Shown: one piece after another, positions 1 through 64,000 of the stretch
How the letters are laid out: each line of letters opens with the position of its first letter
How positions within the stretch are numbered: position 1 is the stretch's first letter
NCBI RefSeq assembly: GCF_040183065.1
Contig: NC_091119.1
Coordinates: 185,767,543 to 185,831,542, forward strand
Reading direction: 5' to 3'
Length of the DNA: 64,000 nucleotides
Origin: Periplaneta americana
Taxonomy: Eukaryota > Arthropoda > Insecta > Blattodea > Blattidae
The notes under the pieces: generated by a model
Told to the model about the DNA's origin: nothing
Databases searched by the model: none
What the model saw: only the letters and a program-made list of their open reading frames with translations
Translations under genes and position numbers: made by a program

Positions 1-445
1 TATTTGAGATATTTTATTGATCCTTTGAATGCATGTATAATTCTGCCATGTGAACAACATGCTGTTGGATCTTTAATGTAGAATTTATAGTTTATTTAAA
101 AAAAAATAATATTGATCACTTTATTTTTTAATTTTGGTATGAAAACGATTCTACTTGTCAGTAAACTATTTGTTTATATTAAGCCTATAGCATGTCATTT
201 TAATGAGTAACTTAAAATAATGTTGTCTTCTTAGGTTTGTATATTTCTCAATTTTCTCATAAATAATTATGACAAATTATTTGTGCGAAAATATTCTTAA
301 CCTCCAGGGTTCAATAGCCTATTTTTCTAACTTAAATATGTAAATGGTATTTTAAAATCAGTTCCGAGTATTATTGTAATATTCCTCTTAAGTTACACAT
401 GAATATACGGAATTATTTTGTATTAACTGTTTTTTAACCTCTTAG

Positions 446-1799
446 GGCCTTGCACAGCCTGGAATGTAAGTGTTCATCAGTATGAAGAAAACAGAATTGA
501 TGGAGTGGGCCAGCTTCTCCACACATTTTGTCCACGTGACCGCAGTAAAGAATATTCTCTGCCTTGGAAAATGAATACTGTTCTTCTTAGGTAAGGAATA
601 GATAGAATTGGGGACTATGCTAGTGTGAAGGCATGTTACCATTAAATCGTGCTCACCTTTCTGATCTACCTATCTCCATACAAGTAATAAAAGTGCAGCT
701 GAACCTTGTTTCAAATATTTCCAACCCAATTTACTCATTCTTTTAGTTAGTTACATAATATGTAGGTCACAGCTTCTTCTCAACAATATTACTTCAAAAC
801 TTCTCTAAAGGGGAGAGGATGGTATTTTTAAAAACTTTTTTCCTATTTGTTGTAAAATATTAATTTTTTGTATATAGAGAGCTCATACCTGTGGCAACTC
901 AACCAAATAAAATATTTTGAAAAAAAAAAAAAAAAATTATTTGGGGGCCCAAATTTGAAAAAAAAAAATATACCCAATGCAGGATTGTACTAAAACTGAT
1001 ATATCTAAACCGTTTTTAAAGACAGATTCAAACAGTTTTTGCAATGTATTTGCAAAAGCATGTTCTACAAACTGACTGTACCAGAATTTTGATATTAGTC
1101 CCTACGTTTGTAAAATAAACAATTAAAATTTAATAACAATTTTCTGATTTCCTTTCTTGCAAACAAACGAACGTATTTTTTAAATGAAATCAGTTAACAA
1201 AATTCTGTTACAGAGAAAAGTTTCCTAATAGTCTAAACAATGTGTGTTCTAAATTTCATGCATGTATCTTTAATAGTTCAGAAATTATATCCATTTTTGT
1301 CTGGCAATGTAGCAAAAAAATGAAGTTACTGGAAACCGATAAAAGCTGGCATGTGATTTAAAAATCCATAGCGCAGGAAGTTTAAAAATGACGTCTCAAC
1401 ATCCGATAAGGGCACAAATACCCACAAAATGTTATACAATGCATGCCACACATATCAAAGGGTATTTTAAAGAAAAAAAAATTTTTTGAAAATTTAATTT
1501 ACTGGAAACAACGTTTCATAAACATACTCGCGTCTTAATTACTACCATTATAGACTCGTTGCGTAATGTACTATTTTGAAACTGATGTAATAACTTGATT
1601 ATTTTTTCCCAGATTACAAGCCATGACTAGAAAACTACCAGAATACGCAATTCGATGGAACTCCCAAATAGTGCGGGCCAACACCAGAGTGTCAGGTCCG
1701 ACTTCGACACCAGGACACAACACAGGTACAAGCAGCAGGGTGACGTGGACATGCTTATGCGTCATAATGCAGACGTGGTTCACAGTGCTGGCGAAATAG
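446..1799 (+). CDS. 3' end of an unidentified host gene (two last coding exons)
   Basis: Two exons can be read on the plus strand. The first, 446-590, has an acceptor after cttag and a GTAAGG donor, and encodes 47 codons beginning PCTAWNVSVHQYEEN and ending SLPWKMNTVLL. It leaves two bases, AG. The second starts at 1613 after a pyrimidine-rich tract ending cccag, completes an Arg codon, and runs 61 codons (LQAMTRKLPEYAIRWNSQIV at its start, QTWFTVLAK at its end) to TAG at 1797-1799. The phase match, good splice sites and a poly(A) signal 134 bp after the stop support a real gene. I do not recognise the family. The C-terminal 20 residues are hydrophobic with two Cys, but I cannot claim a membrane segment. 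Earlier exons lie outside the window. An alternative end, splicing from the weak GTACAAG at 1727 to 1974, would give an earlier stop and cannot be excluded. Confidence 0.6.
591..1612 (+). other. Last intron of the left-edge gene
   Basis: An AT-rich intron from GTAAGG to CCCAG. At 1500-1570 it contains a short stretch also present at about 45346-45405 (both read cataaacatactcgcgtctt), so part of it is dispersed repeat. I see no coding signal in the rest. Confidence 0.45.
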
Positions 1800-1932
1800 G
1801 AGGAGGCAGGAAGCCACCGCTCAATCAGAACTCTCGCTGCACAAGTGTAGTGAATTTGTTTAGCATGAGTGAAGTGAAAGTTTTTTTGTGCGAATGTGTT
1901 GTGTTCGAGTGACCGATGAAAACAGACACACA

Positions 1933-1938
1933 AATAAA
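1933..1938 (+). terminator. Poly(A) signal AATAAA of the left-edge gene
   Basis: AATAAA lies 134 bp after the TAG of the last exon and fits the 3' end of the plus-strand gene. Confidence 0.5.
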
Positions 1939-2532
1939 AAAGTGACACTGTAAATATCTTATTGTTTACACTCCAGTTTCCTTCTGAATATGGAACTGAT
2001 CAGAAGGAAATGGCGGTGGTTGTTCATATTTTAGTAACACTGACAGTGACAGTCTTGTCCAGGATTTTTCACTGTTACTACATCTCAAAAAGGAACATAG
2101 TGAGGCTTCCATCTAAAATAAAGAAAAAGATCTGTTGTGTTGGACCGTTCTCTTGCAGTCATATCTTAGTGTCAAACCGTTGTGTAGAGGAGGTGCGAGT
2201 AACAATAATTTTGTAAACAAGACTTCTGTTGACACATTCCTGTTGTAATCATTTACCTCACAACTTCCCTAATAATATTACCGGATTTTATATGCTCTAT
2301 TCAGACCTTGCAAGAAAGGTCTTCTGTTGGAAAGATGAGATAATTTTTATTTAATAATTCTTTTAAAAGACAGCAGCCATTTACAGTTAATGAAATTATG
2401 GAATAACAATAATGCAAGGAAAGTGGAAGGAGATATCAGAAGGAAATCCATGTCTTCTCAAACCATTTTGTAGGATATTAGAGTTAACTTACCTTATTTC
2501 CAACAGTGAATAATTTCAACATCTCTGACATA

Positions 2533-3133
2533 CTGGGTGTTCATTTCAAAGTGTGTCATGACGTCACTGTTGTGATTCAGCGATTTGAAGCGAGTTTCAG
2601 CTTTTATGTCAGAGAAGTTGCCTATTATTCAAGGCGTTCAATCTGAACTTGAGCACGTGCACGGTATAACTTGAACATCGTGGCAACAGATGGCGGTCTG
2701 TATGGTCTGTATGCTATCGTAACCTTTCGAACTCTATTTTGCGTGGGCAAATCGTACGCAGGGTATTTTTTATCATTGGTAATGGCAACATTCCACAACA
2801 CAAATCAAATGCTCCGTGTCCATGTTGATTGTCGAAGTTAATGACAACAAATACGTAAGTAATCGTCTTAACCCTCTCCCCATGTCCCGACAGTAAGAAA
2901 AAAACTCACCTCAGTACGTGTTTCCAAAGAGTTCACATTCCTGCCACTACCGGCGTTACCGTACGTATCGGTAAGTACTCTTCAGAATGAACGCCGTACT
3001 TGCCAGGCAACTTCTCTGGCACATAGGTAATACGCCTCTGCGGAAGTGTAGGAAGATTGAATTCTCTAGGCTCATCGACTAGCCACATGACGGCATACAG
3101 CAAGCCATGACACACTTTGAACAGAACACGCAG
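2533..3133. mobile_element. Fold-back MITE with long inverted ends, TA target site
   Basis: The left end CTGGGTGTTCATTTCAAAGT and the right end, read inverted as CTGCGTGTTCTGTTCAAAGT, match and continue into GTGTCATG. Internal blocks are also inverted: agagaagttgcct near 2615 against aggcaacttctct near 3005. TA dinucleotides flank both ends. There is no ORF. Superfamily is unassigned; Tc1/mariner would fit the TA sites. Confidence 0.55.
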
Positions 3134-3139
3134 TATGGA

Positions 3140-3540
3140 AGATGGACCCACTGCTGTGAGATAATGGTCTGCATGTTTAAGTACGAAACTAGCAGATCCG
3201 GATTCAAATCCTGGTCGGGACAAATTGCGTAGTAAGAGGCTTTTTCCTCAGCCAATTCAGTGCAATTGCAAGGAAATTTTCGGCGTTGGACCCTCGCATT
3301 TATTTTGCTATCGTTAATTTCAACTTCATTTGTCATTCAATAGTTTCAGATCAACAGAGAACCTAGCACGATGTCTCATAGTGCCAATGACTTGCACATA
3401 AATGGCATTATTTTGAGAAGCTTCCAGACCTTCTAAGAGGGCTAGAGGGATGTTAAACGCGGACTTAGTCGGAATTTAGTGTTATGTAAGCAGAATAGCT
3501 CTCCTCCACGAAGGCGGAAAAATGGAGGAAAAAATGAAAT
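3140..3540 (+). mobile_element. tRNA-derived SINE-like element
   Basis: The stretch carries a B-box-like GGATTCAAATCCTGG at about 3199 with a weak A-box region about 45 bp before it, followed by a non-tRNA body. The antisense translation shows the DLNPDLL-type string commonly seen when SINEs of this sort are translated. The right boundary is approximate and no target-site duplication was found. Confidence 0.4.
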
Positions 3541-3597
3541 GGCGTGGGGCTGGTTTTTTTACTATAATAATTCATATTTCATGTAGGATATGAGGAT

Positions 3598-3640
3598 GAT
3601 AATAATAATAATAATAAATAATAATAATAATAATACTTAC
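3598..3640. repeat. (AAT)n microsatellite
   Basis: A run of AAT triplets directly beside the 3' tail of the next LINE copy. Confidence 0.8.
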
Positions 3641-4248
3641 TTACTTGCTTGCTTTTAAGGAACCCGGAGGTTCATTGCCGCCCTCACATAAGGCCGCCAT
3701 TGGTCCCTATTTTGGGCAAGATTAATCCATTCTCTATCATCATATCCCACCTCCCTCAAATTCATTTTAATATTATCTTCCCACCTACGTCTCGGCCTCC
3801 CTAAAGGTCTTTTTCCCTCCGGCCTCCCAACTAACACTCTATATGCATTTCTGGATTCGCCCATACGTGCTACATGCCCTGCCCATCTCAAACGTCTGAA
3901 TTTTATGTTCCTAATTATGTCAGGTGAAGAATACAATGTGTGCAGCTCTGTGTTGTGTAACTTTCTCCATTCTCCTGTAACTTCATCCCTCTTAGCCCCA
4001 AATATTTTCCTAAGAACCTTATTCTCAAACACCCTTAATCTCTGTTCCTCTCTCAAAGTGAGAGTCCAAGTTTCACAACCATACAGAACAACCAGTAATA
4101 TAACTGTTTTATAAATTCTAACTTTCAGATTTTTTGACAGCAAACTAGATGACAAAAGCTTCTCAACCGAATAATAACACGGATTTCCCATATTTATTCT
4201 GCGTTTAATTTCCTCCTGAGTGTCATTTATATTTGTTACTGTTGCTCC
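3639..4248 (-). mobile_element. LINE family A, 3' fragment (reverse transcriptase C-terminus)
   Basis: The minus strand reads the distal part of a non-LTR retrotransposon [23 protein letters not shown], then [37 protein letters not shown] and a C-terminus [16 protein letters not shown] at 3655. After the stop comes aaaagc and an (AAGT)n-type tail. Short tandem repeat tails are typical of RTE-clade LINEs, but the clade call is inference. At least eight more copies of this family occur in the window. This one is 5'-truncated and embedded in AAT/ATT microsatellite. Confidence 0.8.
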
Positions 4249-4354
4249 AAGGTAATTAGTATTATTATAATAATATTATTATTAATATTGTTATTATTAT
4301 TAATATTATTATTATATTATTTTTATTATTATTAGCCTATTATTATTATTAGCC

Positions 4355-4431
<77 letters not shown>
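4249..4431. repeat. (ATT)n microsatellite
   Basis: A long imperfect and then pure ATT tract with a few gcc interruptions. It abuts the 5' side of the LINE copy. Confidence 0.85.
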
Positions 4432-4432
<1 letters not shown>

Positions 4433-4944
4433 AAAAATACTATTGTAATAACAATATAAATCGTAGGACCTATTTGTAGGTTGGTAAGAGTTACACTAAT
4501 TTATCACTAATTACAAAGTCAAAGAACTAAGTAAAACTAACAATAAGAATGTATAGTTTATGATAGCACACATAACGTACTTCAAAGAAGAGAATTCATT
4601 ATCAATGAGAGAGAGCCACTATTCTGCGTCTGAATCATGAAATCAACATGGCCTTATGTAAACTGAAGTTGCACTATGATGCATTACATAACTGATATAA
4701 GCTATACAGTAGATATGCAATTTTTTCTTCATTGTTGTATATGCAATTTTAACACTTATTCACTGATTCACTTCATATCTTCTTTACTATGTTAATAATG
4801 AGGAAATTACCTGGTTGACCATTAGGCTTTGGACAATGAAGAATAACACTTCGAAACTAGACAGCCATGTAATTTTCCTATTATTAACACAGCAAAGAAG
4901 ATATAAAGTGAATCAGTATGCAGTTTTATTGTGTTAACTTATTT

Positions 4945-5800
4945 GTTTTACAAATGGTTTTTAATGAACCTGGAAGTTCATTACCACCCTCATATAAGCA
5001 CGCTATTCTAAACAAGATTAATCCATTCCCTACCATCATATTCCACCTCTCTCAAACCCATTTTTATGTTATCCTCCCATTTACATCTCGGCCTCCTCAA
5101 AGATCTTTTTCTTCTCAGGTCTTCCAACTAACACTCTATACGCATTTCTGGATTCACCCATACATGCTACATGCCCTGCCCATCTCAAACATCTGAACTT
5201 AATATTCCTAATTATGTTACAGTAGGTGAAGAATACAACGCGTACAGTTCTGCATTGTGTAACTTTCTCCATTCTCCTGTAACTTCATCCCTCTTAGCCC
5301 CAAATATGTTCCTAAGCACCTTATTCTCGGATACCCTTAATCTCTGTTCCTCTCTCAAAGTGAGAGTCAAAGTTTCACAATGATACAGAACAACGGGTAA
5401 AATAACTGTTTTATAATTCTAATTTTCAGTTTTTTTTAAAGCAAACTAGATGACAAAAGCTTCTCAACCGAATAATAACAGGCATTTCCCATATTTATTC
5501 TATGTTTAATTTCCTCTTGAGTGTCATTTATATTTGTTACTATTGCTCCAAAGTAGGGTATTCGAATTTTTCCACATTTTTCAAAGGATAAATTTCCAGT
5601 TTTTATATTTCGTAAGGATAAATATCCAATTTTTATATTTCCATTTCGTACTATGTTCTGGTTAAGAGACATAATCCTATAATTTGTTTTTATGGGATTT
5701 ACTTCCAATACATTATCCGCATAAAGAAGCAACTCATGTAACCTGTTCAATTCCAAACCCTCTCTGTGTTCGTGGACTCTATGGTCAAGCTCCACAAGAC
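4945..5800 (-). mobile_element. LINE family A fragment, degraded
   Basis: On the minus strand, fragments of the family A ORF appear in order: REGLELNRLHELLLYAD (catalytic YADD now YADN), [32 protein letters not shown], then the C-terminal [20 protein letters not shown] in another frame. The segment between YAD and LEVNP is deleted and several frameshifts are present. It lies downstream of the MFSD12-like gene. Confidence 0.75.
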
Positions 5801-6308
5801 CTTAGAATGCTATATATTTTGTATTCAGTCAGTCGTACCACAACTGAATAATAATCAGGAAAAATGTAATGGTAAGTACTCTGCTCTTATGAGTATAAAT
5901 TAGATTTATATTATTTTGATGTGTACCGTTAGTTTTTAAGAGGAAAATGGCATTTTCTGAGAATAAATTATGCAATTCAAAATTTTAAATGGTGAAATGA
6001 CATGATTCTTGAAAATTGATTTTGTCAAAGAAGGAGTTACTATATATTTTTTTTTTTTAGTCTTATGTACGGTAGAACAAACCATGGCTCCCTTTTTCAT
6101 ATTGATATTTATTCTGATGAGATTAATGATTTGAGGCATAAATCTGAATAAATTGGAAATAAATTAGTCCAAATTAACACGTATATATATATAATTCCTA
6201 AGTGATATATGTTAAAAGTTGTGTAATCAAGATGTGTAACATTGGAAATATCTAGTTTGTGTCTGTATTGAAAAATAAACACAGACTTCCTGATTTTTCG
6301 GACATTAT
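5801..6308. other. Intergenic AT-rich DNA, nothing recognised
   Basis: AT-rich with no ORF or clear repeat except a 35-bp stretch near 6204-6238 (ttaaaagttgtgtaatcaag) that is shared with 18192-18216 and, inverted, with about 31982-32007. Confidence 0.4.
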
Positions 6309-6314
6309 TTTATT
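6309..6314 (-). terminator. MFSD12: Poly(A) signal AATAAA of the MFSD12-like gene
   Basis: On the minus strand, AATAAA lies 50 bp after the TAA stop codon, the expected position for the transcript end. Confidence 0.6.
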
Positions 6315-6363
6315 AACTTCATAACAATGTAGAGTTTTAAAATAAAAAATATACCAACATCAA

Positions 6364-6601
6364 TTACAATGAACGTTTTATTCCATTTGGAAGGTTACAG
6401 AATAACTGCGCATCACTTTGGACTGTGTCTGAAGTGCTGAAACTTCTTCCTAAAATATCACTGCCAGCTCTTCTTCTGTTTCCTATGTTGACAAATGACA
6501 GTGAAAGTAGAACAATAAGTCCTAGTACTGCTGAACTTCCACATACATAAACTAGAATATCGCGATAGTAATGTGGACACAAACCGCTGGTGGCACACTT
6601 C
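6364..6601 (-). CDS. MFSD12: MFSD12-like coding exon 8 and stop
   Basis: Acceptor gttatgttgcag; AT from exon 7 plus G makes Met, then [14 protein letters not shown], the last membrane helix [20 protein letters not shown] and a polar tail ending NGIKRSL with TAA at 6364-6366. Confidence 0.92.
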
Positions 6602-9600
6602 CTGCAACATAACACCAAATTCATAAACTGTTTATGAAATAGCCTATAGGTAAATACAAATTTTGACAAAATGAACAGTACAATTGTTAAATAAACATAC
6701 ATTATAACTTTCCTGTGTTTACATCAAAACTGTAACGATATATTAATGAATGATTAGTTTCGAATTGTTTCTGCCATCTTCAGATTTATAGCGATGTCTT
6801 GCGCTTGCTTCCGGTTTTTTCTTGTTGGTGTCTTGGTGAGGTGTGTTTGTGACTAGTAGTATTGCATCGAGAAAAGTATGTGTTCTGAAATTTAGTTGAG
6901 CGTTGAGGATGAGGCACATAAATACACATGCACAACACATCCTCAACACTCAACTAAATTTCAGAACGCACATCCTTTCCGACACATCACAACCAATTAT
7001 AAACATACCCCCCACAAAGACAACAGCAATAAGAAACCGGAAAGAAGCGTAAGACTTCACTAGAAATCTGAAGATGAAAAATATAAACAGAAACTAGTAA
7101 TTAATTACCGTAAACTGGGGATACTTGAACCACCTCAGAAAGTTTCATTAACTCCTACAAAAAACGTATACCTTGAGAAACTTTCATTGCTCTCCTATAT
7201 GTTGAATCTTGCGACATACAAACCACAGGCAAGCAGCTTTATTGCATTTTCACTATTGTTATGTATTTATTTATTGTTTTATTAGTGGCTCAAGTTACCC
7301 AGGAAATGGGTATACTTGAGCTACCCATTTAAAAATGCTATGTGGTGCAAGTTAAACTTGATATGAGGTTACTTGAGTTAATAGAACATTAAATGATAAC
7401 ATCTATATATATAATTTGAACTGGTAATGGAAATTACGGGAAAACGGCTGAACAGATTTTAATAAATGGCCCCTCATTTTGAAGCTTGGAACCCAAAGTT
7501 TTTCGGAAAAGTAGTAGTTTTCAGTGAAATGTCAATTTTCCTACACAATTTTCCTACTTTCCAAAAATCCATCTGTTGTCAGTTTTGAGAACTAATTTTA
7601 TCGAATCACGGCCGACTTGATTGACTTTCAGAACAAAACACACACTACAATAAACAATAGGCTATTACACGAAGGCCATGACCTGCAGGATTGCCGACAT
7701 ATTTAGAGCTCAATTCAATTTGTTATTAAAAACTGATTCTGCAGTGTATAATAATTTTCTGAGTACAACTGTGTATTGGATATTCAAATCTACGAAACTT
7801 GAGGTGGTTTGATGACATTATTATCATTAGAAATTAAATATTATTATAGTTAATATCATGCTTCATCTATTTTTCATTAATTGTACATAATATTGATGCT
7901 ATATTGATGACATGAAAGTGAAACGTTTTAAGGTTATGTAAGTAAATGTAGAGAATATCTTAATTTAGATCTTAATTTCTATAATTTACTGAGTGGCTGC
8001 TATATATAACTACAAAACTTAAGATAATAATATTGTTATTAAAAATCAAATATTTTTATACTTATTAGCCCAGTGGGGTTGGGTCTTTTTCATATACTTA
8101 ATGGCAGTGTAGTGTAGATATTGATATGTGTCATTGTCTTCAGTATTGGCTCGAGAGAGCGCAAAAATTACAGTTCCTAAGGAAAGATCAAAAGGTATTA
8201 CTTACTGATAAAATAAGAGGCCTAGAAAATTTTGTAGTCTCCAGATCATTTCAGCAAGATCTCTTAATAGGATAAAATGATTTTACGCTTTACATTTCAA
8301 GTTCTACATGCAGCAGCTATATGAAAATGCTATTGTTCGAAAGCTTAGCAAACCTGACATTTTTTTAACTTTTTTTTACAATCCACAATGACCTGAAATA
8401 GCTACTGCTATCGTCCTGACATTGATACTTGCGTTTTCGCGTTGAAACTCAAAAACTGAAGTTGGATAGGTTCAAGCGAAAGTATTTGGCTTAAAAAAAT
8501 CCATTGAGAGGGAGTATGTTTCATTATTATGGAAGCAAATAACTATTAAAAAGACAAGTATTCTTCATTGAAAATAAATCAGAAAAATTTTATTTGAACG
8601 TCTAACGAACTTAGTTTGCAGCAGCATTTGCTGCACAAGCCACTAGTTTTATAGATTTGGGTACAGTATATATGTAGTTTATTATCTTTAGCTATATTCT
8701 ATAATTCACTGAGATAATATGCACACATAATTTTCTTTTCTTTAATCCCAAAATTTGAATTAAAAAATTACAAAAATCACAGAAACGAAAACATCTAAAC
8801 ATCTGATTTAGCTCAAATATCCCCGATGTCTCAAGTAACCCCACCTTACTCGGTATTGTAAAATAACAAAATTGTTTCAATATTAACACAGGAAATTTAA
8901 AATAGTTGTTTATTTAACAAATTGTTAGTGGTACAAGTCTGTTACTTGCATTAATGTCATTTTAAATATATTGTAGCCTACTTTCTCTTAAGGACTAATT
9001 ATAGAGTGGGCCACAAGTCACGATTGGATATATTATATATTAGTTTATAAAATAATAAAATGCCACTTTCAGGTCAGTAAGTCTAAATGTAGGCCTACCA
9101 GTTTTAAAGTACATAATGTTATAGAGCTGCTTTATTAAAGCGATGAAAAAAGTTTTATCTGATTTCTTCATATGTTTCACCAAATCGTTGTTTTCCATGA
9201 AACCACACACTAACGATGAGATGTTCCTCAATCGTATATATGCTTGTATCCACCATTGCTTACAACACATAGACAACACGTTTCTCAAACATTTTTAAAA
9301 ATATATTAATATGTATTGTATTGTATATATTGTATTGTTGGCGTTTAATTGACTGAGGGGCGTGCACTTCAATTTAAAGTTCTAAATTTATGTTCTCTGA
9401 ATGAAAATATCATAAAGAAATTTAGTAATAAAGATTCGTATTTGTTCTGCAATGTTGTTTCTCCACACCTGATATTACATCCATTTACTGAGCACCATGA
9501 TACCAAATGACAGAAATGTTAAGAGTGGGCATTCAGTAAGAAGTAGGTCTACTGTCCTTCCCCCCCGTTGTGTATGGAAATTGTAATGGTAACAAAGTTT

Positions 9601-11035
9601 CTTTGAAATTGGTAATGATAGTTTCTCAGTGGTGAAATGAAATCAGTGAACTGGTATACCATTTTACAAGTAAAATAAATTATCATAAAGCAAGAGAAGC
9701 AGTAAATCTTGAGATTATTTGGTATGAATATCTGTGTGCTCAACAAGAACATTTCATTTCATTTATTGCAATTCATAATCCTTACATCAGCATTGCAGCT
9801 TTGAAATGTGAAACAAGTAGCAAAATACGATGAAAGAGTATTGGAACGGAGAAAAATTATCTCCGGCGCCGGGATTTGAACCTGGGTATTCAGCTCTACG
9901 TGCTGATGCTTTATCCACTAAGCCACACCGGATACCCACCCCGGTGTCGGACAGAATCATCTCAGATTAAGTTCCAACTCTTGGGTTCCCTCTAGTGGCT
10001 GCCCTCTGCACTACGTCATAGATGTCTATGAACGAGGACTGAAGTCCACACATGTGCTGAGGTGCACTCGTTATGAGTGACTAGTTGGCCGGGATCCGAC
10101 GGAATAAGCGCCATCTTAAATCACGAAGTGATTTACGCATATTATATATATTATTTTAATGTACCGAAGTACATATGATATTTCCATGCAGATAATCTGC
10201 GTCATCATACGATCAAAGAGTATTGGAACAGAGAAAAATTCTCTCCGGCACCGGGATTTGAACCTGGGTATTCAGCTCTACGTGCTGATGCTTTATCCAC
10301 TAAGCCACACCGGATACCCACCCCGGTGTCGGACAGAATCGTCTCAGATTAAGTTCCAACTCTTGGGTTCCCTCTAGTGGCTGCCCTCTGCACTACGTCA
10401 TAGATGTCTATGAACGAGGACTGAAGTCCACACATGTGCTGAGGTGCACTCGTTATGAGTGACTAGTTGGCCGGGATCCGACGGAATAAGCGCCATCTTA
10501 AATCACGAAGTGATTTACGCATATTATATATATTATTTTAATGTACCGAAGTACGTATGATATTTCCATGCAGATAATCTGCGTCATCATACGATCAAAA
10601 AGTATTGGAACGGAGAAAAATTCTCTCCGGCGCCGGGATTTGAACCCGGGTATTCAGCTCTACGTGCTGATGCTTTATCCACTAAGCCACACCGGATACC
10701 CACCCCAGCGTCGGACAGAATCGTCTCATAACGAGTGCACCTCAGCACATGTGTGGACTTCAGTCCTCGTTCATAGACATCTATGATGTAGTGCAGAGGG
10801 CGGCCACTAGAGGGAACCCAAGAGTTGGAACTTAATCTGAGACGATTCTGTCCGACGCTGGGGTGGGTATCTGGTATGGCTTAGTGGATAAAGCATCAGC
10901 ACATACAGCTGAATACCCGGGTTCAAATCCCGGCACCGGAGAGAATTTTTCTCCGTTCCAATACTCTTTCATCGTATGATGACGCAGAATATCTGCATGG
11001 AAATATCATATGTACTTCGGCACATTAAAATTATA

Positions 11036-11073
<38 letters not shown>

Positions 11074-12493
11074 TAGCAAAATTATACAAAAGAAATGCTG
11101 TGTCAGGGACAAACTGGCACGTAGAATACATCATTCAGTTTTGGGAATAAAACTACAGTAATGTTGGTTTGAATATTTCATTTTTGCTTCAGCTTACAAA
11201 TGGAGAGTATGGGTCTATCACAGCCTAATATATACAGTCACGAAGCTCAATACGTAGTAAATATGCATCCATAGATAGTTGCTAGACCTGCACAGTCTAT
11301 TGTTCCTAGTACCCTCATAAACTCAAGCTTCGTAACTGTATATACTAGACTGTGGGTCTATGATAAGGAAAGTATTTAATGAAGCACATACAATATTATA
11401 TTTTCTCTTGATATGAGTGAAATTCCGAAATTAATCCCAGCCCTCAAAAAATTTTTCACTATGGTTCACTCAGAGTGTATCCTACGTGTCTGAATCACTC
11501 TCAAATTGCAGAATTCTTGATTAGAAATCAAATGAGTGGTCAGACTGAGTGAGGCCGCATGGCATGGCTAATTTTATATGCAACTTTGGCATGATCTTGC
11601 TTGTAGTAGAGGTAAGTGGCGTTATCCATGCCGGTCACACAATTTACACTGATTTATGGCGTAACTACTAATAAATTGGCATTCGGCTGTGGCTTATAGT
11701 GTCGTTATAGTAACCATTTGAAATTGTGCTATTTTTTGTTTCATCACGGATCCCGGAACAGATACCCATACTCAATATAAGGAAAGATGTAATTTACATA
11801 AGAAATAATACATAATTAGAAATACGTAGTAATTCAGTTAATTAAATTTGTAAGCATAAGCAATTCATTGAGTAGAATGTATGAAAATAAAGAAATTTTG
11901 TTAATTCTGTTATACATTTTTTCTCTTTGCCCTTCAAAGCTGTGAAATAATTAGGCGGTATATTGAAGACTATTTAATACATGAACAATGAATAGTTTTT
12001 TTTAACAGCCGGGACTAAGAAAGAGTAGATGGAGATCTGATTTGTGTCTCACATTAAAATTAAGAATATTCTGATTATGGCTAGTACTTAAAAGTACCTA
12101 TGGTATTTTTTACAGGATATCTTTTTTTGAAAGATATTATTTTATAGTAATATCTGCATTGCCCCAGTAGAGTAGAATTTAAAAATACTTGTTATAAGAG
12201 AATGTGAGTCTTCTATGGTGATGTTGAGGCATGTTAAGAAAGCTTGAAACAATAAGCAACCCTTAATAAAATGCTGAACAACTTTGAACACATAATGCAA
12301 GAAATTATAATATTTTGCTGATGATTTAGCTTATTAGAATCATTTTAGGTTCTCTTTTACAAATATGATTATATGTTGACAAATTTTCTAGAGCTATTTT
12401 TATTAAATTTGAAGTTCAGCTATAGTGAAAGTTTATGACAAGAAAAATGTACAATCTTGCAAGCAGGTATTATTATTATTATTATTATTATTA

Positions 12494-12558
<65 letters not shown>

Positions 12559-15500
12559 GAAGAGTGTTCCGACTAAGAGCATAGTTTTTGTCAATGTGTC
12601 ATCCTGTTAGTTTAGCTGTCGTGCTAACTTTAGGTCACGAGAGTCCCACCATGTGTCCATGTACCATGAAAATAGGTTCAAATGTGGACAGAGGAACATT
12701 TTACTAAGGATCTGAAAGCTTGGACAGATATGAGAGATCTTTTATTAATAGTCTGCAAACGAAACTGCACTTTGGTATGAATGGCCGACTAGATAAACAA
12801 TTTTACAGTTCGAAACTACCGCAAAATGCTGTTGTCGAGTAGGCCTGATCACGGCCGTGGCCTGATATGATTTGTTTATTAGTTTGCCACTTGACTTCGC
12901 CACATATTACCGGCGCGTATTTCACTTCATTTTTTTTTTATGTCACCACAGTCACGAAGCTTGAGTTGTTGAGAGTACTAGGAACAATAGAATGTGCAGG
13001 TACTATTTCGCATTGTCTATGATGAGGCGTTAGTAGCGATTCTAGTGGTTAGCAACTATTTTATATCTTGGATACATATTCCCTACGTATTGACATTCGT
13101 GACTGTATATACTAGGCTGTGATGTCACATCAAATTGGTGCTTCCATTGCGGTTGTGTAGTTTCGTGTTCCAAACAAAACTTTTGATATTTTATTGGTGA
13201 ATGTAATTTGTGTGCTATAGTGAAGATGGATAAATTTACGACATCGCACTACGAAAAGAAGGTAAGACTTTCGCTAACCGTAGTTCGTTTTAATTTTATT
13301 TCACTGATGTTGAATGACTGTAATTGTGTAAGACGGAATTGTACATTTTATTAACGATGGGATTTGGGTAAATGGAGATACGTCATAAAAGTGAGTTTCG
13401 ATATAAATGAAAATTAAACTCCGGATCCTTATTGCAAATAATTTTCATCACAAATAAAATACGTCAAATGCTAATATTCTTCTTCTTTTTTTTCTTTTTT
13501 TGCACAGCCACTTGTAGAATTTAACTTGCGTAATCACCTGGGGAACAAAACTCCATTTGCAAAAAAAAAAAAAAAAAAAAAAAGACGGTAACCCCCTTAT
13601 CCGAATACAATCGTAATTGCCTCGAAAATAATGTCGATGTGGGTGAAACAGATTGGCCGAAGAAATAAAAATCTAAAAATAAATTTAAAACGCGATGTAG
13701 ATACCATTTGTACGTACATGTACTCTACTTTTGATACTTTTTTTTTTCTCGCTTTCATTTATATACTGGCTTTAACATCTTTGGTCATATCGCGAGTCAC
13801 ATTTTAATGCCATTTACATTATATACTTTCACTTATGATAAGGATAACCTATGTATGTAGTTAGTAGTCTATGTTTGACATTCAGTTGACGTTAATTATA
13901 TTTTATTTTCAATGTAATTAATTAACTTAAACGTCTTCTAATGTTTTCTTCAAATATGACACTGATGCTGCTTGCGGCTTTATTTATGCCCGTTTGTATT
14001 AATTTGTGTGTAAATACGTCATAATAAGAAATAACCTCAATCTTTTCGATAGCTGTGTATGGGACTAATGGTATCCAGTACCCGAACTTCATACGCAGTG
14101 ATTTTTTTCTCTCTTGTAATTTTGAATTGGACTGTGGCGTTTTACAATATCGTTTGGGCTAAATTAGCGCTGCGTTACTTCCTCGTACTTCGCTTATACA
14201 CCTTCAACTGTTTAGAGCTCTCACCTCAGATACACCAACATAACTTTGGTAACATAACGAAAGTTTCACGCTAGTGTACTCTCACGCTATGCCTTGCATG
14301 GCCTGTACACGAGTCTGTGACAGATTAGGTTAGGTTTTTGTTATGCCTTGCTTATACGAATCTGTGACAGGTTAAGTTAGGCTTTTATTATGCCTTCCAT
14401 ATACGCTGGAAAAATGCTGATAATGATTTTTTTTTTTTTGGTGTTGCCTGTAATAAGGTAGTGTAATAGCGAATTTTCATATCCGAAATCAACAGACGTA
14501 ACTGAAAGGACGAGCTCGCGACAGAAACAGTTTGGCTGTGGTGTATGCGCGGACTTTTTATGCAGTGCCAGCGTGATCTTTAACTGGATATATTTTCGCG
14601 TGTACATTCCAGATCAAATCAAAAAGTTCCCTTCTTGCTCCGTTACACATCTTTCATATACGAAGGTTAGGTTTGGTTAGTTTAGGTTTTTATTAACCAA
14701 GTCCGCGCATGCGTAGTTACCTCACAGCCAAGATAATTCTGTCGTGAGCCGCACGTCAATTCAGCGCTAGTTTCAGCATTATTTGTCTCGGCCATCCTAG
14801 CCACTTCTTAGAGTTAAGATTATATTAAGAAATTCACGATACTGCTATTTCGCTTAGCATTTCAATAAAATTTTGAGATTTGTTTCACCTAAAATATAAT
14901 TTTGCTCCATTTTAAATATCAAGCATACCGGTAATTCAAAATTACAGTAGGCCTATTTCTACATACAGTTTGACACCATATTTGGAGAAAAGGTAATGAA
15001 TAGTGATAATCCAACATTTGATGCATAGGCCGCAGGATTATCAACTTTCATTTATTAGAAGTAGGGACAAAATTTGGGGATTCTTTACCCGTTAAGTTCC
15101 AGGTTTAATAATTGAGTAGAATGACATACCAACGATTTTTTTCCCCGGAAAGCCTCAAATTTAGGCCTGTGTTTAAAAAATAGAGGGGCGCACTTCCGAA
15201 CAGGGGCAGCGGCAATTCTCCTAAGGTTAGAGCCCAGTTTAGGTGTGTGTGTATTAATCGATAAAAATGTCATATAAACATGCGTCCTGTTCTCAGTATT
15301 TTCTAGCCCCTAATTTTCGATTAATACACACACACCTAAACTGGGCTCTAACCTTAGAGGAAATACCGCTGCCCCTATTTGGAAGCGCGCCCATATGGTG
15401 CTCGTATTATGTTTTTACCATTTATCTGTAGAGTTATATACAGTATTGGATTCTCATAACTTAAATATAGCCTATATATAGAATATATAGGTTTTTTAAA

Positions 15501-18500
15501 CAAAATTCTTCAACACTTACATATTTTCGATGATCATGACGGCTATACCATTGAGCATCTTATCAGCAAAGGTAACAATTCCGTATACAAAGGCACCATT
15601 TTCCGTATGTGTACCAATCAGATCAGCTGTGATGCAGAGGCTGGTAACCATTGTGATAGAACTTCCTGCACCTGTTCATATTATGTCTAGCATCAGAGTT
15701 TTTTATACGAAGAAATATGAAAATTGATATTAATTGCACATATTACACTAATGGATTTTAAATAAATCTTTGATAGTCGGTTCTATTATAGGCTAATATT
15801 TAAAAGAATGATGTTTCGTTTCGACATGTCCAAAATAAAGTATCTTGGATAAAGTGTTGTTATGAAAATTGGAAGATGGATGAAAGATGGGTAGTAACAT
15901 AAGAAATGTTCGCCCAACAAATATAGAGACCCAGTGAGGGGTAGAACTCAAGTTTCCTTCTCTTTTTTCATCTTCACTCAAGTAACTAATCTTGTCAGCT
16001 TCTTTTGCTCCTGTGTAGCACTATGGGCAGTGGTGTCATTCAGCCAGTTCGCTCTGGTCTGCCCAAACCGCTTGTTAAATTTGTCTCAGTTCATAGAACC
16101 GCTTGTTAAATTTGTCTCAGTTCATAGAACCGCTTGTTAAATTTGTCTCAGTTCATAGAACCAGTTGTTAAAATGTCTAAATGGTTGGAGTATAAAAACC
16201 TTCTTTTTATAGAAAGAAAGAACATTAATTTAACACGAAATTCTGAAGTTTCTAATAGGCTATTGCAATAAACATATTCCAAAAATAAACGACATTACAA
16301 CTCGAAGTGATCATATTTATTATTACATTGTTGTTTCCTGTCCAAGTGTGCAGACAGTTAAGACAAAGAGTATGATATGCTTGAAAACTTGAAAGCCATC
16401 TGTGATAACTTTGGCAGTCGTCTATCCTTTCCCCTTACTTATGGCTTTTAAAGAAGCCGGTGGTTCATTGTCACCCTCACATAAGCCCGCTATCGGTCCC
16501 TATTCTGAGCAAGATTAATCCAATCTCTACAAACACATCCCACCTCCCTCAAATCCATTTTAATATTATCCTTCCATCTACGTCTCGGCCTCCCCAAAGG
16601 TCTTTTTCCTTCCAACCTCACAACTAACACTCTATATGCATTACTGGATTTGCCCGTACGTGCTACATGCCCTCCCCATCTCAAACGTCTGGATTTAATT
16701 TTCCTAATTATGTCGGATGAAGAATACAATGCGTGCAGTTCTGCATTGTGTGACTTTCTCCATTTTCCGGTAACTTCATCCCTCTTAGCCCCAATTATTT
16801 TCCTAAGCACTGTATTCTTAAACAGTCTTAACCTCTGTTCCTCTCTGAAAGTGAGAGCCCAAGTTTCACAACCATACAGAAGAACTGTTAATATAACTGT
16901 TGTATAAATTCTAACTTTCAGCCTTTTTGAAAACAGTCTGGATGACAAAAACTTTTCAACCGAATAATAACACACATTTCCTATATTTATTCTGTGTTTA
17001 ATTTCCTCCCGAGTGTCATTTATATTTGTTAATGTTGCTCCAAGATATTTGAATTTTTTCATCTCTTCAAAGAATAAATTTCGAATTTTTATTTTTCCAT
17101 TTCAATGTTTTGGTCACGAGACATAATCATATAGTTTGTCTTTTCGAGATTTACTTCCACACCTATCTCTTTACTTGCTTTAAGTAAAATTCCCTTGTTT
17201 TCTGTGGATTTTCTCCCAACATATTCACGTCATCCGCATAGACAAGCAGCTGATGTAGTCCATTCAATTCCAAACCCTCTCTGTTATCCTGGACTTTATT
17301 TATTATTGCATTATTTAATATTTTTATATTAGAATTATGAAATTTGCAATTTTATTAGTGGAGAGAACTGTTTATTAAAAAGTTAGAATGACTTCACTGA
17401 CTATGTGCATTAAGTTACTGTTCACCCAACAAATAGACTAGTTGAGGGTTTTTGGTGGTTTGAGAGGACAGAGTGTTGTTGTGAACAGGTTTTAGAAAGC
17501 AATAGAAAGAGAAGAAATTCGAACTGTGTGAGATGATACCAGTACCTATTTTAAAACAAACAGTGCTTCCTTGGGATTCAAAAACAACTAGGTGGTGGAC
17601 TATGACATATATCGTACAGTATAAATTAGTTTCAAATAAATGAGAGATTAATTTAAAATTAGATAATGACGTCCTTTATTTAAAGCAAATTATATTTGGT
17701 AAAAGTGTAATGTTTGTTACGTGAATGAGTGAATAATTTTTCCAGAATTTAAATTTACTTTGGAATATGTATGATAAGTACTTTGTTGTGTTAAATATTA
17801 ACGTACCTTGTTAACATGTTTCGACCTATTTTCGGTCATCTTCGGAACTGGTCGTTGTTGGTCTTGGCGCCTCTTGTTTCCTGTGTGGGTGCGTTCGTAG
17901 TGTAGAGTCAAAGAGTGTATGTGTTTTGAAATTGAGTTGTGTGTTGAGAATATCGTTGGGGTGTGTTTTCGTGTGTCTGCATATTTCATATGCTCAACAC
18001 ACAACTCAATTTCAAAACACATACACTCTTTGACTCTACACTACGAACGCACCCACACAGGAAACAAGAGGCGCCAAGACCAACAATTACCAGTTCCGAA
18101 GATGACCGAAAATAGGTCGAAACATGTTAACAAGGTACGTTAATATTTAACACAAGAAAGTACTTATCATACATATTCCAAAGTGATACAGTGTTAAAAG
18201 TTGTGTAATCAAGATGTATTTAAATTTAATTTGGAAATTACGTTTAAGATTAGAAATGTATTTTTTAAATAGAATATGTAATGAGAACAATCTTAAAATA
18301 TCTACAGCAAAATAGAAAATCATGTAATTGCAGGGGAATTGTCCAATAAGGGCCAAAATATTTATAGAAAATGGAACAATGAAACAAGTAGAACATTTTA
18401 ATTACCTGGATGTAATAGAACATACGGCTAAGATAAGGATATATTAAAAGTAAATTACAGAGATATCAGACAATGGATAGAATAATCAGAAGAACTTTTA

Positions 18501-21500
18501 AAAGCAGGAAGAGACACACAGATATGATTTTATAAAGTAATGGTTATCCCTTCCCTATTATATAGAAGTGAATCATGGGTACCAACACAAAGGGATAAAT
18601 CTCATATACAGGTAACAGAAATTAAATTCTTAAGATCTATAAACGGATGCACTAAACTAGATAAAATACACAATGAAGATATTAGAGAAGAATTGAGAAT
18701 TTATGCATTTGGGGATAAGGCAGAGGAACATACACAAAATTAGAGAGATCACTTAGAAAGAATGAACTCTACAAGACTCCCAGAAATAATAATGTTATAG
18801 TCTATATACCAACAGGAAAGAGAGAATCTGGAAGACTGAAGAAGAGATGGAGTTGAAATGGGGCTGTAAGAGATCACAAGGCCTAATACGCGAAAGAAAG
18901 AAAGAGAAGAAGACATTTAAGTTTAGCAAAGCATAGTTCAATAAATAGAGGAAGAATATTAAATATGTTATCATTTATGGCAATTTTCTAACATGTAGCA
19001 TGAACTTTAACACATAAGATATTATTACATATAAAAATATGTAAGTACCATACATACCTAGGAACACTGCTACACCATAAATTGAAAATGTAAGAAGTTG
19101 TGGTATCATTCCAAAACGTAACCACAGGCAACCAGAGATGCTTATAATAGCTCCGAATAAATAGCTGAGCTGAAAAGAAATTGTTTTGCTTTAGAATTGA
19201 AACTCGCCCAAACTTTAGTTTAAAATTATTTAATTCTTGTGTGATTTAGTTGCATGTATTACATGTATAAAGATATTTCTGTAAAATAAAGTGAGATTTT
19301 GTGAAATACAATCATTTACCCATTACTGGTACTTCGAGTATATTTTAAGGCAGAATAAGAAATGAGTGCATTCCTCAAATTTGCTGAAAGTTAGGTACTC
19401 TTGAGAAAACAATGATCCCAAACTTATGCATTTATTAAGGAATAACTTAAATGATAAAAATATTTTATATGAATATTTACATTTGAACCAATAGCCGACA
19501 TTGAACAAACCTAATGGCTAAGAACACTTGTTCCCAGTATGGATTGCACAAATCTCTCTCCAAGACAAAGTGTTATGGTGCATGCATGTCATAGATTTTG
19601 TTTGCATGGCAAAATTTTCACTTCACATCTCTTTTAAGGGGTTAGGAACAGCTTAAAGGAGTAAAATTTTGGAAATATTCAACATTTTTTTCCTCCATTA
19701 CTCTATCTTGTACAATAATGGAAATTAGTATGTGTAAAACACTGTCCTTCTGCTATAAACATATTTTTACGATTAAAAAAATTATTTTATTTATTTATTT
19801 TTTTTTCAAAATTCAAAGTTCACTGTGCAGTGATGAAGCATTTCCCTCATAACTTAAAAAGTATCCAACATTCTGTGATGAAATTTTTTGTGTGTGTTTA
19901 TGCATATCATATCTACAATATGATGCAAAATCACTTCTCTACCTTTGATAGTTTGTCTGATAAAAAATAAATTCATTAAAAAATGGTCAAATATCTAACA
20001 CAAAATAAAAAAAAAATGTTGTTTATTAAGGAATGTATTTGGAAGTTGATATTCTAAACATGAGTTTCAGCAATAAAATAAAAGAGAGAGAACATGAAAA
20101 AGTTAACAAGTTTATGAGTTGTGAGGGAAACGCTTCATCGCTGCACAGTGAACTATAAATAAAAAAAAAAATAATAAATATTTTTTTAAATCTTAAAAAT
20201 ATTTTTTTCATATAGGAGAAGGACAGTGTTTTACACATACCAATTTTCATTATTGTACAAGATACAGTAAAGGAGGAAAAAAATGTTGAGTATTTCCAAA
20301 AATTTTACTGCTGTAAGCTGTACTTAACCCCTTAATAAATAAGATTACCAGAATATTTTCTGATGGCTAAATTTGGACACTTCGAAAACAAGATTTAACA
20401 AGATTAAATATTGTAGAGATGAGATATTTTTAATAGGAGAACAGCTGGATATGCTTTGTTAAACCACAAAAGAAATTAAAACGTTTTACAAGAATTAGGA
20501 ATGCATTTATTTTAGAAATAATCGGAAATTACAAGTCTGTAATTGTTCTTGTTTTCATTCTGTTAATCTTCTATTCTTCCAGAGAATGTTGTATCAGATG
20601 CATCAGTTGACTTGCATAAATAATTGAAGGATCTTGAGGAATTGAAATTGTATGTTTCTAAATTGCAAACAATTTCGGACAAAAGGGACCATGCCTTAAA
20701 CCTGAGACTGTCTTGGAAAATTGTTTTTAATTGAATGACTTTGACTCATTGTGTGAATTTATATTTGTAAAATGTTATTTAGAGGTTGGAAGAATCCTAT
20801 TTGTATGGTGTCCTCATTTTTATGTTTCAAGATATGGTAACCATAGCAAAGAATTTTAATGAAATATCATTATTGGGCACATGTCAGCTATTGGAGCTCC
20901 ACCACAGTCTAGTATATACAGTCACGAAGCTCAATATGTAGTAAATATGCATCCATAGGTAGTTGCTAACCACTAGAATCGCTAATATCGCCACATTACA
21001 GACGCGAAATATTACCGGCACAGTCTATTGTTCCTAGCACCCTCACAACTCAAGTTTCGTGACTGTATTACTAGACTGTGGCTTCACCTTGTTTGGTATT
21101 TTTTTTACAGAGAAACTTACCTTGCTGCCATAATAATTATTAAAATACTTGATTCCTATGGATGCAGTGAAGGAAGACAGATAGCACACTAGCGGCACAG
21201 TGGCTATCAGTTCTGTGCCCTTGTTGAGGCTCTCGTTGAGGTAGAGTGGCATGTACACGAGGCTTATGGTGAGGAACAGGCGGCTCGTAACATAGAGAAA
21301 TGCGACTTGGAAGAGAGTCGGCGAGTGGAAGTAGCTCAGAATTCTTCTAGTTTCAGGAACGTCGTGCTCTATTATCAGAGATTGCATGGCTTGTGTGTTC
21401 ACCTTGCGCAAACCAATGTGGAAAAGACTGTTTGTTATTATGCCTATCACGATCCCAATTATAACAACATCCTGTAGAAATAAGGACACTGTTAAAAGGC

Positions 21501-24500
21501 ATCATCATCGTCCTCAAATGTTGGACTTCAGCAAACAAATTCTTTGGTTGGTGGGAAAAGGCCAAGTCAAAAAAAAATAATTTTTCAGGAGAGACTTTCT
21601 TTTTAATTTACTATTAACTGAATATAAGTATAATAATGAAATTCACGTATGTTAAAGTAAGACCCCTTTCAATTTAAAATACAAGAAAGTTTATTATTTA
21701 AAATTTAGAAAAAAATACTAGACATGTGATTAGGTACAACACAAAAATCGACTTTTTTTGACTGATGTGCCTTTTCCCGCCGACCAAAGAACTAATATCG
21801 TTTGTCAAACTTTCATTTGTGGCTTAAAATTAATATTCTTTTTCCATGAAGACTAATTTAATGCTTTTTATCGAACACATTACACGAAATAATACAAAAG
21901 GCTATTGAAATGTACACTACTGATCAAAAGTTTTCGATCACCTATCACAATTATGGATTTGTGGTTAAAACAGGGATTTAGTTTTGAATATTCTATCATA
22001 TCATAATGCTAGAGAGAGAAAATATTTATTTTGTTGGTCTATTTAATTTGTCTGATGTGTTTATACATTGAAATAAAGTATATAGTTGTTTTCATAGCTG
22101 ATCGAAAACTTTTGACTGGTAGTGTATATAATATAAATAATAACCCGTGGTGCTACAGCCCATGAAGGGCCTAGACCGACCAGCCGGCTGCTGGCCTCAT
22201 GCCCACATGCCGAAGCAGAGATGGACGATCATCCAACCAGAATGGAGGTATCGTGTGGTTAGCACGATGATCCCCCCCAGCTGTTATAGCTGGTATTCGC
22301 AACCGGATTTCACTACCTATCGTAGCTCCCCAAGTGCATCACGATACTGGGTGGGCACCGGTCCCATATACTGGCCGAAATTTCATGAGAAAATTTCTTC
22401 CCCCATGAGGACTCGAACCAGCGCGCATTCCGTAACGCGAGTCCTAGGCAGATATAATATAAAAGTGAAGTAAATTATAGAGACAATAATTAAATATCAT
22501 TTATCAGTTTTGTTCACTTTATATTGTCCACAGTTCATTTTCATTTGATACACTGACATTTCGTCCACTTTTATTTTGTCCATAAAGGATTTGTCCACTT
22601 TCAATAATATTGGGTTCAAAAATATTTTGTCCATTTTTTCTAAAGTCCATTTAAAATTTTTTCCATAGAACTAAATACAAGACAAGTTGAATTGCAGTTA
22701 ATAAAAAACATTTTCATCGTTATTAATGTGCTTTCTTATGATTCCCAAGATAGTGAAATCCAATTTGATCTATGGTACGTGCCAGAAGTCTTAATGAGGA
22801 ATCAAATTTATACATTACAATTTCGAAGACATTATAATGACATATCCTTCGTCTATAGGTAAGGATAAAATAGTTTATAACAATTACATGTCAGTTCCAT
22901 TCCTTTAGCAAAAATGGAGACAATCATATTCGCGGAGCGAAAATCATGACATATGCAATGTCTATTGTGTGACAAACAGGAATATAAATGTTCGTATGCA
23001 TGTATTCAAGGGGTTAGATACAGCTTAAAGGAGTAAAATTGTGGAAATATTCAACATTTTTTTCCTCCAGTACTGTATCTTGTACAATAATGAAAATTAG
23101 TATGTGTAAAACACTGTCCTCCTTCTATAAATGATAAAAATATTTTGTCGATTTAAAAAAAATATTTATATGTCTTTTGAAAATTCAAAATTTACTGTGC
23201 AGTGATGAAGCATTTCCCTCATAACTCAGAGTATCCAACATTCTGCGATGAAATTTTTTGTGTGTATTTATGGGTGTCATATCTACAATATGATGCAAAA
23301 TCACTCCTCTACCTTTGATGGATTGTCTGATAAAAAATAGATTCATTTAAAAAGTGGTCAAATATCAGTATTTTCTTCTGACACAAAAATAAAAAAAATA
23401 TTATTTATTAAGGAATGTAGTTGAAAGAGCATAATATTGTAAGCATGAGTTTCAGCAATAAAATAAAAGAGAGAGGACATGAAAAAGTTAACAAGTTTAC
23501 GAATTATGAGGGAAACACTTCATCACTGCACAGTGAAAATGTATATATAAAGATATTTTTTTAAATCGTAAAAATATTTTTTTTTATATAGCAGAAGGAC
23601 AGTATTTTACACATACAAATTTTCATTATTATACAAGATACAGTAATGGAAGGAAAAAATATTGAATATTTACAAAAATTTTACTGCTGTAAGCTGTACC
23701 TAACCCCTTAAGGAACGTAAGCACACACATGCTGGGAATAGAGCTGAAGTTGGTGCGAAAAACGCTATGGCAGGAATCCAAAGAAGGGCTTAACAACAAC
23801 CAAATTAATCTCCCGCAGCCATAATAAGGAAAGGAAACAATGTAGCCTATTGATGTAGGATATTATTGTATGCTACACATAGGGCCTGTTTAAAGCCAGA
23901 ACCATGCATTGGAAAAGTGAGTTGAAGATTGCTTATAAAACTATTGTGAGGCTTGTTCTTTGTTATAGTTCTGGAACATGGAAATTGACAAAGAGAAGTA
24001 TGCTGAATAAATTTGAAAGAAAGATTTTTACGAAACATAAGGCCTATTTGGGCTAGAATTAGATGGAGATATAAGGAGAATCAGATATAATAAAGAAATT
24101 CTTATATATGTATGAAATGGAAAGTTACAACATTTATTAAGATTCAAAGGTTGCAATAGATTGGTCGTTTGTTAGAACGGATGAAGATCGCATACCCAAA
24201 CACTGTATGGCAAAAGAAGAATAGGAAAACATAAGGCCAGATGGCAAGATGCACTGAAAGAGATTCTAAAAGCCTATTACATGTTAAGACATGGAAAATA
24301 AAAGTCAAAGAACGGAATTTCTGGAAGTGACACATTGAAGATGCCAAGGCTCTTAATTTGGGTTGTAGCGCCAATAAAAAAGTGATATTGATGTGACATA
24401 TAAAAAATTTGTGTTGATCATAAAGAAATAACTAAATATGAGACACAAAGAGTACCGCGAATATGAAATTGAAGTAATCATTTTTTTAAGAGTTATTTAC

Positions 24501-27500
24501 CTGTAATGAAGATTGCTGGACTTAATAACATTATTTTATTTTCTTTCTTCTTTTTTTGCTCTCGTTAACCCTTAATTTCTCTTTCCCTTCTTGTATTTTA
24601 CTCTAGATTTCATAATAGTCTCGTGCCAAACTGATTCAAGTAAACTGAAGAGTGAAAAAGACTAACAAAGAAATATATTTTAAATTAAATTTGTTAGTGA
24701 ATAGTTGTGTGTAACTTACTCTAAATTTGAAAGCATCATCTGGTCCTATTTTATCCAATCCGGTACCTTTTGTGGCATGAAATACACACCATGTGATAAT
24801 GTATACAGCCACACTCGAACAAACTGATGCAGTGTACCTATAAAGAAATAAAAGCTCATAGTATTTGTATTTTTGTTCAGTAGTTACGTATGGGTTGAAT
24901 TGAATTTGAGAAGCTGTAGTTTAGATTCAATAAAGGAGTTAGATTCGTGACTGATTCCTACAGAAATATGAAGATAATTGAAAGGGTCATGTACAGAAAA
25001 TGTCTGAAGGTACATGGCCAAAATAAGCCTTAAATTATGGACGTTATGGATAACACTGGTATGCCACCATTGAACCCGCAAGGAATAATTATTGGGGCCT
25101 GAGTCTAAATTGGAAGATTTAGTTTTTTTTTAGTTTGGAAATTTGATTACATGAATGATCATTTGTGTTATATTTATAATCCATAATTTTATTCGCAATG
25201 AATTGATTTATTATTGCAGAAGTTAAAAAAATAACAGTTTTAACACTTTCTGAAAAATCATACATAAAATTTTAAGATACAGTCTTAGAAAAATTCTTTC
25301 CGAGATTCAACTTACATTACAAAGTCTATAAAAAAAAATGGTGTTAAAATATGTGCAGTCCACATATCGATGTTTTCAAAACTGGAAACCTAATACTCAG
25401 TGAGGCAAAGAAAAGGTAACTGAACTGCATTTGTAAATTAATTAATATCATTTTAATATAAATAATACTAGAGAAAAATAAATGTACGTAGTGTTTATAA
25501 ATTTAGAAAAGGCTTTTCACAGAGTGGATTGGAATAAACTTATGAGTAGACTTCGTTGAATTGCCACACGCATCATGCAATCAGTTTGCCTATGTACGGT
25601 AGTATAGAGGAGGTGGGCGACATCCCAGTCTCGTAGTATAAGCAGTTCATGTTAAGAGATGTGACTGGTCCAAATAGATAGAGCAGTTACAGCTAATGTA
25701 TGCCTATATAAGCACTTGTTTTTGCATTACTCTGGTTGGAATAGTCAAAGCTTAACATATTTGTTCAGTGCAGACAAGAATTCAATCAAACATGCTACAA
25801 TGAGAGTGTTGCTGTTCTAAACAATTGCCCCTGGAATACCCTTGCCCCTGCAGCCAGTCTTGACTCGTTGGGAAACGTGGTTGGATGCTGTTAATTATTA
25901 TGCAGAACATTACGGAAAAATAATGGAGATAATTGATGCAATGGATTGCACAGACAGTTCCGCTGTTGCAGCTGTAAAATCATTGCCTTCTGAACAGCTA
26001 TTGGAAGATATTCTGTTCATTGGTTCTGATTTTAATATCGTGTCCTAAAGCATCACCCTGTTAGAATCGTCTAAACTTCAACTCTCAGAAGCCCTTAATA
26101 TAGTGGATAAAGTATCACAAACCGTTATCCAAAATAACAATTCACTAATTTCAGAAAAAGTGAAATGTAAGTTGAGAAACATTATTGTTAAAAATTGTGC
26201 CTATTCACAACTTCGTATTATAAATGATGTACTATCAGGTCACGACAAGACGTCTGAAGTTGGTGTGCTAAAAAGTAGTGACTTTCCGTTCTTCAAATAT
26301 ACACCTACTACATCGTGTGAAGTTGAACGTACATTTATTTAATATAAAAACTATTTAAGTGACCATCGGAGGAGGTTCACTTTGCAGTCGCCCAAAATGT
26401 ACGTAACTCTTTACTGCAATGCACATATTCAAGGATGATGTATCTTACATTCAATTTTAAGAGTTAATATAATTTCACTACAAAATAATTTTGTATTTAC
26501 ATGTTTAGACATTTCTTACTTCAATGATCATTCATTATATTTCTTGAAAGCAGGATACAGGTTTTATTGTAACCGCAGTATACTGCTCAATGTTTACATC
26601 AGAGGCATACTCTATCCGTTGCACACCCCCTTCTCATACAGTCTATACCACGAGCGCAGTAAACCTTACGATTCTCTTGGCAATTCCACGAAGTCTACTT
26701 ATGAGGATCCTGAATAAAATTCGTGTGGATTGAAAAGAGAGGAGGCTTTTCAATAATCTTCATATGATACAATAAGTAAAAGTCAGGATCGGAGAAGAAA
26801 TGTCAGATGGGAGCAGAATAAGGAGAGAAGTATGACAAGGATGCCCTTTATCACCTACCCTGTTCGACATTTTCTTGAAGATTATAGTGAAGAACTCTTT
26901 TCAGAATATGAGTGGAGTGATATTAGGTGGAAGAAAAATAAAGTGTATATAAGGCTGGTATGGCACTATCAAAGTTCTGGGACAAAAAATATGGTAAAAT
27001 ATTTTATCAAAGATCTGTGTAGGATTTTAAGTATGTTACACTATACAAAATATTTGATCAAAGATAACCTAAAATAAAGGAAAAAGAATCATAAGCCTCC
27101 ATGTATAGTTAAATAAAATAAAATAATTTTTATTGCAGATATGCAGAAATGAATGATTAACAGCAGTATGCATGTTTAGCTACAATTAGTTGAAAATATT
27201 ACAATATGCATATTGCTGACAAAGAAACAGAAAAGGAAACGTCTGTAGGTTAAACGATGGATTGCAAGACGTGGCATAAAGTATCCATCAAGACTATCTT
27301 AAAAAAAAAAAAGTACCTATAATGCGAGAACTTGAAAACATCTAGCTGTTGTCGGATTTGCTCACATTCATTGGATACATGCTCCTGTAACTTTTGTACG
27401 ATGTCGATGGGAGTGGTATACACCAATGTCTTTAAATGTTCCCATAGTCAGAAATTCAAAGGATTTAGGTCAGGTGATCCGGGAGAAAAGTTCAGAGCAG

Positions 27501-30500
27501 AAAAAGATATCAGATAATTAGAAAGCAGTAGGATATATGGATTTTATGCAGAGATAAAGAGGAAGGCAGAAAATAGGAAAAACTGGGTAATGTTGGTTTT
27601 GCAGTGAAAGACCTGCCCTTGGGCAGACAACTATGAATGAATGAATGAATGAATTATGTCACTTCCTCCATGGAACAGAAACATTTAATTTCTGTTACTT
27701 CAAATCCGTGTTTGTTTTGTACATCTTTTGTGTAGTGTCAAAATTTCGTTGCCATTTTGTATTGTAAATTTGGTGCTTGCATCATATAATAACTGTGCTT
27801 ATTGATGTTTATGTATAAGAAAAAAATTAATATTCAACTACTGAAGAAAAATTTTATAAACATAAAGCGAAGCACATGAAAGTAGGGGAGAGAGGGGATA
27901 CAGTGGACATGGGGATACAATGGACATATGCAAATTTCCCTCTGTATGACCTTCCATGTTGTCATCAATGACCAGAGATATTCATTTGTTCATATCTTAT
28001 GAAAGTACAGTGTTTTTGACCAGAAGTACAAAGATTATTTTCGAACAGCAGCATTTTCCAGTTTTTCGTAGTTTTGATGTAAATCTTGAGGTAAGTGCTA
28101 TTCTCTATTAAATAGTTTCTTTTCAAATCATAGTGCAAGTTATAACGTTGTATATTTGTGGATATTATGAGAATTCATTTCATGTATAATACTTTAGTGA
28201 GGTTGAAATCCTTTGTGAAAGAAAAGGAAAAAAGTACCAAACCAGAACATGGGGATATATTGGACAGTGATGTCCAATGTATCCCCTTAAATTGATATTC
28301 TTTTTTATATATTTTTTCAATATGTCTACATTAGATCAATGAACTATTTACTTTATTTGTCTGCAGATGCCTCTAGTCTACACTAGAAAAACAGATCGTG
28401 AGTTTTCTGAGGCGGATATTAAAGCAGCAGTTGATGATGTATTACATAATAATATATCTCTGTGAGCTTCTGCAGAACAGCATGGTGTCAAAAAATCCCG
28501 CTTGGCAAAGTATGTGAAGAAATCTTGGGAGGTTGGGTTTGATTCAATGAATTTCAAGTCCAATTTTAAGAATCTTCAAGTAATTCCAGGTCACATGGAA
28601 GAAGCTCTTGCTGATTGTTTGTTGTCATGTTCAGCTATGTTTTATGGGCTGACACCAAAACAAACAAGACGATTGGCTTTCGAATATGCTAAAAAGAATG
28701 AACTGATAACAATACCTGCATCTTGGGAAGCAAATGAGGCTGGTTTGGATTGGTTCTCAGCATTTTTGAAAAGACACCCAGCACTCTCAATCAGAACACC
28801 AGAAGCTACAAGTCTAGCCAGAATGCAGGCATTCAATAGAGCAACAGTGGGCCAATTCTTTGATAAGCTGGACATTGTGCTGCAGAGACATAAATTCATG
28901 CCGCATCAGATTTTAAATTTAGACGAGACTGGCTTGAACACTGTACCACCTGTGGTAAAAGTAATCGCAAAAAAAGGTGAAAAACAGGTAGGACAAGTGA
29001 CTTCCAGGGAGCTGGGTGAACTTACGACACAAGTTGGTATCATTTGCGCAAATGGGAATGCCGCATCAGATTTTCAATTTAGACGAGACTGGCTTGAACA
29101 CTGTACCACCTGTGGTAAAAGTAATCGCAAAAAAAGGTGAAAAACAGGTAGGACAAGTGACTTCCAAGGAGCGGGGTGAACTTACGACACAAGTTGGTAT
29201 CATTTGCGCAAATGGGAATGCCTTACCTCCTGTGTGGATATTCCCCCGCGTTCGCTTTGACAAAGCACGCATAATGGCTGGTGCACCTACAGGGGCTTTG
29301 GGTCTTGTCCACAAGTCAGGTTGGATGACAGCGGAAAATTTCTTGAACGTTTTGATATTTTTTTAAAGAAAATGTACGTTGTTCAAATGGAAATCCGGTG
29401 TTGCTGATCATGGATAATCATGAGTCCCACCTGAGTGTAGAAGGCCTAGGGAAATGGCATTACCATCTTGACCCTCCCACCACACACATCCAATAAGCTC
29501 CAGCCCCTGGACCGCTGCGTGTTTGGTCCTTTCAAGAAATTCTTCAATGAAGCAGTTAACGCCTAGCACCTTAGTCATCCAAATGAAAGTGTGACAATCT
29601 TTAATTACCACGAATGGGTGCAACTGCATGGGATAGAGCAGCAATCCCAGAAAACATTAAATCGGGATTTAAATCTTGTGGAATTTCTCCATTTGACCGA
29701 AATATATTCTCCGATGAACATTTCTTGTCGTTTGTAGTATCAGATCGTCCACCTCCAGTGCTTTTGAACTATCAAAGTTCTCCAGGATCAATTGCAGAAG
29801 AACAAGCAGGATCTAAAGTAGAAGATGCTATAATTACTTCAGTTGTCAGCTCTAGAACATTAGAAACTTCAACATCTTCGACAACCGAAAATGCATATGT
29901 CAGTCCTGAAGAAGTAAGGCCCTTTCCAAAAGCACCACCTCGCAAATTGTCCTGTCGTGGGCGAAAAAGGGGTCGTTGTATGATAGCAACAGATTCTCCA
30001 GAAAAAAATGAGATCGCAGAATGGAAGTGTAAAAACTCAAAGGGAAAACAGGCAGAGAAGAGGAGAGTTCGTCAGAGGTCTTCATCATCTTTAGAGGAAG
30101 TTTGTGAGTATACCTCTGACTCAGATCAAGACTCACATGAAAATGAAGTTGAACCCATTTACTCCCTACATTCCGGCGATTTTGTAATTGTCGGAGTTAG
30201 TGGCAAAAACACTTCAAGAAATTATGTAGCTCAAATTGTTAATCGAGCCGTGGATGGATATGATGTGAAATTTTTTAAACCTCAGATCGCTTCTAATCGG
30301 TTCATGGAAACTGATGAGCCAGTATCATTTGTGTCATACGAGGAGACTGTGCTGAAATTACCTGAACCTATCAAAGACAACAAAAAGCATTTTGAAAATA
30401 TGACCTATTTTGACTTCGATTTCATGCCATTTTGTATCCAATAATGTATTGTATTGATTGTACATATGTGAATTTAGTTGCAGTTTGTTAGTATTATTGT

Positions 30501-33500
30501 ATTTGAAATTTAGAGACCATGTATAATCATTTTTTTCTGTACACAAAATATTTTGATTTCTGTCCAATGTATCCCCATATCTGGGGATACTCTGGACAAA
30601 GTGTATTTCTTCAAATATATTCAAATGATTTCAGTTTTACTGATATGAAAATGATTAAAATTTTTAATGACAGCCAGACGTCCAACAAATCAAAACCAGG
30701 TGGAAAGAATCTTTTTAATTAATAAGCTTAGTGCACAAAAATTTAATAAGATAAAATGTCCAACGTATCCCCTTGCTCCCCTACAACTTCGGTACAAGGT
30801 GAGGGACGTACCTGATGGCAGTGAGTTCTGCGCGACCATGTTGAGTCGGTGTGAGATCAGGAATCATTGCTAGATGTGAGATTTGAACTACAGCCCAGGC
30901 ACCTTGGAACACGATAATGAGAGCTGCGTAGTAAACAGCCATCAACCAGGTCGGGGAACTCGAAGCACTATTACTGCACCCAGGGCATGGTGCGAATATG
31001 AGAGGAAATGAAACGAGCACCAATATAGAACCTGCGAACATTGTAATTGAATACATGTCATAACATTAGTAAAGTCTCTTTGTAGTTGGTAGCGATTTTT
31101 ATCCATTTTTGCCATTCTTTGTTTTTCTCTCCCTCTCCCTCCCCTCCCCCCCTCTGTTAGCCTATTTTTTTTTGTCATAAAAGTTAATTGAAATTATACA
31201 GGGTGGAAATGAAATAATCCTGTAGATTTTCCGAGCGAGTAGCACATGTTGTATGTAACAAAAAAGTGTTATACCATATTGGTGTAAAATTCATAGTTTT
31301 TTTCAGAAAAAAATGTTATTTCCCAAATGTTCAACACCCTCTTATTCGGTAACTATTGCGAGTAGAATCGTGATTTTTGTCCATATCGATAGAAAATCTA
31401 ATAAAGAATCATTATACATCTTACATATTATTTTAATGTACCGAAGTACATATGATATTTTCATGCAGATATTCTGCGTCATCATGCAATGAAAGAGTAA
31501 TGGAACAGAGAAAAATTCTCTCCGGCGCCGGGATTTGAACCCGGGTTTTCAGCTCTACGTGCTGATGCTTTATCCACTAAGCCACACCGGATACCACCCC
31601 GGCGTCGGGCAGAATCGTCTCAGATTAAGCTCCAACTCTTGGGTTCCCTCTAGTGGCCGCCCTCTGCACTACATCATAGATGTCTATGAACGTAGGACCG
31701 AAGTCCACACATGTGCTGAGGTGCACTCGTTATGAGTGACTAGTTGGCCGGGATCCGACGGAATAAGCGTCGTCTTAAATCACGAAGTGATTTACGCATA
31801 TCATATATATTATTTTAATGTACCGAAGTACATATGATATTTTCATGCAGATATTCTGCGCCATCATGCGATGAAAGAGTAATGGAACGGAGAAAAATTC
31901 TCTCCGGCTGAAAATCCGGGTTCAAATCCCGGCGCCGGAGAGAATTTTTCTCCGTTCCATTACTCTTTCATCGCATTATACATCTTGATTACACAACGTT
32001 TAACACTGTATCACTTCGGAATATGTATGATAAGTCTTTCTTGTGTTAAATTTTAACGTACCTTGTTAATACGTTTCGAACTATTTTGGGTCATCTTCAG
32101 AAACAACTCAATTTCAAAACACATACACTCTTTGACTCTACACTACGAACGCACCCACACAGGGAACAAGAGGCGCTAACACCAACAACGACCAGTTCTG
32201 AAGACGACCCAAAATAGGTCGAAGCATATTAACAAGGTACGTTAAAATTTAGCACAAGAAAGACTTATCATACATATTCCAAAGAATCATTTATCTCTTT
32301 GGCGTATTTCAATCGCGTGGAGGGTTTTCGTGTAAATTTAATTTAAAAACACTAATTTGAAGGCGCTGACCACGGCATGTTCTACTACAGGAAGGAATAT
32401 TGGTGGAGGGGAGCGTGACGTCAGAGATCCGTTCGGTCTCGAGCACGGCGTGATATGTCAGTGTTAACGGTGGACATCACATTGTCAAAATGCCGCGAAG
32501 ATGCCGTGTTCCGGGTTGCAAATGTAATTATACATTGATCGACACCTGTGGAGTAACGGTTAGTGCATCTAGCCGCGAAACCAGGTGGTCCGGGTTCGAT
32601 TCCCTGTCGGGGCAAGTTACCTGGTTGAGGTTTTTCCAGGGTTTTCCCTCAACCCAATAAGAGCATTATCACCTTCATCTCATTCAGACGCTAAATAACT
32701 TGCGATGTTGATAAAGCGTCGTAAAATAACCTACTAAAATAAAAAAAATAAATTATATATTGAAAGGTGTTGTTAGTGAATATGTGACGTGTTTTATTAT
32801 TCCCAAATACAAAACATTATGTAACAAGTGGGTGAGAAATATTAAAGAAAAGACTGGAGTCATACCTGGATTCCAAAGGTGTGGAAAGGGTGTATGTGTA
32901 TGATAGGCTAAAACTGAAAATTGGCTCCACTCCTACAATTTTTGGAGGCTTACCAGCATACCTTTTGAAAAAGCTGCTGGTAAAAATAAAGACTACTGAA
33001 GAAAGGGCTGTCGACGCTGAAAAGAGAAAATTAATTGCTGAACATGAGTCAAGTAAAAATGCTGCTGAAGAAGACACATCCTTCACCAATCGATATGGCG
33101 TCATTAAATAACCATTAAAAGAAAGAATACCACATCATTGGAACACTACACGAAACATGAAATCATACACAGTTCTATTCTTATTCGCTTACGATCCTCA
33201 CATTCTTAATTTGAAATGTTAATTTCTTCATCATAAGATGTATAAGCTGATAAACAGTTTGCCTTAACACAGAGCAAAGTCTGGCCAAAACAGATGTATA
33301 GGCGCTTATTTATATTCTCACTTGTCAGTAGTTAAGGTTTGCAGTGAAAGACCTGCCCTTGGACAGGAAACTGTGAAGCAATGTCATACAGTCCAATCTA
33401 TGAACCAATGTAATATTTTTCTGCAGTATATTTTAATTTACAAGCAACCTTTGCAAACGTCAAATTATAGTTACGGTATTAAACATGATGACTTTGATAC

Positions 33501-36500
33501 GACACGTAATGTATTGTTTTAAGCGGACCGGAATAGACTGTAAAACGACTTTTTACACAGTTTTATTAAGCATTGTGTAAAGCGCTTAATATAGTCAACA
33601 ATGAAAAAATTGTTCAATACCTATTCTAAAAGAAGACCATGTTCCAGAACAAATGATCGTCGCAATATCTGTAAAATTTTCAGTTGAAACAGATGAATAG
33701 AGATGTAAGATAAGACTGCCACTTTTTGCCACTTCTGCCCATTATTTATTTTATATGAATAGCTTAATTGACCATTAGAAATTAACATCACATGGAGAAA
33801 AAAATTGACGAACAACTTTGAAATTTAGGATTGAGCTTAGACGAAATCGGATTATTTTCGACTCACAACAGAAAAGTTACGTTAAGTATATGAAAAAAAC
33901 AGCTGGGTATTGATTTTTGAATTATAAAACAAAACTTACGACATCAATGAAATATGTTCTATAGTGTCAGTGAAATGTGTGCTAAAGTGTCAGTGAAATG
34001 CGTCATAGTGCCACTACAGGGAATGAGATGAGAGTAAAGTGAAAGATTATTGAAACTTATGTAGGACTTATACATAATTATGTAGGTTGTATTGTAAAAT
34101 TAGGTATTTTATTTATGTTTTATTATTATTGTGTTAAATTGTATTGTGTATAAAATTGTATATGTGTTGTAAAATTGTATTGTGTATTGTAAATTTTATT
34201 GTGTATTATTTATCATTTTATTGTGTATTGTTAATATTGTATATACCACTGCCACCGGGTGCTTGCCCACATGCAGTGTGAATAAATACATACATTTTGA
34301 AAGAAGTATATACAGTATATGCAGATCATTTTGGAATTTATTCAAGACGGCTTATTGAATTGAATGGCAAGTAACCCAAACAGCTCACACAAACCCAGCC
34401 TAAAGGAAAGAGAAGTTGGGAACCCCGAAATAAACGGTTGAGACCAAATGCTTACGTCATATCCGATAAGCTCAACAATGTGAACGAGTAGACGCGTAGA
34501 AAATCATACAGAAGTGTACATCTGCACCTCATGAACTGATACCTAAACAGTCTCAACGCAGAGTGAATATCTGTAGCTAGATTATCGCTAATCCCACGGA
34601 TGGTGGATTTATCAGGAGAATTGTGATAAATGATGAAAAATGGGTAGGCCTATATTACCGCAACCTTGACACCTCAAAATAGTGGCTCGATCCTCGTCAG
34701 CCTGTCAAAATCGTCGTTAAACAAAACCAGTTCGGCTCCAAAGTAATGTTATGTGTCTGGTGGAATTCTGAAAGTGTGATTCACTGGGAGTTTGATCCAA
34801 ACGGACGTCCAGTCTATACTTACTTACTGGCTTTTAAGGAGGTTCATTGCCGCCCTCACATAAGCCCGCCATTGGTTCCTATCCTGAGCAAGATTAATCC
34901 ATTCTCTATCATAATATCCCACCTCCCTTAAATCCATTTTTATATTATCTTCCCATCTACCTCTCGGCCTCCCCAAAGGTCTTTTTTCCTCCGGCCTCCC
35001 AACTAACACTCTATATACATTTCTGGATTCGCCCATACGTGCTACATGCCCTGCCCATCTCAAACGTCTAGATTTAATGTTCCTAATTATGTCAGGTGAA
35101 GAATGCAATGCGTGCAGTTCTGTGTTGTGTAACTTTCTTCATTCTCCTGTAACTTCATCCCTCTTAGCCCCAAATATTTTTCTAAGCACCTTATTCTCAA
35201 ACACCCTTAATCTCTGTTCCTCTCTCAAAGTGAGAGTGCAAGTTTCACAACCATACAGAACAACCAGTAATGTAACTGTTTTATAAATTCTAACGTTCAG
35301 ATTTTTCGACAGCAGACTGGATGATAGAAGTTTCCCAACCGAATAATAACAAGCATTTCCATATTTATTCTGCGTTTAATTTCCTCCCGAGTATCATTTA
35401 TATTTGTTACTGTTGTTCCCAGATATTTGAACTTTTCCATCTCTTCAAAAGATAAATTTACGATATCGCACCATCTACCCTTAAGTACTAAATACGATAA
35501 CCTATCACTGATAAATTCGACCTTTTTTTGCTGCTGATTTTATTCTTTTATGAATAAAGAATCCTGTACCTAATAGGTGATTATCGTTTCCTTCCCCATA
35601 ATGTAACAAATAATCTCCTATTTGTGTTATGCCATTCCCATCTAACGTAACCTCCTGTACTCCCACAAAGTCTATTTTATATCTAGCTAGCTCTTTTGCT
35701 ACTAATATTACCCCTTCTGTTCTATAAAGACTTGTAACATTCCAAGTACCAAAACTCAAAACCTTATTCCTTTACTGTGGTCGTTCCAGAGAATCATTCC
35801 CATTCCGAGGCTTATTTGAAGGATTCGTAACAAGCTGTTTTTTTTACGCTGATGGGTTGTTAGCCCTTCGTCCAAGCCCCAAGCTGGAGGACTACCCCTC
35901 ATCGGCTGTCCGCGACTGCTTATTCAATATATTCACAGCTACCCTCCATATCTGGAGCCGTCTCATAGGGACCCACAATAAATCGTCCAGTCTATGCGAA
36001 TCTTTATTCTCAACAGATAGAACGAGGTGATGAAGTTTTCAGAGAGAGGTACCCGGCATTGTTTAATCCAAACATAATTCTCTTTCAACAGGAGAATGCA
36101 ACATTCTGTGTCGCTCTAACAATCATGGAAAAAATCTACGAATTGGGAGGAATCAAACTGCTACCACACCCGCCTTCAGATTACCATCTGTTTCAATCCA
36201 AGGCCCACTTCGTGCGTGAAAGAAATTTCCAAAACTTGGAAGCCGTTCAAATTGGTATCACCGAATTTTTCGCATCAAAAACTAGATTATAGTACAGGCT
36301 TTATGTAATACTGAGTTTGTGTATCACTGAAATATGATGCTTTATATAAGCTTCTTTATATACCGTATGGACACATTTTACTAATATCGTAATGATAATT
36401 TGATAGTCATGTTACTTCGCGAATCTGCTGTTATTACGAAAAAAATTTCAGCTGTCATGGCAAGCTTAGGTTAATGGAAAGCAGCTGTGCTTATCGTATA

Positions 36501-37042
36501 GTAAGCTATATCTTGCTTTATTTTACCTGTAATATGCCATGCTTTTCTGCTCCCAACACGATCTGACATATATCCTACAATCGGAGTGGCAAATCCATCA
36601 GCCAATTGACCTGTAAGAAAGAAATACATAGGCTATTGATAATGATTTTTATTTTATTTCATAGTACAATTTAAGTCCTCTAATTGAGATTCTGGCTGAT
36701 ATGTACATCTATTATCAGGCAGTACACTTCACTTAACGATGTGTCAGAGGAAGAACAATTGTTTGTATGCATCTGAAGTCTGATTAGTGTAATATGTAGC
36801 TAGAGGGCGATATATGCAATGGAGGGGGAAAGAAACTGGCCACTCTACCCCCATTATCTCCTGACATAGTTGCCTCATAAGTGGTGTCGTCTTGGTGTCA
36901 CTTGTGGGGTTTAGACAGTTGACTAAACAACAGTACAATTTAGAAGTTTCTTCTGTATTATACTTATATCGATGACTGAGAAGTGTTATCTCGTATCTAC
37001 ATAAATAGTAATTTAGTTTAACTGCATTATTTAGATTAATTA

Positions 37043-37090
<48 letters not shown>

Positions 37091-39445
37091 GTTCACAAAA
37101 TTGGACAGTTAATTAATATTTTGTCCTCGAGTAGATGATCTTGCAAAGCAGAAACATAATACATAAAATGTTTGTCTATTATGGGAGAACTTAATTTTTT
37201 TATAGTTTTCTTATTCACCAGCAAATTCACAGATACGAGGTATCACCAGCGTATAGGTAATTAAGTATGGACACTTCGCGTCGGTACCTTTGATGTAGCC
37301 GGACTGATTTCAATGACCTTCAAGCCAGCTAGAGCGTGAGATTCTGCTTTCTTCCTAGAGTTGGCGCTGACATCACACCAGCTAGCAGTCGACACAGCGG
37401 AAATATAACTCATATAATTAATACATCTAGGTACATTATGTACTCAAAATAAATTGGATCCAAAAAATAATAAATCCGTCATTAACTGTAATGTCTAGAC
37501 TCTAGAGTTCCTTTATAATGAGAGTTGAGACGTTGACCCCAACAACAATTAAAATATGTAAAGATTTCATAGCACTGAAAATGGAAAAACAAAACTCTTA
37601 TGAGAATTAAAACCATATACCTATATTATATTATATACAAATATTAAACGAATTTGGTACATAATTTTATAATGTATTATATTATTTTATAATATAATTT
37701 ATTATATCTGAAATATAAAAAATTATTATTACAACTAGTTAGTCACTGAGAAATAAGGAAAAACTGTTAACTTGAATTTATTTGAAGCAAAGCGTTACTG
37801 GATTATGCAATAAGGTAGGCGATATTTGGATCCAGTGTCTCAACTCTATACTCAATTATTATCTTAGCGTATTCTCGATTACACTAACCTCTAGCGCTTG
37901 AAAGTGGAACTAAACGCCGGCGCACAGAGAAACAAAACACAGGAAAATTCGCTCAGTGTCCATTCTTTATAATCCCTATTCGCTGGTATCACTTCTTAGT
38001 CATCGATATATTTACTGTGCAACCATTTCCGCATTTGTCATTGAATTTTACAGACGTGATACATTGTTTGGAATGTTATTGGATTGACGCATAAATTCGT
38101 AGCGTTGTTAGGAGATTGTTTATCGTTTGTCTTTTGTTATTTGGAGTGTTGTGCTTGTAAATACGCCATGGATTTTGCGGATTTGAAGAAAGTGTGTAGT
38201 ATTCGTGTGCTAAAGAAGATGGAGTATCACGTGAGGGCGGGGAAAAGGAACACTTCCAACATATTCTTACGGTTTTTTAGTTTAATAGAGGAGTAAAGGC
38301 AGCAGAGGCTCGAAACATTTGTCCTATGTACGGAGAGAATGCCATAGGAGAAAGAACTGCAAGAAAATTGTTCTGTCGTTTTAACACGCAACACCCCGTA
38401 CAAAATTTGGTGTCCGTACACAGAAGATATTATGCGTCTAATGGGATAATGAAGTTTTCGTGTGCTACGGATTGCTTCCCAGGAACGTAAGCATAATTGC
38501 TGACATTTACTGCCAACAACTCAGGCGCCTTGCAGCCGCAATTGAAGAAAAACGACCTCGAAAACTGCATCAAGTGCTGTTGGAATGCAATAATGTATGC
38601 CCGTACACCGCTAACATGACGAAAAGCAGCTATCCAGGAACTTGGTTGGGAGGTTATTTCGCATTCCCCGTATTCTCCCGATCTTGCGCCCTCAGATTTC
38701 CACCATTTCCTTTGTCTATCCAACAATCTTCAAGGGAACTCCTTTGATAACGAAGATGCTTTACAAACTTAGCTTGACAACTTCTTTAACTCCAAACCAG
38801 CAGATTTCTTCAGACGCGAAATCGAAAAACTACCCCATTGTATATACAGAGCGATTCAGTGACTATGTTACAAAATTTTAGGGGTTATAGAGGTCATCAA
38901 TATGAACAACTTTCATATAGGAACCTATGTCCGGAAACATTCCGTTTCGTAGTTACAAGCGTAGATATGTTAGTGTAGCGAGCTAGAATCGAACTCAGGG
39001 CCATCCTTTTGAAGTTTGGTTGCAGACGACCTGTTCTTGAAAACGTTGATGATTTCTCATAAACATGATATAAGTTAGTCGGCATAGTAAATTATATTTT
39101 GACCGTTTAAACCTTGCAAATTTCCTTTCATTTCCTTTTGCTCTTCCATAAATGAAATGCGTATCAGTAAGTTTCAAGGTTTAGTCTATCAAAATATCAT
39201 TTACGCTGTCAACTAGCATATGCCATGTTTATGAGAAATCATCCACGTTCACAGGAAGAAGTCGTCTGCAACCAGACTTCAGAAGGATGACCTTCAGTTC
39301 GAATCTGGCTGGTTACATTGACTAATACATCTTGGCTTTTTACTACCAAAGGAAACGTTCCGCACATAGGTTCCTATATGAAAATTGTTCATAATTATCT
39401 CTTCTATCATCCCTAAAACTTCGTAACATAGTCACTGAATCACCC

Positions 39446-39526
<81 letters not shown>

Positions 39527-41652
39527 CTCTCTCTCTCTGTCTGTTTGTGTGTGTGTGTGTGTGTGTAATCCACAAACTATTAGGGAAAACACGGAAAATT
39601 TACTTCAAGCAAATAAAGCGATAGGTTTGGAAGTAAATCCCGAAAAGACAAAATGACCAGAATATTGTACGAAATGGAAACATGAAAATTGGAAATTTAT
39701 CCTTCGAAGAGGTGGGAAAATTCAAATAATTTGGAGCAACAGTAACAAATATAAATGACACTCGGGAGGAAATTAAATGCAGAATAAATGTGGGGAATAC
39801 CTGTTATTATTCGGTTGAGAAGCTTTTATCATCTAGTCTGCTTTAAAAAATGAGAAAGAATTTATGAAACAGTTATATTACCGGTTGTTCTGTATGGTTG
39901 TGAAACTAGGCCTTTCACTTTGAGAGAGGAATAGATTAAGGGTGTTTGAGAATAAGGTTCTTAGGAAAATATTTGAGGCTAACAAGTAAACCTTCACCTG
40001 AGGTAAAAAACAATGGAAATGAAACGAATATTATTGGAATGAGCATAATGAAATATGAATAATCCTGAAATTTCGCAACTCGACTGCAATTAACAAGTGC
40101 GATACACAGCGCAGAACACGAGGCTTTAAACGGTAAGAAAACACACCTTCAACTAGCGATTAATGCATAAGGAAGAAAACGACGATGCGGTCATGATGTT
40201 ACTTAATACATCGTATTTGCAGAATCTGTGTTTGTTATTATCCAGAAACATATGTCGCACAACAGTGATAGCTAATGAAAAAAATGTTGGAAACACAAAT
40301 TGTCAGTACACCACCCGCACTTTAAGCTGATTTTGCATAGATCGTATATAATCCTTGTACATTTCGGATACAGTACTGAAGTACTTTGTAGTGTTTTGTA
40401 AACGTTTTCTACTCCTGGATGCCAATCCAGCTAACACCCAATCATACCCATGTGCCTGTTGGAATTAGCATAATAAAATAAAAACTACCGGTGAACAAGC
40501 GTCTGCAGTTTCAGTATATTGTTGCGTTGTTGTATTATATCAGATGAAACGTCAAAATATAGGCCTATATTATGGGCAATTTATCGAATCATATGCTTGT
40601 ACATTCGAAAAAAAATACCTCTCCATAGGTTGCAGCTCATAAGTCGTATATGGTGATAGATCTATGATTTTCACCATTAGTTTTTCAAGAGCATAGTGCC
40701 CTTGTTCTGTCATTTGGTCAATTGTATTTTCGTCGCAGTGGATATCATACGAATCCAACAGCAGAAGATTGCGTGTTGCAGAGTTAGGAAGGAATATTTT
40801 TCGTAAGAATTTTATCCATTTTTTTAGTATAGCTGCGTGGTATACTTGTTTGCAATCTAGCCTAAGTAGCTCATTTCAACTTGCATCTTGATTGGTCCCG
40901 ATCTCAGGTGTTCATTGCGTTCGAGTTGTAAAACTTACGTATTTTGCATTAGTTTTAATGCTTAATCCAATGGTAATAAAGGCATTTGTTTTGCTTCTTA
41001 TCCCACCCGAAGGTTTACTTGTAAGAGGGATGAAGTTACAGGAGAATGGAGAAAGTTACACAACGCAGAACTGAACGCGTTGTATTCATCACTTGATATA
41101 ATTAGCAACATTAAATCCAGACGGTTGAGATGGGCAGGGCATGTAGCACGTATGGGGGAATTCAGAAATGCATATAGAGTGTTAGTTGGGAGACTGGAAG
41201 GAAAAAGACCTTTGGGGAGGCCGAGACGTAGATGGGAGGATAATATTAAAGTGGATTTGAGGGAGGTGGGATATGATGATAGAGACTGGATTAATCTTGC
41301 TCAGAATAGGGACCGATGGCGGCAATGAACCTGCGGGTTCCTTAAAAGCCATTTGTAAATAAGTATATGTATGAAACGTACATTGTGACTTACCTATAAG
41401 CAGCATCGTTCCTGCGAGTGTAGGATGCATGCCCAGCACCATTTGCAGGAACAGCAATGTGTATGAAAACCACATGGCTGCAGATATGTCGTTGAATATG
41501 TGACCCAGTCCATAGGCAGCTCTCAGAGACAGAGGCAAGTGGTGTTCGCGCCTGTATATGGTGCTTGTAGAGCGCTCCATCGACCCCGTGAGGGGCGTGT
41601 GTTCCTCGTTGGGCTCTGATATACTGAGATTCGAAACCTTGACCTCCTCCAT
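6364..41652 (-). CDS. MFSD12: MFSD12-like major facilitator transporter, 8 coding exons
   Basis: Coding exons on the minus strand: 41652-41394, 36610-36527, 31031-30812, 24837-24720, 21471-21121, 19169-19058, 15671-15521 and 6601-6364. Every junction is GT-AG with matching phase, giving 1533 bp or 510 residues, close to the length of vertebrate MFSD12. Family landmarks in order: an N-terminal cytosolic tail with [28 protein letters not shown] (TM1); exon 2 with [20 protein letters not shown] and RKAWH, the MFS loop 2-3 motif; exon 3 [22 protein letters not shown] and ELTAIR; exon 7 LVTSLCI-type [17 protein letters not shown]. Twelve membrane segments are expected. In mammals MFSD12 is a lysosome and melanosome protein needed for cysteine import and pigmentation; a similar role here is inference. 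Introns make up 96 percent of the locus and are filled with transposons. Confidence 0.93.
6747..7105. mobile_element. Head-to-head inverted element with hammerhead-like motif (copy A)
   Basis: Two arms face each other around 6930: aaatttagttgag on the left and ctcaactaaattt on the right, with outer ends ttagtttc and gaaactag. The left arm, read on the minus strand, has CTGAAGATGG then TTCGAAAC. It resembles the better preserved copies at 17.8 and 32.0 kb and is more decayed. Confidence 0.5.
7108..8853. mobile_element. Non-autonomous TIR DNA transposon, TA target site
   Basis: The left end ccgtaaactggggatacttg mirrors the right end, which inverted reads ccgagtaaggtggggttact then tgag; TA flanks both sides. 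Subterminal copies of the ggatacttgag-like motif occur inside. There is no transposase ORF. TA sites and a GGGG-TACTTGAG terminus suggest Tc1/mariner-pogo affinity (inference). Confidence 0.55.
7402..8646 (+). mobile_element. Non-autonomous Helitron nested in the TIR transposon
   Basis: It begins TCTATATATATAATTTGAAC after an A, and ends with the hairpin GCAGCA-gcatt-TGCTGC, eight bases, then CTAG followed by T. A TC 5' end, a 3' hairpin shortly before CTRR, and insertion between A and T are the Helitron hallmarks. It has no Rep/helicase ORF, so it would need a partner in trans. Confidence 0.75.
9862..9932 (-). other. tRNA-like cloverleaf in SINE unit 1
   Basis: The 71-nt minus-strand segment folds on paper as acceptor TCCGGTG/CGCCGGA, D stem GCTT/AAGC, anticodon stem TCAGC/GCTGA with loop ACGTAGA, and a T arm around TTCAAAT. 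Box A is TGGCTTAGTGG and box B GGTTCAAATCC. Position 33 is C, not U, so this is a SINE promoter rather than a functional tRNA. Sister copies: 10244-10314 and 10626-10696 (minus), 10870-10940 (plus). Confidence 0.65.
11041..11070. repeat. (TA)n tail of the SINE complex
   Basis: A pure TA run directly before the right target-site duplication. Confidence 0.85.
11219..11354. mobile_element. MITE, CACAGYCTA family, copy 1
   Basis: 136 bp with ends CACAGCCTAATATATACAGT and, inverted, CACAGTCTAGTATATACAGT. Flanked by the perfect 7-bp duplication ggtctat (11212-11218, 11355-11361). No ORF. Confidence 0.8.
12466..12556. repeat. (ATT)n microsatellite
   Basis: About 90 bp of ATT with one GTT interruption. 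Confidence 0.9.
12947..13121. mobile_element. MITE, CACAGYCTA family, copy 3 (inverted orientation)
   Basis: 175 bp; begins CACAGTCACGAAGCTTGAGT (outer bases of the TIR partly deleted) and ends ACTGTATATACTAGGCTGTG. Perfect 7-bp duplication atgtcac at 12940-12946 and 13122-13128. Confidence 0.8.
13415..13615. repeat. Dispersed repeat shared with 51960-52160
   Basis: Words such as cacttgtagaatttaacttg, ggaacaaaactccat and cttatccgaa recur inverted at 51960-52160. An A23 run (13561-13583) splits it. Function unknown. Confidence 0.5.
14505..14750. repeat. Inverted repeat with TTAGG-rich flank
   Basis: gctcgcgacagaaacagttt at 14512 is matched inverted by gctcacgacagaattatctt ending near 14746, and gcgcggact by agtccgcgc. 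Short ggttaggt words flank it. Probably a decayed fold-back element. Confidence 0.45.
15178..15395. repeat. Near-perfect inverted repeat, about 85-bp arms
   Basis: Left arm cagtttaggtgtgtgtgtat and right arm atacacacacacctaaactg extend outward through the aaccttag and cgctgcccc blocks. Loop of about 50 bp. It lies 126 bp into intron 7 from exon 7. Confidence 0.75.
15521..15671 (-). CDS. MFSD12: MFSD12-like coding exon 7
   Basis: 151 bp, acceptor atatgaacag, donor GTAAGTGTTG. It encodes the most diagnostic family stretch, [20 protein letters not shown] then [20 protein letters not shown], closely paralleling the vertebrate protein. Confidence 0.93.
16440..17310 (-). mobile_element. LINE family A, 3' fragment
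   Basis: The minus strand reads from about [20 protein letters not shown] through [40 protein letters not shown] and [20 protein letters not shown] to INLAQNRDR at 16490, then degenerates. The YADD region is frameshifted. Inserted in intron 6. Confidence 0.8.
17758..18216. mobile_element. Head-to-head inverted element with hammerhead-like motif (copy B)
   Basis: Arms 17758-17950 and 17996-18185 are almost perfect inverted copies; both strands even translate to the same 74-residue string. Each arm carries CGAAGATGACC, an AT loop, and GGTCGAAACATG followed by a GTACGTTAA-like block. The outer part ttaaaagttgtgtaatcaag also recurs at 6.2 and 32.0 kb. Inverted terminal repeats with this motif resemble Penelope-like element termini (inference). 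Confidence 0.6.
18360..18900 (+). mobile_element. LINE family B (RTE-like), decayed C-terminus
   Basis: Plus strand: [20 protein letters not shown], then [50 protein letters not shown], with stops and frameshifts. The order parallels the better copy at 53.8-55.1 kb. Confidence 0.65.
19058..19169 (-). CDS. MFSD12: MFSD12-like coding exon 6
   Basis: 112 bp, acceptor tttcttttcag, donor GTATGTATG. It encodes [20 protein letters not shown] and [15 protein letters not shown], two hydrophobic segments; leaves phase 1. Confidence 0.9.
19634..20335. mobile_element. TTAA-bounded fold-back MITE, copy 1
   Basis: 702 bp; begins TTAAGGGGTTAGGAACAGCT and ends in its inverted form (tgtacttaaccccttaa). Long internal arms carry cagtgatgaagcatttccct against the inverted version near 20130. 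TTAA at both ends fits piggyBac or Kolobok-type target sites. No ORF. Lies in intron 5. Confidence 0.65.
20903..21080. mobile_element. MITE, CACAGYCTA family, copy 2
   Basis: 178 bp; ends CACAGTCTAGTATATACAGT and inverted CACAGTCTAGTAATACAGTC. 7-bp duplication gctccac / gcttcac with one mismatch. It ends 40 bp before the exon 5 boundary at 21121. Confidence 0.8.
21121..21471 (-). CDS. MFSD12: MFSD12-like coding exon 5
   Basis: 351 bp (117 codons, phase 0 both sides), acceptor atttctacag, donor GTAAGTTTC. It encodes [20 protein letters not shown] through the central cytosolic loop to [20 protein letters not shown] and ends FNNYYGSK. Confidence 0.93.
21540..21791. mobile_element. MITE with TTCTTTGGTYGGYGGGAAAA ends
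   Basis: Ends ttctttggttggtgggaaaa and inverted ttctttggtcggcgggaaaa match at 18 of 20 bases, followed by a weaker ggcc/cagtca stretch. No ORF. The left end is 69 bp from the exon 5 acceptor side. Confidence 0.55.
21915..22124. mobile_element. Tc1-like MITE
   Basis: 210 bp with TIRs cactactgatcaaaagtttt and inverted cactaccagtcaaaagtttt, both continuing cgatca, and TA on each side. The CACTAC...AAAAGTTTTCGATCA terminus and TA target fit Tc1/mariner. Confidence 0.75.
22138..22451 (-). mobile_element. tRNA-derived SINE
   Basis: The minus strand starts near 22451 with a degenerate tRNA-like head and B box GGTTCGAGTCC, followed by a GC-rich body (for example gggaccggtgcccacccagt). Flanked by the 12-bp duplication atataatataaa (22126-22137, 22452-22463). 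It inserted at the edge of the Tc1-like MITE. Confidence 0.7.
23006..23711. mobile_element. TTAA-bounded fold-back MITE, copy 2
   Basis: 706 bp, about collinear with copy 1 at 19634: begins TCAAGGGGTTAGATACAGCT, ends ctaaccccttaa, same internal cagtgatgaagcatttccct block and inverted partner. Confidence 0.65.
23870..24395 (+). mobile_element. Decayed LINE C-terminus
   Basis: Plus-strand scraps [48 protein letters not shown] and ERNFWK match the end of RTE-like ORFs (LYGSETW ... MDEDRIPK order) but stops break every frame. Confidence 0.55.
24720..24837 (-). CDS. MFSD12: MFSD12-like coding exon 4
   Basis: 118 bp, acceptor tctttatag, donor GTAAGTTAC; begins by completing the Arg codon split across the junction. 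It encodes [20 protein letters not shown] (a membrane segment) and then [11 protein letters not shown]. Confidence 0.9.
25480..27090 (+). mobile_element. LINE family B fragment interrupted by a hAT element
   Basis: Before the insertion: [20 protein letters not shown] (RT motif A region). After it: [35 protein letters not shown] and [20 protein letters not shown] (RT motif B region), with one stop. Rejoining around the duplicated cttatgag restores the order of a reverse transcriptase, so the LINE was there first. Confidence 0.7.
25547..26697 (+). mobile_element. hAT transposon with degenerate transposase
   Basis: 1151 bp; TIRs TAGACTTCGTTGAATTGCCA and inverted TAGACTTCGTGGAATTGCCA (one mismatch), flanked by a perfect 8-bp duplication cttatgag (25539-25546, 26698-26705), the size used by hAT elements. 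The interior reads [20 protein letters not shown] at 25848 and, at 26276-26390, [17 protein letters not shown] followed by [11 protein letters not shown], the C-terminal dimerisation motif of hAT transposases. Stops and missing N-terminus make it inactive. Confidence 0.85.
27320..27500 (-). pseudogene. Mariner/Tc1-type transposase C-terminal remnant
   Basis: On the minus strand: [14 protein letters not shown], a stop, then [20 protein letters not shown] and [10 protein letters not shown]. This is the SPDLNPLDFWLWGHLK region holding the last catalytic Asp of a DDE transposase, with one in-frame stop. Confidence 0.6.
27500..27656 (+). mobile_element. LINE 3' end with (GAAT)n tail
   Basis: aggcagaaaataggaaaaac, then gcagtgaaagacctgccctt gggcag and a GAAT repeat. 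The same gcagtgaaagacctgccctt recurs at 33340, so it marks the 3' end of a repeated LINE. Confidence 0.55.
28367..30444 (+). pseudogene. Pogo/Tigger-type DDE transposase, broken
   Basis: Starts [20 protein letters not shown] (psq-type HTH), with TGA at 28463 ([17 protein letters not shown]). Continues through a CENP-B-like segment, then [12 protein letters not shown] (first Asp), [11 protein letters not shown] (second Asp) and [14 protein letters not shown] (third Asp, different frame at about 29495), [14 protein letters not shown], a Ser/Lys-rich stretch, and a C-terminal module [16 protein letters not shown] ... YDVKFFKP ending at TAA 30442. A 160-bp tandem duplication (28898-29057 and 29058-29217) and several frameshifts disable it. 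Confidence 0.85.
28898..29217 (+). repeat. 160-bp tandem duplication inside the pogo-like transposase
   Basis: Two copies beginning atgccgcatcagatttt differ at only a few bases (for example gagctgggtg and gagcggggtg). 160 is not a multiple of three, so the reading frame changes at the junction. The similarity suggests a recent event. Confidence 0.85.
30812..31031 (-). CDS. MFSD12: MFSD12-like coding exon 3
   Basis: 220 bp, acceptor gttcgcag, donor GTACGTCC. It encodes [18 protein letters not shown] to [10 protein letters not shown], with the conserved [11 protein letters not shown] stretch of the family. The pogo-like transposon ends only 29 bp beyond the donor. Confidence 0.93.
31423..31973 (-). 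mobile_element. tRNA-like SINE complex, locus 2
   Basis: Same family as 9827-11070. Equivalent unit positions at 31489 and 31871 are again 382 bp apart. At about 31908 the orientation switches near the box B region (ctctccggc then tgaaaatccg). The block is flanked by the perfect 13-bp duplication cattatacatctt (31410-31422, 31974-31986). The tRNA-like part 31521-31591 (minus) retains boxes A and B. Confidence 0.75.
31978..32285. mobile_element. Head-to-head inverted element with hammerhead-like motif (copy C)
   Basis: Arms 31990-32100 and 32175-32283 are inverted copies. Minus strand near 32105-32070: CTGAAGATGACCCAAAATAG then TTCGAAACG; plus strand near 32200: CTGAAGACGACCCAAAATAG then GTCGAAGC. 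The central spacer is shorter than in copy B. The SINE complex inserted into its left edge. Confidence 0.6.
32490..33111 (+). pseudogene. THAP-domain gene fragment broken by a SINE
   Basis: ATG at 32490 opens [14 protein letters not shown], the first Cys pair (C-x4-C) of a THAP zinc finger. After a SINE (32539-32750) the same frame resumes [20 protein letters not shown] then [17 protein letters not shown], with the conserved FxxP and Trp. The second metal pair (C-x2-H) is lost and a frameshift follows; downstream [16 protein letters not shown] and a charged helix end at 33111. THAP domains occur in host regulators and P-element transposases; origin here is open. Confidence 0.65.
32539..32750 (+). 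mobile_element. tRNA-derived SINE with TSD, inserted in the THAP ORF
   Basis: Box A-like TGGAGTAACGGTTAGTGCA, box B GGGTTCGATTCC, then the central ggttgaggtttttccagggt block and a 3' gacgctaaataac / gcgtcgtaaaataacc end with an A-rich tail. Flanked by 13-bp aattatacattga / aattatatattga (one mismatch). The body resembles termite Talua/Talub-type SINEs (from memory). Confidence 0.8.
33325..33390 (+). mobile_element. LINE 3' end scrap
   Basis: ggtttgcagtgaaagacctg cccttgg matches the 27.6-kb LINE tail. Confidence 0.45.
34060..34300 (+). repeat. LINE-like 3' UTR or TTGTATTG-rich repeat
   Basis: Repeated ttgtattgtgtattgtaaat-type words end in actgccaccgggtgcttgcc and gtgaataaatacatacat. The AATAAA and (ATAC)n-like tail look like a LINE 3' end. 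No ORF. Confidence 0.35.
34330..36300 (+). pseudogene. Mariner transposase remnant, split by a LINE
   Basis: Before the [24 protein letters not shown] (first Asp region) and [20 protein letters not shown] then [11 protein letters not shown]. After it: [20 protein letters not shown], where the usual HDNARPH is altered to QQENATF, then [20 protein letters not shown] and FFASKTRL. Several stops precede the first Asp region. Excising the LINE and one copy of the 12-bp duplication restores the order. Confidence 0.7.
34818..35983 (-). mobile_element. LINE family A, internally deleted but with both ends
   Basis: Minus strand: a 5' segment (35983-35760), an endonuclease start [20 protein letters not shown] (35505-35759) running to [15 protein letters not shown], then directly [14 protein letters not shown] and the reverse-transcriptase C-terminus ending at 34850, and an (AAGT)n tail. 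The catalytic endonuclease residues after GRWCDI and nearly all of the reverse transcriptase are missing. Flanked by the perfect 12-bp duplication cgtccagtctat (34806-34817, 35984-35995). The deletion junction (about 35462) keeps the frame. Confidence 0.85.
36527..36610 (-). CDS. MFSD12: MFSD12-like coding exon 2
   Basis: 84 bp between tcttacag and GTAAAATAAAG. It encodes [20 protein letters not shown] followed by SRKAWHIT, the conserved MFS motif A (G-x-x-x-D-R-x-G-x-R-K) region. Too short for ORF-length searches but phase-matched on both sides. Confidence 0.92.
37045..37090. repeat. (ATT)n microsatellite
   Basis: About 46 bp of uninterrupted ATT. Confidence 0.9.
38215..38845 (+). pseudogene. 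Mariner-like transposase remnant
   Basis: [11 protein letters not shown] at 38221, then in a shifted frame [20 protein letters not shown], the HTH_48 DNA-binding segment of mariner transposases. From about 38560, [20 protein letters not shown] (decayed HDNARPHTA) leads to [20 protein letters not shown] and [20 protein letters not shown], the third Asp region and C-terminus. The middle with the first Asp is deleted; frameshifts and stops are present. Confidence 0.7.
38846..39448. repeat. Long palindrome (about 300-bp arms)
   Basis: The outer left gattcagtgactatgttac is mirrored by gtaacatagtcactgaatc near 39425; ataggaacctatgt by acataggttcctat; ggttgcagacgac by gtcgtctgcaacc; tttctcataaacatg by catgtttatgagaaa; the centre is near 39145 (accttgcaaa / caaggttta). 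Ends resemble ACAGGGTGATTCAG. A transcript would fold into one hairpin. No ORF. Confidence 0.8.
39447..39566. repeat. (TG)n(TA)n...(TC)n(TG)n microsatellite
   Basis: Alternating purine-pyrimidine TG then TA then TC and TG runs; the ORFs read through it on both strands are artefacts. Confidence 0.95.
39568..39990 (+). mobile_element. LINE family A fragment
   Basis: Plus strand from [20 protein letters not shown] (just after the YADD site) through [20 protein letters not shown] to [21 protein letters not shown] and a decayed LFL-type C-terminus; truncated on both sides, broken by several frameshifts. Confidence 0.7.
40570..40840 (-). pseudogene. Pogo-like DDE transposase scrap
   Basis: Minus strand: [20 protein letters not shown] ... 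[32 protein letters not shown]. The LLLLD and PxxTTxxLQPxD-like segments match the second and third acidic motifs of pogo-type DDE domains, with the last Asp read as Glu. Confidence 0.5.
41015..41352 (+). mobile_element. LINE family A, 3' fragment beside exon 1
   Basis: Plus strand [20 protein letters not shown] to [15 protein letters not shown] at 41328; preceded by a short frame-shifted [17 protein letters not shown] stretch. Its tail ends about 41 bp from the exon 1 donor site, on the opposite strand to the host gene. Confidence 0.8.
41394..41652 (-). CDS. MFSD12: MFSD12-like coding exon 1
   Basis: Starts at ATG 41652 ([20 protein letters not shown]) and ends TTATAG then GTAAGTCAC; phase 1. 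It encodes the N-tail and TM1-2. A downstream reading of the same frame past 41394 is intron and should be ignored. Confidence 0.92.
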
Positions 41653-41705
41653 TGTACTCGGTTATCGGCAGTGACTTTTGGTGTGCATGCTCCTTATTCA
41701 GGTAG
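41653..41705 (-). promoter_or_regulatory. MFSD12: 5' UTR of the start exon with a short uORF
   Basis: The minus strand shows an acceptor-like ttgttttcag at 41706-41715, so the start exon probably continues upstream to 41705 and joins a distant noncoding exon. An upstream ATG at 41688 opens an 8-codon uORF ending TAA at 41662, ten bases before the main ATG. Such uORFs often lower translation; an effect here is inference. Confidence 0.5.
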
Positions 41706-41847
41706 CTGAAAACAAAGCTTAATTTAGTTATTTTGTTAAGAACATCTTTGAGGAAATATCACGTGGTGGTCCATGTCGCAAATACTATCAGGTTTATGAA
41801 CAAGTATCTGGAGAGAAGGTGTTTCCTTGGGATCGTTTTAACCTCAT

Positions 41848-42134
41848 ATTTTCATTACGAAGATTCCTTAATATATATGGCTACCGTGACACGGAGCTGG
41901 CTCCCGGACGACAGGTCGAGCAACAGCCGGTAAAATTCTACCTGCAATGGCGGAAGTAGAAATGGATTTTGAAACCTCCTTTAGAGTAGATGTTGAAAGT
42001 GTTGTCCTTCCGCTCGTATACAAGCTTTATATCGCGAGAATATGTTGCCACTCACTCGTCTAAACTCATTAACTGAAATTCTTTTTTTTTTTTTCCTTAG
42101 TGTTAACCTGGAGTTCCCCTAATATGTGCGGATT
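41848..42134. repeat. Duplicated segment X, copy 1
   Basis: From tcattacgaagattccttaa through ggctaccgtg and ttaacctggagttcccctaa to ggattcatg. The same text recurs at 43351-43379 plus 44096-44356, where a fold-back element interrupts it. Confidence 0.75.
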
Positions 42135-43345
42135 CATGACTGTGAAAATCTACTATCTCTACTAATGAGTAATAAGACAAGTGTAGCTTTTAAGGCGGAA
42201 GAAAAAGAGCGAAGAAGGTAGCAATTATTTACTGAGACGGAAAATTTTCCGGAAAATGTAGTGGACAATTGCCCATTCCAGAAAATTTACCGCCCAAACT
42301 AGCGCTGAGGTAGTTGCTTCGTATTCCACTTATACACACTTGCATATACGAATCTGTGACAGGTTAGGTTAGGTTAGTTTAGGTTTTTATTATGCCTTGT
42401 ATATACGATCAACTGCACTGTCACCTTCACTTTTTAACTTTGCTATAGAGTATGCCATTAGGAAAGTCCAGGATAACAGAGAGGGTTTGGAATTTAACCG
42501 GTTACATCAGCTTCTTGTCTATGCGCATGACGTGAATATGTTAGGAGAAAATCCACAAACGATTAGGGAAAACGCGGAAATTCTACTTGAAGCAAATAAA
42601 GAGATAGGGTTGGAAGTAAATCCCGGAAAGACTAAGTATAACTTATGATTATGTCTCGTGATCAGAATATTGTACGAAATGGAACTATAAAAGTTGGAGA
42701 TTTATCCTTCGAAGAGGTGGAAAAGTTCAAATATCTTGGAGCAACAGTAACAAATATAAATGACACTCGGGAGGAAATTAAACGCAGAATAAATATGGGA
42801 AATCCGTGTTATTATTCGGTTGAGAAGCTTTTGTCACCTAGTCTGCTGTCAAAAAATCTGAAAGTTAGAATTTATAAAACAGTTATATTGCCGGTTGTTC
42901 TGTAAGGTTGTGAAACTTGGACTCTCACTTTGAGAGAGGAACAGAGATTAAGAGTGTTTGAGAATAAGGTTCTTAGGAAAATATTTGGGGCTAAGAGGGA
43001 TGAAGTTACAGGAGAATGGAGAAAGTTACACGACACAGAACTGCACGCATTGTATCCTTCACCTGACATAATTAGGAACATTAAATCCAGACGTTTGAGA
43101 TGGGCAGGGCATGTAGCACGTATGGGCGAATCCAGAAATGCATATAGAGTGTTAGTTGGGCGGCCAGAGGGGAAAAGACCTTTGGGGAGGCCGAGACGTA
43201 GATGGGAAGATAATATTAAAATGGATTTGAGGGAGGTGGGATATGGTGGTAGAGAATGGATTAATCTTGCTCAGGATAGGGGCCAATGGCGGGCTTATGT
43301 GAGGGCGGCAATGAACCTCCGGGTTCCTTAAAAGCCAGTAAGCAA
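42126..43345 (+). mobile_element. Duplicated segment Y, copy 1, carrying a LINE A fragment
   Basis: 42126-42412 is unique-looking flank with a short ggttaggttaggttag block. 42413-43345 is LINE family A on the plus strand: [12 protein letters not shown] [33 protein letters not shown] (catalytic YADD now YAHD), [39 protein letters not shown], and the intact C-terminus [12 protein letters not shown] with an AAGTAAGT tail. One stop lies at LPVVL-stop-GCETW. Flank and LINE together recur at 46205-47395. Confidence 0.8.
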
Positions 43346-43379
43346 GTAAGTATTCTCATTACGAAGATTCCTTAATATA

Positions 43380-44095
43380 CAGAGTGTTTCGGGGCTGGTG
43401 TTACTAACTTTCAGGGATAGGGAAATGTATCAATTTGAGATAAGGAACCCTGGTCCGGAAATGACTGAATCGAAAGTTATAAGCAAAAATAGTTGTGTGG
43501 AAATGAAATTGTAATTTGGAATCACGTGCCCTCCTTCCCTTAACCTTTGGAACAGCCGTGGAAAGATGGTATGGGCCGGATGTCTCCTACATGGGTACTT
43601 GGCCCGATACAATCTGTGAGCTTGTCTACTGTTCCCATTGGCTCATCCGTATTCGAAAATCATGTCTGCATATTCCGCTCTAGTGTACTCCTCCATTTCA
43701 CTAGGACTGATCGACCGAACACTGCAACTTGTACACATACACTGCTGTCTACAGACGTGCATATCAGGACCGACCATGTCCTTTACACATTGCTCCATCT
43801 GCATTGCTTTAGTGTAGTTTCCTGTCCTCATCCCTCAGACAGCGCACTAAACGGAATACTGTAGGTAGACAACGTAAACAACGTCAGATGAATACAATAT
43901 ATGTGTAAGATGTACAGATTAATACACATAAATAAGGTCTACAGAGGAATAAAATTATTTCATTTTCACAAAACTATTTTTGCTTATAACTTTCTACTGA
44001 ATCATTTCCGGACCAGGGCTCCTTATCTCAAATTGTTACATGTGCCTTTCCCCATAATCCCTGAAAGTTAGTAACGCCAGCCCGGAAACACTCTG
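43380..44095. mobile_element. Fold-back element with CAGAGTGTTTCGGG ends
   Basis: Left end CAGAGTGTTTCGGGGCTGGT and inverted right end CAGAGTGTTTCCGGGCTGGC, then gttactaactttcaggga on both sides; arms of about 120 bp reach ggaccagggctccttatctc. Flanked by tata on each side, within duplicated segment X. No ORF. Confidence 0.7.
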
Positions 44096-44356
44096 TATAT
44101 GGCTACCGTGGCACGCGATCTGGCTCCCGGGCGACAGGTCGAGCAACAGTCGGTAAAATGCTGCGTATAACGGGAGAAGCAGAAATGGATTATGAAACCT
44201 CCTTTAGAGTAGATGTTGAAAGTGTTTCCTTCCGTTCGTACACAAGCTTTATATCGCGAGAATATGTTGTCACTCACTCGTCTAAACTCATTAACTGAAA
44301 TTCTTATTTTTTCCTTAGTATTAACCTGGAGTTCCCCTAATATGTGCGGATTCATG

Positions 44357-45290
44357 CGAAACGCTTTGTCTTTCAAACTTCCCCATAACTAACACGATTT
44401 AGCCAGTTGTCTGTCCTCTCTGTGTCCGTCCATCTGCATGCCTGTTATTCGTCTATCTAGCCCTCTTGTAGTGATGGAAATTTTCCGGAAATTTTAAGTC
44501 TGAATATTTTCTAAAAAATGTTCCCCTTAAGCATTCTTTTTAGGCTGCTTGATTTTATTATCAAGGAAGACTCACCAAGCGACAATGGATTTTCACAACG
44601 ATTGTTCTCCCATGCGTTCTATTCGAAATAAGAAACCTCCCTATAAATTTCTACATCCAGAGAAAGCCTAGTTTCCGAGATATGATTTTTACAAAATCTT
44701 CAATCCAGAGCTATAACAGCTAATGCGAACAGTGCTATGTGCTAGACATATCAGGTAATAAATCTCATCTAGCTGCATATTGTACTGTTAAAATCTCTTT
44801 AAATAATTTTATGCTCGACCATGCCGAAATGTAGTAATTATACACCTGGTAGCAGCCCTTTAATGGACCTCATTAAAGTACACCTATTCATTAAAGTTCA
44901 GATGTTTAACCAATCAGAAAAACCACTGCAACAATATGAAAGCGCAAGTATCGATTATTCTCGGATATGCAATCGAAAGACAACTAGTTCTGTTACTATA
45001 ATACTTAGCGTTAATTGTAAATAATATTCAAATAAATTCAATTTGTCATCTCGTTTTTCAATGTCTAATTCAATTTCAAGGTTATATCAAGATTAATCTT
45101 TATTTTACTCTCTAGATTATATCAAGGTCAATGTCGACATTTGTTTCTCGGAAAAAATCAATACTTTCGCGTCTGCGGACATCTCACAATTTACGAGGTA
45201 TTGCACAAGGTCAGTTCCGCTCCTCATTCAGATAAGAATAACATGAATACTTATGAATAATTTCAAGTTAGAAATATGGTCGTATGAAAC
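44357..45290. other. AT-rich intergenic DNA, nothing recognised
   Basis: I find no coding signal, tRNA-like head or inverted ends in this stretch. Confidence 0.35.
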
Positions 45291-45293
45291 TTG

Positions 45294-45395
45294 GCTATAA
45301 TGGTAATTAAGACGCTCGTATGAAAATGATGAAACTCGCTTCCGCTCGTTTCATAAACATACTCGCGTCTTAATTACTACCATTATAGGCTCGTT
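45294..45395. repeat. Short inverted repeat
   Basis: ctataatggtaattaagacg is mirrored by cgtcttaattactaccattatag; its right half recurs at about 1500-1570 in the left gene's intron. Confidence 0.6.
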
Positions 45396-45428
45396 GCATA
45401 ATGTACTATAAGTTATGAAAATGACACA

Positions 45429-46204
45429 TCAGATAGCTACATAATATCCATGAAATTGACTATAAAATAGTTTATGAAGAAATGATAAGAAAATGTCAGC
45501 ATACCTGAAATTACCACTGTACTGATCACTGTAGTGGAAATCGTTGTAAAAATGCTCAAAACACAGTGGAAGTTTGCACCACGAACGTTTCAGAAAAATA
45601 AGCTTTACAGCAGTTGTGTACATCAACGTGAACACAAATTCTACAGGAGTGACGAATTTATCAGGTTTGTTGTCAAGGTACCTCGCTGTATGGCAGCCAT
45701 ATTTATACATATTTACATATCTAGGCGATGAAAGCTGTGATGGGATCTTCAGATAGATTCTGATTTTTTTTTCAGACCTGAATTTATATCACACAAAATT
45801 AAAAAAAAAAAAAACTCGTCACATAATCATTCTGGGGATCCAAAATTCCCAAATCAAGTTTTCACAGAAAATCAAAATTTTGGGACAATTTTGACCCCTG
45901 GGGCCCCGAAATTTTTAATTTTATTTTCAATTCAGGTTAGAAATGTTTCAAAAATAGTATTTTCCATTTCTATCACATTGAATTTTTCAAAATATTTATA
46001 AGTATCGAAGACATTCCAAAAAAAAAAAAAAAGAAAGAAACAATGTACACTATAATGTAGGCCTACATCAGGCCTGAAGGGGTTATAAAATGTAATTTCG
46101 CTCTTATTTCGCATTTTATCGAGGATTAAAAGCTACAGTAATATACTTCACATGTTTTAAACATAAAATTACTTCTTTGTCAGTATTTGTGCACATTTCG
46201 CATT
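45429..46204. other. AT-rich intergenic DNA, nothing recognised
   Basis: Homopolymer A runs and short spurious ORFs only. Confidence 0.35.
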
Positions 46205-47395
46205 TATCATGACTGTAAAAATCTACCTTCTCTACTAATGAGTAATAGAAGTGTAGCTTTTAAGGCGGAAGGAAAGGAGCGAAGAAAGTAGTAATTATGT
46301 GCTGAGGCGGAAAATTTTCCGGAAAATATTGTGGACAATTGTCCATTCCAGAAAATTTATCGGCCAAACTAGCGCTTAGGTAGTTCCCTATCGTATTCCA
46401 CTTATACACACTTGCATATACGAATCTGTGACAGGTTAGGTTAGTTTAGGTTTTTAGTATGCCTTGTATATACGATCAACTGCACTATCACCTTTACTTT
46501 TTAACTTTGGTCTAGAGTATGCCATTAGGAAAATCCAGGATAACAGAGAGGGTTTGGAATTGAACGGGTTACATCAGCTGCTTGTCTATGCGGATGACGT
46601 GAATATGTTAGGAGAAAATCCACAAACGATTAGGGAAAACAGGGGAATTTTACTGGAAGCTAGTAAATAGGTAGGTTTGGAAGTAAATCCCGAAAAGGCA
46701 AAGTATATGATTATGTCTCGTGACCAGAATATTGTACGAAATGGAAATATAAAAATTGGAAATTTATCTTTTGAAGAGATGGAGAAGTTCAAATATCTGG
46801 GAGCAACAGTAACAAGTATAAATGATACTCGGGAGGAAATTAAACACAGAATAAATATGGGAAATATGCGGTTGAGAAAGTTTTATCATCCAGTCTGCTG
46901 TCGAAAAATCTGAAAGTTAGAATTTATAAAACAGTTATATTACCGATTGTTCTGTATGGTTGTGAAACTTGGATTCTCACTTTGAGAGAGGAACAGAAAT
47001 TATGGGTGTTTGAGAATAAGTTTATTAGGAAAATATTTGGGGCTAAGAGGGATGAAGAATGGAGAAAGTTACACAACACAGAATTGCACGCATTGTATTC
47101 TTCACCTGACATAATTAGGAACATTAAATTCCAGACGTTTGAGATGGACAGGGCATGTAGCACGTATGGGCGAATCCAGAAATGCATATAGAGTGTTAGT
47201 TGGAAGGCCGGAGGGAAAAAGACCTTTAGGGAGGCCGAGGCGTAGATGGAACGATACTATTAAAATGGATTTGAGGGAGGTGGGATATGATGATAGGGAA
47301 TGGATTAATCTTGCTCAGGATAGGGACCAATGGCGGGCTTATGTGAGGGCGGCAATGAACCTCCGGGTTCCTTAAAGGCCAGTGAGTAAGTAAGT
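46205..47395 (+). mobile_element. Duplicated segment Y, copy 2, carrying a LINE A fragment
   Basis: Collinear with 42126-43345, including the ggttaggttag flank and the identical 5' truncation point of the LINE (about 46465). Here the catalytic site is intact as [16 protein letters not shown], but deletions (for example after RINMGNM and inside AKRDE-EWRKL) and a frameshift at about 47125 disable it. An (AAGT)n tail runs to 47440, and tatatacgatcaactgca occurs on both sides (about 46467 and 47443), a target-site duplication of about 18 bp. Confidence 0.8.
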
Positions 47396-47442
47396 AATTA
47401 AGTAAGTAAGTAAGTAAGTAAGTGAGTGAGTAAGTAAGTAAG
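47396..47442 (+). repeat. (AAGT)n LINE tail
   Basis: AAGT/GAGT tetranucleotide run directly after the LINE stop, the longest of the family A tails in the window. Confidence 0.85.
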
Positions 47443-47662
47443 TATATACGATCAACTGCATCTCCATAAAAAAAATCCCTTATAAATTCGACGATTTTCA
47501 CTTCCGAAATCGCCGGAACTACCTCAGCGCTAGTTTCACCAATTTACCTTATCACATCACTAACCTCCTGTCGTCAGCCTCTGTACATCTTTTCACCTCG
47601 ACTATGAGACGGATCTTGTTCACATCGCAACTGTACACTTAATAAGTAAAATACGCACTCAC

Positions 47663-47723
47663 ATTATTGTAATAATTCTTGTCTTCGTTCACTTCACAGT
47701 TGCCATAAACACTTAATGAAACT
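47663..47723 (-). promoter_or_regulatory. Candidate first (noncoding) exon and initiator of the MFSD12-like gene
   Basis: On the minus strand a TCAGTT initiator-like site (A at 47723) is followed 61 bases later by a strong donor, AATAAT then GTGAGTGCG. It sits at the edge of a slightly GC-richer stretch upstream of the gene. The assignment is speculative: other sites could serve and no TATA box or clear DPE was seen. Confidence 0.2.
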
Positions 47724-48204
47724 GAATAAAATTGGTCTTCTATCCCGTAATACTAATTACGTAATCGAGCATATCCGCCTACCTGTGTTTGTGCAGTCCC
47801 TGCTACACCACCATGCAGCGAGACGTTATTCAAGAAAGTGGACAGCACCGGTTGAAATCCGATTCCTCCCTCCTTTTGTCCCCCCGCAGCCCGTCCTGAC
47901 TTTGTTTCGTCACACATGTGTTTCTGAGAGACCGTTGTATCGGCCAATATAGCACAATAAAATTTTATCATCGACTTCTCAGCCATTGTGTTATATTTGC
48001 ATCTGACATAACTTTGTCATTCGAGGCCAATACTGACGACAATAGCCTACAAGGTGTTTGAAATGCTCTTATCTTGACCGAACATATTCGCAGCTTAATT
48101 CCATGAAGTACAGAGTGCTATTAGAAAAATAACATTACCATATTTTTACTCAAAACACGTTTTCAGCATTCCACGTACCGAAAAGAGATGCTCTTTGTTT
48201 GCAT

Positions 48205-49227
48205 AAATAGTAATATGCGTAACAAGAGCGGTATGTTGAAGTTTTCATGTTCGAGGAAAAGTTTGAAAAAACGAAACGTAGTTGAGCTTTTTTAATTTCC
48301 GAAAATTGAAAGAAAACATACCGCTCGTGTATCGTACATTATTTTGTGCGAAGATCGTTTATTACATACCTGAAAGAGGAATTTCTAATTAGTTGCAATG
48401 AAATCTCCATCTTGGTTTCTGTTCAATGACGGCAAATTTGCAAAACAAAAATATCTATCTTCAACATTGTTGCTTTAAAATTTTTTCTGCGTTTACTATA
48501 CTGCAGCAGGCCGTGATATACGTCTGTCTTTTTTTTTTTCCTCCCAGTCTATAAATGTGAACTTAAAACAAACGGTAAGGTTATGTAATGATTTATTTTT
48601 CAAATTTATCATAGATTTTAACATTGAATATTCTGACCACAGACTATTAGCAGATTTCAAAGTTGTGGTCCTTTTCACGAAATAAGCAAGCATTGTTTTT
48701 TCATTAATTTCTCTTTTTTTTCCCTTCCAACCAATCTGTGAATATATTATAGGCTCTTTCATACCTTGCCCTGGATTTGTCGGGAACCAGAGAAGCACAG
48801 CCTTGTTCCCAAGCCTCTTCAACTTCAAGATCCACATCTCCTTCGTTCAAAGTAACCGCCATGATGAGTCTGGAATATTGTTGATTTTTTCACGGCTTCC
48901 TTAATGTTACTTGCATCACGAATGCAGTAACGTTAGTCGAGTTGTAGAGTTTACTTAATTTTTGCAAATATTTAAAAACAATAATTAACAGTGCAATTTA
49001 GGTGAAATTGCAGTGGTAAGTTTCCAATTTATAATTATTGCTATATTGAACGTCTCTAAAAATAATATGTTAAAAGCCTAAAGCAGTAAAATCAATATGT
49101 CACTTAAGCGGTAAGAAGAGGGAAATTGTTATGTGTGTTAGGTTGGGAATAATGAATGTGGAATTTTAGACTTTCCGCGGATTGGTTTTGTGCGGAAACC
49201 AAGCAAATACGCACGATCTCGCACAAA
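48205..49227 (-). mobile_element. Crypton-like tyrosine-recombinase element, longer copy
   Basis: Shared with 56949-57658 at both flanks: starts aaatagtaatatgcg and contains gagcggtatgtt ... aacataccgctc, and ends caaatacgcacgatctcgca. Between them it alone carries the ORF 48862-48496. Boundaries come from where the two copies stop matching. Confidence 0.55.
48496..48862 (-). pseudogene. N-terminal part of a Crypton-like tyrosine recombinase protein
   Basis: Minus-strand ATG at 48862: MAVTLNEGDVDLEVEEAWEQ, then SLVPDKSRARYERAYNIFTD WLEG. After an eight-A run (about 48713-48720), which shifts the frame, it resumes REINEKTMLAYFVKRTTTLK and LWSEYSMLKSMINLKN. This is the core-binding (SAM-like) part seen in arthropod Crypton-type tyrosine recombinase proteins; the catalytic R-H-R-Y half is missing. 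Recognition is from memory of that family. The frame runs out at 48496. Confidence 0.55.
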
Positions 49228-49650
49228 CGATTCTTCCTGTAATGATATCCTACTCTTGTTCACTTTCAATATCTAAAACGCTATTGAGATGGAAATTGTG
49301 CACGTCAAATGTAATAATTTTCGTAGTTCTTCAGAAGAACTGGTCTGTAATAAAGAAGGGACCTCTTCCTGCCCTCTCAACTAATTTCCACGTAACACGC
49401 CAGAGGTCCAGGACTAATAACTACTAGGGAAATGGTCCGTTTGCCTAGTACAGGTGTTACACCCCTCCATAAGTGAAATTGCACTCCTGTCATTACACAT
49501 ATGTGAAATCCCTTTATGTTTATACAGGGACCAAATGCCTGTGAAAAGTGAGGTTTTTACTGCAAACCCCATCTGTCTATCTTCAAGTTGTGAGTTATAA
49601 CAACATTTGTCTGTTATGAAACTTATTGAAAAATTACATATTGTGTATTG
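49228..49650. other. Intergenic DNA, nothing recognised
   Basis: No conserved ORF or inverted ends found. Confidence 0.3.
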
Positions 49651-49654
49651 ACAA

Positions 49655-49962
49655 AAGCTTCTCAACCGAATAATAACAGGCATTTCCATATTTATTATGC
49701 GTTTAATTTCCTCCCGAGTGTCATTTATATTTGCTACTGTTGCTCCAAGATATTTTAATTTTTCCACCTCTTCGAAGGATTAATCTATAATTCTTATGTA
49801 AGGTTTCGTAACAGGTTCTTTTTTTACGGTGATGGGTTGTTAGCCCTTCGCCCAACCCCGAAGCTGGAGGACCACCCCTTATCGGCTGTCTACGGCTGCT
49901 TATTCAATATATTCGCAACTACCCTGCATATCTGGAGACCGTCTCCTCTATCCGCAACCTGT
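49655..49962 (-). mobile_element. LINE family A, RT scrap joined to 5' segment
   Basis: 49655-49793 (minus) reads [20 protein letters not shown] and IINMEMPVIIR. 49800-49962 matches the family A 5' segment at 35815-35970 (gatgggttgttagcccttcg). The middle is deleted, as in the 34.8-kb copy but with different breakpoints. Confidence 0.65.
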
Positions 49963-50022
49963 ATGTATGTATGTATGTATGTATGTATGTATGTATGTAT
50001 GTATGTATGTATGTATGTATGT
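49962..50022. repeat. (TATG)n microsatellite
   Basis: Fifteen perfect GTAT units; the MYVCMYVC reading is an artefact. Confidence 0.95.
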
Positions 50023-50310
50023 ATTCCTCACCTGACATAATTAAATCCAGACGTTTGAGATGGGCAGGGCATGTAGCACGTATGGGCGAATCCAGAAATG
50101 CATATAGAGTGTTAGTTGGAAGAACGGAGGGAAAAATACCTTTGGGGATGCCGAGACGTGGATGGGAGGATAATATTAAAATGGATTTGAGGGAGAGGGG
50201 ATTTGATGATAAAGACTGGATTAATCTTGCACAGGATAGGGACCGATGGCGAGCTTATGTGAGGGCGGCAATGAACCTGCGGATTCCTTAAAAGCCATTT
50301 GTATATGTAT
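50023..50310 (+). mobile_element. LINE family A, 3' fragment with (ATGT)n tail
   Basis: Plus strand: [20 protein letters not shown] to [12 protein letters not shown] and TAA at 50289, followed by a tail of ATGT repeats rather than AAGT. Confidence 0.8.
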
Positions 50311-50892
50311 GTATGCATGTATGCATGTATGTATATATGTATGTGTGGCCTATGTATGTATGTATGTACGTGCATGATGGTTAAAAATACTGTATGAGTA
50401 GGAATGCAACGATTCCACAGTGACACATCCATTTGTTTTGGAATGCAGTAATCGGGTTCTATTCTTCACCGATATTACGCCGCATTCATTCGCGCTTAGT
50501 AAAACTATTGTTGAGCTTGAAGTTTTGTAAACATCTCGCTGCACGTGTGCTTTTGCTGTTGAGTCATGGATCAGATACTTAATAGAGAATGTGTAATTTT
50601 TATCTTTTGTAATTGTCATTACTTTGGTGCACTCTTATATTTTCAGTTATCGCGTTGAAGGATAGAGTTTAAACATTAGAGTATTATACTATGCATGCTA
50701 AATAGACTTCCGATATTTTCACAAAATACATGCGTTCTGCATCCCTGTTGTTGCAGAAGTTGTTAGGACGTGACATCTATAAATCTGTACGGAGAACGAT
50801 TTTTACAGAATTATTAGAATTTGTTCAAATTCATTATCAACAAATAAATTCATGCGTTGCCGAAGCACACGAGTTATGATTTTATTAAAAAT

Positions 50893-51950
50893 TTAGATTT
50901 AGATTTAGATTTATTTAATAATAAGTTATACATAAAAACGTTACATTAAAGTTCCCCGAAAGAGCAAAGCTCGTGTTCGGGGACAGTTCTATTACATAAA
51001 TATACATACTTTGTAGACAAAATACTTAAGAAAAAAGGTCACATAAAGACGATAATAAGGTTAGTAATAATAATACTAGTAATAACTGAGTGAAAAAAGA
51101 GACGATGTTGAGATTGGTGGATTAATATTAAATTATTATTAGTAGTATAATTAGTACAGTTTATGTTGATATAGTAACAAAGATAAGATAGAAAAAATAT
51201 ACTTGGATAGAAATAAACTTGTTTTACAATACATGGTACATAATATAAATACAGGGAAGTCTGTCATATAAATTTTTTAATTCTGGATCTGAAAATTTCA
51301 TTGCTTAAAGTAGTCAATTCTGGATGAAATTTTATTATCGAATTATATAGACTTGGACCATAATTTGTACTGTGTAGTAAAGCAGCAGATGTGAAACATC
51401 TAGGTTCAACTAAATTAAGCATTTCATTTCGTCTTGTAATATGATCATGTGGCTGAGCTACAAATTTCATTCTATTTTTATGATAGAATTTCATTAAAGA
51501 GTATTTATAAATTTGGTCAATTCTAAAAACATTCAATTCGGAATGGATCAAATTTGTTGGATAATCCAGTCGCCTTTTCAAACAAATTTTGATTATACGT
51601 TTTTGCAACATAATTGGAGGAAGAAGAGCAGTTTTCGTAATGCCTCCTCATCCAGTTATACCATATTGGATAACAGATTCAACTATAGCCAAATAAACCA
51701 AACATAATACATGGGTAGGCAGGTAATGGCGAAGGTTTACAAATTTGTAAATTGTTTTACTGATCTTGTTACATAAAAAGGTGATTTGTGCTGATCAACA
51801 ATAATTCCCAGGTATTTCACATCTACAGATTCTTTCAAACAAGGGCATTTACAGATTGTAGAGAGTTTACAAAATGAATTACAGTTTTACTTGAAAGAAA
51901 CACAGTATCTGTTTACTCAAAACTGTTTTAATTACGTAATTTCATTATGA
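50893..51950 (-). mobile_element. Jockey/CR1-like LINE, 3' part
   Basis: Minus strand 51611-51264: MLQKRIIKICLKRRLDYPTN, NVFRIDQIYKYSLMKF, HDHITRRNEMLNLVEPRCFT, YGPSLYNSI. This is the conserved C-terminus after the reverse transcriptase of Jockey/CR1-type elements; YPIWYNWM-like upstream sequence continues to about 51950. A (TAAATC)n tail (50893-50920, minus orientation) marks the 3' end. Confidence 0.65.
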
Positions 51951-51959
51951 AAATTGAGA

Positions 51960-52160
51960 TAATTCTGTAGTGTTCGGATAAGAGGAGATGTCATTTTTTC
52001 GTACTTATGGAGTTTTGTTCGCCAGGGAAATACACAAGTTAAATTCTACAAGTGGTTGTGCAAAAATAAACAAAAAAATACTAGTATTGATGTGTTCTAC
52101 CTGTGTAGAAAATTATTTGCAATAATGGTGCGATGTTTAATTTTTATTTAACTGAAAACT
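51960..52160. repeat. Dispersed repeat shared with 13415-13615 (inverted)
   Basis: ttaaattctacaagtggttg and ggagttttgttcgcc are inverted matches to the intron 7 copy. Confidence 0.5.
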
Positions 52161-52572
52161 CATTTTTATTAGCCTACTTATCTCCCTTTACTCAAACACC
52201 ACTGAATTAGCCTATAATTCGGTATTAAAAATTGTTATGAGTAAACTAATTGGAATATCAAAGTGAAAATTTGTGTATTGCATGCCCACATTGTAAGAAA
52301 TACGTGGTAAAAGTTTCAGATTAATTGGTGTAAAAATGTAGAAGTTAGAAATTTCACAGATCTATTTCCTTAAAGAACAACTTTGCTATTTTTTTTTTTC
52401 GTAGTCTTCAATTAGAGAAACACACCATCTAAGGCAGTGGTCGTCAGCACTCGCTGAAATGGGTAACGGGTAAGAAGTGTATCGGAATATGAACCGTCGT
52501 GCAGAAGGAAGAGGGAAAAAGCATACCTGCCAGCAGCCACGGATGCAAGCTAGTGCCTCTCTTCTCCGCGAA

Positions 52573-53201
52573 TAAGGGTACGTACACGTTGGAGCGACGA
52601 TAAACGATAAAAGAAGCAGCGATGCTATATCAGAGAGAATTGAAGCATGCATTGTTATTGAGGTGTGCATATTGAAGTAACGATAAAAGCGAAGATACAC
52701 GATAAAAGCGACGAAAAAGAAAAGTTCCATTTTCTTCGCTCTTGTCGTTCATATGATCTCTGATTAAGATATTATTAATCTGTATAAATACCGGTGATTA
52801 TCAATATATCCGAATATTAATCGATTTATTATTATTTCGGCATATTAAATTAATTATTGTAGATATTGGGAAATTGATCAGTTGTGTATTTATTCGTCCT
52901 ATGGTATGTGATCACAAGAACCAATCACAACACAACGAATTTATACTATCTTTGGGATGAGAAACGGGTTTAATTTTGTAAGTATTTAAGTTATATTAAC
53001 CTTGAACTTGGCAGCTGATACTTTCTATATATCTTCTCTCATTAAGTGGATGCATATAATATCTTCTACTGATAAATCAAAATGTTCACTTCGCGCGTTC
53101 TCGTTGCTTCGATATGAACACTTGATTCTTTGATAATACCAAAGGGTCGCTAGATCATTTCTCTTATCGTTTATCGTTGCTCCAACGTGTACGTACCCTT
53201 A
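52573..53201. mobile_element. MITE with TAAGGGTACGTACACGTTGG ends
   Basis: 629 bp; both ends carry TAAGGGTACGTACACGTTGG followed by agc and a cgataaacgataa block, inverted at the right. No clear target-site duplication and no ORF. Confidence 0.65.
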
Positions 53202-53239
53202 GTGACGTTAGCCCGAGGGTGCACTGTGCCGATGACCGC

Positions 53240-53825
53240 TGATCTAAGGTGAAAATATCACAGTACTACTGAACAATAGCTACTCCCTCATCAAAATCTT
53301 TCTAGGTAGGATTTACAGTGGTAGGTTTTCCATGACAAGAATCCTTCAAAGTTCCATAACCTTTCCAGGTAGTACCAAACCATTTTTATAGCCATATCTA
53401 TTGTGCTTTCCCCTAATAAATTGTTTCAAACCATGGCGTCGTTAGTATGACACCATTGAATCATTAATCTTGCGGTTTTCCATATGTTTGTGGCATATTG
53501 TAAAGTCTTATCATTGAGTGTATTATACAGGGGACTGACCTTAGCCAACTTGTCATATTTAGTTCATCTTTTTCACAAACGTTAATACTTATCATGATAA
53601 ATTCAAAGCAGTTTCTCAGAACATACGTCTTCGTAGTACTGGGACATAAGCTCTCAATAAAAGTAAGCCAGTAAAACAATACAGTTCGTTAGTGGTAACA
53701 TCACCTTCTCTATTCCGCAAGGCTGTATACCGATTGGATTTATCCAATACGAGAAAAATTACATCTTCATCAAAGGATAAGATGCGTTGGTTTAATTTCC
53801 AAACGAGGCCTTTGAACATTATTAA
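53240..53825 (-). pseudogene. piggyBac-like transposase remnant
   Basis: Minus strand in order with frameshifts: LDKSNRYTALRNREGDVTTN ELYCFTGLLLLRAY (start of the piggyBac DDE domain), RNCFEFIMISINVCEKDELN, DKLAKVSPLYNTLNDKTLQY, and after a gap DSMV then RRHGLKQFIRGKHNRYGYKN (the DESM...GRHSLKQFIRGKPIRFGYK region with the first catalytic Asp). It stops abruptly where the LINE at 53.83 kb begins. Confidence 0.75.
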
Positions 53826-55135
53826 TATGTGTTGGAAAAATGGACATTTACCAGAAGAATGGAATATTGCATTGATATGCCCGATTTTTAAAAAGGGAGA
53901 TCGAACTAAATGTGATAATTATAGGGGAATCAATCTTTTGAATTCAGGTTATAAGATTTATGCAAAAATTATAACACAAAGAATTGCTCCAATCTCAGAA
54001 ACTATACTGCATGATTCACAAAATGGATTTAGGAAAGGGCGTTCCTGCAATGATTGTATCTTCACGATAACACAACTTATGGAGAAACGACGAGAATATA
54101 ACTTACCAACTCTACTAGCTTTTATAGATTATGTAAAAGCTTTTGATAAAGTTAAAAGAAATTTTCCATGGGAAATAATGATTAAAATGGTTTTCCTCAA
54201 CATCTTATAAGAGTAATACAAAGTATGTATACAAATACGAAGTTTAAATTAGAGAAATTCATAGAAGAGGATAATTAATTAGAGATTAATTTAGGAGTAC
54301 GACAGGGGTGTCCACTATCGCCTACCCTATTTAATATATATATATTAATGACGCAGTTGTACGATGGGAGACTATGCTTAAAACACATTTTAAAATAAAA
54401 GGGAGAAACATTGATACACTGTTGTTTACTGACCACCAGATCTTAATTGCAGATTCGGAAGATAATTTACAAAGGGCCATACATGAATTAAATAGTATTA
54501 CAAGTGAATATAATCTTCAAATCTCATATGAAAAAACGAAAATAATGGCTCTTAAAGGAAGAGATCTGTTAAGAGCAAAAATTTGCATAAATAATAAGCC
54601 CATCCAACAACAAAGTGATTTTAATTATCTTGGTTACATTGTGTCATATACCGGCAATAGAGATGTGCAAAATAAATTAAACAGATTCCAAACACTATGT
54701 GGTACAATAAAAAGACCTTGTAATTGAGCAACACTGTTAAAACTTTACAAAGTAATGGCGATCCCAACCTTGCTTTATGGGTGTGAAAGTTGGGGCTTGA
54801 CTATCTCACAACAGAAGAAAATAGAGGCTGCTGAGATGAAATTTTTGAGACAGGTGGCAGGTTATAAACTCATAGACAAAAAGAGGAATGAAGATATTAG
54901 AAAGGAATTGGAAATTCAGAGTCTAAATGAAACGATCATTGAATACAGACAAAGATGGCAAGATCATATACAAAGAATGGATGAAGATCGTATACCACAA
55001 ATAATGAATAAGTATAAACCTGTAGGTAGAAGAAATGTCCGCAGGCCACGGATGAGATGGTCGGATCAGTTTTCTTGAAGACGGAACGAGCCACAAGGCT
55101 TATTCCGTGATGAAGATGATGATGATGATAAAAGA
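53826..55135 (+). mobile_element. LINE family B (RTE-like) reverse transcriptase, best copy
   Basis: Plus strand: INMCWKNGHLPEEWNIALIC, FKKGDRTKCDNYRGINLL, DSQNGFRKGRSCNDCIFTIT, LLAFIDYVKAFDKV (RT motif A), a frameshift near 54207, [17 protein letters not shown] (motif B), then RNIDTLLFTDHQILIADSED where the catalytic F-A-D-D is F-T-D-H. C-terminus IPTLLYGCESWGLTISQQKK to HIQRMDEDRIPQIM. Ends with a (GAT)n tail at 55110-55130. The mutated catalytic dyad and frameshifts make it inactive; 5' end missing. Confidence 0.85.
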
Positions 55136-55447
55136 ATAAGATAAATAACTCCATTGGACTCAATTCATTAGGAACATTATGCTTTTTTTCTGTTAATCAG
55201 TGATATCGATATCTAAGGGACAGTTACACCATGTCTTGTATGTCTTCTTGTTTCTTTTCTTACGCACTTTATTTGAAGGTTGGTCTGCACATTCGTTAGT
55301 AATAAATAGATAGTTGATAGCCGTCCCAACCAGGGTTTAATAATCGGCCTCCTAATCAATTCTAAATGAATATTTATGTTTAATTCAATTTTTTCTTTAG
55401 TAGAAATCCTAGTTAGGTAGGCTATCATTGAGAAATTTATTGGAAAC

Positions 55448-56431
55448 CCGTGCGCTCCGCTGCACCTGTTAGAAATAAATATAAAGTAATTACACAATTA
55501 AAATAGGACGTTTGATCCAGGGAACATTCGTGTTTGATAGAAGGATAAATCGTTTAATATGTTACTTAATTTAAATTGTATTTAAATAATTAAAATGCGG
55601 TCATTTTGGTCCAGAGAGTAATCATTTGGTGCAGTGACAATTATTCCTTTAATATGTTTCTTAATTGTTACTACATGCAACCATAGTTTAATGAAGATTG
55701 ACACATCATTTAGTTTTAATGTGTATACTTTATATTACTTGCTATATGTTTCAGAAGTTACTGTAATAACATTGTAGAATTATGTCCATCTAGAGAAACT
55801 ACACTTTCCAATGGTGAAATAATAATTAAACAATTAATTAGCTTCCGATATTACTTCATACAAACACAGAAACATTCTCTTAGGCTATGTTTAATAGCTT
55901 TCGATTGTTGTTGTCCAAGGCCCCTTATAGACGAAGTCGTTTGTTTTTATTTCAGTACAGCGCCTTAGATGGCGTTGTCATTGTAATTTTAAAACTCATT
56001 TATCTCATTAAATATCAGTCCTATCAAATTTTTTTATAGAATAAAACTTATCAGAAATTATTTTTAAAGAAACGTTTGGTATGTAATATTTTTCATGAAA
56101 ATCAATAATAAGCGAGATATGTCGATTTATTTAATTCAGGCCCCCTTATAACCCCCATTTTAAATAGAGTATTTTGAATGCCATATAGCCTAAAATCTAA
56201 GTTACAACGAACTTAATTTATATTACAATTTTCATATAAATCGATTCAGCCATTATCGCGTGGAAAGGTAACAAACATCCAGACAGACAGACAGACAGAC
56301 ATACAAAAAAAATTAAAAAAAAAGCGATTTTCGATTTCAAGATGTTTAATTATACATGTTAACACCAATTATTTTTGGAAAATCGAAAATTACCAGAAAA
56401 ATTTTGGCTAGAGATTTACTATTAGTATAGA
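55448..56431 (-). mobile_element. Helitron-like non-autonomous element
   Basis: The minus strand begins TCTATACTAATAGTAAATCT at 56431, a 5' end I associate with insect Helitrons, followed by gccaaaatttttctggtaat. At the far side the palindromic ggtgcagcggagcgcacggg near 55463 resembles a Helitron 3' hairpin, but no CTRR follows within ten bases. A (GACA)n run lies at 56280-56300. Confidence 0.45.
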
Positions 56432-56468
56432 TGTAACAAACAATTTAGGCTACAAGGCAAATTACATT

Positions 56469-56888
56469 TCATAAAGAATATAAGTCATGATTAATTATGC
56501 TAATCGATGACTTCAGTGCAGTGGAGGATATCATGTCCAGGGTGCTGTCAGGAACTTTTAATTTTCGGAAGACTTCTAAGGACTCTCGTGGGATTGTGCC
56601 TCTAGCCCCAATCATAATTCCTATAACGTCCCATGTCTTGGTGTTATATTTGGTCCCCAAATCGCTGCAGCATGGCAGATAAATTGCCCGTTTTTCTTTG
56701 CAGACTTCTCTAGGTTGTTCCTCGCTGTTCTCAAAACGGACTGTGGGATCGAGAATGAGTCCACAATTTTTTTTTCGGTCTATAATAATGATATCAGCTC
56801 TTCGAGTTGAACCGACAGCAGAAAGGCACCCAATTTCCTCGTACACCTCATACTTACCAGCCCGGCGAAGTTCATTGGCAATTATCAC
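56469..56888 (-). pseudogene. Retrotransposon C-terminal endonuclease-like fragment
   Basis: A 139-codon open frame: LSAVGSTRRADIIIIDRKKN, GLILDPTVRFE, EKRAIYLPCCSDLG, WDVIGIMIGARGTIP. The spaced acidic residues (ADIII-D ... ILDPTVRFE) and GARGTI motif match the C-terminal domain of some non-LTR ORFs, probably a restriction-like endonuclease (inference). Open throughout, so relatively young, but without the rest of the element. Confidence 0.5.
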
Positions 56889-56948
56889 TTTTTTTTTTGT
56901 TTCATACTACATCGAATTTTATTTCTTTTCGTACTCCAAACCAGTACG

Positions 56949-57658
56949 AAATAGTAATATGCGTTACAAGAGCGGTATGTTGACGTTTTCATGTTCGAGG
57001 AAAAGATTGAAAAAGCGAAACGTAGTTGAGCTTTTTTAATTTCCGAGAACATGAAAACAAACATACCGCTCGTGTATCGTACATTATTTTGTGCGAAGAT
57101 CGTTTATTACATACCTGAAAGAGGAATTTCTAATTAGTTGCAATGAAATCTCCATCTTGGTTTCTGTTCAATGACGGAAACTTTGGAAAACAAATATGTC
57201 TATCTTCAATATTGTTCCTATAAAATGTTTTCTGTGTTTACTATACTGCAGCAGGCCGTGATAAACGTCTGTCTTTTTTTCCCCCCAGTCTATGTTGAGT
57301 CTGGAATCTTGTTGATTTTTTCACGGCTTCCTTAATGTTACTTGCATTACAAATGCAGTAACTTTTGTGGTGTTGTAGAGTTTACTTAATTTTTGCAAAT
57401 ATTTGAAAACAATAATTAACAGTGCAATTTAGGTGAAATTGCAGTGGTAAGTTTTCAATTTATAATTATTACTATATTGAACGTCTTTAAAAATAATATG
57501 TTAAAAGCCTAAAGCAGTAAAATCAATATGTCACTTAAGCGGTAAGGAGAGGGGAATTGTTGTGTGTGTTACGTTGGGCATACTGAATGTGGTATTTCAC
57601 ACTTACCGCGTATTGGTTGTGTGCGGAAACCAAGCAAATACGCACGATCTCGCACAAA
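56949..57658 (-). mobile_element. Crypton-like element, internally deleted copy
   Basis: Matches the flanks of the 48205-49227 copy (aaatagtaatatgcg to cgcacgatctcgca) but joins cagtctat directly to gttgagtctgg, removing about 310 bp that contain the whole ORF start and core-binding region. Confidence 0.6.
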
Positions 57659-57669
57659 ATGGAATTTTA

Positions 57670-58180
57670 CGTTATAATTACTTTTCGGACTCCAGGTCTA
57701 CCAACATATGAATACAGCATGATAAACCTAGTATGAGAAGACTCAATTGTTAGCCTTTTCCATGTTTTGTAGCATTATTTCCTGTTTATATATTTATTTT
57801 ACGTTATATATGTAATTTTTATATTACGCGGTGTCCTAAGTCCAACGATGTTCCTGAAAATAATTAATAAATTGTAACTTTGGCATACCTTTTATGGAGG
57901 GGTCTATGTTATTGAATGTTATTCCTATCACAACCATGACTTCAACATATAATATTTCAAAATAATAAAGTAACATAGCCCCAAACATATACTTCAAATC
58001 ATGTTTATGAAAACACAGACATAGAAAAGCTTCAGTTCACAGACAAGCATGAATTTACCTAATTGAAGTCAATAAATTGAAGATATGTATGATATTTCTG
58101 GCAGTTCGCATTAACTTCCCAATTAAACTAAATTAATTTACTTAGCTAAACATTTATTTCACTTTTGTTCCACTGTTTCT
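57670..58180. other. AT-rich intergenic DNA, nothing recognised
   Basis: No ORF, inverted ends or RNA gene found. Confidence 0.35.
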
Positions 58181-58184
58181 TAAA

Positions 58185-58427
58185 TATGAGCCGTTCTGAG
58201 GAGAAATTGTGTAAGTCAAAAATGGGTAATGAAGGTTAAAGTAAATATTTTGTAAAATACAGTGCAAAGTAGCAGTTAATATTAAATTTATTTAAACTGT
58301 TAGTAGTCAGTGGATAGCAAGGAGGACATATTAATTGCTACTTTGCGCTGTATTTTACAAAATTATTACTTTAAACCTCATTACCCAATTTTGACTTATA
58401 CCACTTCTGCTCTGAACGGTTCATATC
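58185..58427. repeat. Inverted repeat, about 95-bp arms
   Basis: ttttgtaaaatacagtgcaa and its mirror ttgcgctgtattttacaaaa, extending outward through gggtaatgaggtt-like and gccgttctga blocks. Loop of about 50 bp. Confidence 0.7.
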
Positions 58428-58869
58428 TTGTATAGTTTGGAAATTTTCACTTTAAACGTGATTTACTTAAAACTACATTTTTCAACATAAATGATCAGTT
58501 TTCTCAGAAACTATGACATTTTTACCATACATTTCAGATAACAGTGTGATGATGTGGAATTCATTTGATTTAGTTTTCTGTAATAGTTTATTAAAAAAAT
58601 AAAATGTCTAATTTTTGTTGAAAACATTTTATTTTCTTAGAGATATTTTATAATCAAAACGAATCAGTGCACTCAAAGGGAATACATAAACATCCTGTAA
58701 AAATATATTTCTATATCTACTGTAGTATGTTCTGAGATAACGGGTCATTAATAATGCTGTTTTAAGGTTAGTGAGATAGGGCTTGACGAGTTACCTTAAA
58801 TGAGGGACAGGTGGAGAAAGTTGGTGGAATTAAGGAGGGAAACGGATGCTTTTTGACCTAGATGTGTTC

Positions 58870-59370
58870 TATATACAATTATGTTATTTTAGTTTTCCTA
58901 CGTCTGTTTTCCAATGTTTCCCATTTAAGTTCTTTTATCGTATCATTCCCGTGTCCTCTTTCACCTTCAACAAATTTAGCTGCTCTATACTGGATTCTTT
59001 CTAAGGAATTTATCTCAGGATAGATGTCCAATTGTAACTCGTACGATGTAACCCCTGACGTAAGCAACCCGCAGCGCATATTCTTTAAGGTCTTTTTTCC
59101 TAATTTATATGGAAAGTTATTGACCTTAGCAGGGCATCCTTGACGTGCAGTATCTCCTGGTTCTATAAGCGTTTGGACACCCATGTTCTATAGGGAACCC
59201 AACATGTAGTTCCGTATTCCATTAACGATCGCATTAACATTAGATATGCTATTTTCCTCGATTTGGGGCTAGACTTTTTCAAGATTCTCATAAAAAAATG
59301 AAGTGCCCTCCATGCTTTATCCGTAACATTATCAGCATGCTCTTACCAAGAAAGTTTGGAGTTTAAATCT
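58870..59370 (-). mobile_element. Jockey/CR1-like LINE C-terminal fragment
   Basis: Minus strand: WYEHADNVTDKAWRALHFFM, YLMLMRSLMEYGTTCWVPYR, then SYELQLDIYPEINSLERIQY RAAKFVEGERGHGNDTIKEL. This is the LERIQxRAAKFV region following non-LTR reverse transcriptases. At least one stop (SKRL-stop-NQEI). Confidence 0.65.
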
Positions 59371-59388
59371 GCAATGCTTGGAAAAAGT

Positions 59389-59598
59389 GGCATAAGTCAG
59401 TTTTCACAAACATTTTTTAATTAATTTTTGACAACTTACGGAACATCTGCTCGCTTGGGAAAAGAGACATAAGTATTTCTCCCGTTACGATAATTCATAC
59501 AGAAAAAAATCAAATCGACATAAATCAGTGTGAAGACAGTTTTTTTCCTTCTCCTGTAAAATTAACATTTTTGACTTGTGCCACTTTTCCCGAGCACT
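59389..59598. mobile_element. Possible MITE with GGGAAAAGTGGCA ends
   Basis: ggaaaaagtggcataagtca on the left and, inverted, gggaaaagtggcacaagtca on the right, a third related copy (gggaaaagagacataagta) inside. Weak resemblance to the ends at 21540. No target-site duplication seen. Confidence 0.4.
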
Positions 59599-59786
59599 AC
59601 AGAAATATACTCGTAGGTATTTACAACATTGTTCTTGCGGAATTACAACACCATTGAATTCGTAGTTTAGAGTAGTTTTCTCTCGGGTTTTTCAAAATGT
59701 TAAGTTATAGATTTACTTTTAGCATTATAGATTTACTTGTATTAAGAACTTACTATGGAAGAAAAGGACAATTTAAAAAAAATCCT

Positions 59787-60017
59787 CAGCGTGACTCAGT
59801 CGGTTAAGGCGCTTGCTTGCCAGTTTGAAGTTGAGCTCGGGCGCGGGTTGATCACCGCTTGGACTGATTATCTGGTTGGGTTTTTTCCGAGGTTTTCCCC
59901 AACCGTAAGGTGAATTCCAGGTAATCTATGGCTAACCCTCGGCCTCATCTCGCTATCACCAATCTCATCGACGCTAAATAACCTCGTAATTGATACAGCG
60001 TCGTTAAATAACCAACT
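59787..60017 (+). mobile_element. tRNA-derived SINE
   Basis: Box A GTGACTCAGTCGGTTAAGGC, box B GCGGGTTGATCACC, then the ggttttccccaacc and gacgctaaataacc blocks shared with the 32.5-kb SINE. Flanked by an 11-bp duplication aaaaaaatcct (59776-59786, 60018-60028). Confidence 0.75.
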
Positions 60018-60125
60018 AAAAAAATCCTGCTTTAAGATGACACAAAATAATATAAAGTTGGAGTAATTGTAATCGGAATCTACGGAACGCCTTTATAACA
60101 TTCATCACATATTCATCACATCCTA

Positions 60126-61419
60126 CGAGGCGCGTCCAGAAAGTAAGTTTCCCGATTTTTCCCCTTGAAAGTAAACGTAATTAGCCGTGTCAATTGCGCA
60201 TGCGTAACAGATCTATGACATATCAATCATATGCCAGCCGGACAGGTCCCGCCTGGTGCCAGTAGCGTGGCAGCAGTGGTCCGAAATGGAAGCTCTTATT
60301 CCTTCTCCCGCCGCCTGCGAGGTTCGGTCGGTGATAAAGTTCTTTAATGCACAAAGCAATGCGCCAATTGAAATTCATCGGCAGCTCTGTCAGGTCCATG
60401 GGCCGAACATCAGGAGTAAGCAGATGGTGCGTCGCTGGTGTAGGCAGTTTTCCGAAGATCGTCAAAGTGTCCACGATGAAGAGCGAAGTGGGCGACCGTC
60501 CCTCATCAATGATGATCGTGTTGAGCTGGAGCGGCAGTGCATCATGGAGAACCGTCGCTTCACGATTACGGAGCTGAGCAGCCATTTTCCGCAGATATCG
60601 CGATCCTTGTTGCATCGCTGTTCAAAAAAGTGTGTGCCAGGTGGGTGCCGAAAAACCTGACACCCGAACACAAAATGCAACGTTTAGGAGCAGCACTGAC
60701 ATTTCTGCAACGGTATCACGATGACGGCGACGTGTTCCTCGACAGGATCGTCACGGGCGATGAGACTTGGATTTCGCACTTCACCCCGGAAACCAAGCAG
60801 CAGTCAATGCATTGGCGGCATAGTGTATCTCCGGTCAGGACGAAATTCAAAGAGACGCTGTCGGTACGGAAAGTGATGTGCACGGTGTTCTGGGACAGGA
60901 AGGGCATTCTGCTCGTTGACTTCCTTCCAAGAGGTGAAACAGTGAACGCTGACTGTTACTGTGAAACACTGCGAAAATTGCGACGTGCCATTCAAAATAA
61001 GAGGCGTGGAATGCTTACTGCAGGTGTTGTGCTCCTCCATGACAATGCTCGTCCACATACGGCTCGGCGCACAGCAGCTGTTTTGGCGGAATTTGGCTGG
61101 GAGTTGTTTGATCATTCACCCTCCAGTCCTGATCTTGCTCCCAGCGATTTTCACGTTTTCTTGCACCTCAAGAAATTCCTGTCCTCCGGTGAGCGTTTTG
61201 GCAACGACGAAGAGCCACACACGCTGGTTCCGTTCACAGGCGGCAGAGTTCTACGACAGAGGGATACAAAAGTTGATCCCACGATACAAGTGTCAATTCT
61301 GATGGTGGCTATGTTGAAAAATAGCTGAAACATTGCTGTACCTGTTGCCAATAAATTTTTTCCTGAAAGTGTGTGTTCTTTTTTTTTAATAGGAAAACTT
61401 ACTTTCTGGATGCGCCTCG
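60126..61419 (+). mobile_element. Near full-length mariner transposon
   Basis: 1294 bp with TIRs CGAGGCGCGTCCAGAAAGTA and inverted CGAGGCGCATCCAGAAAGTA (one mismatch) continuing agttt, flanked by TA (60124-60125, 61420-61421). Length and architecture are standard for mariner. GC content is clearly higher than the surroundings, suggesting recent arrival. Confidence 0.9.
60286..61325 (+). pseudogene. Mariner transposase with three frameshifts
   Basis: MEALIPSPAACEVRSVIKFF opens the HTH_48 domain; RWCRQFSEDRQSVHDEERSG then RPS links to the second HTH. A frameshift at about 60600-60625 leads to FKKVCARWVPKNLTPEHKMQ. DDE residues: [39 protein letters not shown], the last two 34 residues apart as in DD34D mariners. 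A second frameshift at about 61212 (FGNDEE to TRWFRSQAAEFYDRGIQKLI) and a third at about 61290 near the C-terminus. The start matches the usual mariner N-terminus. All three catalytic Asp are kept. Confidence 0.85.
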
Positions 61420-61544
61420 TACTTATAGGAATCGCCTGTGCTATACCACCATATCATCTGTAGGTCTACTCTTCAGAGTCGTGCTAACTGACATTTTTGT
61501 CTTACCTGCTATAGAATAGAAGAATATAATTTACGGGAGGGGGT

Positions 61545-61955
61545 ACTATGGTCCAGCATTGCGACCTGTTACGATCTATTGCGCTAACCCTCAAGTCAAG
61601 CTAGGCGCATTCCCAAACTCTTACCGGCTGACTACACTAAGGTTCGCTGCGTACCCAAGTTTCGAGCAGGCAACCCGCCTCGCCTCTGGGCCAGCCTCCT
61701 CCGTGCGTCGTCAGCCGGCGATCGGGAAATGCTATGGAATGATGACGAAATGTAGAAATGGCGATGAAATGATGTAGATGCTTAATATGGGAAAAAACTG
61801 GAAAACCCTGAGAAAAACCCCAACTGCGACCTTGTTCGCCACAAGTGTCACTATGGATTTTCCATGAAAAATCCCAGACTTGACCGGGAACTCGAACCCG
61901 GGCCGCCTGCGTGACAGGTTGGAGGTCTGACCACTCAGCCACCGCAGAGGCAGCA
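61545..61955 (-). mobile_element. tRNA-derived SINE, GC-rich
   Basis: Minus strand: TGCGGTGGCTGAGTGGTCAG (box A TGGCTGAGTGG) and CCGGGTTCGAGTTCC (box B) at the 61955 end, followed by a GC-rich body to about 61545. A functional tRNA is unlikely because the 3' acceptor side does not pair. Confidence 0.65.
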
Positions 61956-62164
61956 GCCGTGGAGAAAAGGCCATGGTGCGCCGAGCCACTGTGTAAGCTG
62001 CAACGTGCATAGCACCTATGGAGGGAGGCGGACAACCGAAGGGGAAGTTAATGTTTAGGACGTGTAACGAAGAAAGAATTGAACAAGAAAACATAGGACA
62101 TTATCACAACCTAAAATTAACTGTCTTCAGAATTAGTTTCATTTTGGAGATGCCGATAAGCTCA

Positions 62165-63085
62165 CTGTATTATAATATCAATTTTTGTTTTCCACCTGTG
62201 CTTATCTTAATATTTGGATTTATATTAACGTTTTCGACACTCGGTGTGTGTCATCTTCAGATATGGGGTCTATGTCATTGTGTGTTGTGAAGACCTAGCT
62301 TCTTAATTATGTTGTGGTTTGTTCACTTGTGTATGACCTTTCATGATTTCTTAATTTGGCTAAAATTACTATAAGCAGTGTGTGATTGTAATTGAGCCCG
62401 CCATTCTAGTCTCAGCCATGCACCACATAGGAACACTCCAACATCAGCTAAAATCACACGCATGGCCATACTAGACAGCGGACTCAACAGAAAATAGCTT
62501 GTATTATATACGTCTAAGTACTCAATAACAGCATCCACGATTCACAGCAGTCAACTTGAACAACATCAAAAACTCCAACATACAATTCTATGGAAAATCA
62601 GTGAAAGTGCGTCAAAAAGACAGTTTTTACCAAGAACAGTAAAAACAACCCAATTTTTAACGATATAACAGGCCAACACAGCCAACCATATATGTGATAA
62701 AGTGATATAGTGTATACAGTGTTTTACAGTGTTTTTATAGTGTATATATTTTACTTGTTTATATTTATGTGTCATAACAATGGTTTTAATATAATTTTCT
62801 ATTGTCCTATATGGGTTTTCAAAAGATAGAATTTAACAGAATCATAACAACCAACCACACACTGCGTATAGTAATTTTGGCCAAATTAAGAAATCATGAA
62901 AGGTCATACACAAGTGAACAACCCACAACATAATTAAGAAGCTAGGTCTTCGCAACACACAATGACATAGACCCCATATCTGAAGATGACACACACCGAG
63001 TGTCGAAAACGTTAATATAAATCCAAATATTAAGATAAGCACAGGTGGAAAACAAAAATTGATATTATAATGTCTTCAGAATGTC
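62165..63085. mobile_element. Fold-back element with CTGAAGATGACAC arms
   Basis: Arms 62165-62390 and 62855-63085 are inverted: ttttcgacactcggtgtgtg against cacacaccgagtgtcgaaaa, and tttcatgatttcttaatttg against caaattaagaaatcatgaaa. In the sense of the right arm each reads CTGAAGATGACACAC then GTGTCGAAAACG, the same CTGAAGATGAC-stem-GTCGAAA design as the elements at 17.8 and 32.0 kb. The 465-bp spacer has no recognised ORF. Confidence 0.6.
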
Positions 63086-63800
63086 TCTGCGACAAAGTTT
63101 CAAAATCAGGAATTATGTCACTTACTGCCAATCGTAGTTGATCACGAAGGTATTTGTCTGTCAGTCGTGATCTAAATTTGATTTTTACTATTTTCATTGT
63201 TGAAAATCATTTTTCACAAACGTAAGTTACAGCGAACATGGCTTCAACAGGGCATGCGAAAGAACGAAGCTTCAAATTTTTTTTTTTTTTTTTTTTTCAA
63301 AGATTTGAAAAGTTCAATATCTGTCAAGTCCTTACATCTAGCTTTCATTTAACGTCACATTGTAAATCTGTGAGTTTATATTGAAAATCTAACCGCATTA
63401 TTCATAAAAGAATCGACGTACAGAGATGATAATAATAATAATAATAACACTTAACCTTTTAATGTTTCATCAGTAACATGTAGGCCTAGTAACTTATAAT
63501 GCCGTTTTATGTTATACAACCGTTTTCCTAGTAATATTTGTGAACAAATCATACATTTAATATTTTCATCATATTGTAAGCAAAAGAATGCATCCTCCCA
63601 TCCTACTTGAAACTTCCGTTTTTTTTTTATAGAGGTACATGGTTTCGAGAGAGATATTGCGACGATACGCCACTCGCAGGTCCGAGACAAATACAAATGG
63701 AACGGAGTTTGACTCCAGTGAGTAAGAGGGTGGGGGTTGTAGGTAGGAAGCGAAAGAAAAGCACTGCGAGCCACAATGTGCTCGTGAGTCGCATTTTCGC
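63065..63800 (-). pseudogene. hAT transposase (BED-finger, GTF2IRD2-like), internally deleted
   Basis: Minus strand from about 63625: KKRKFQVGWEDAFFCLQYDE NIKCMICSQILL ... YNIKRHYKLLGLH, an N-terminal BED-type zinc finger (C-x2-C ... H-x5-H). After a gap with an AAT microsatellite and poly-A, 63260-63090 gives FACPVEAMFAVTYVCEK-stop-FSTMKIVKIKFRSRLTDKY LRDQLRLAVSDI, the C-terminal hAT dimerisation segment. The catalytic middle is missing. Confidence 0.7.
63280..63298. repeat. Poly(T)/(A) run inside the hAT remnant
   Basis: Nineteen or more T on the plus strand separate the two preserved transposase parts. Confidence 0.8.
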
Positions 63801-64000
63801 CGCGGCTGCATTACATTAACAGATAACGATTTACACATGTTACGCAAGCACCGTTCCATATATCTTCAGCACGAGTTGCATATGTATTAACACTAATGAT
63901 ATGTTTGTCCATTTGGCTTGTCTTCTGTGATTCTGCACTGTTATAGACTTACAGGTGTAAGTTATTCATCGGATAGCGATTAGTATAATGCATGGATTTG

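Follow-up and report, generated by a model that had tools for sequence, protein, structure and literature searches.

Head-to-head, multi-unit insertions of a 382-nt tRNA-bearing unit in Periplaneta americana, probably moved by Penelope-like element (PLE) machinery

The insert at 9815-11082 (L1) in the window, our term for the whole 64-kb stretch of Periplaneta americana DNA that was analysed, consists of 382-bp units and an inverted copy between one perfect 12-bp duplication, and raises the question of what kind of element arrives in this form. The original prediction was a tRNA-like SINE that entered in one event from a concatemeric or rolling template, with a strand switch at CTCA microhomology. 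The single duplication was confirmed, with the left copy of the target site duplication (TSD; AAGTAGCAAAAT, 9815-9826) identical to the right copy (11071-11082) at 12/12 positions. By chance, an exact repeat of at least 12 bp at two random breakpoints was seen in 2 of 20,000 random simulations. Inside it, on the minus strand, lie full unit A2 (9828-10209, 382 nt), whose outer end is site 1 (CATCG), full unit A1 (10210-10591, 382 nt), which differs from A2 in 6/383 aligned columns, and partial unit P (10592-10728, 137 nt), which closes this direct arm on its inner side. Read on the tRNA strand, the layout is P (137 nt), A1 (382) and A2 (382), closing with CTCTTTCATCG beside one TSD copy. A second arm of 250 nt on the plus strand (10725-10974) stands head to head with the direct arm and reaches site 1; it is followed by a plus-strand tail from site 1 to site 2 (10975-11031, border approximate), a (TA)n tract at the site-2 end (11032-11070, or 11032-11071 by tandem repeat finder) and the other TSD copy. 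The predicted CTCA microhomology was found at the inversion junction as a 4-nt overlap of the arms (10725-10728).

ARAGORN identified tRNA-Tyr-like cloverleaves on the minus strand at 9861-9932, 10243-10314 and 10625-10696 (Rfam tRNA 55.3, 51.8 and 60.8 bits, respectively). Their starts are exactly 382 bp apart, as expected from the predicted spacing, but they belong to two full units and a 137-nt partial one, not to three full units. The predicted inverted copy was also present: its arm begins at 10725 and carries a tRNA-like cloverleaf on the plus strand at 10870-10941 (ARAGORN; Rfam tRNA 47.5 bits).

BLAST matches to the 382-nt unit in the 64-kb window were limited to L1 and a second insert, L2 (31410-31986), every other match having an E value of at least 0.24. 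Exact patterns for the unit gave 0 matches in viral, bacterial and archaeal contigs, a result without bearing on further copies. L2, which had been predicted at 31.4 kb as a paired locus of the same period and design, indeed has a 382-nt unit, an inversion and a 13-bp TSD (CATTATACATCTT, 31410-31422 and 31974-31986, 13/13 identical). One arm, on the minus strand, consists of a 40-nt partial unit (31869-31908), full unit B (31487-31868, 382 nt; tRNA-like cloverleaf at 31520-31591, Rfam tRNA 61.5 bits) and the tail from site 1 to site 2 (31423-31486). It is followed by a 67-nt inverted arm on the plus strand (31907-31973), which ends at site 1 and overlaps the first arm by 2 nt (GC) at the join. 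The inner breakpoints of L2 fall within the tRNA-like part. The tail of another insertion, Y1, is interrupted by L2; a second copy of the Y1 family, Y2, has its tail intact. When the L2 flanks were joined with one TSD copy and compared with the intact Y2 tail, 117/126 positions were identical with a single 1-nt gap away from the join. To the left of the join the aligned stretch extends only 9 nt; beyond it comes the Y1 TSD, AAAGAATCATT, whose second copy is at 32281-32291. By this match, L2 is a single clean insertion. The proposed single event per locus is supported by the one perfect TSD at each and, for L2, also by the empty-site match.

Multi-unit structure with inversion was seen in both loci of the window, and the outer ends of L1 coincide with those of L2, at two positions in the unit that are separated by about 60 nt on the tRNA strand. 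Oriented alike, both begin at site 2 (ATTAAAATAATAT, then the TA tract in L1) and finish at site 1; on the RNA-sense circle, site 2 is about 60 nt downstream of site 1. The inner junctions are unlike, with an overlap of 4 nt in L1 versus 2 nt in L2. The shared outer end points imply that each insert is composed of two head-to-head arms, one of which is longer by the tail. Such fixed ends in both loci fit two priming events better than a strand switch.

Variants among the units were used to examine the template. A1 and A2 have five states in common (columns 15, 196, 211, 266 and 328) that are missing in the inverted arm and L2. Two of these (266 and 328) are missing in P, which has T268 in common with the inverted arm and G379 in common with A1, and which differs at 6/137 positions from A1, 7/137 from A2 and 7/137 from the inverted arm. 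These differences indicate that the two L1 arms had different units, or different RNAs, as templates and that the direct arm was not rolled round one circle. A template longer than one unit, the concatemer-like part of the original prediction, is thus supported; a rolling template in the form of a single monomer circle is not supported, given the differences among P, A1 and A2. Of the proposed strand switch, the microhomology junction stands, but a switch by one growing strand is not supported, given the different variants carried by the L1 arms. Snap-back of the growing strand was considered for L1 and is unlikely: P is no closer to the inverted arm than to A1 or A2, and G379 is found in A1 and not in the arm. 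The L2 arms show 0/37 differences, so snap-back cannot be judged from that locus.

The tRNA-like part occupies columns 278-349 of the 382, and site 1 comes after column 382. Five cloverleaves scored 47.5-61.5 bits against Rfam tRNA, and A and B boxes are present, as checked in three full units. The tRNA-like part adjoins none of the four outer ends of L1 and L2, and a T5 run lies 3' of it in 7/7 copies of that stretch. T5 is also the sole run of at least four T in 3/3 full units tested, and a run of this type would be expected to stop pol III. Judged on sequence, from the tRNA position and T5, the unit would have neither the 5' tRNA head nor the whole-unit pol III transcript of a tRNA SINE, and the SINE label was not upheld.

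Three further inserts in the window resemble L1 and L2, giving five head-to-head inserts of three families, each with a one-sided tail and a TSD. The tails of X, Y1 and Y2 measure 33-36 nt and their TSDs 11-12 bp. X (62122-63082) has a 12-bp TSD (TGTCTTCAGAAT, 62122-62133 and 63071-63082), a 35-nt tail (62134-62168) and 220-nt arms (62169-62388 and 62852-63071) that are 98% alike and separated by 463 nt. This inter-arm stretch gave no Rfam hit reaching the gathering threshold, ORFs that overlap X from within do not exceed 97 aa, and X may be a deleted or non-autonomous copy. Y1 (31403-32291) has an 11-bp TSD (31403-31413 and 32281-32291), a tail of ~36 nt interrupted by L2 and arms 93% alike. 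Y2 (17747-18228) has an 11-bp TSD (ATTTAAATTTA at both ends), 197-nt arms 98% alike (to 17953 and 17988-18184) and a 33-nt tail (18185-18217). Y-family arms are nearly palindromic. X and Y have only 14-15-nt matches in common, and the unit showed no sequence match at E 1 to either.

X and Y carry the motif CTGAAGAYGA..GTCGAA, which resembles the hammerhead motif of PLEs. Three exact matches were found in the window (two in X, at 62980-63007 on the plus strand and 62233-62260 on the minus strand, and one in Y1) versus none in 100 shuffles. Y2 has a one-change form, CCGAAGATGAC, in both arms; such forms also occur elsewhere in the window and none lies in L1 or L2. X and Y are called PLE-like here from their anatomy and this motif, not from protein. 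The distance from motif end to site 1 is 63 nt in X and 62-63 nt in Y2, and the unit stretch at the corresponding position lies within the tRNA-like part. A tRNA-like cloverleaf followed by T5 therefore stands where X and Y carry the hammerhead-like motif, which makes the unit a poor SINE. The tRNA-like part may, speculatively, serve RNA processing or protein binding in the ribozyme's stead.

The window was also scanned for head-to-head pairs with this anatomy. The first form of the scan flagged L1, L2 and X. A stricter form flagged 2 of 14 inverted pairs (X and L2) versus 9 of 2,800 random placements, and misses L1, whose TA tract is longer than the scan permits, Y1, which L2 interrupts, and Y2, whose two-letter TSD was filtered out. 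The remaining inverted pairs had no TSD in the scan and may thus be of other kinds. Among the inverted pairs, those at 19634-20335, 20115-23228 and 23008-23709 are related, about 225 nt, with ends like AAGGGGTTAG and no TSD found by the scan; they are possibly one inverted-repeat element family.

No hammerhead motif was found in the unit (L1, L2) by Rfam, our own descriptor or patterns, the descriptor having been run without a positive control and with a stem rule that would probably miss the X motif. Rfam did not report the X motif either, so its silence on the unit is weak evidence. By patterns and descriptor, the unit does not show the one hammerhead per unit expected of a retrozyme. The sequence TGATGA..GGAAA beside site 1 was considered as a decayed hammerhead and rejected, since it lacks core residue C3 and folds locally no better than shuffled sequence (z -0.01).

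Of the 29 listed ORFs, 10 were compared with Pfam, and no PLE protein was seen among them. An autonomous PLE has an ORF with reverse transcriptase and GIY-YIG endonuclease; the unit, at 382 nt, is too short for such an ORF and is therefore non-autonomous at most. Among the scanned ORFs, RVT_1 was found only at 53650-54727, in a reverse transcriptase split over two ORFs that both match, presumably a LINE. Other features recorded in the window were a transposase fragment at 60525-61328 (Pfam Transposase_1), which is mariner-type, and a 160-bp tandem duplication (98%) at 28898-29222 within a long reading frame; ORF 28466-29140 had no Pfam match.

We consider it probable that the 382-nt unit is a non-autonomous, tRNA-bearing retroelement and that PLE machinery moves it, using RNA that spans more than one unit. 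From the observed ends, arms, TSDs, junctions, variants and L2 empty-site match we infer an enzyme, an RNA and an order of steps. A tandem genomic copy would give rise to a transcript longer than one unit, and a PLE protein would cut both target strands, the cuts being offset by about 12 nt. The two 3' ends exposed in this way would prime cDNA synthesis at internal positions of the RNA, one of them at site 1 (CATCG|YATGATG) and the other at site 2, ~60 nt further 3'. Both cDNAs would extend towards the RNA 5' side and be joined head to head through 2-4 nt of microhomology, and the product would have a TSD, one tailed and one tailless arm, more than one unit and one inversion.

This proposal draws on two copies of the unit in one 64-kb window. 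In its favour, the outer ends coincide in two independent insertions, and both show head-to-head arms in one TSD with one arm longer by a fixed stretch. The TSDs are 12 and 13 bp, the same anatomy is seen in X, Y1 and Y2, two families unrelated to the unit in sequence, and the L1 arms differ in variants, as expected of two cDNAs from different template stretches. Against it, no PLE protein was seen in the 10 ORFs scanned; the unit has no hammerhead motif and no sequence common to X or Y; its tail of ~60 nt exceeds the published 30-40 and its TSDs of 12-13 bp exceed the 8-10 bp given in PMC3846280; and the (TA)n tract of L1 resembles a SINE or LINE tail.

That tract also speaks for LINE-driven twin priming. 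Twin priming is a LINE mechanism; here a LINE would prime on a tandem SINE-like RNA at site 2, its AT-rich 3' end, while the second target strand primes inside, giving the inversion. LINE relics are present in the window, and the site-1 end shares AT (L1) or ATG (L2) with the flank, so that microhomology priming is possible. With 40 AT positions in the unit and 12 CAT in the L2 unit, we estimate the chance of hitting the same place twice at roughly 1 in 12 to 1 in 40, which is not very low. The second end is nevertheless at the same point in 2/2 loci, the template was multi-unit in both, the tRNA is not 5'-terminal, and X, Y1 and Y2 have the same fixed-tail anatomy; we regard twin priming as unlikely.

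Rearrangement after insertion, in which a simple copy was later duplicated and inverted in place, appears quite improbable for the inserts as a whole, since the same ends and design recur at two loci with perfect TSDs and L2 fits its empty site at one TSD. Exchange would also require a prior direct repeat and would yield no inversion. The similarity of A1 and A2, together with G379 in both P and A1, does fit unequal exchange inside the L1 array, and one full L1 unit may stem from such a later exchange or duplication. If A1 arose in this way, the direct L1 arm would originally have held ~1.36 units, a length similar to that in L2 (1.27 units). A later local duplication that also copied flanks had been named in advance as the competing case; one unit may be a later duplicate, but no flank was copied in the L1 array. 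The least probable source, to our minds, is a retrozyme-like circular RNA, with hammerhead-less unit circles copied round repeatedly by some reverse transcriptase. Unit size, the tandem arrangement with no tail separating the units, GC of 45-47% and a unit RNA fold better than 99/100 shuffles (z -2.99) would suit a circle, while units of one arm differ at diagnostic sites, no ribozyme was found in the unit, and a circle alone does not account for the inversion and two ends.

A wider reading of PLE-driven movement is tentative, and we hold it possible rather than probable: that a SINE-sized, ribozyme-less class of elements lives off PLE machinery, a tRNA domain replacing the hammerhead, either as a substrate of RNase P and tRNase Z or as a binding site for the PLE protein. 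If this is true, PLEs move non-autonomous elements in trans as routine.

Comparison with known systems places the unit between several of them. In Cassandra retroelements the internal pol III gene is a 5S gene rather than a tRNA. These elements are LTR-type but likewise non-coding, with tandem arrays and an internal pol III gene (PMC7215508). Blattella Sbg1-Sbg9 are tRNA-derived SINEs, the dimeric Sbg9 being two different SINEs fused (PMC9191728). The unit resembles them in its tRNA with A and B boxes, TSD and small size, and in the AT tract at one L1 end; unlike them, its inserts have a tRNA that is not 5'-terminal, T5 behind it, and several units with an inversion. Metazoan non-LTR retrozymes are non-coding tandem units of 150-450 bp with GC below 50% and, where present, TSDs of more than 4 bp (PMC7229834). 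The unit agrees in all of these respects; it differs in its tRNA-like domain and in that no hammerhead was found in it. The main text of PMC7229834 does not contain the word "inverted" and so does not describe head-to-head anatomy in that word. It suggests PLEs as retrozyme movers; similarly, according to a review, metazoan retrozymes have no conserved motif betraying their mover, the likely candidates being PLEs and Terminons (PMC7761336). A non-coding unit with the PLE two-start-site signature at its insert ends would be a marker of the mover, countable in any assembly.

PLEs consist of head-to-head inverted pLTRs, with an optional 31-bp tail on one and TSDs of 8-10 bp, and one Penelope family moved an unrelated sequence in trans (PMC3846280). 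Titles and abstract openings found, chiefly in open-access literature, name no tRNA-bearing or SINE-like passenger of PLEs. In the anole PLE, there are two internal start sites, the interval between them being the tail; both target strands are cut and extended, and an RNA of several copies was proposed (PMC11167929). L1 and L2 share with A. vaga Pen2a and anole PAc the inverted head-to-head repeats, one-sided tail, single TSD and partial tandem copies, and a further parallel in PAc is that synthesis starts at two internal sites and extends both strands of the target. The unit differs from both in its lack of an ORF and hammerhead motif, its tRNA-like domain and its tail of ~60 versus 30-40 nt. 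In vitro insertion by the anole PLE was independent of hammerhead cleavage (PMC11167929), which makes a hammerhead-less passenger plausible. The hammerhead's role in PLEs is called unknown in PMC7761336, and it could be tested with natural elements that have or lack the hammerhead, were these moved by one and the same machinery.
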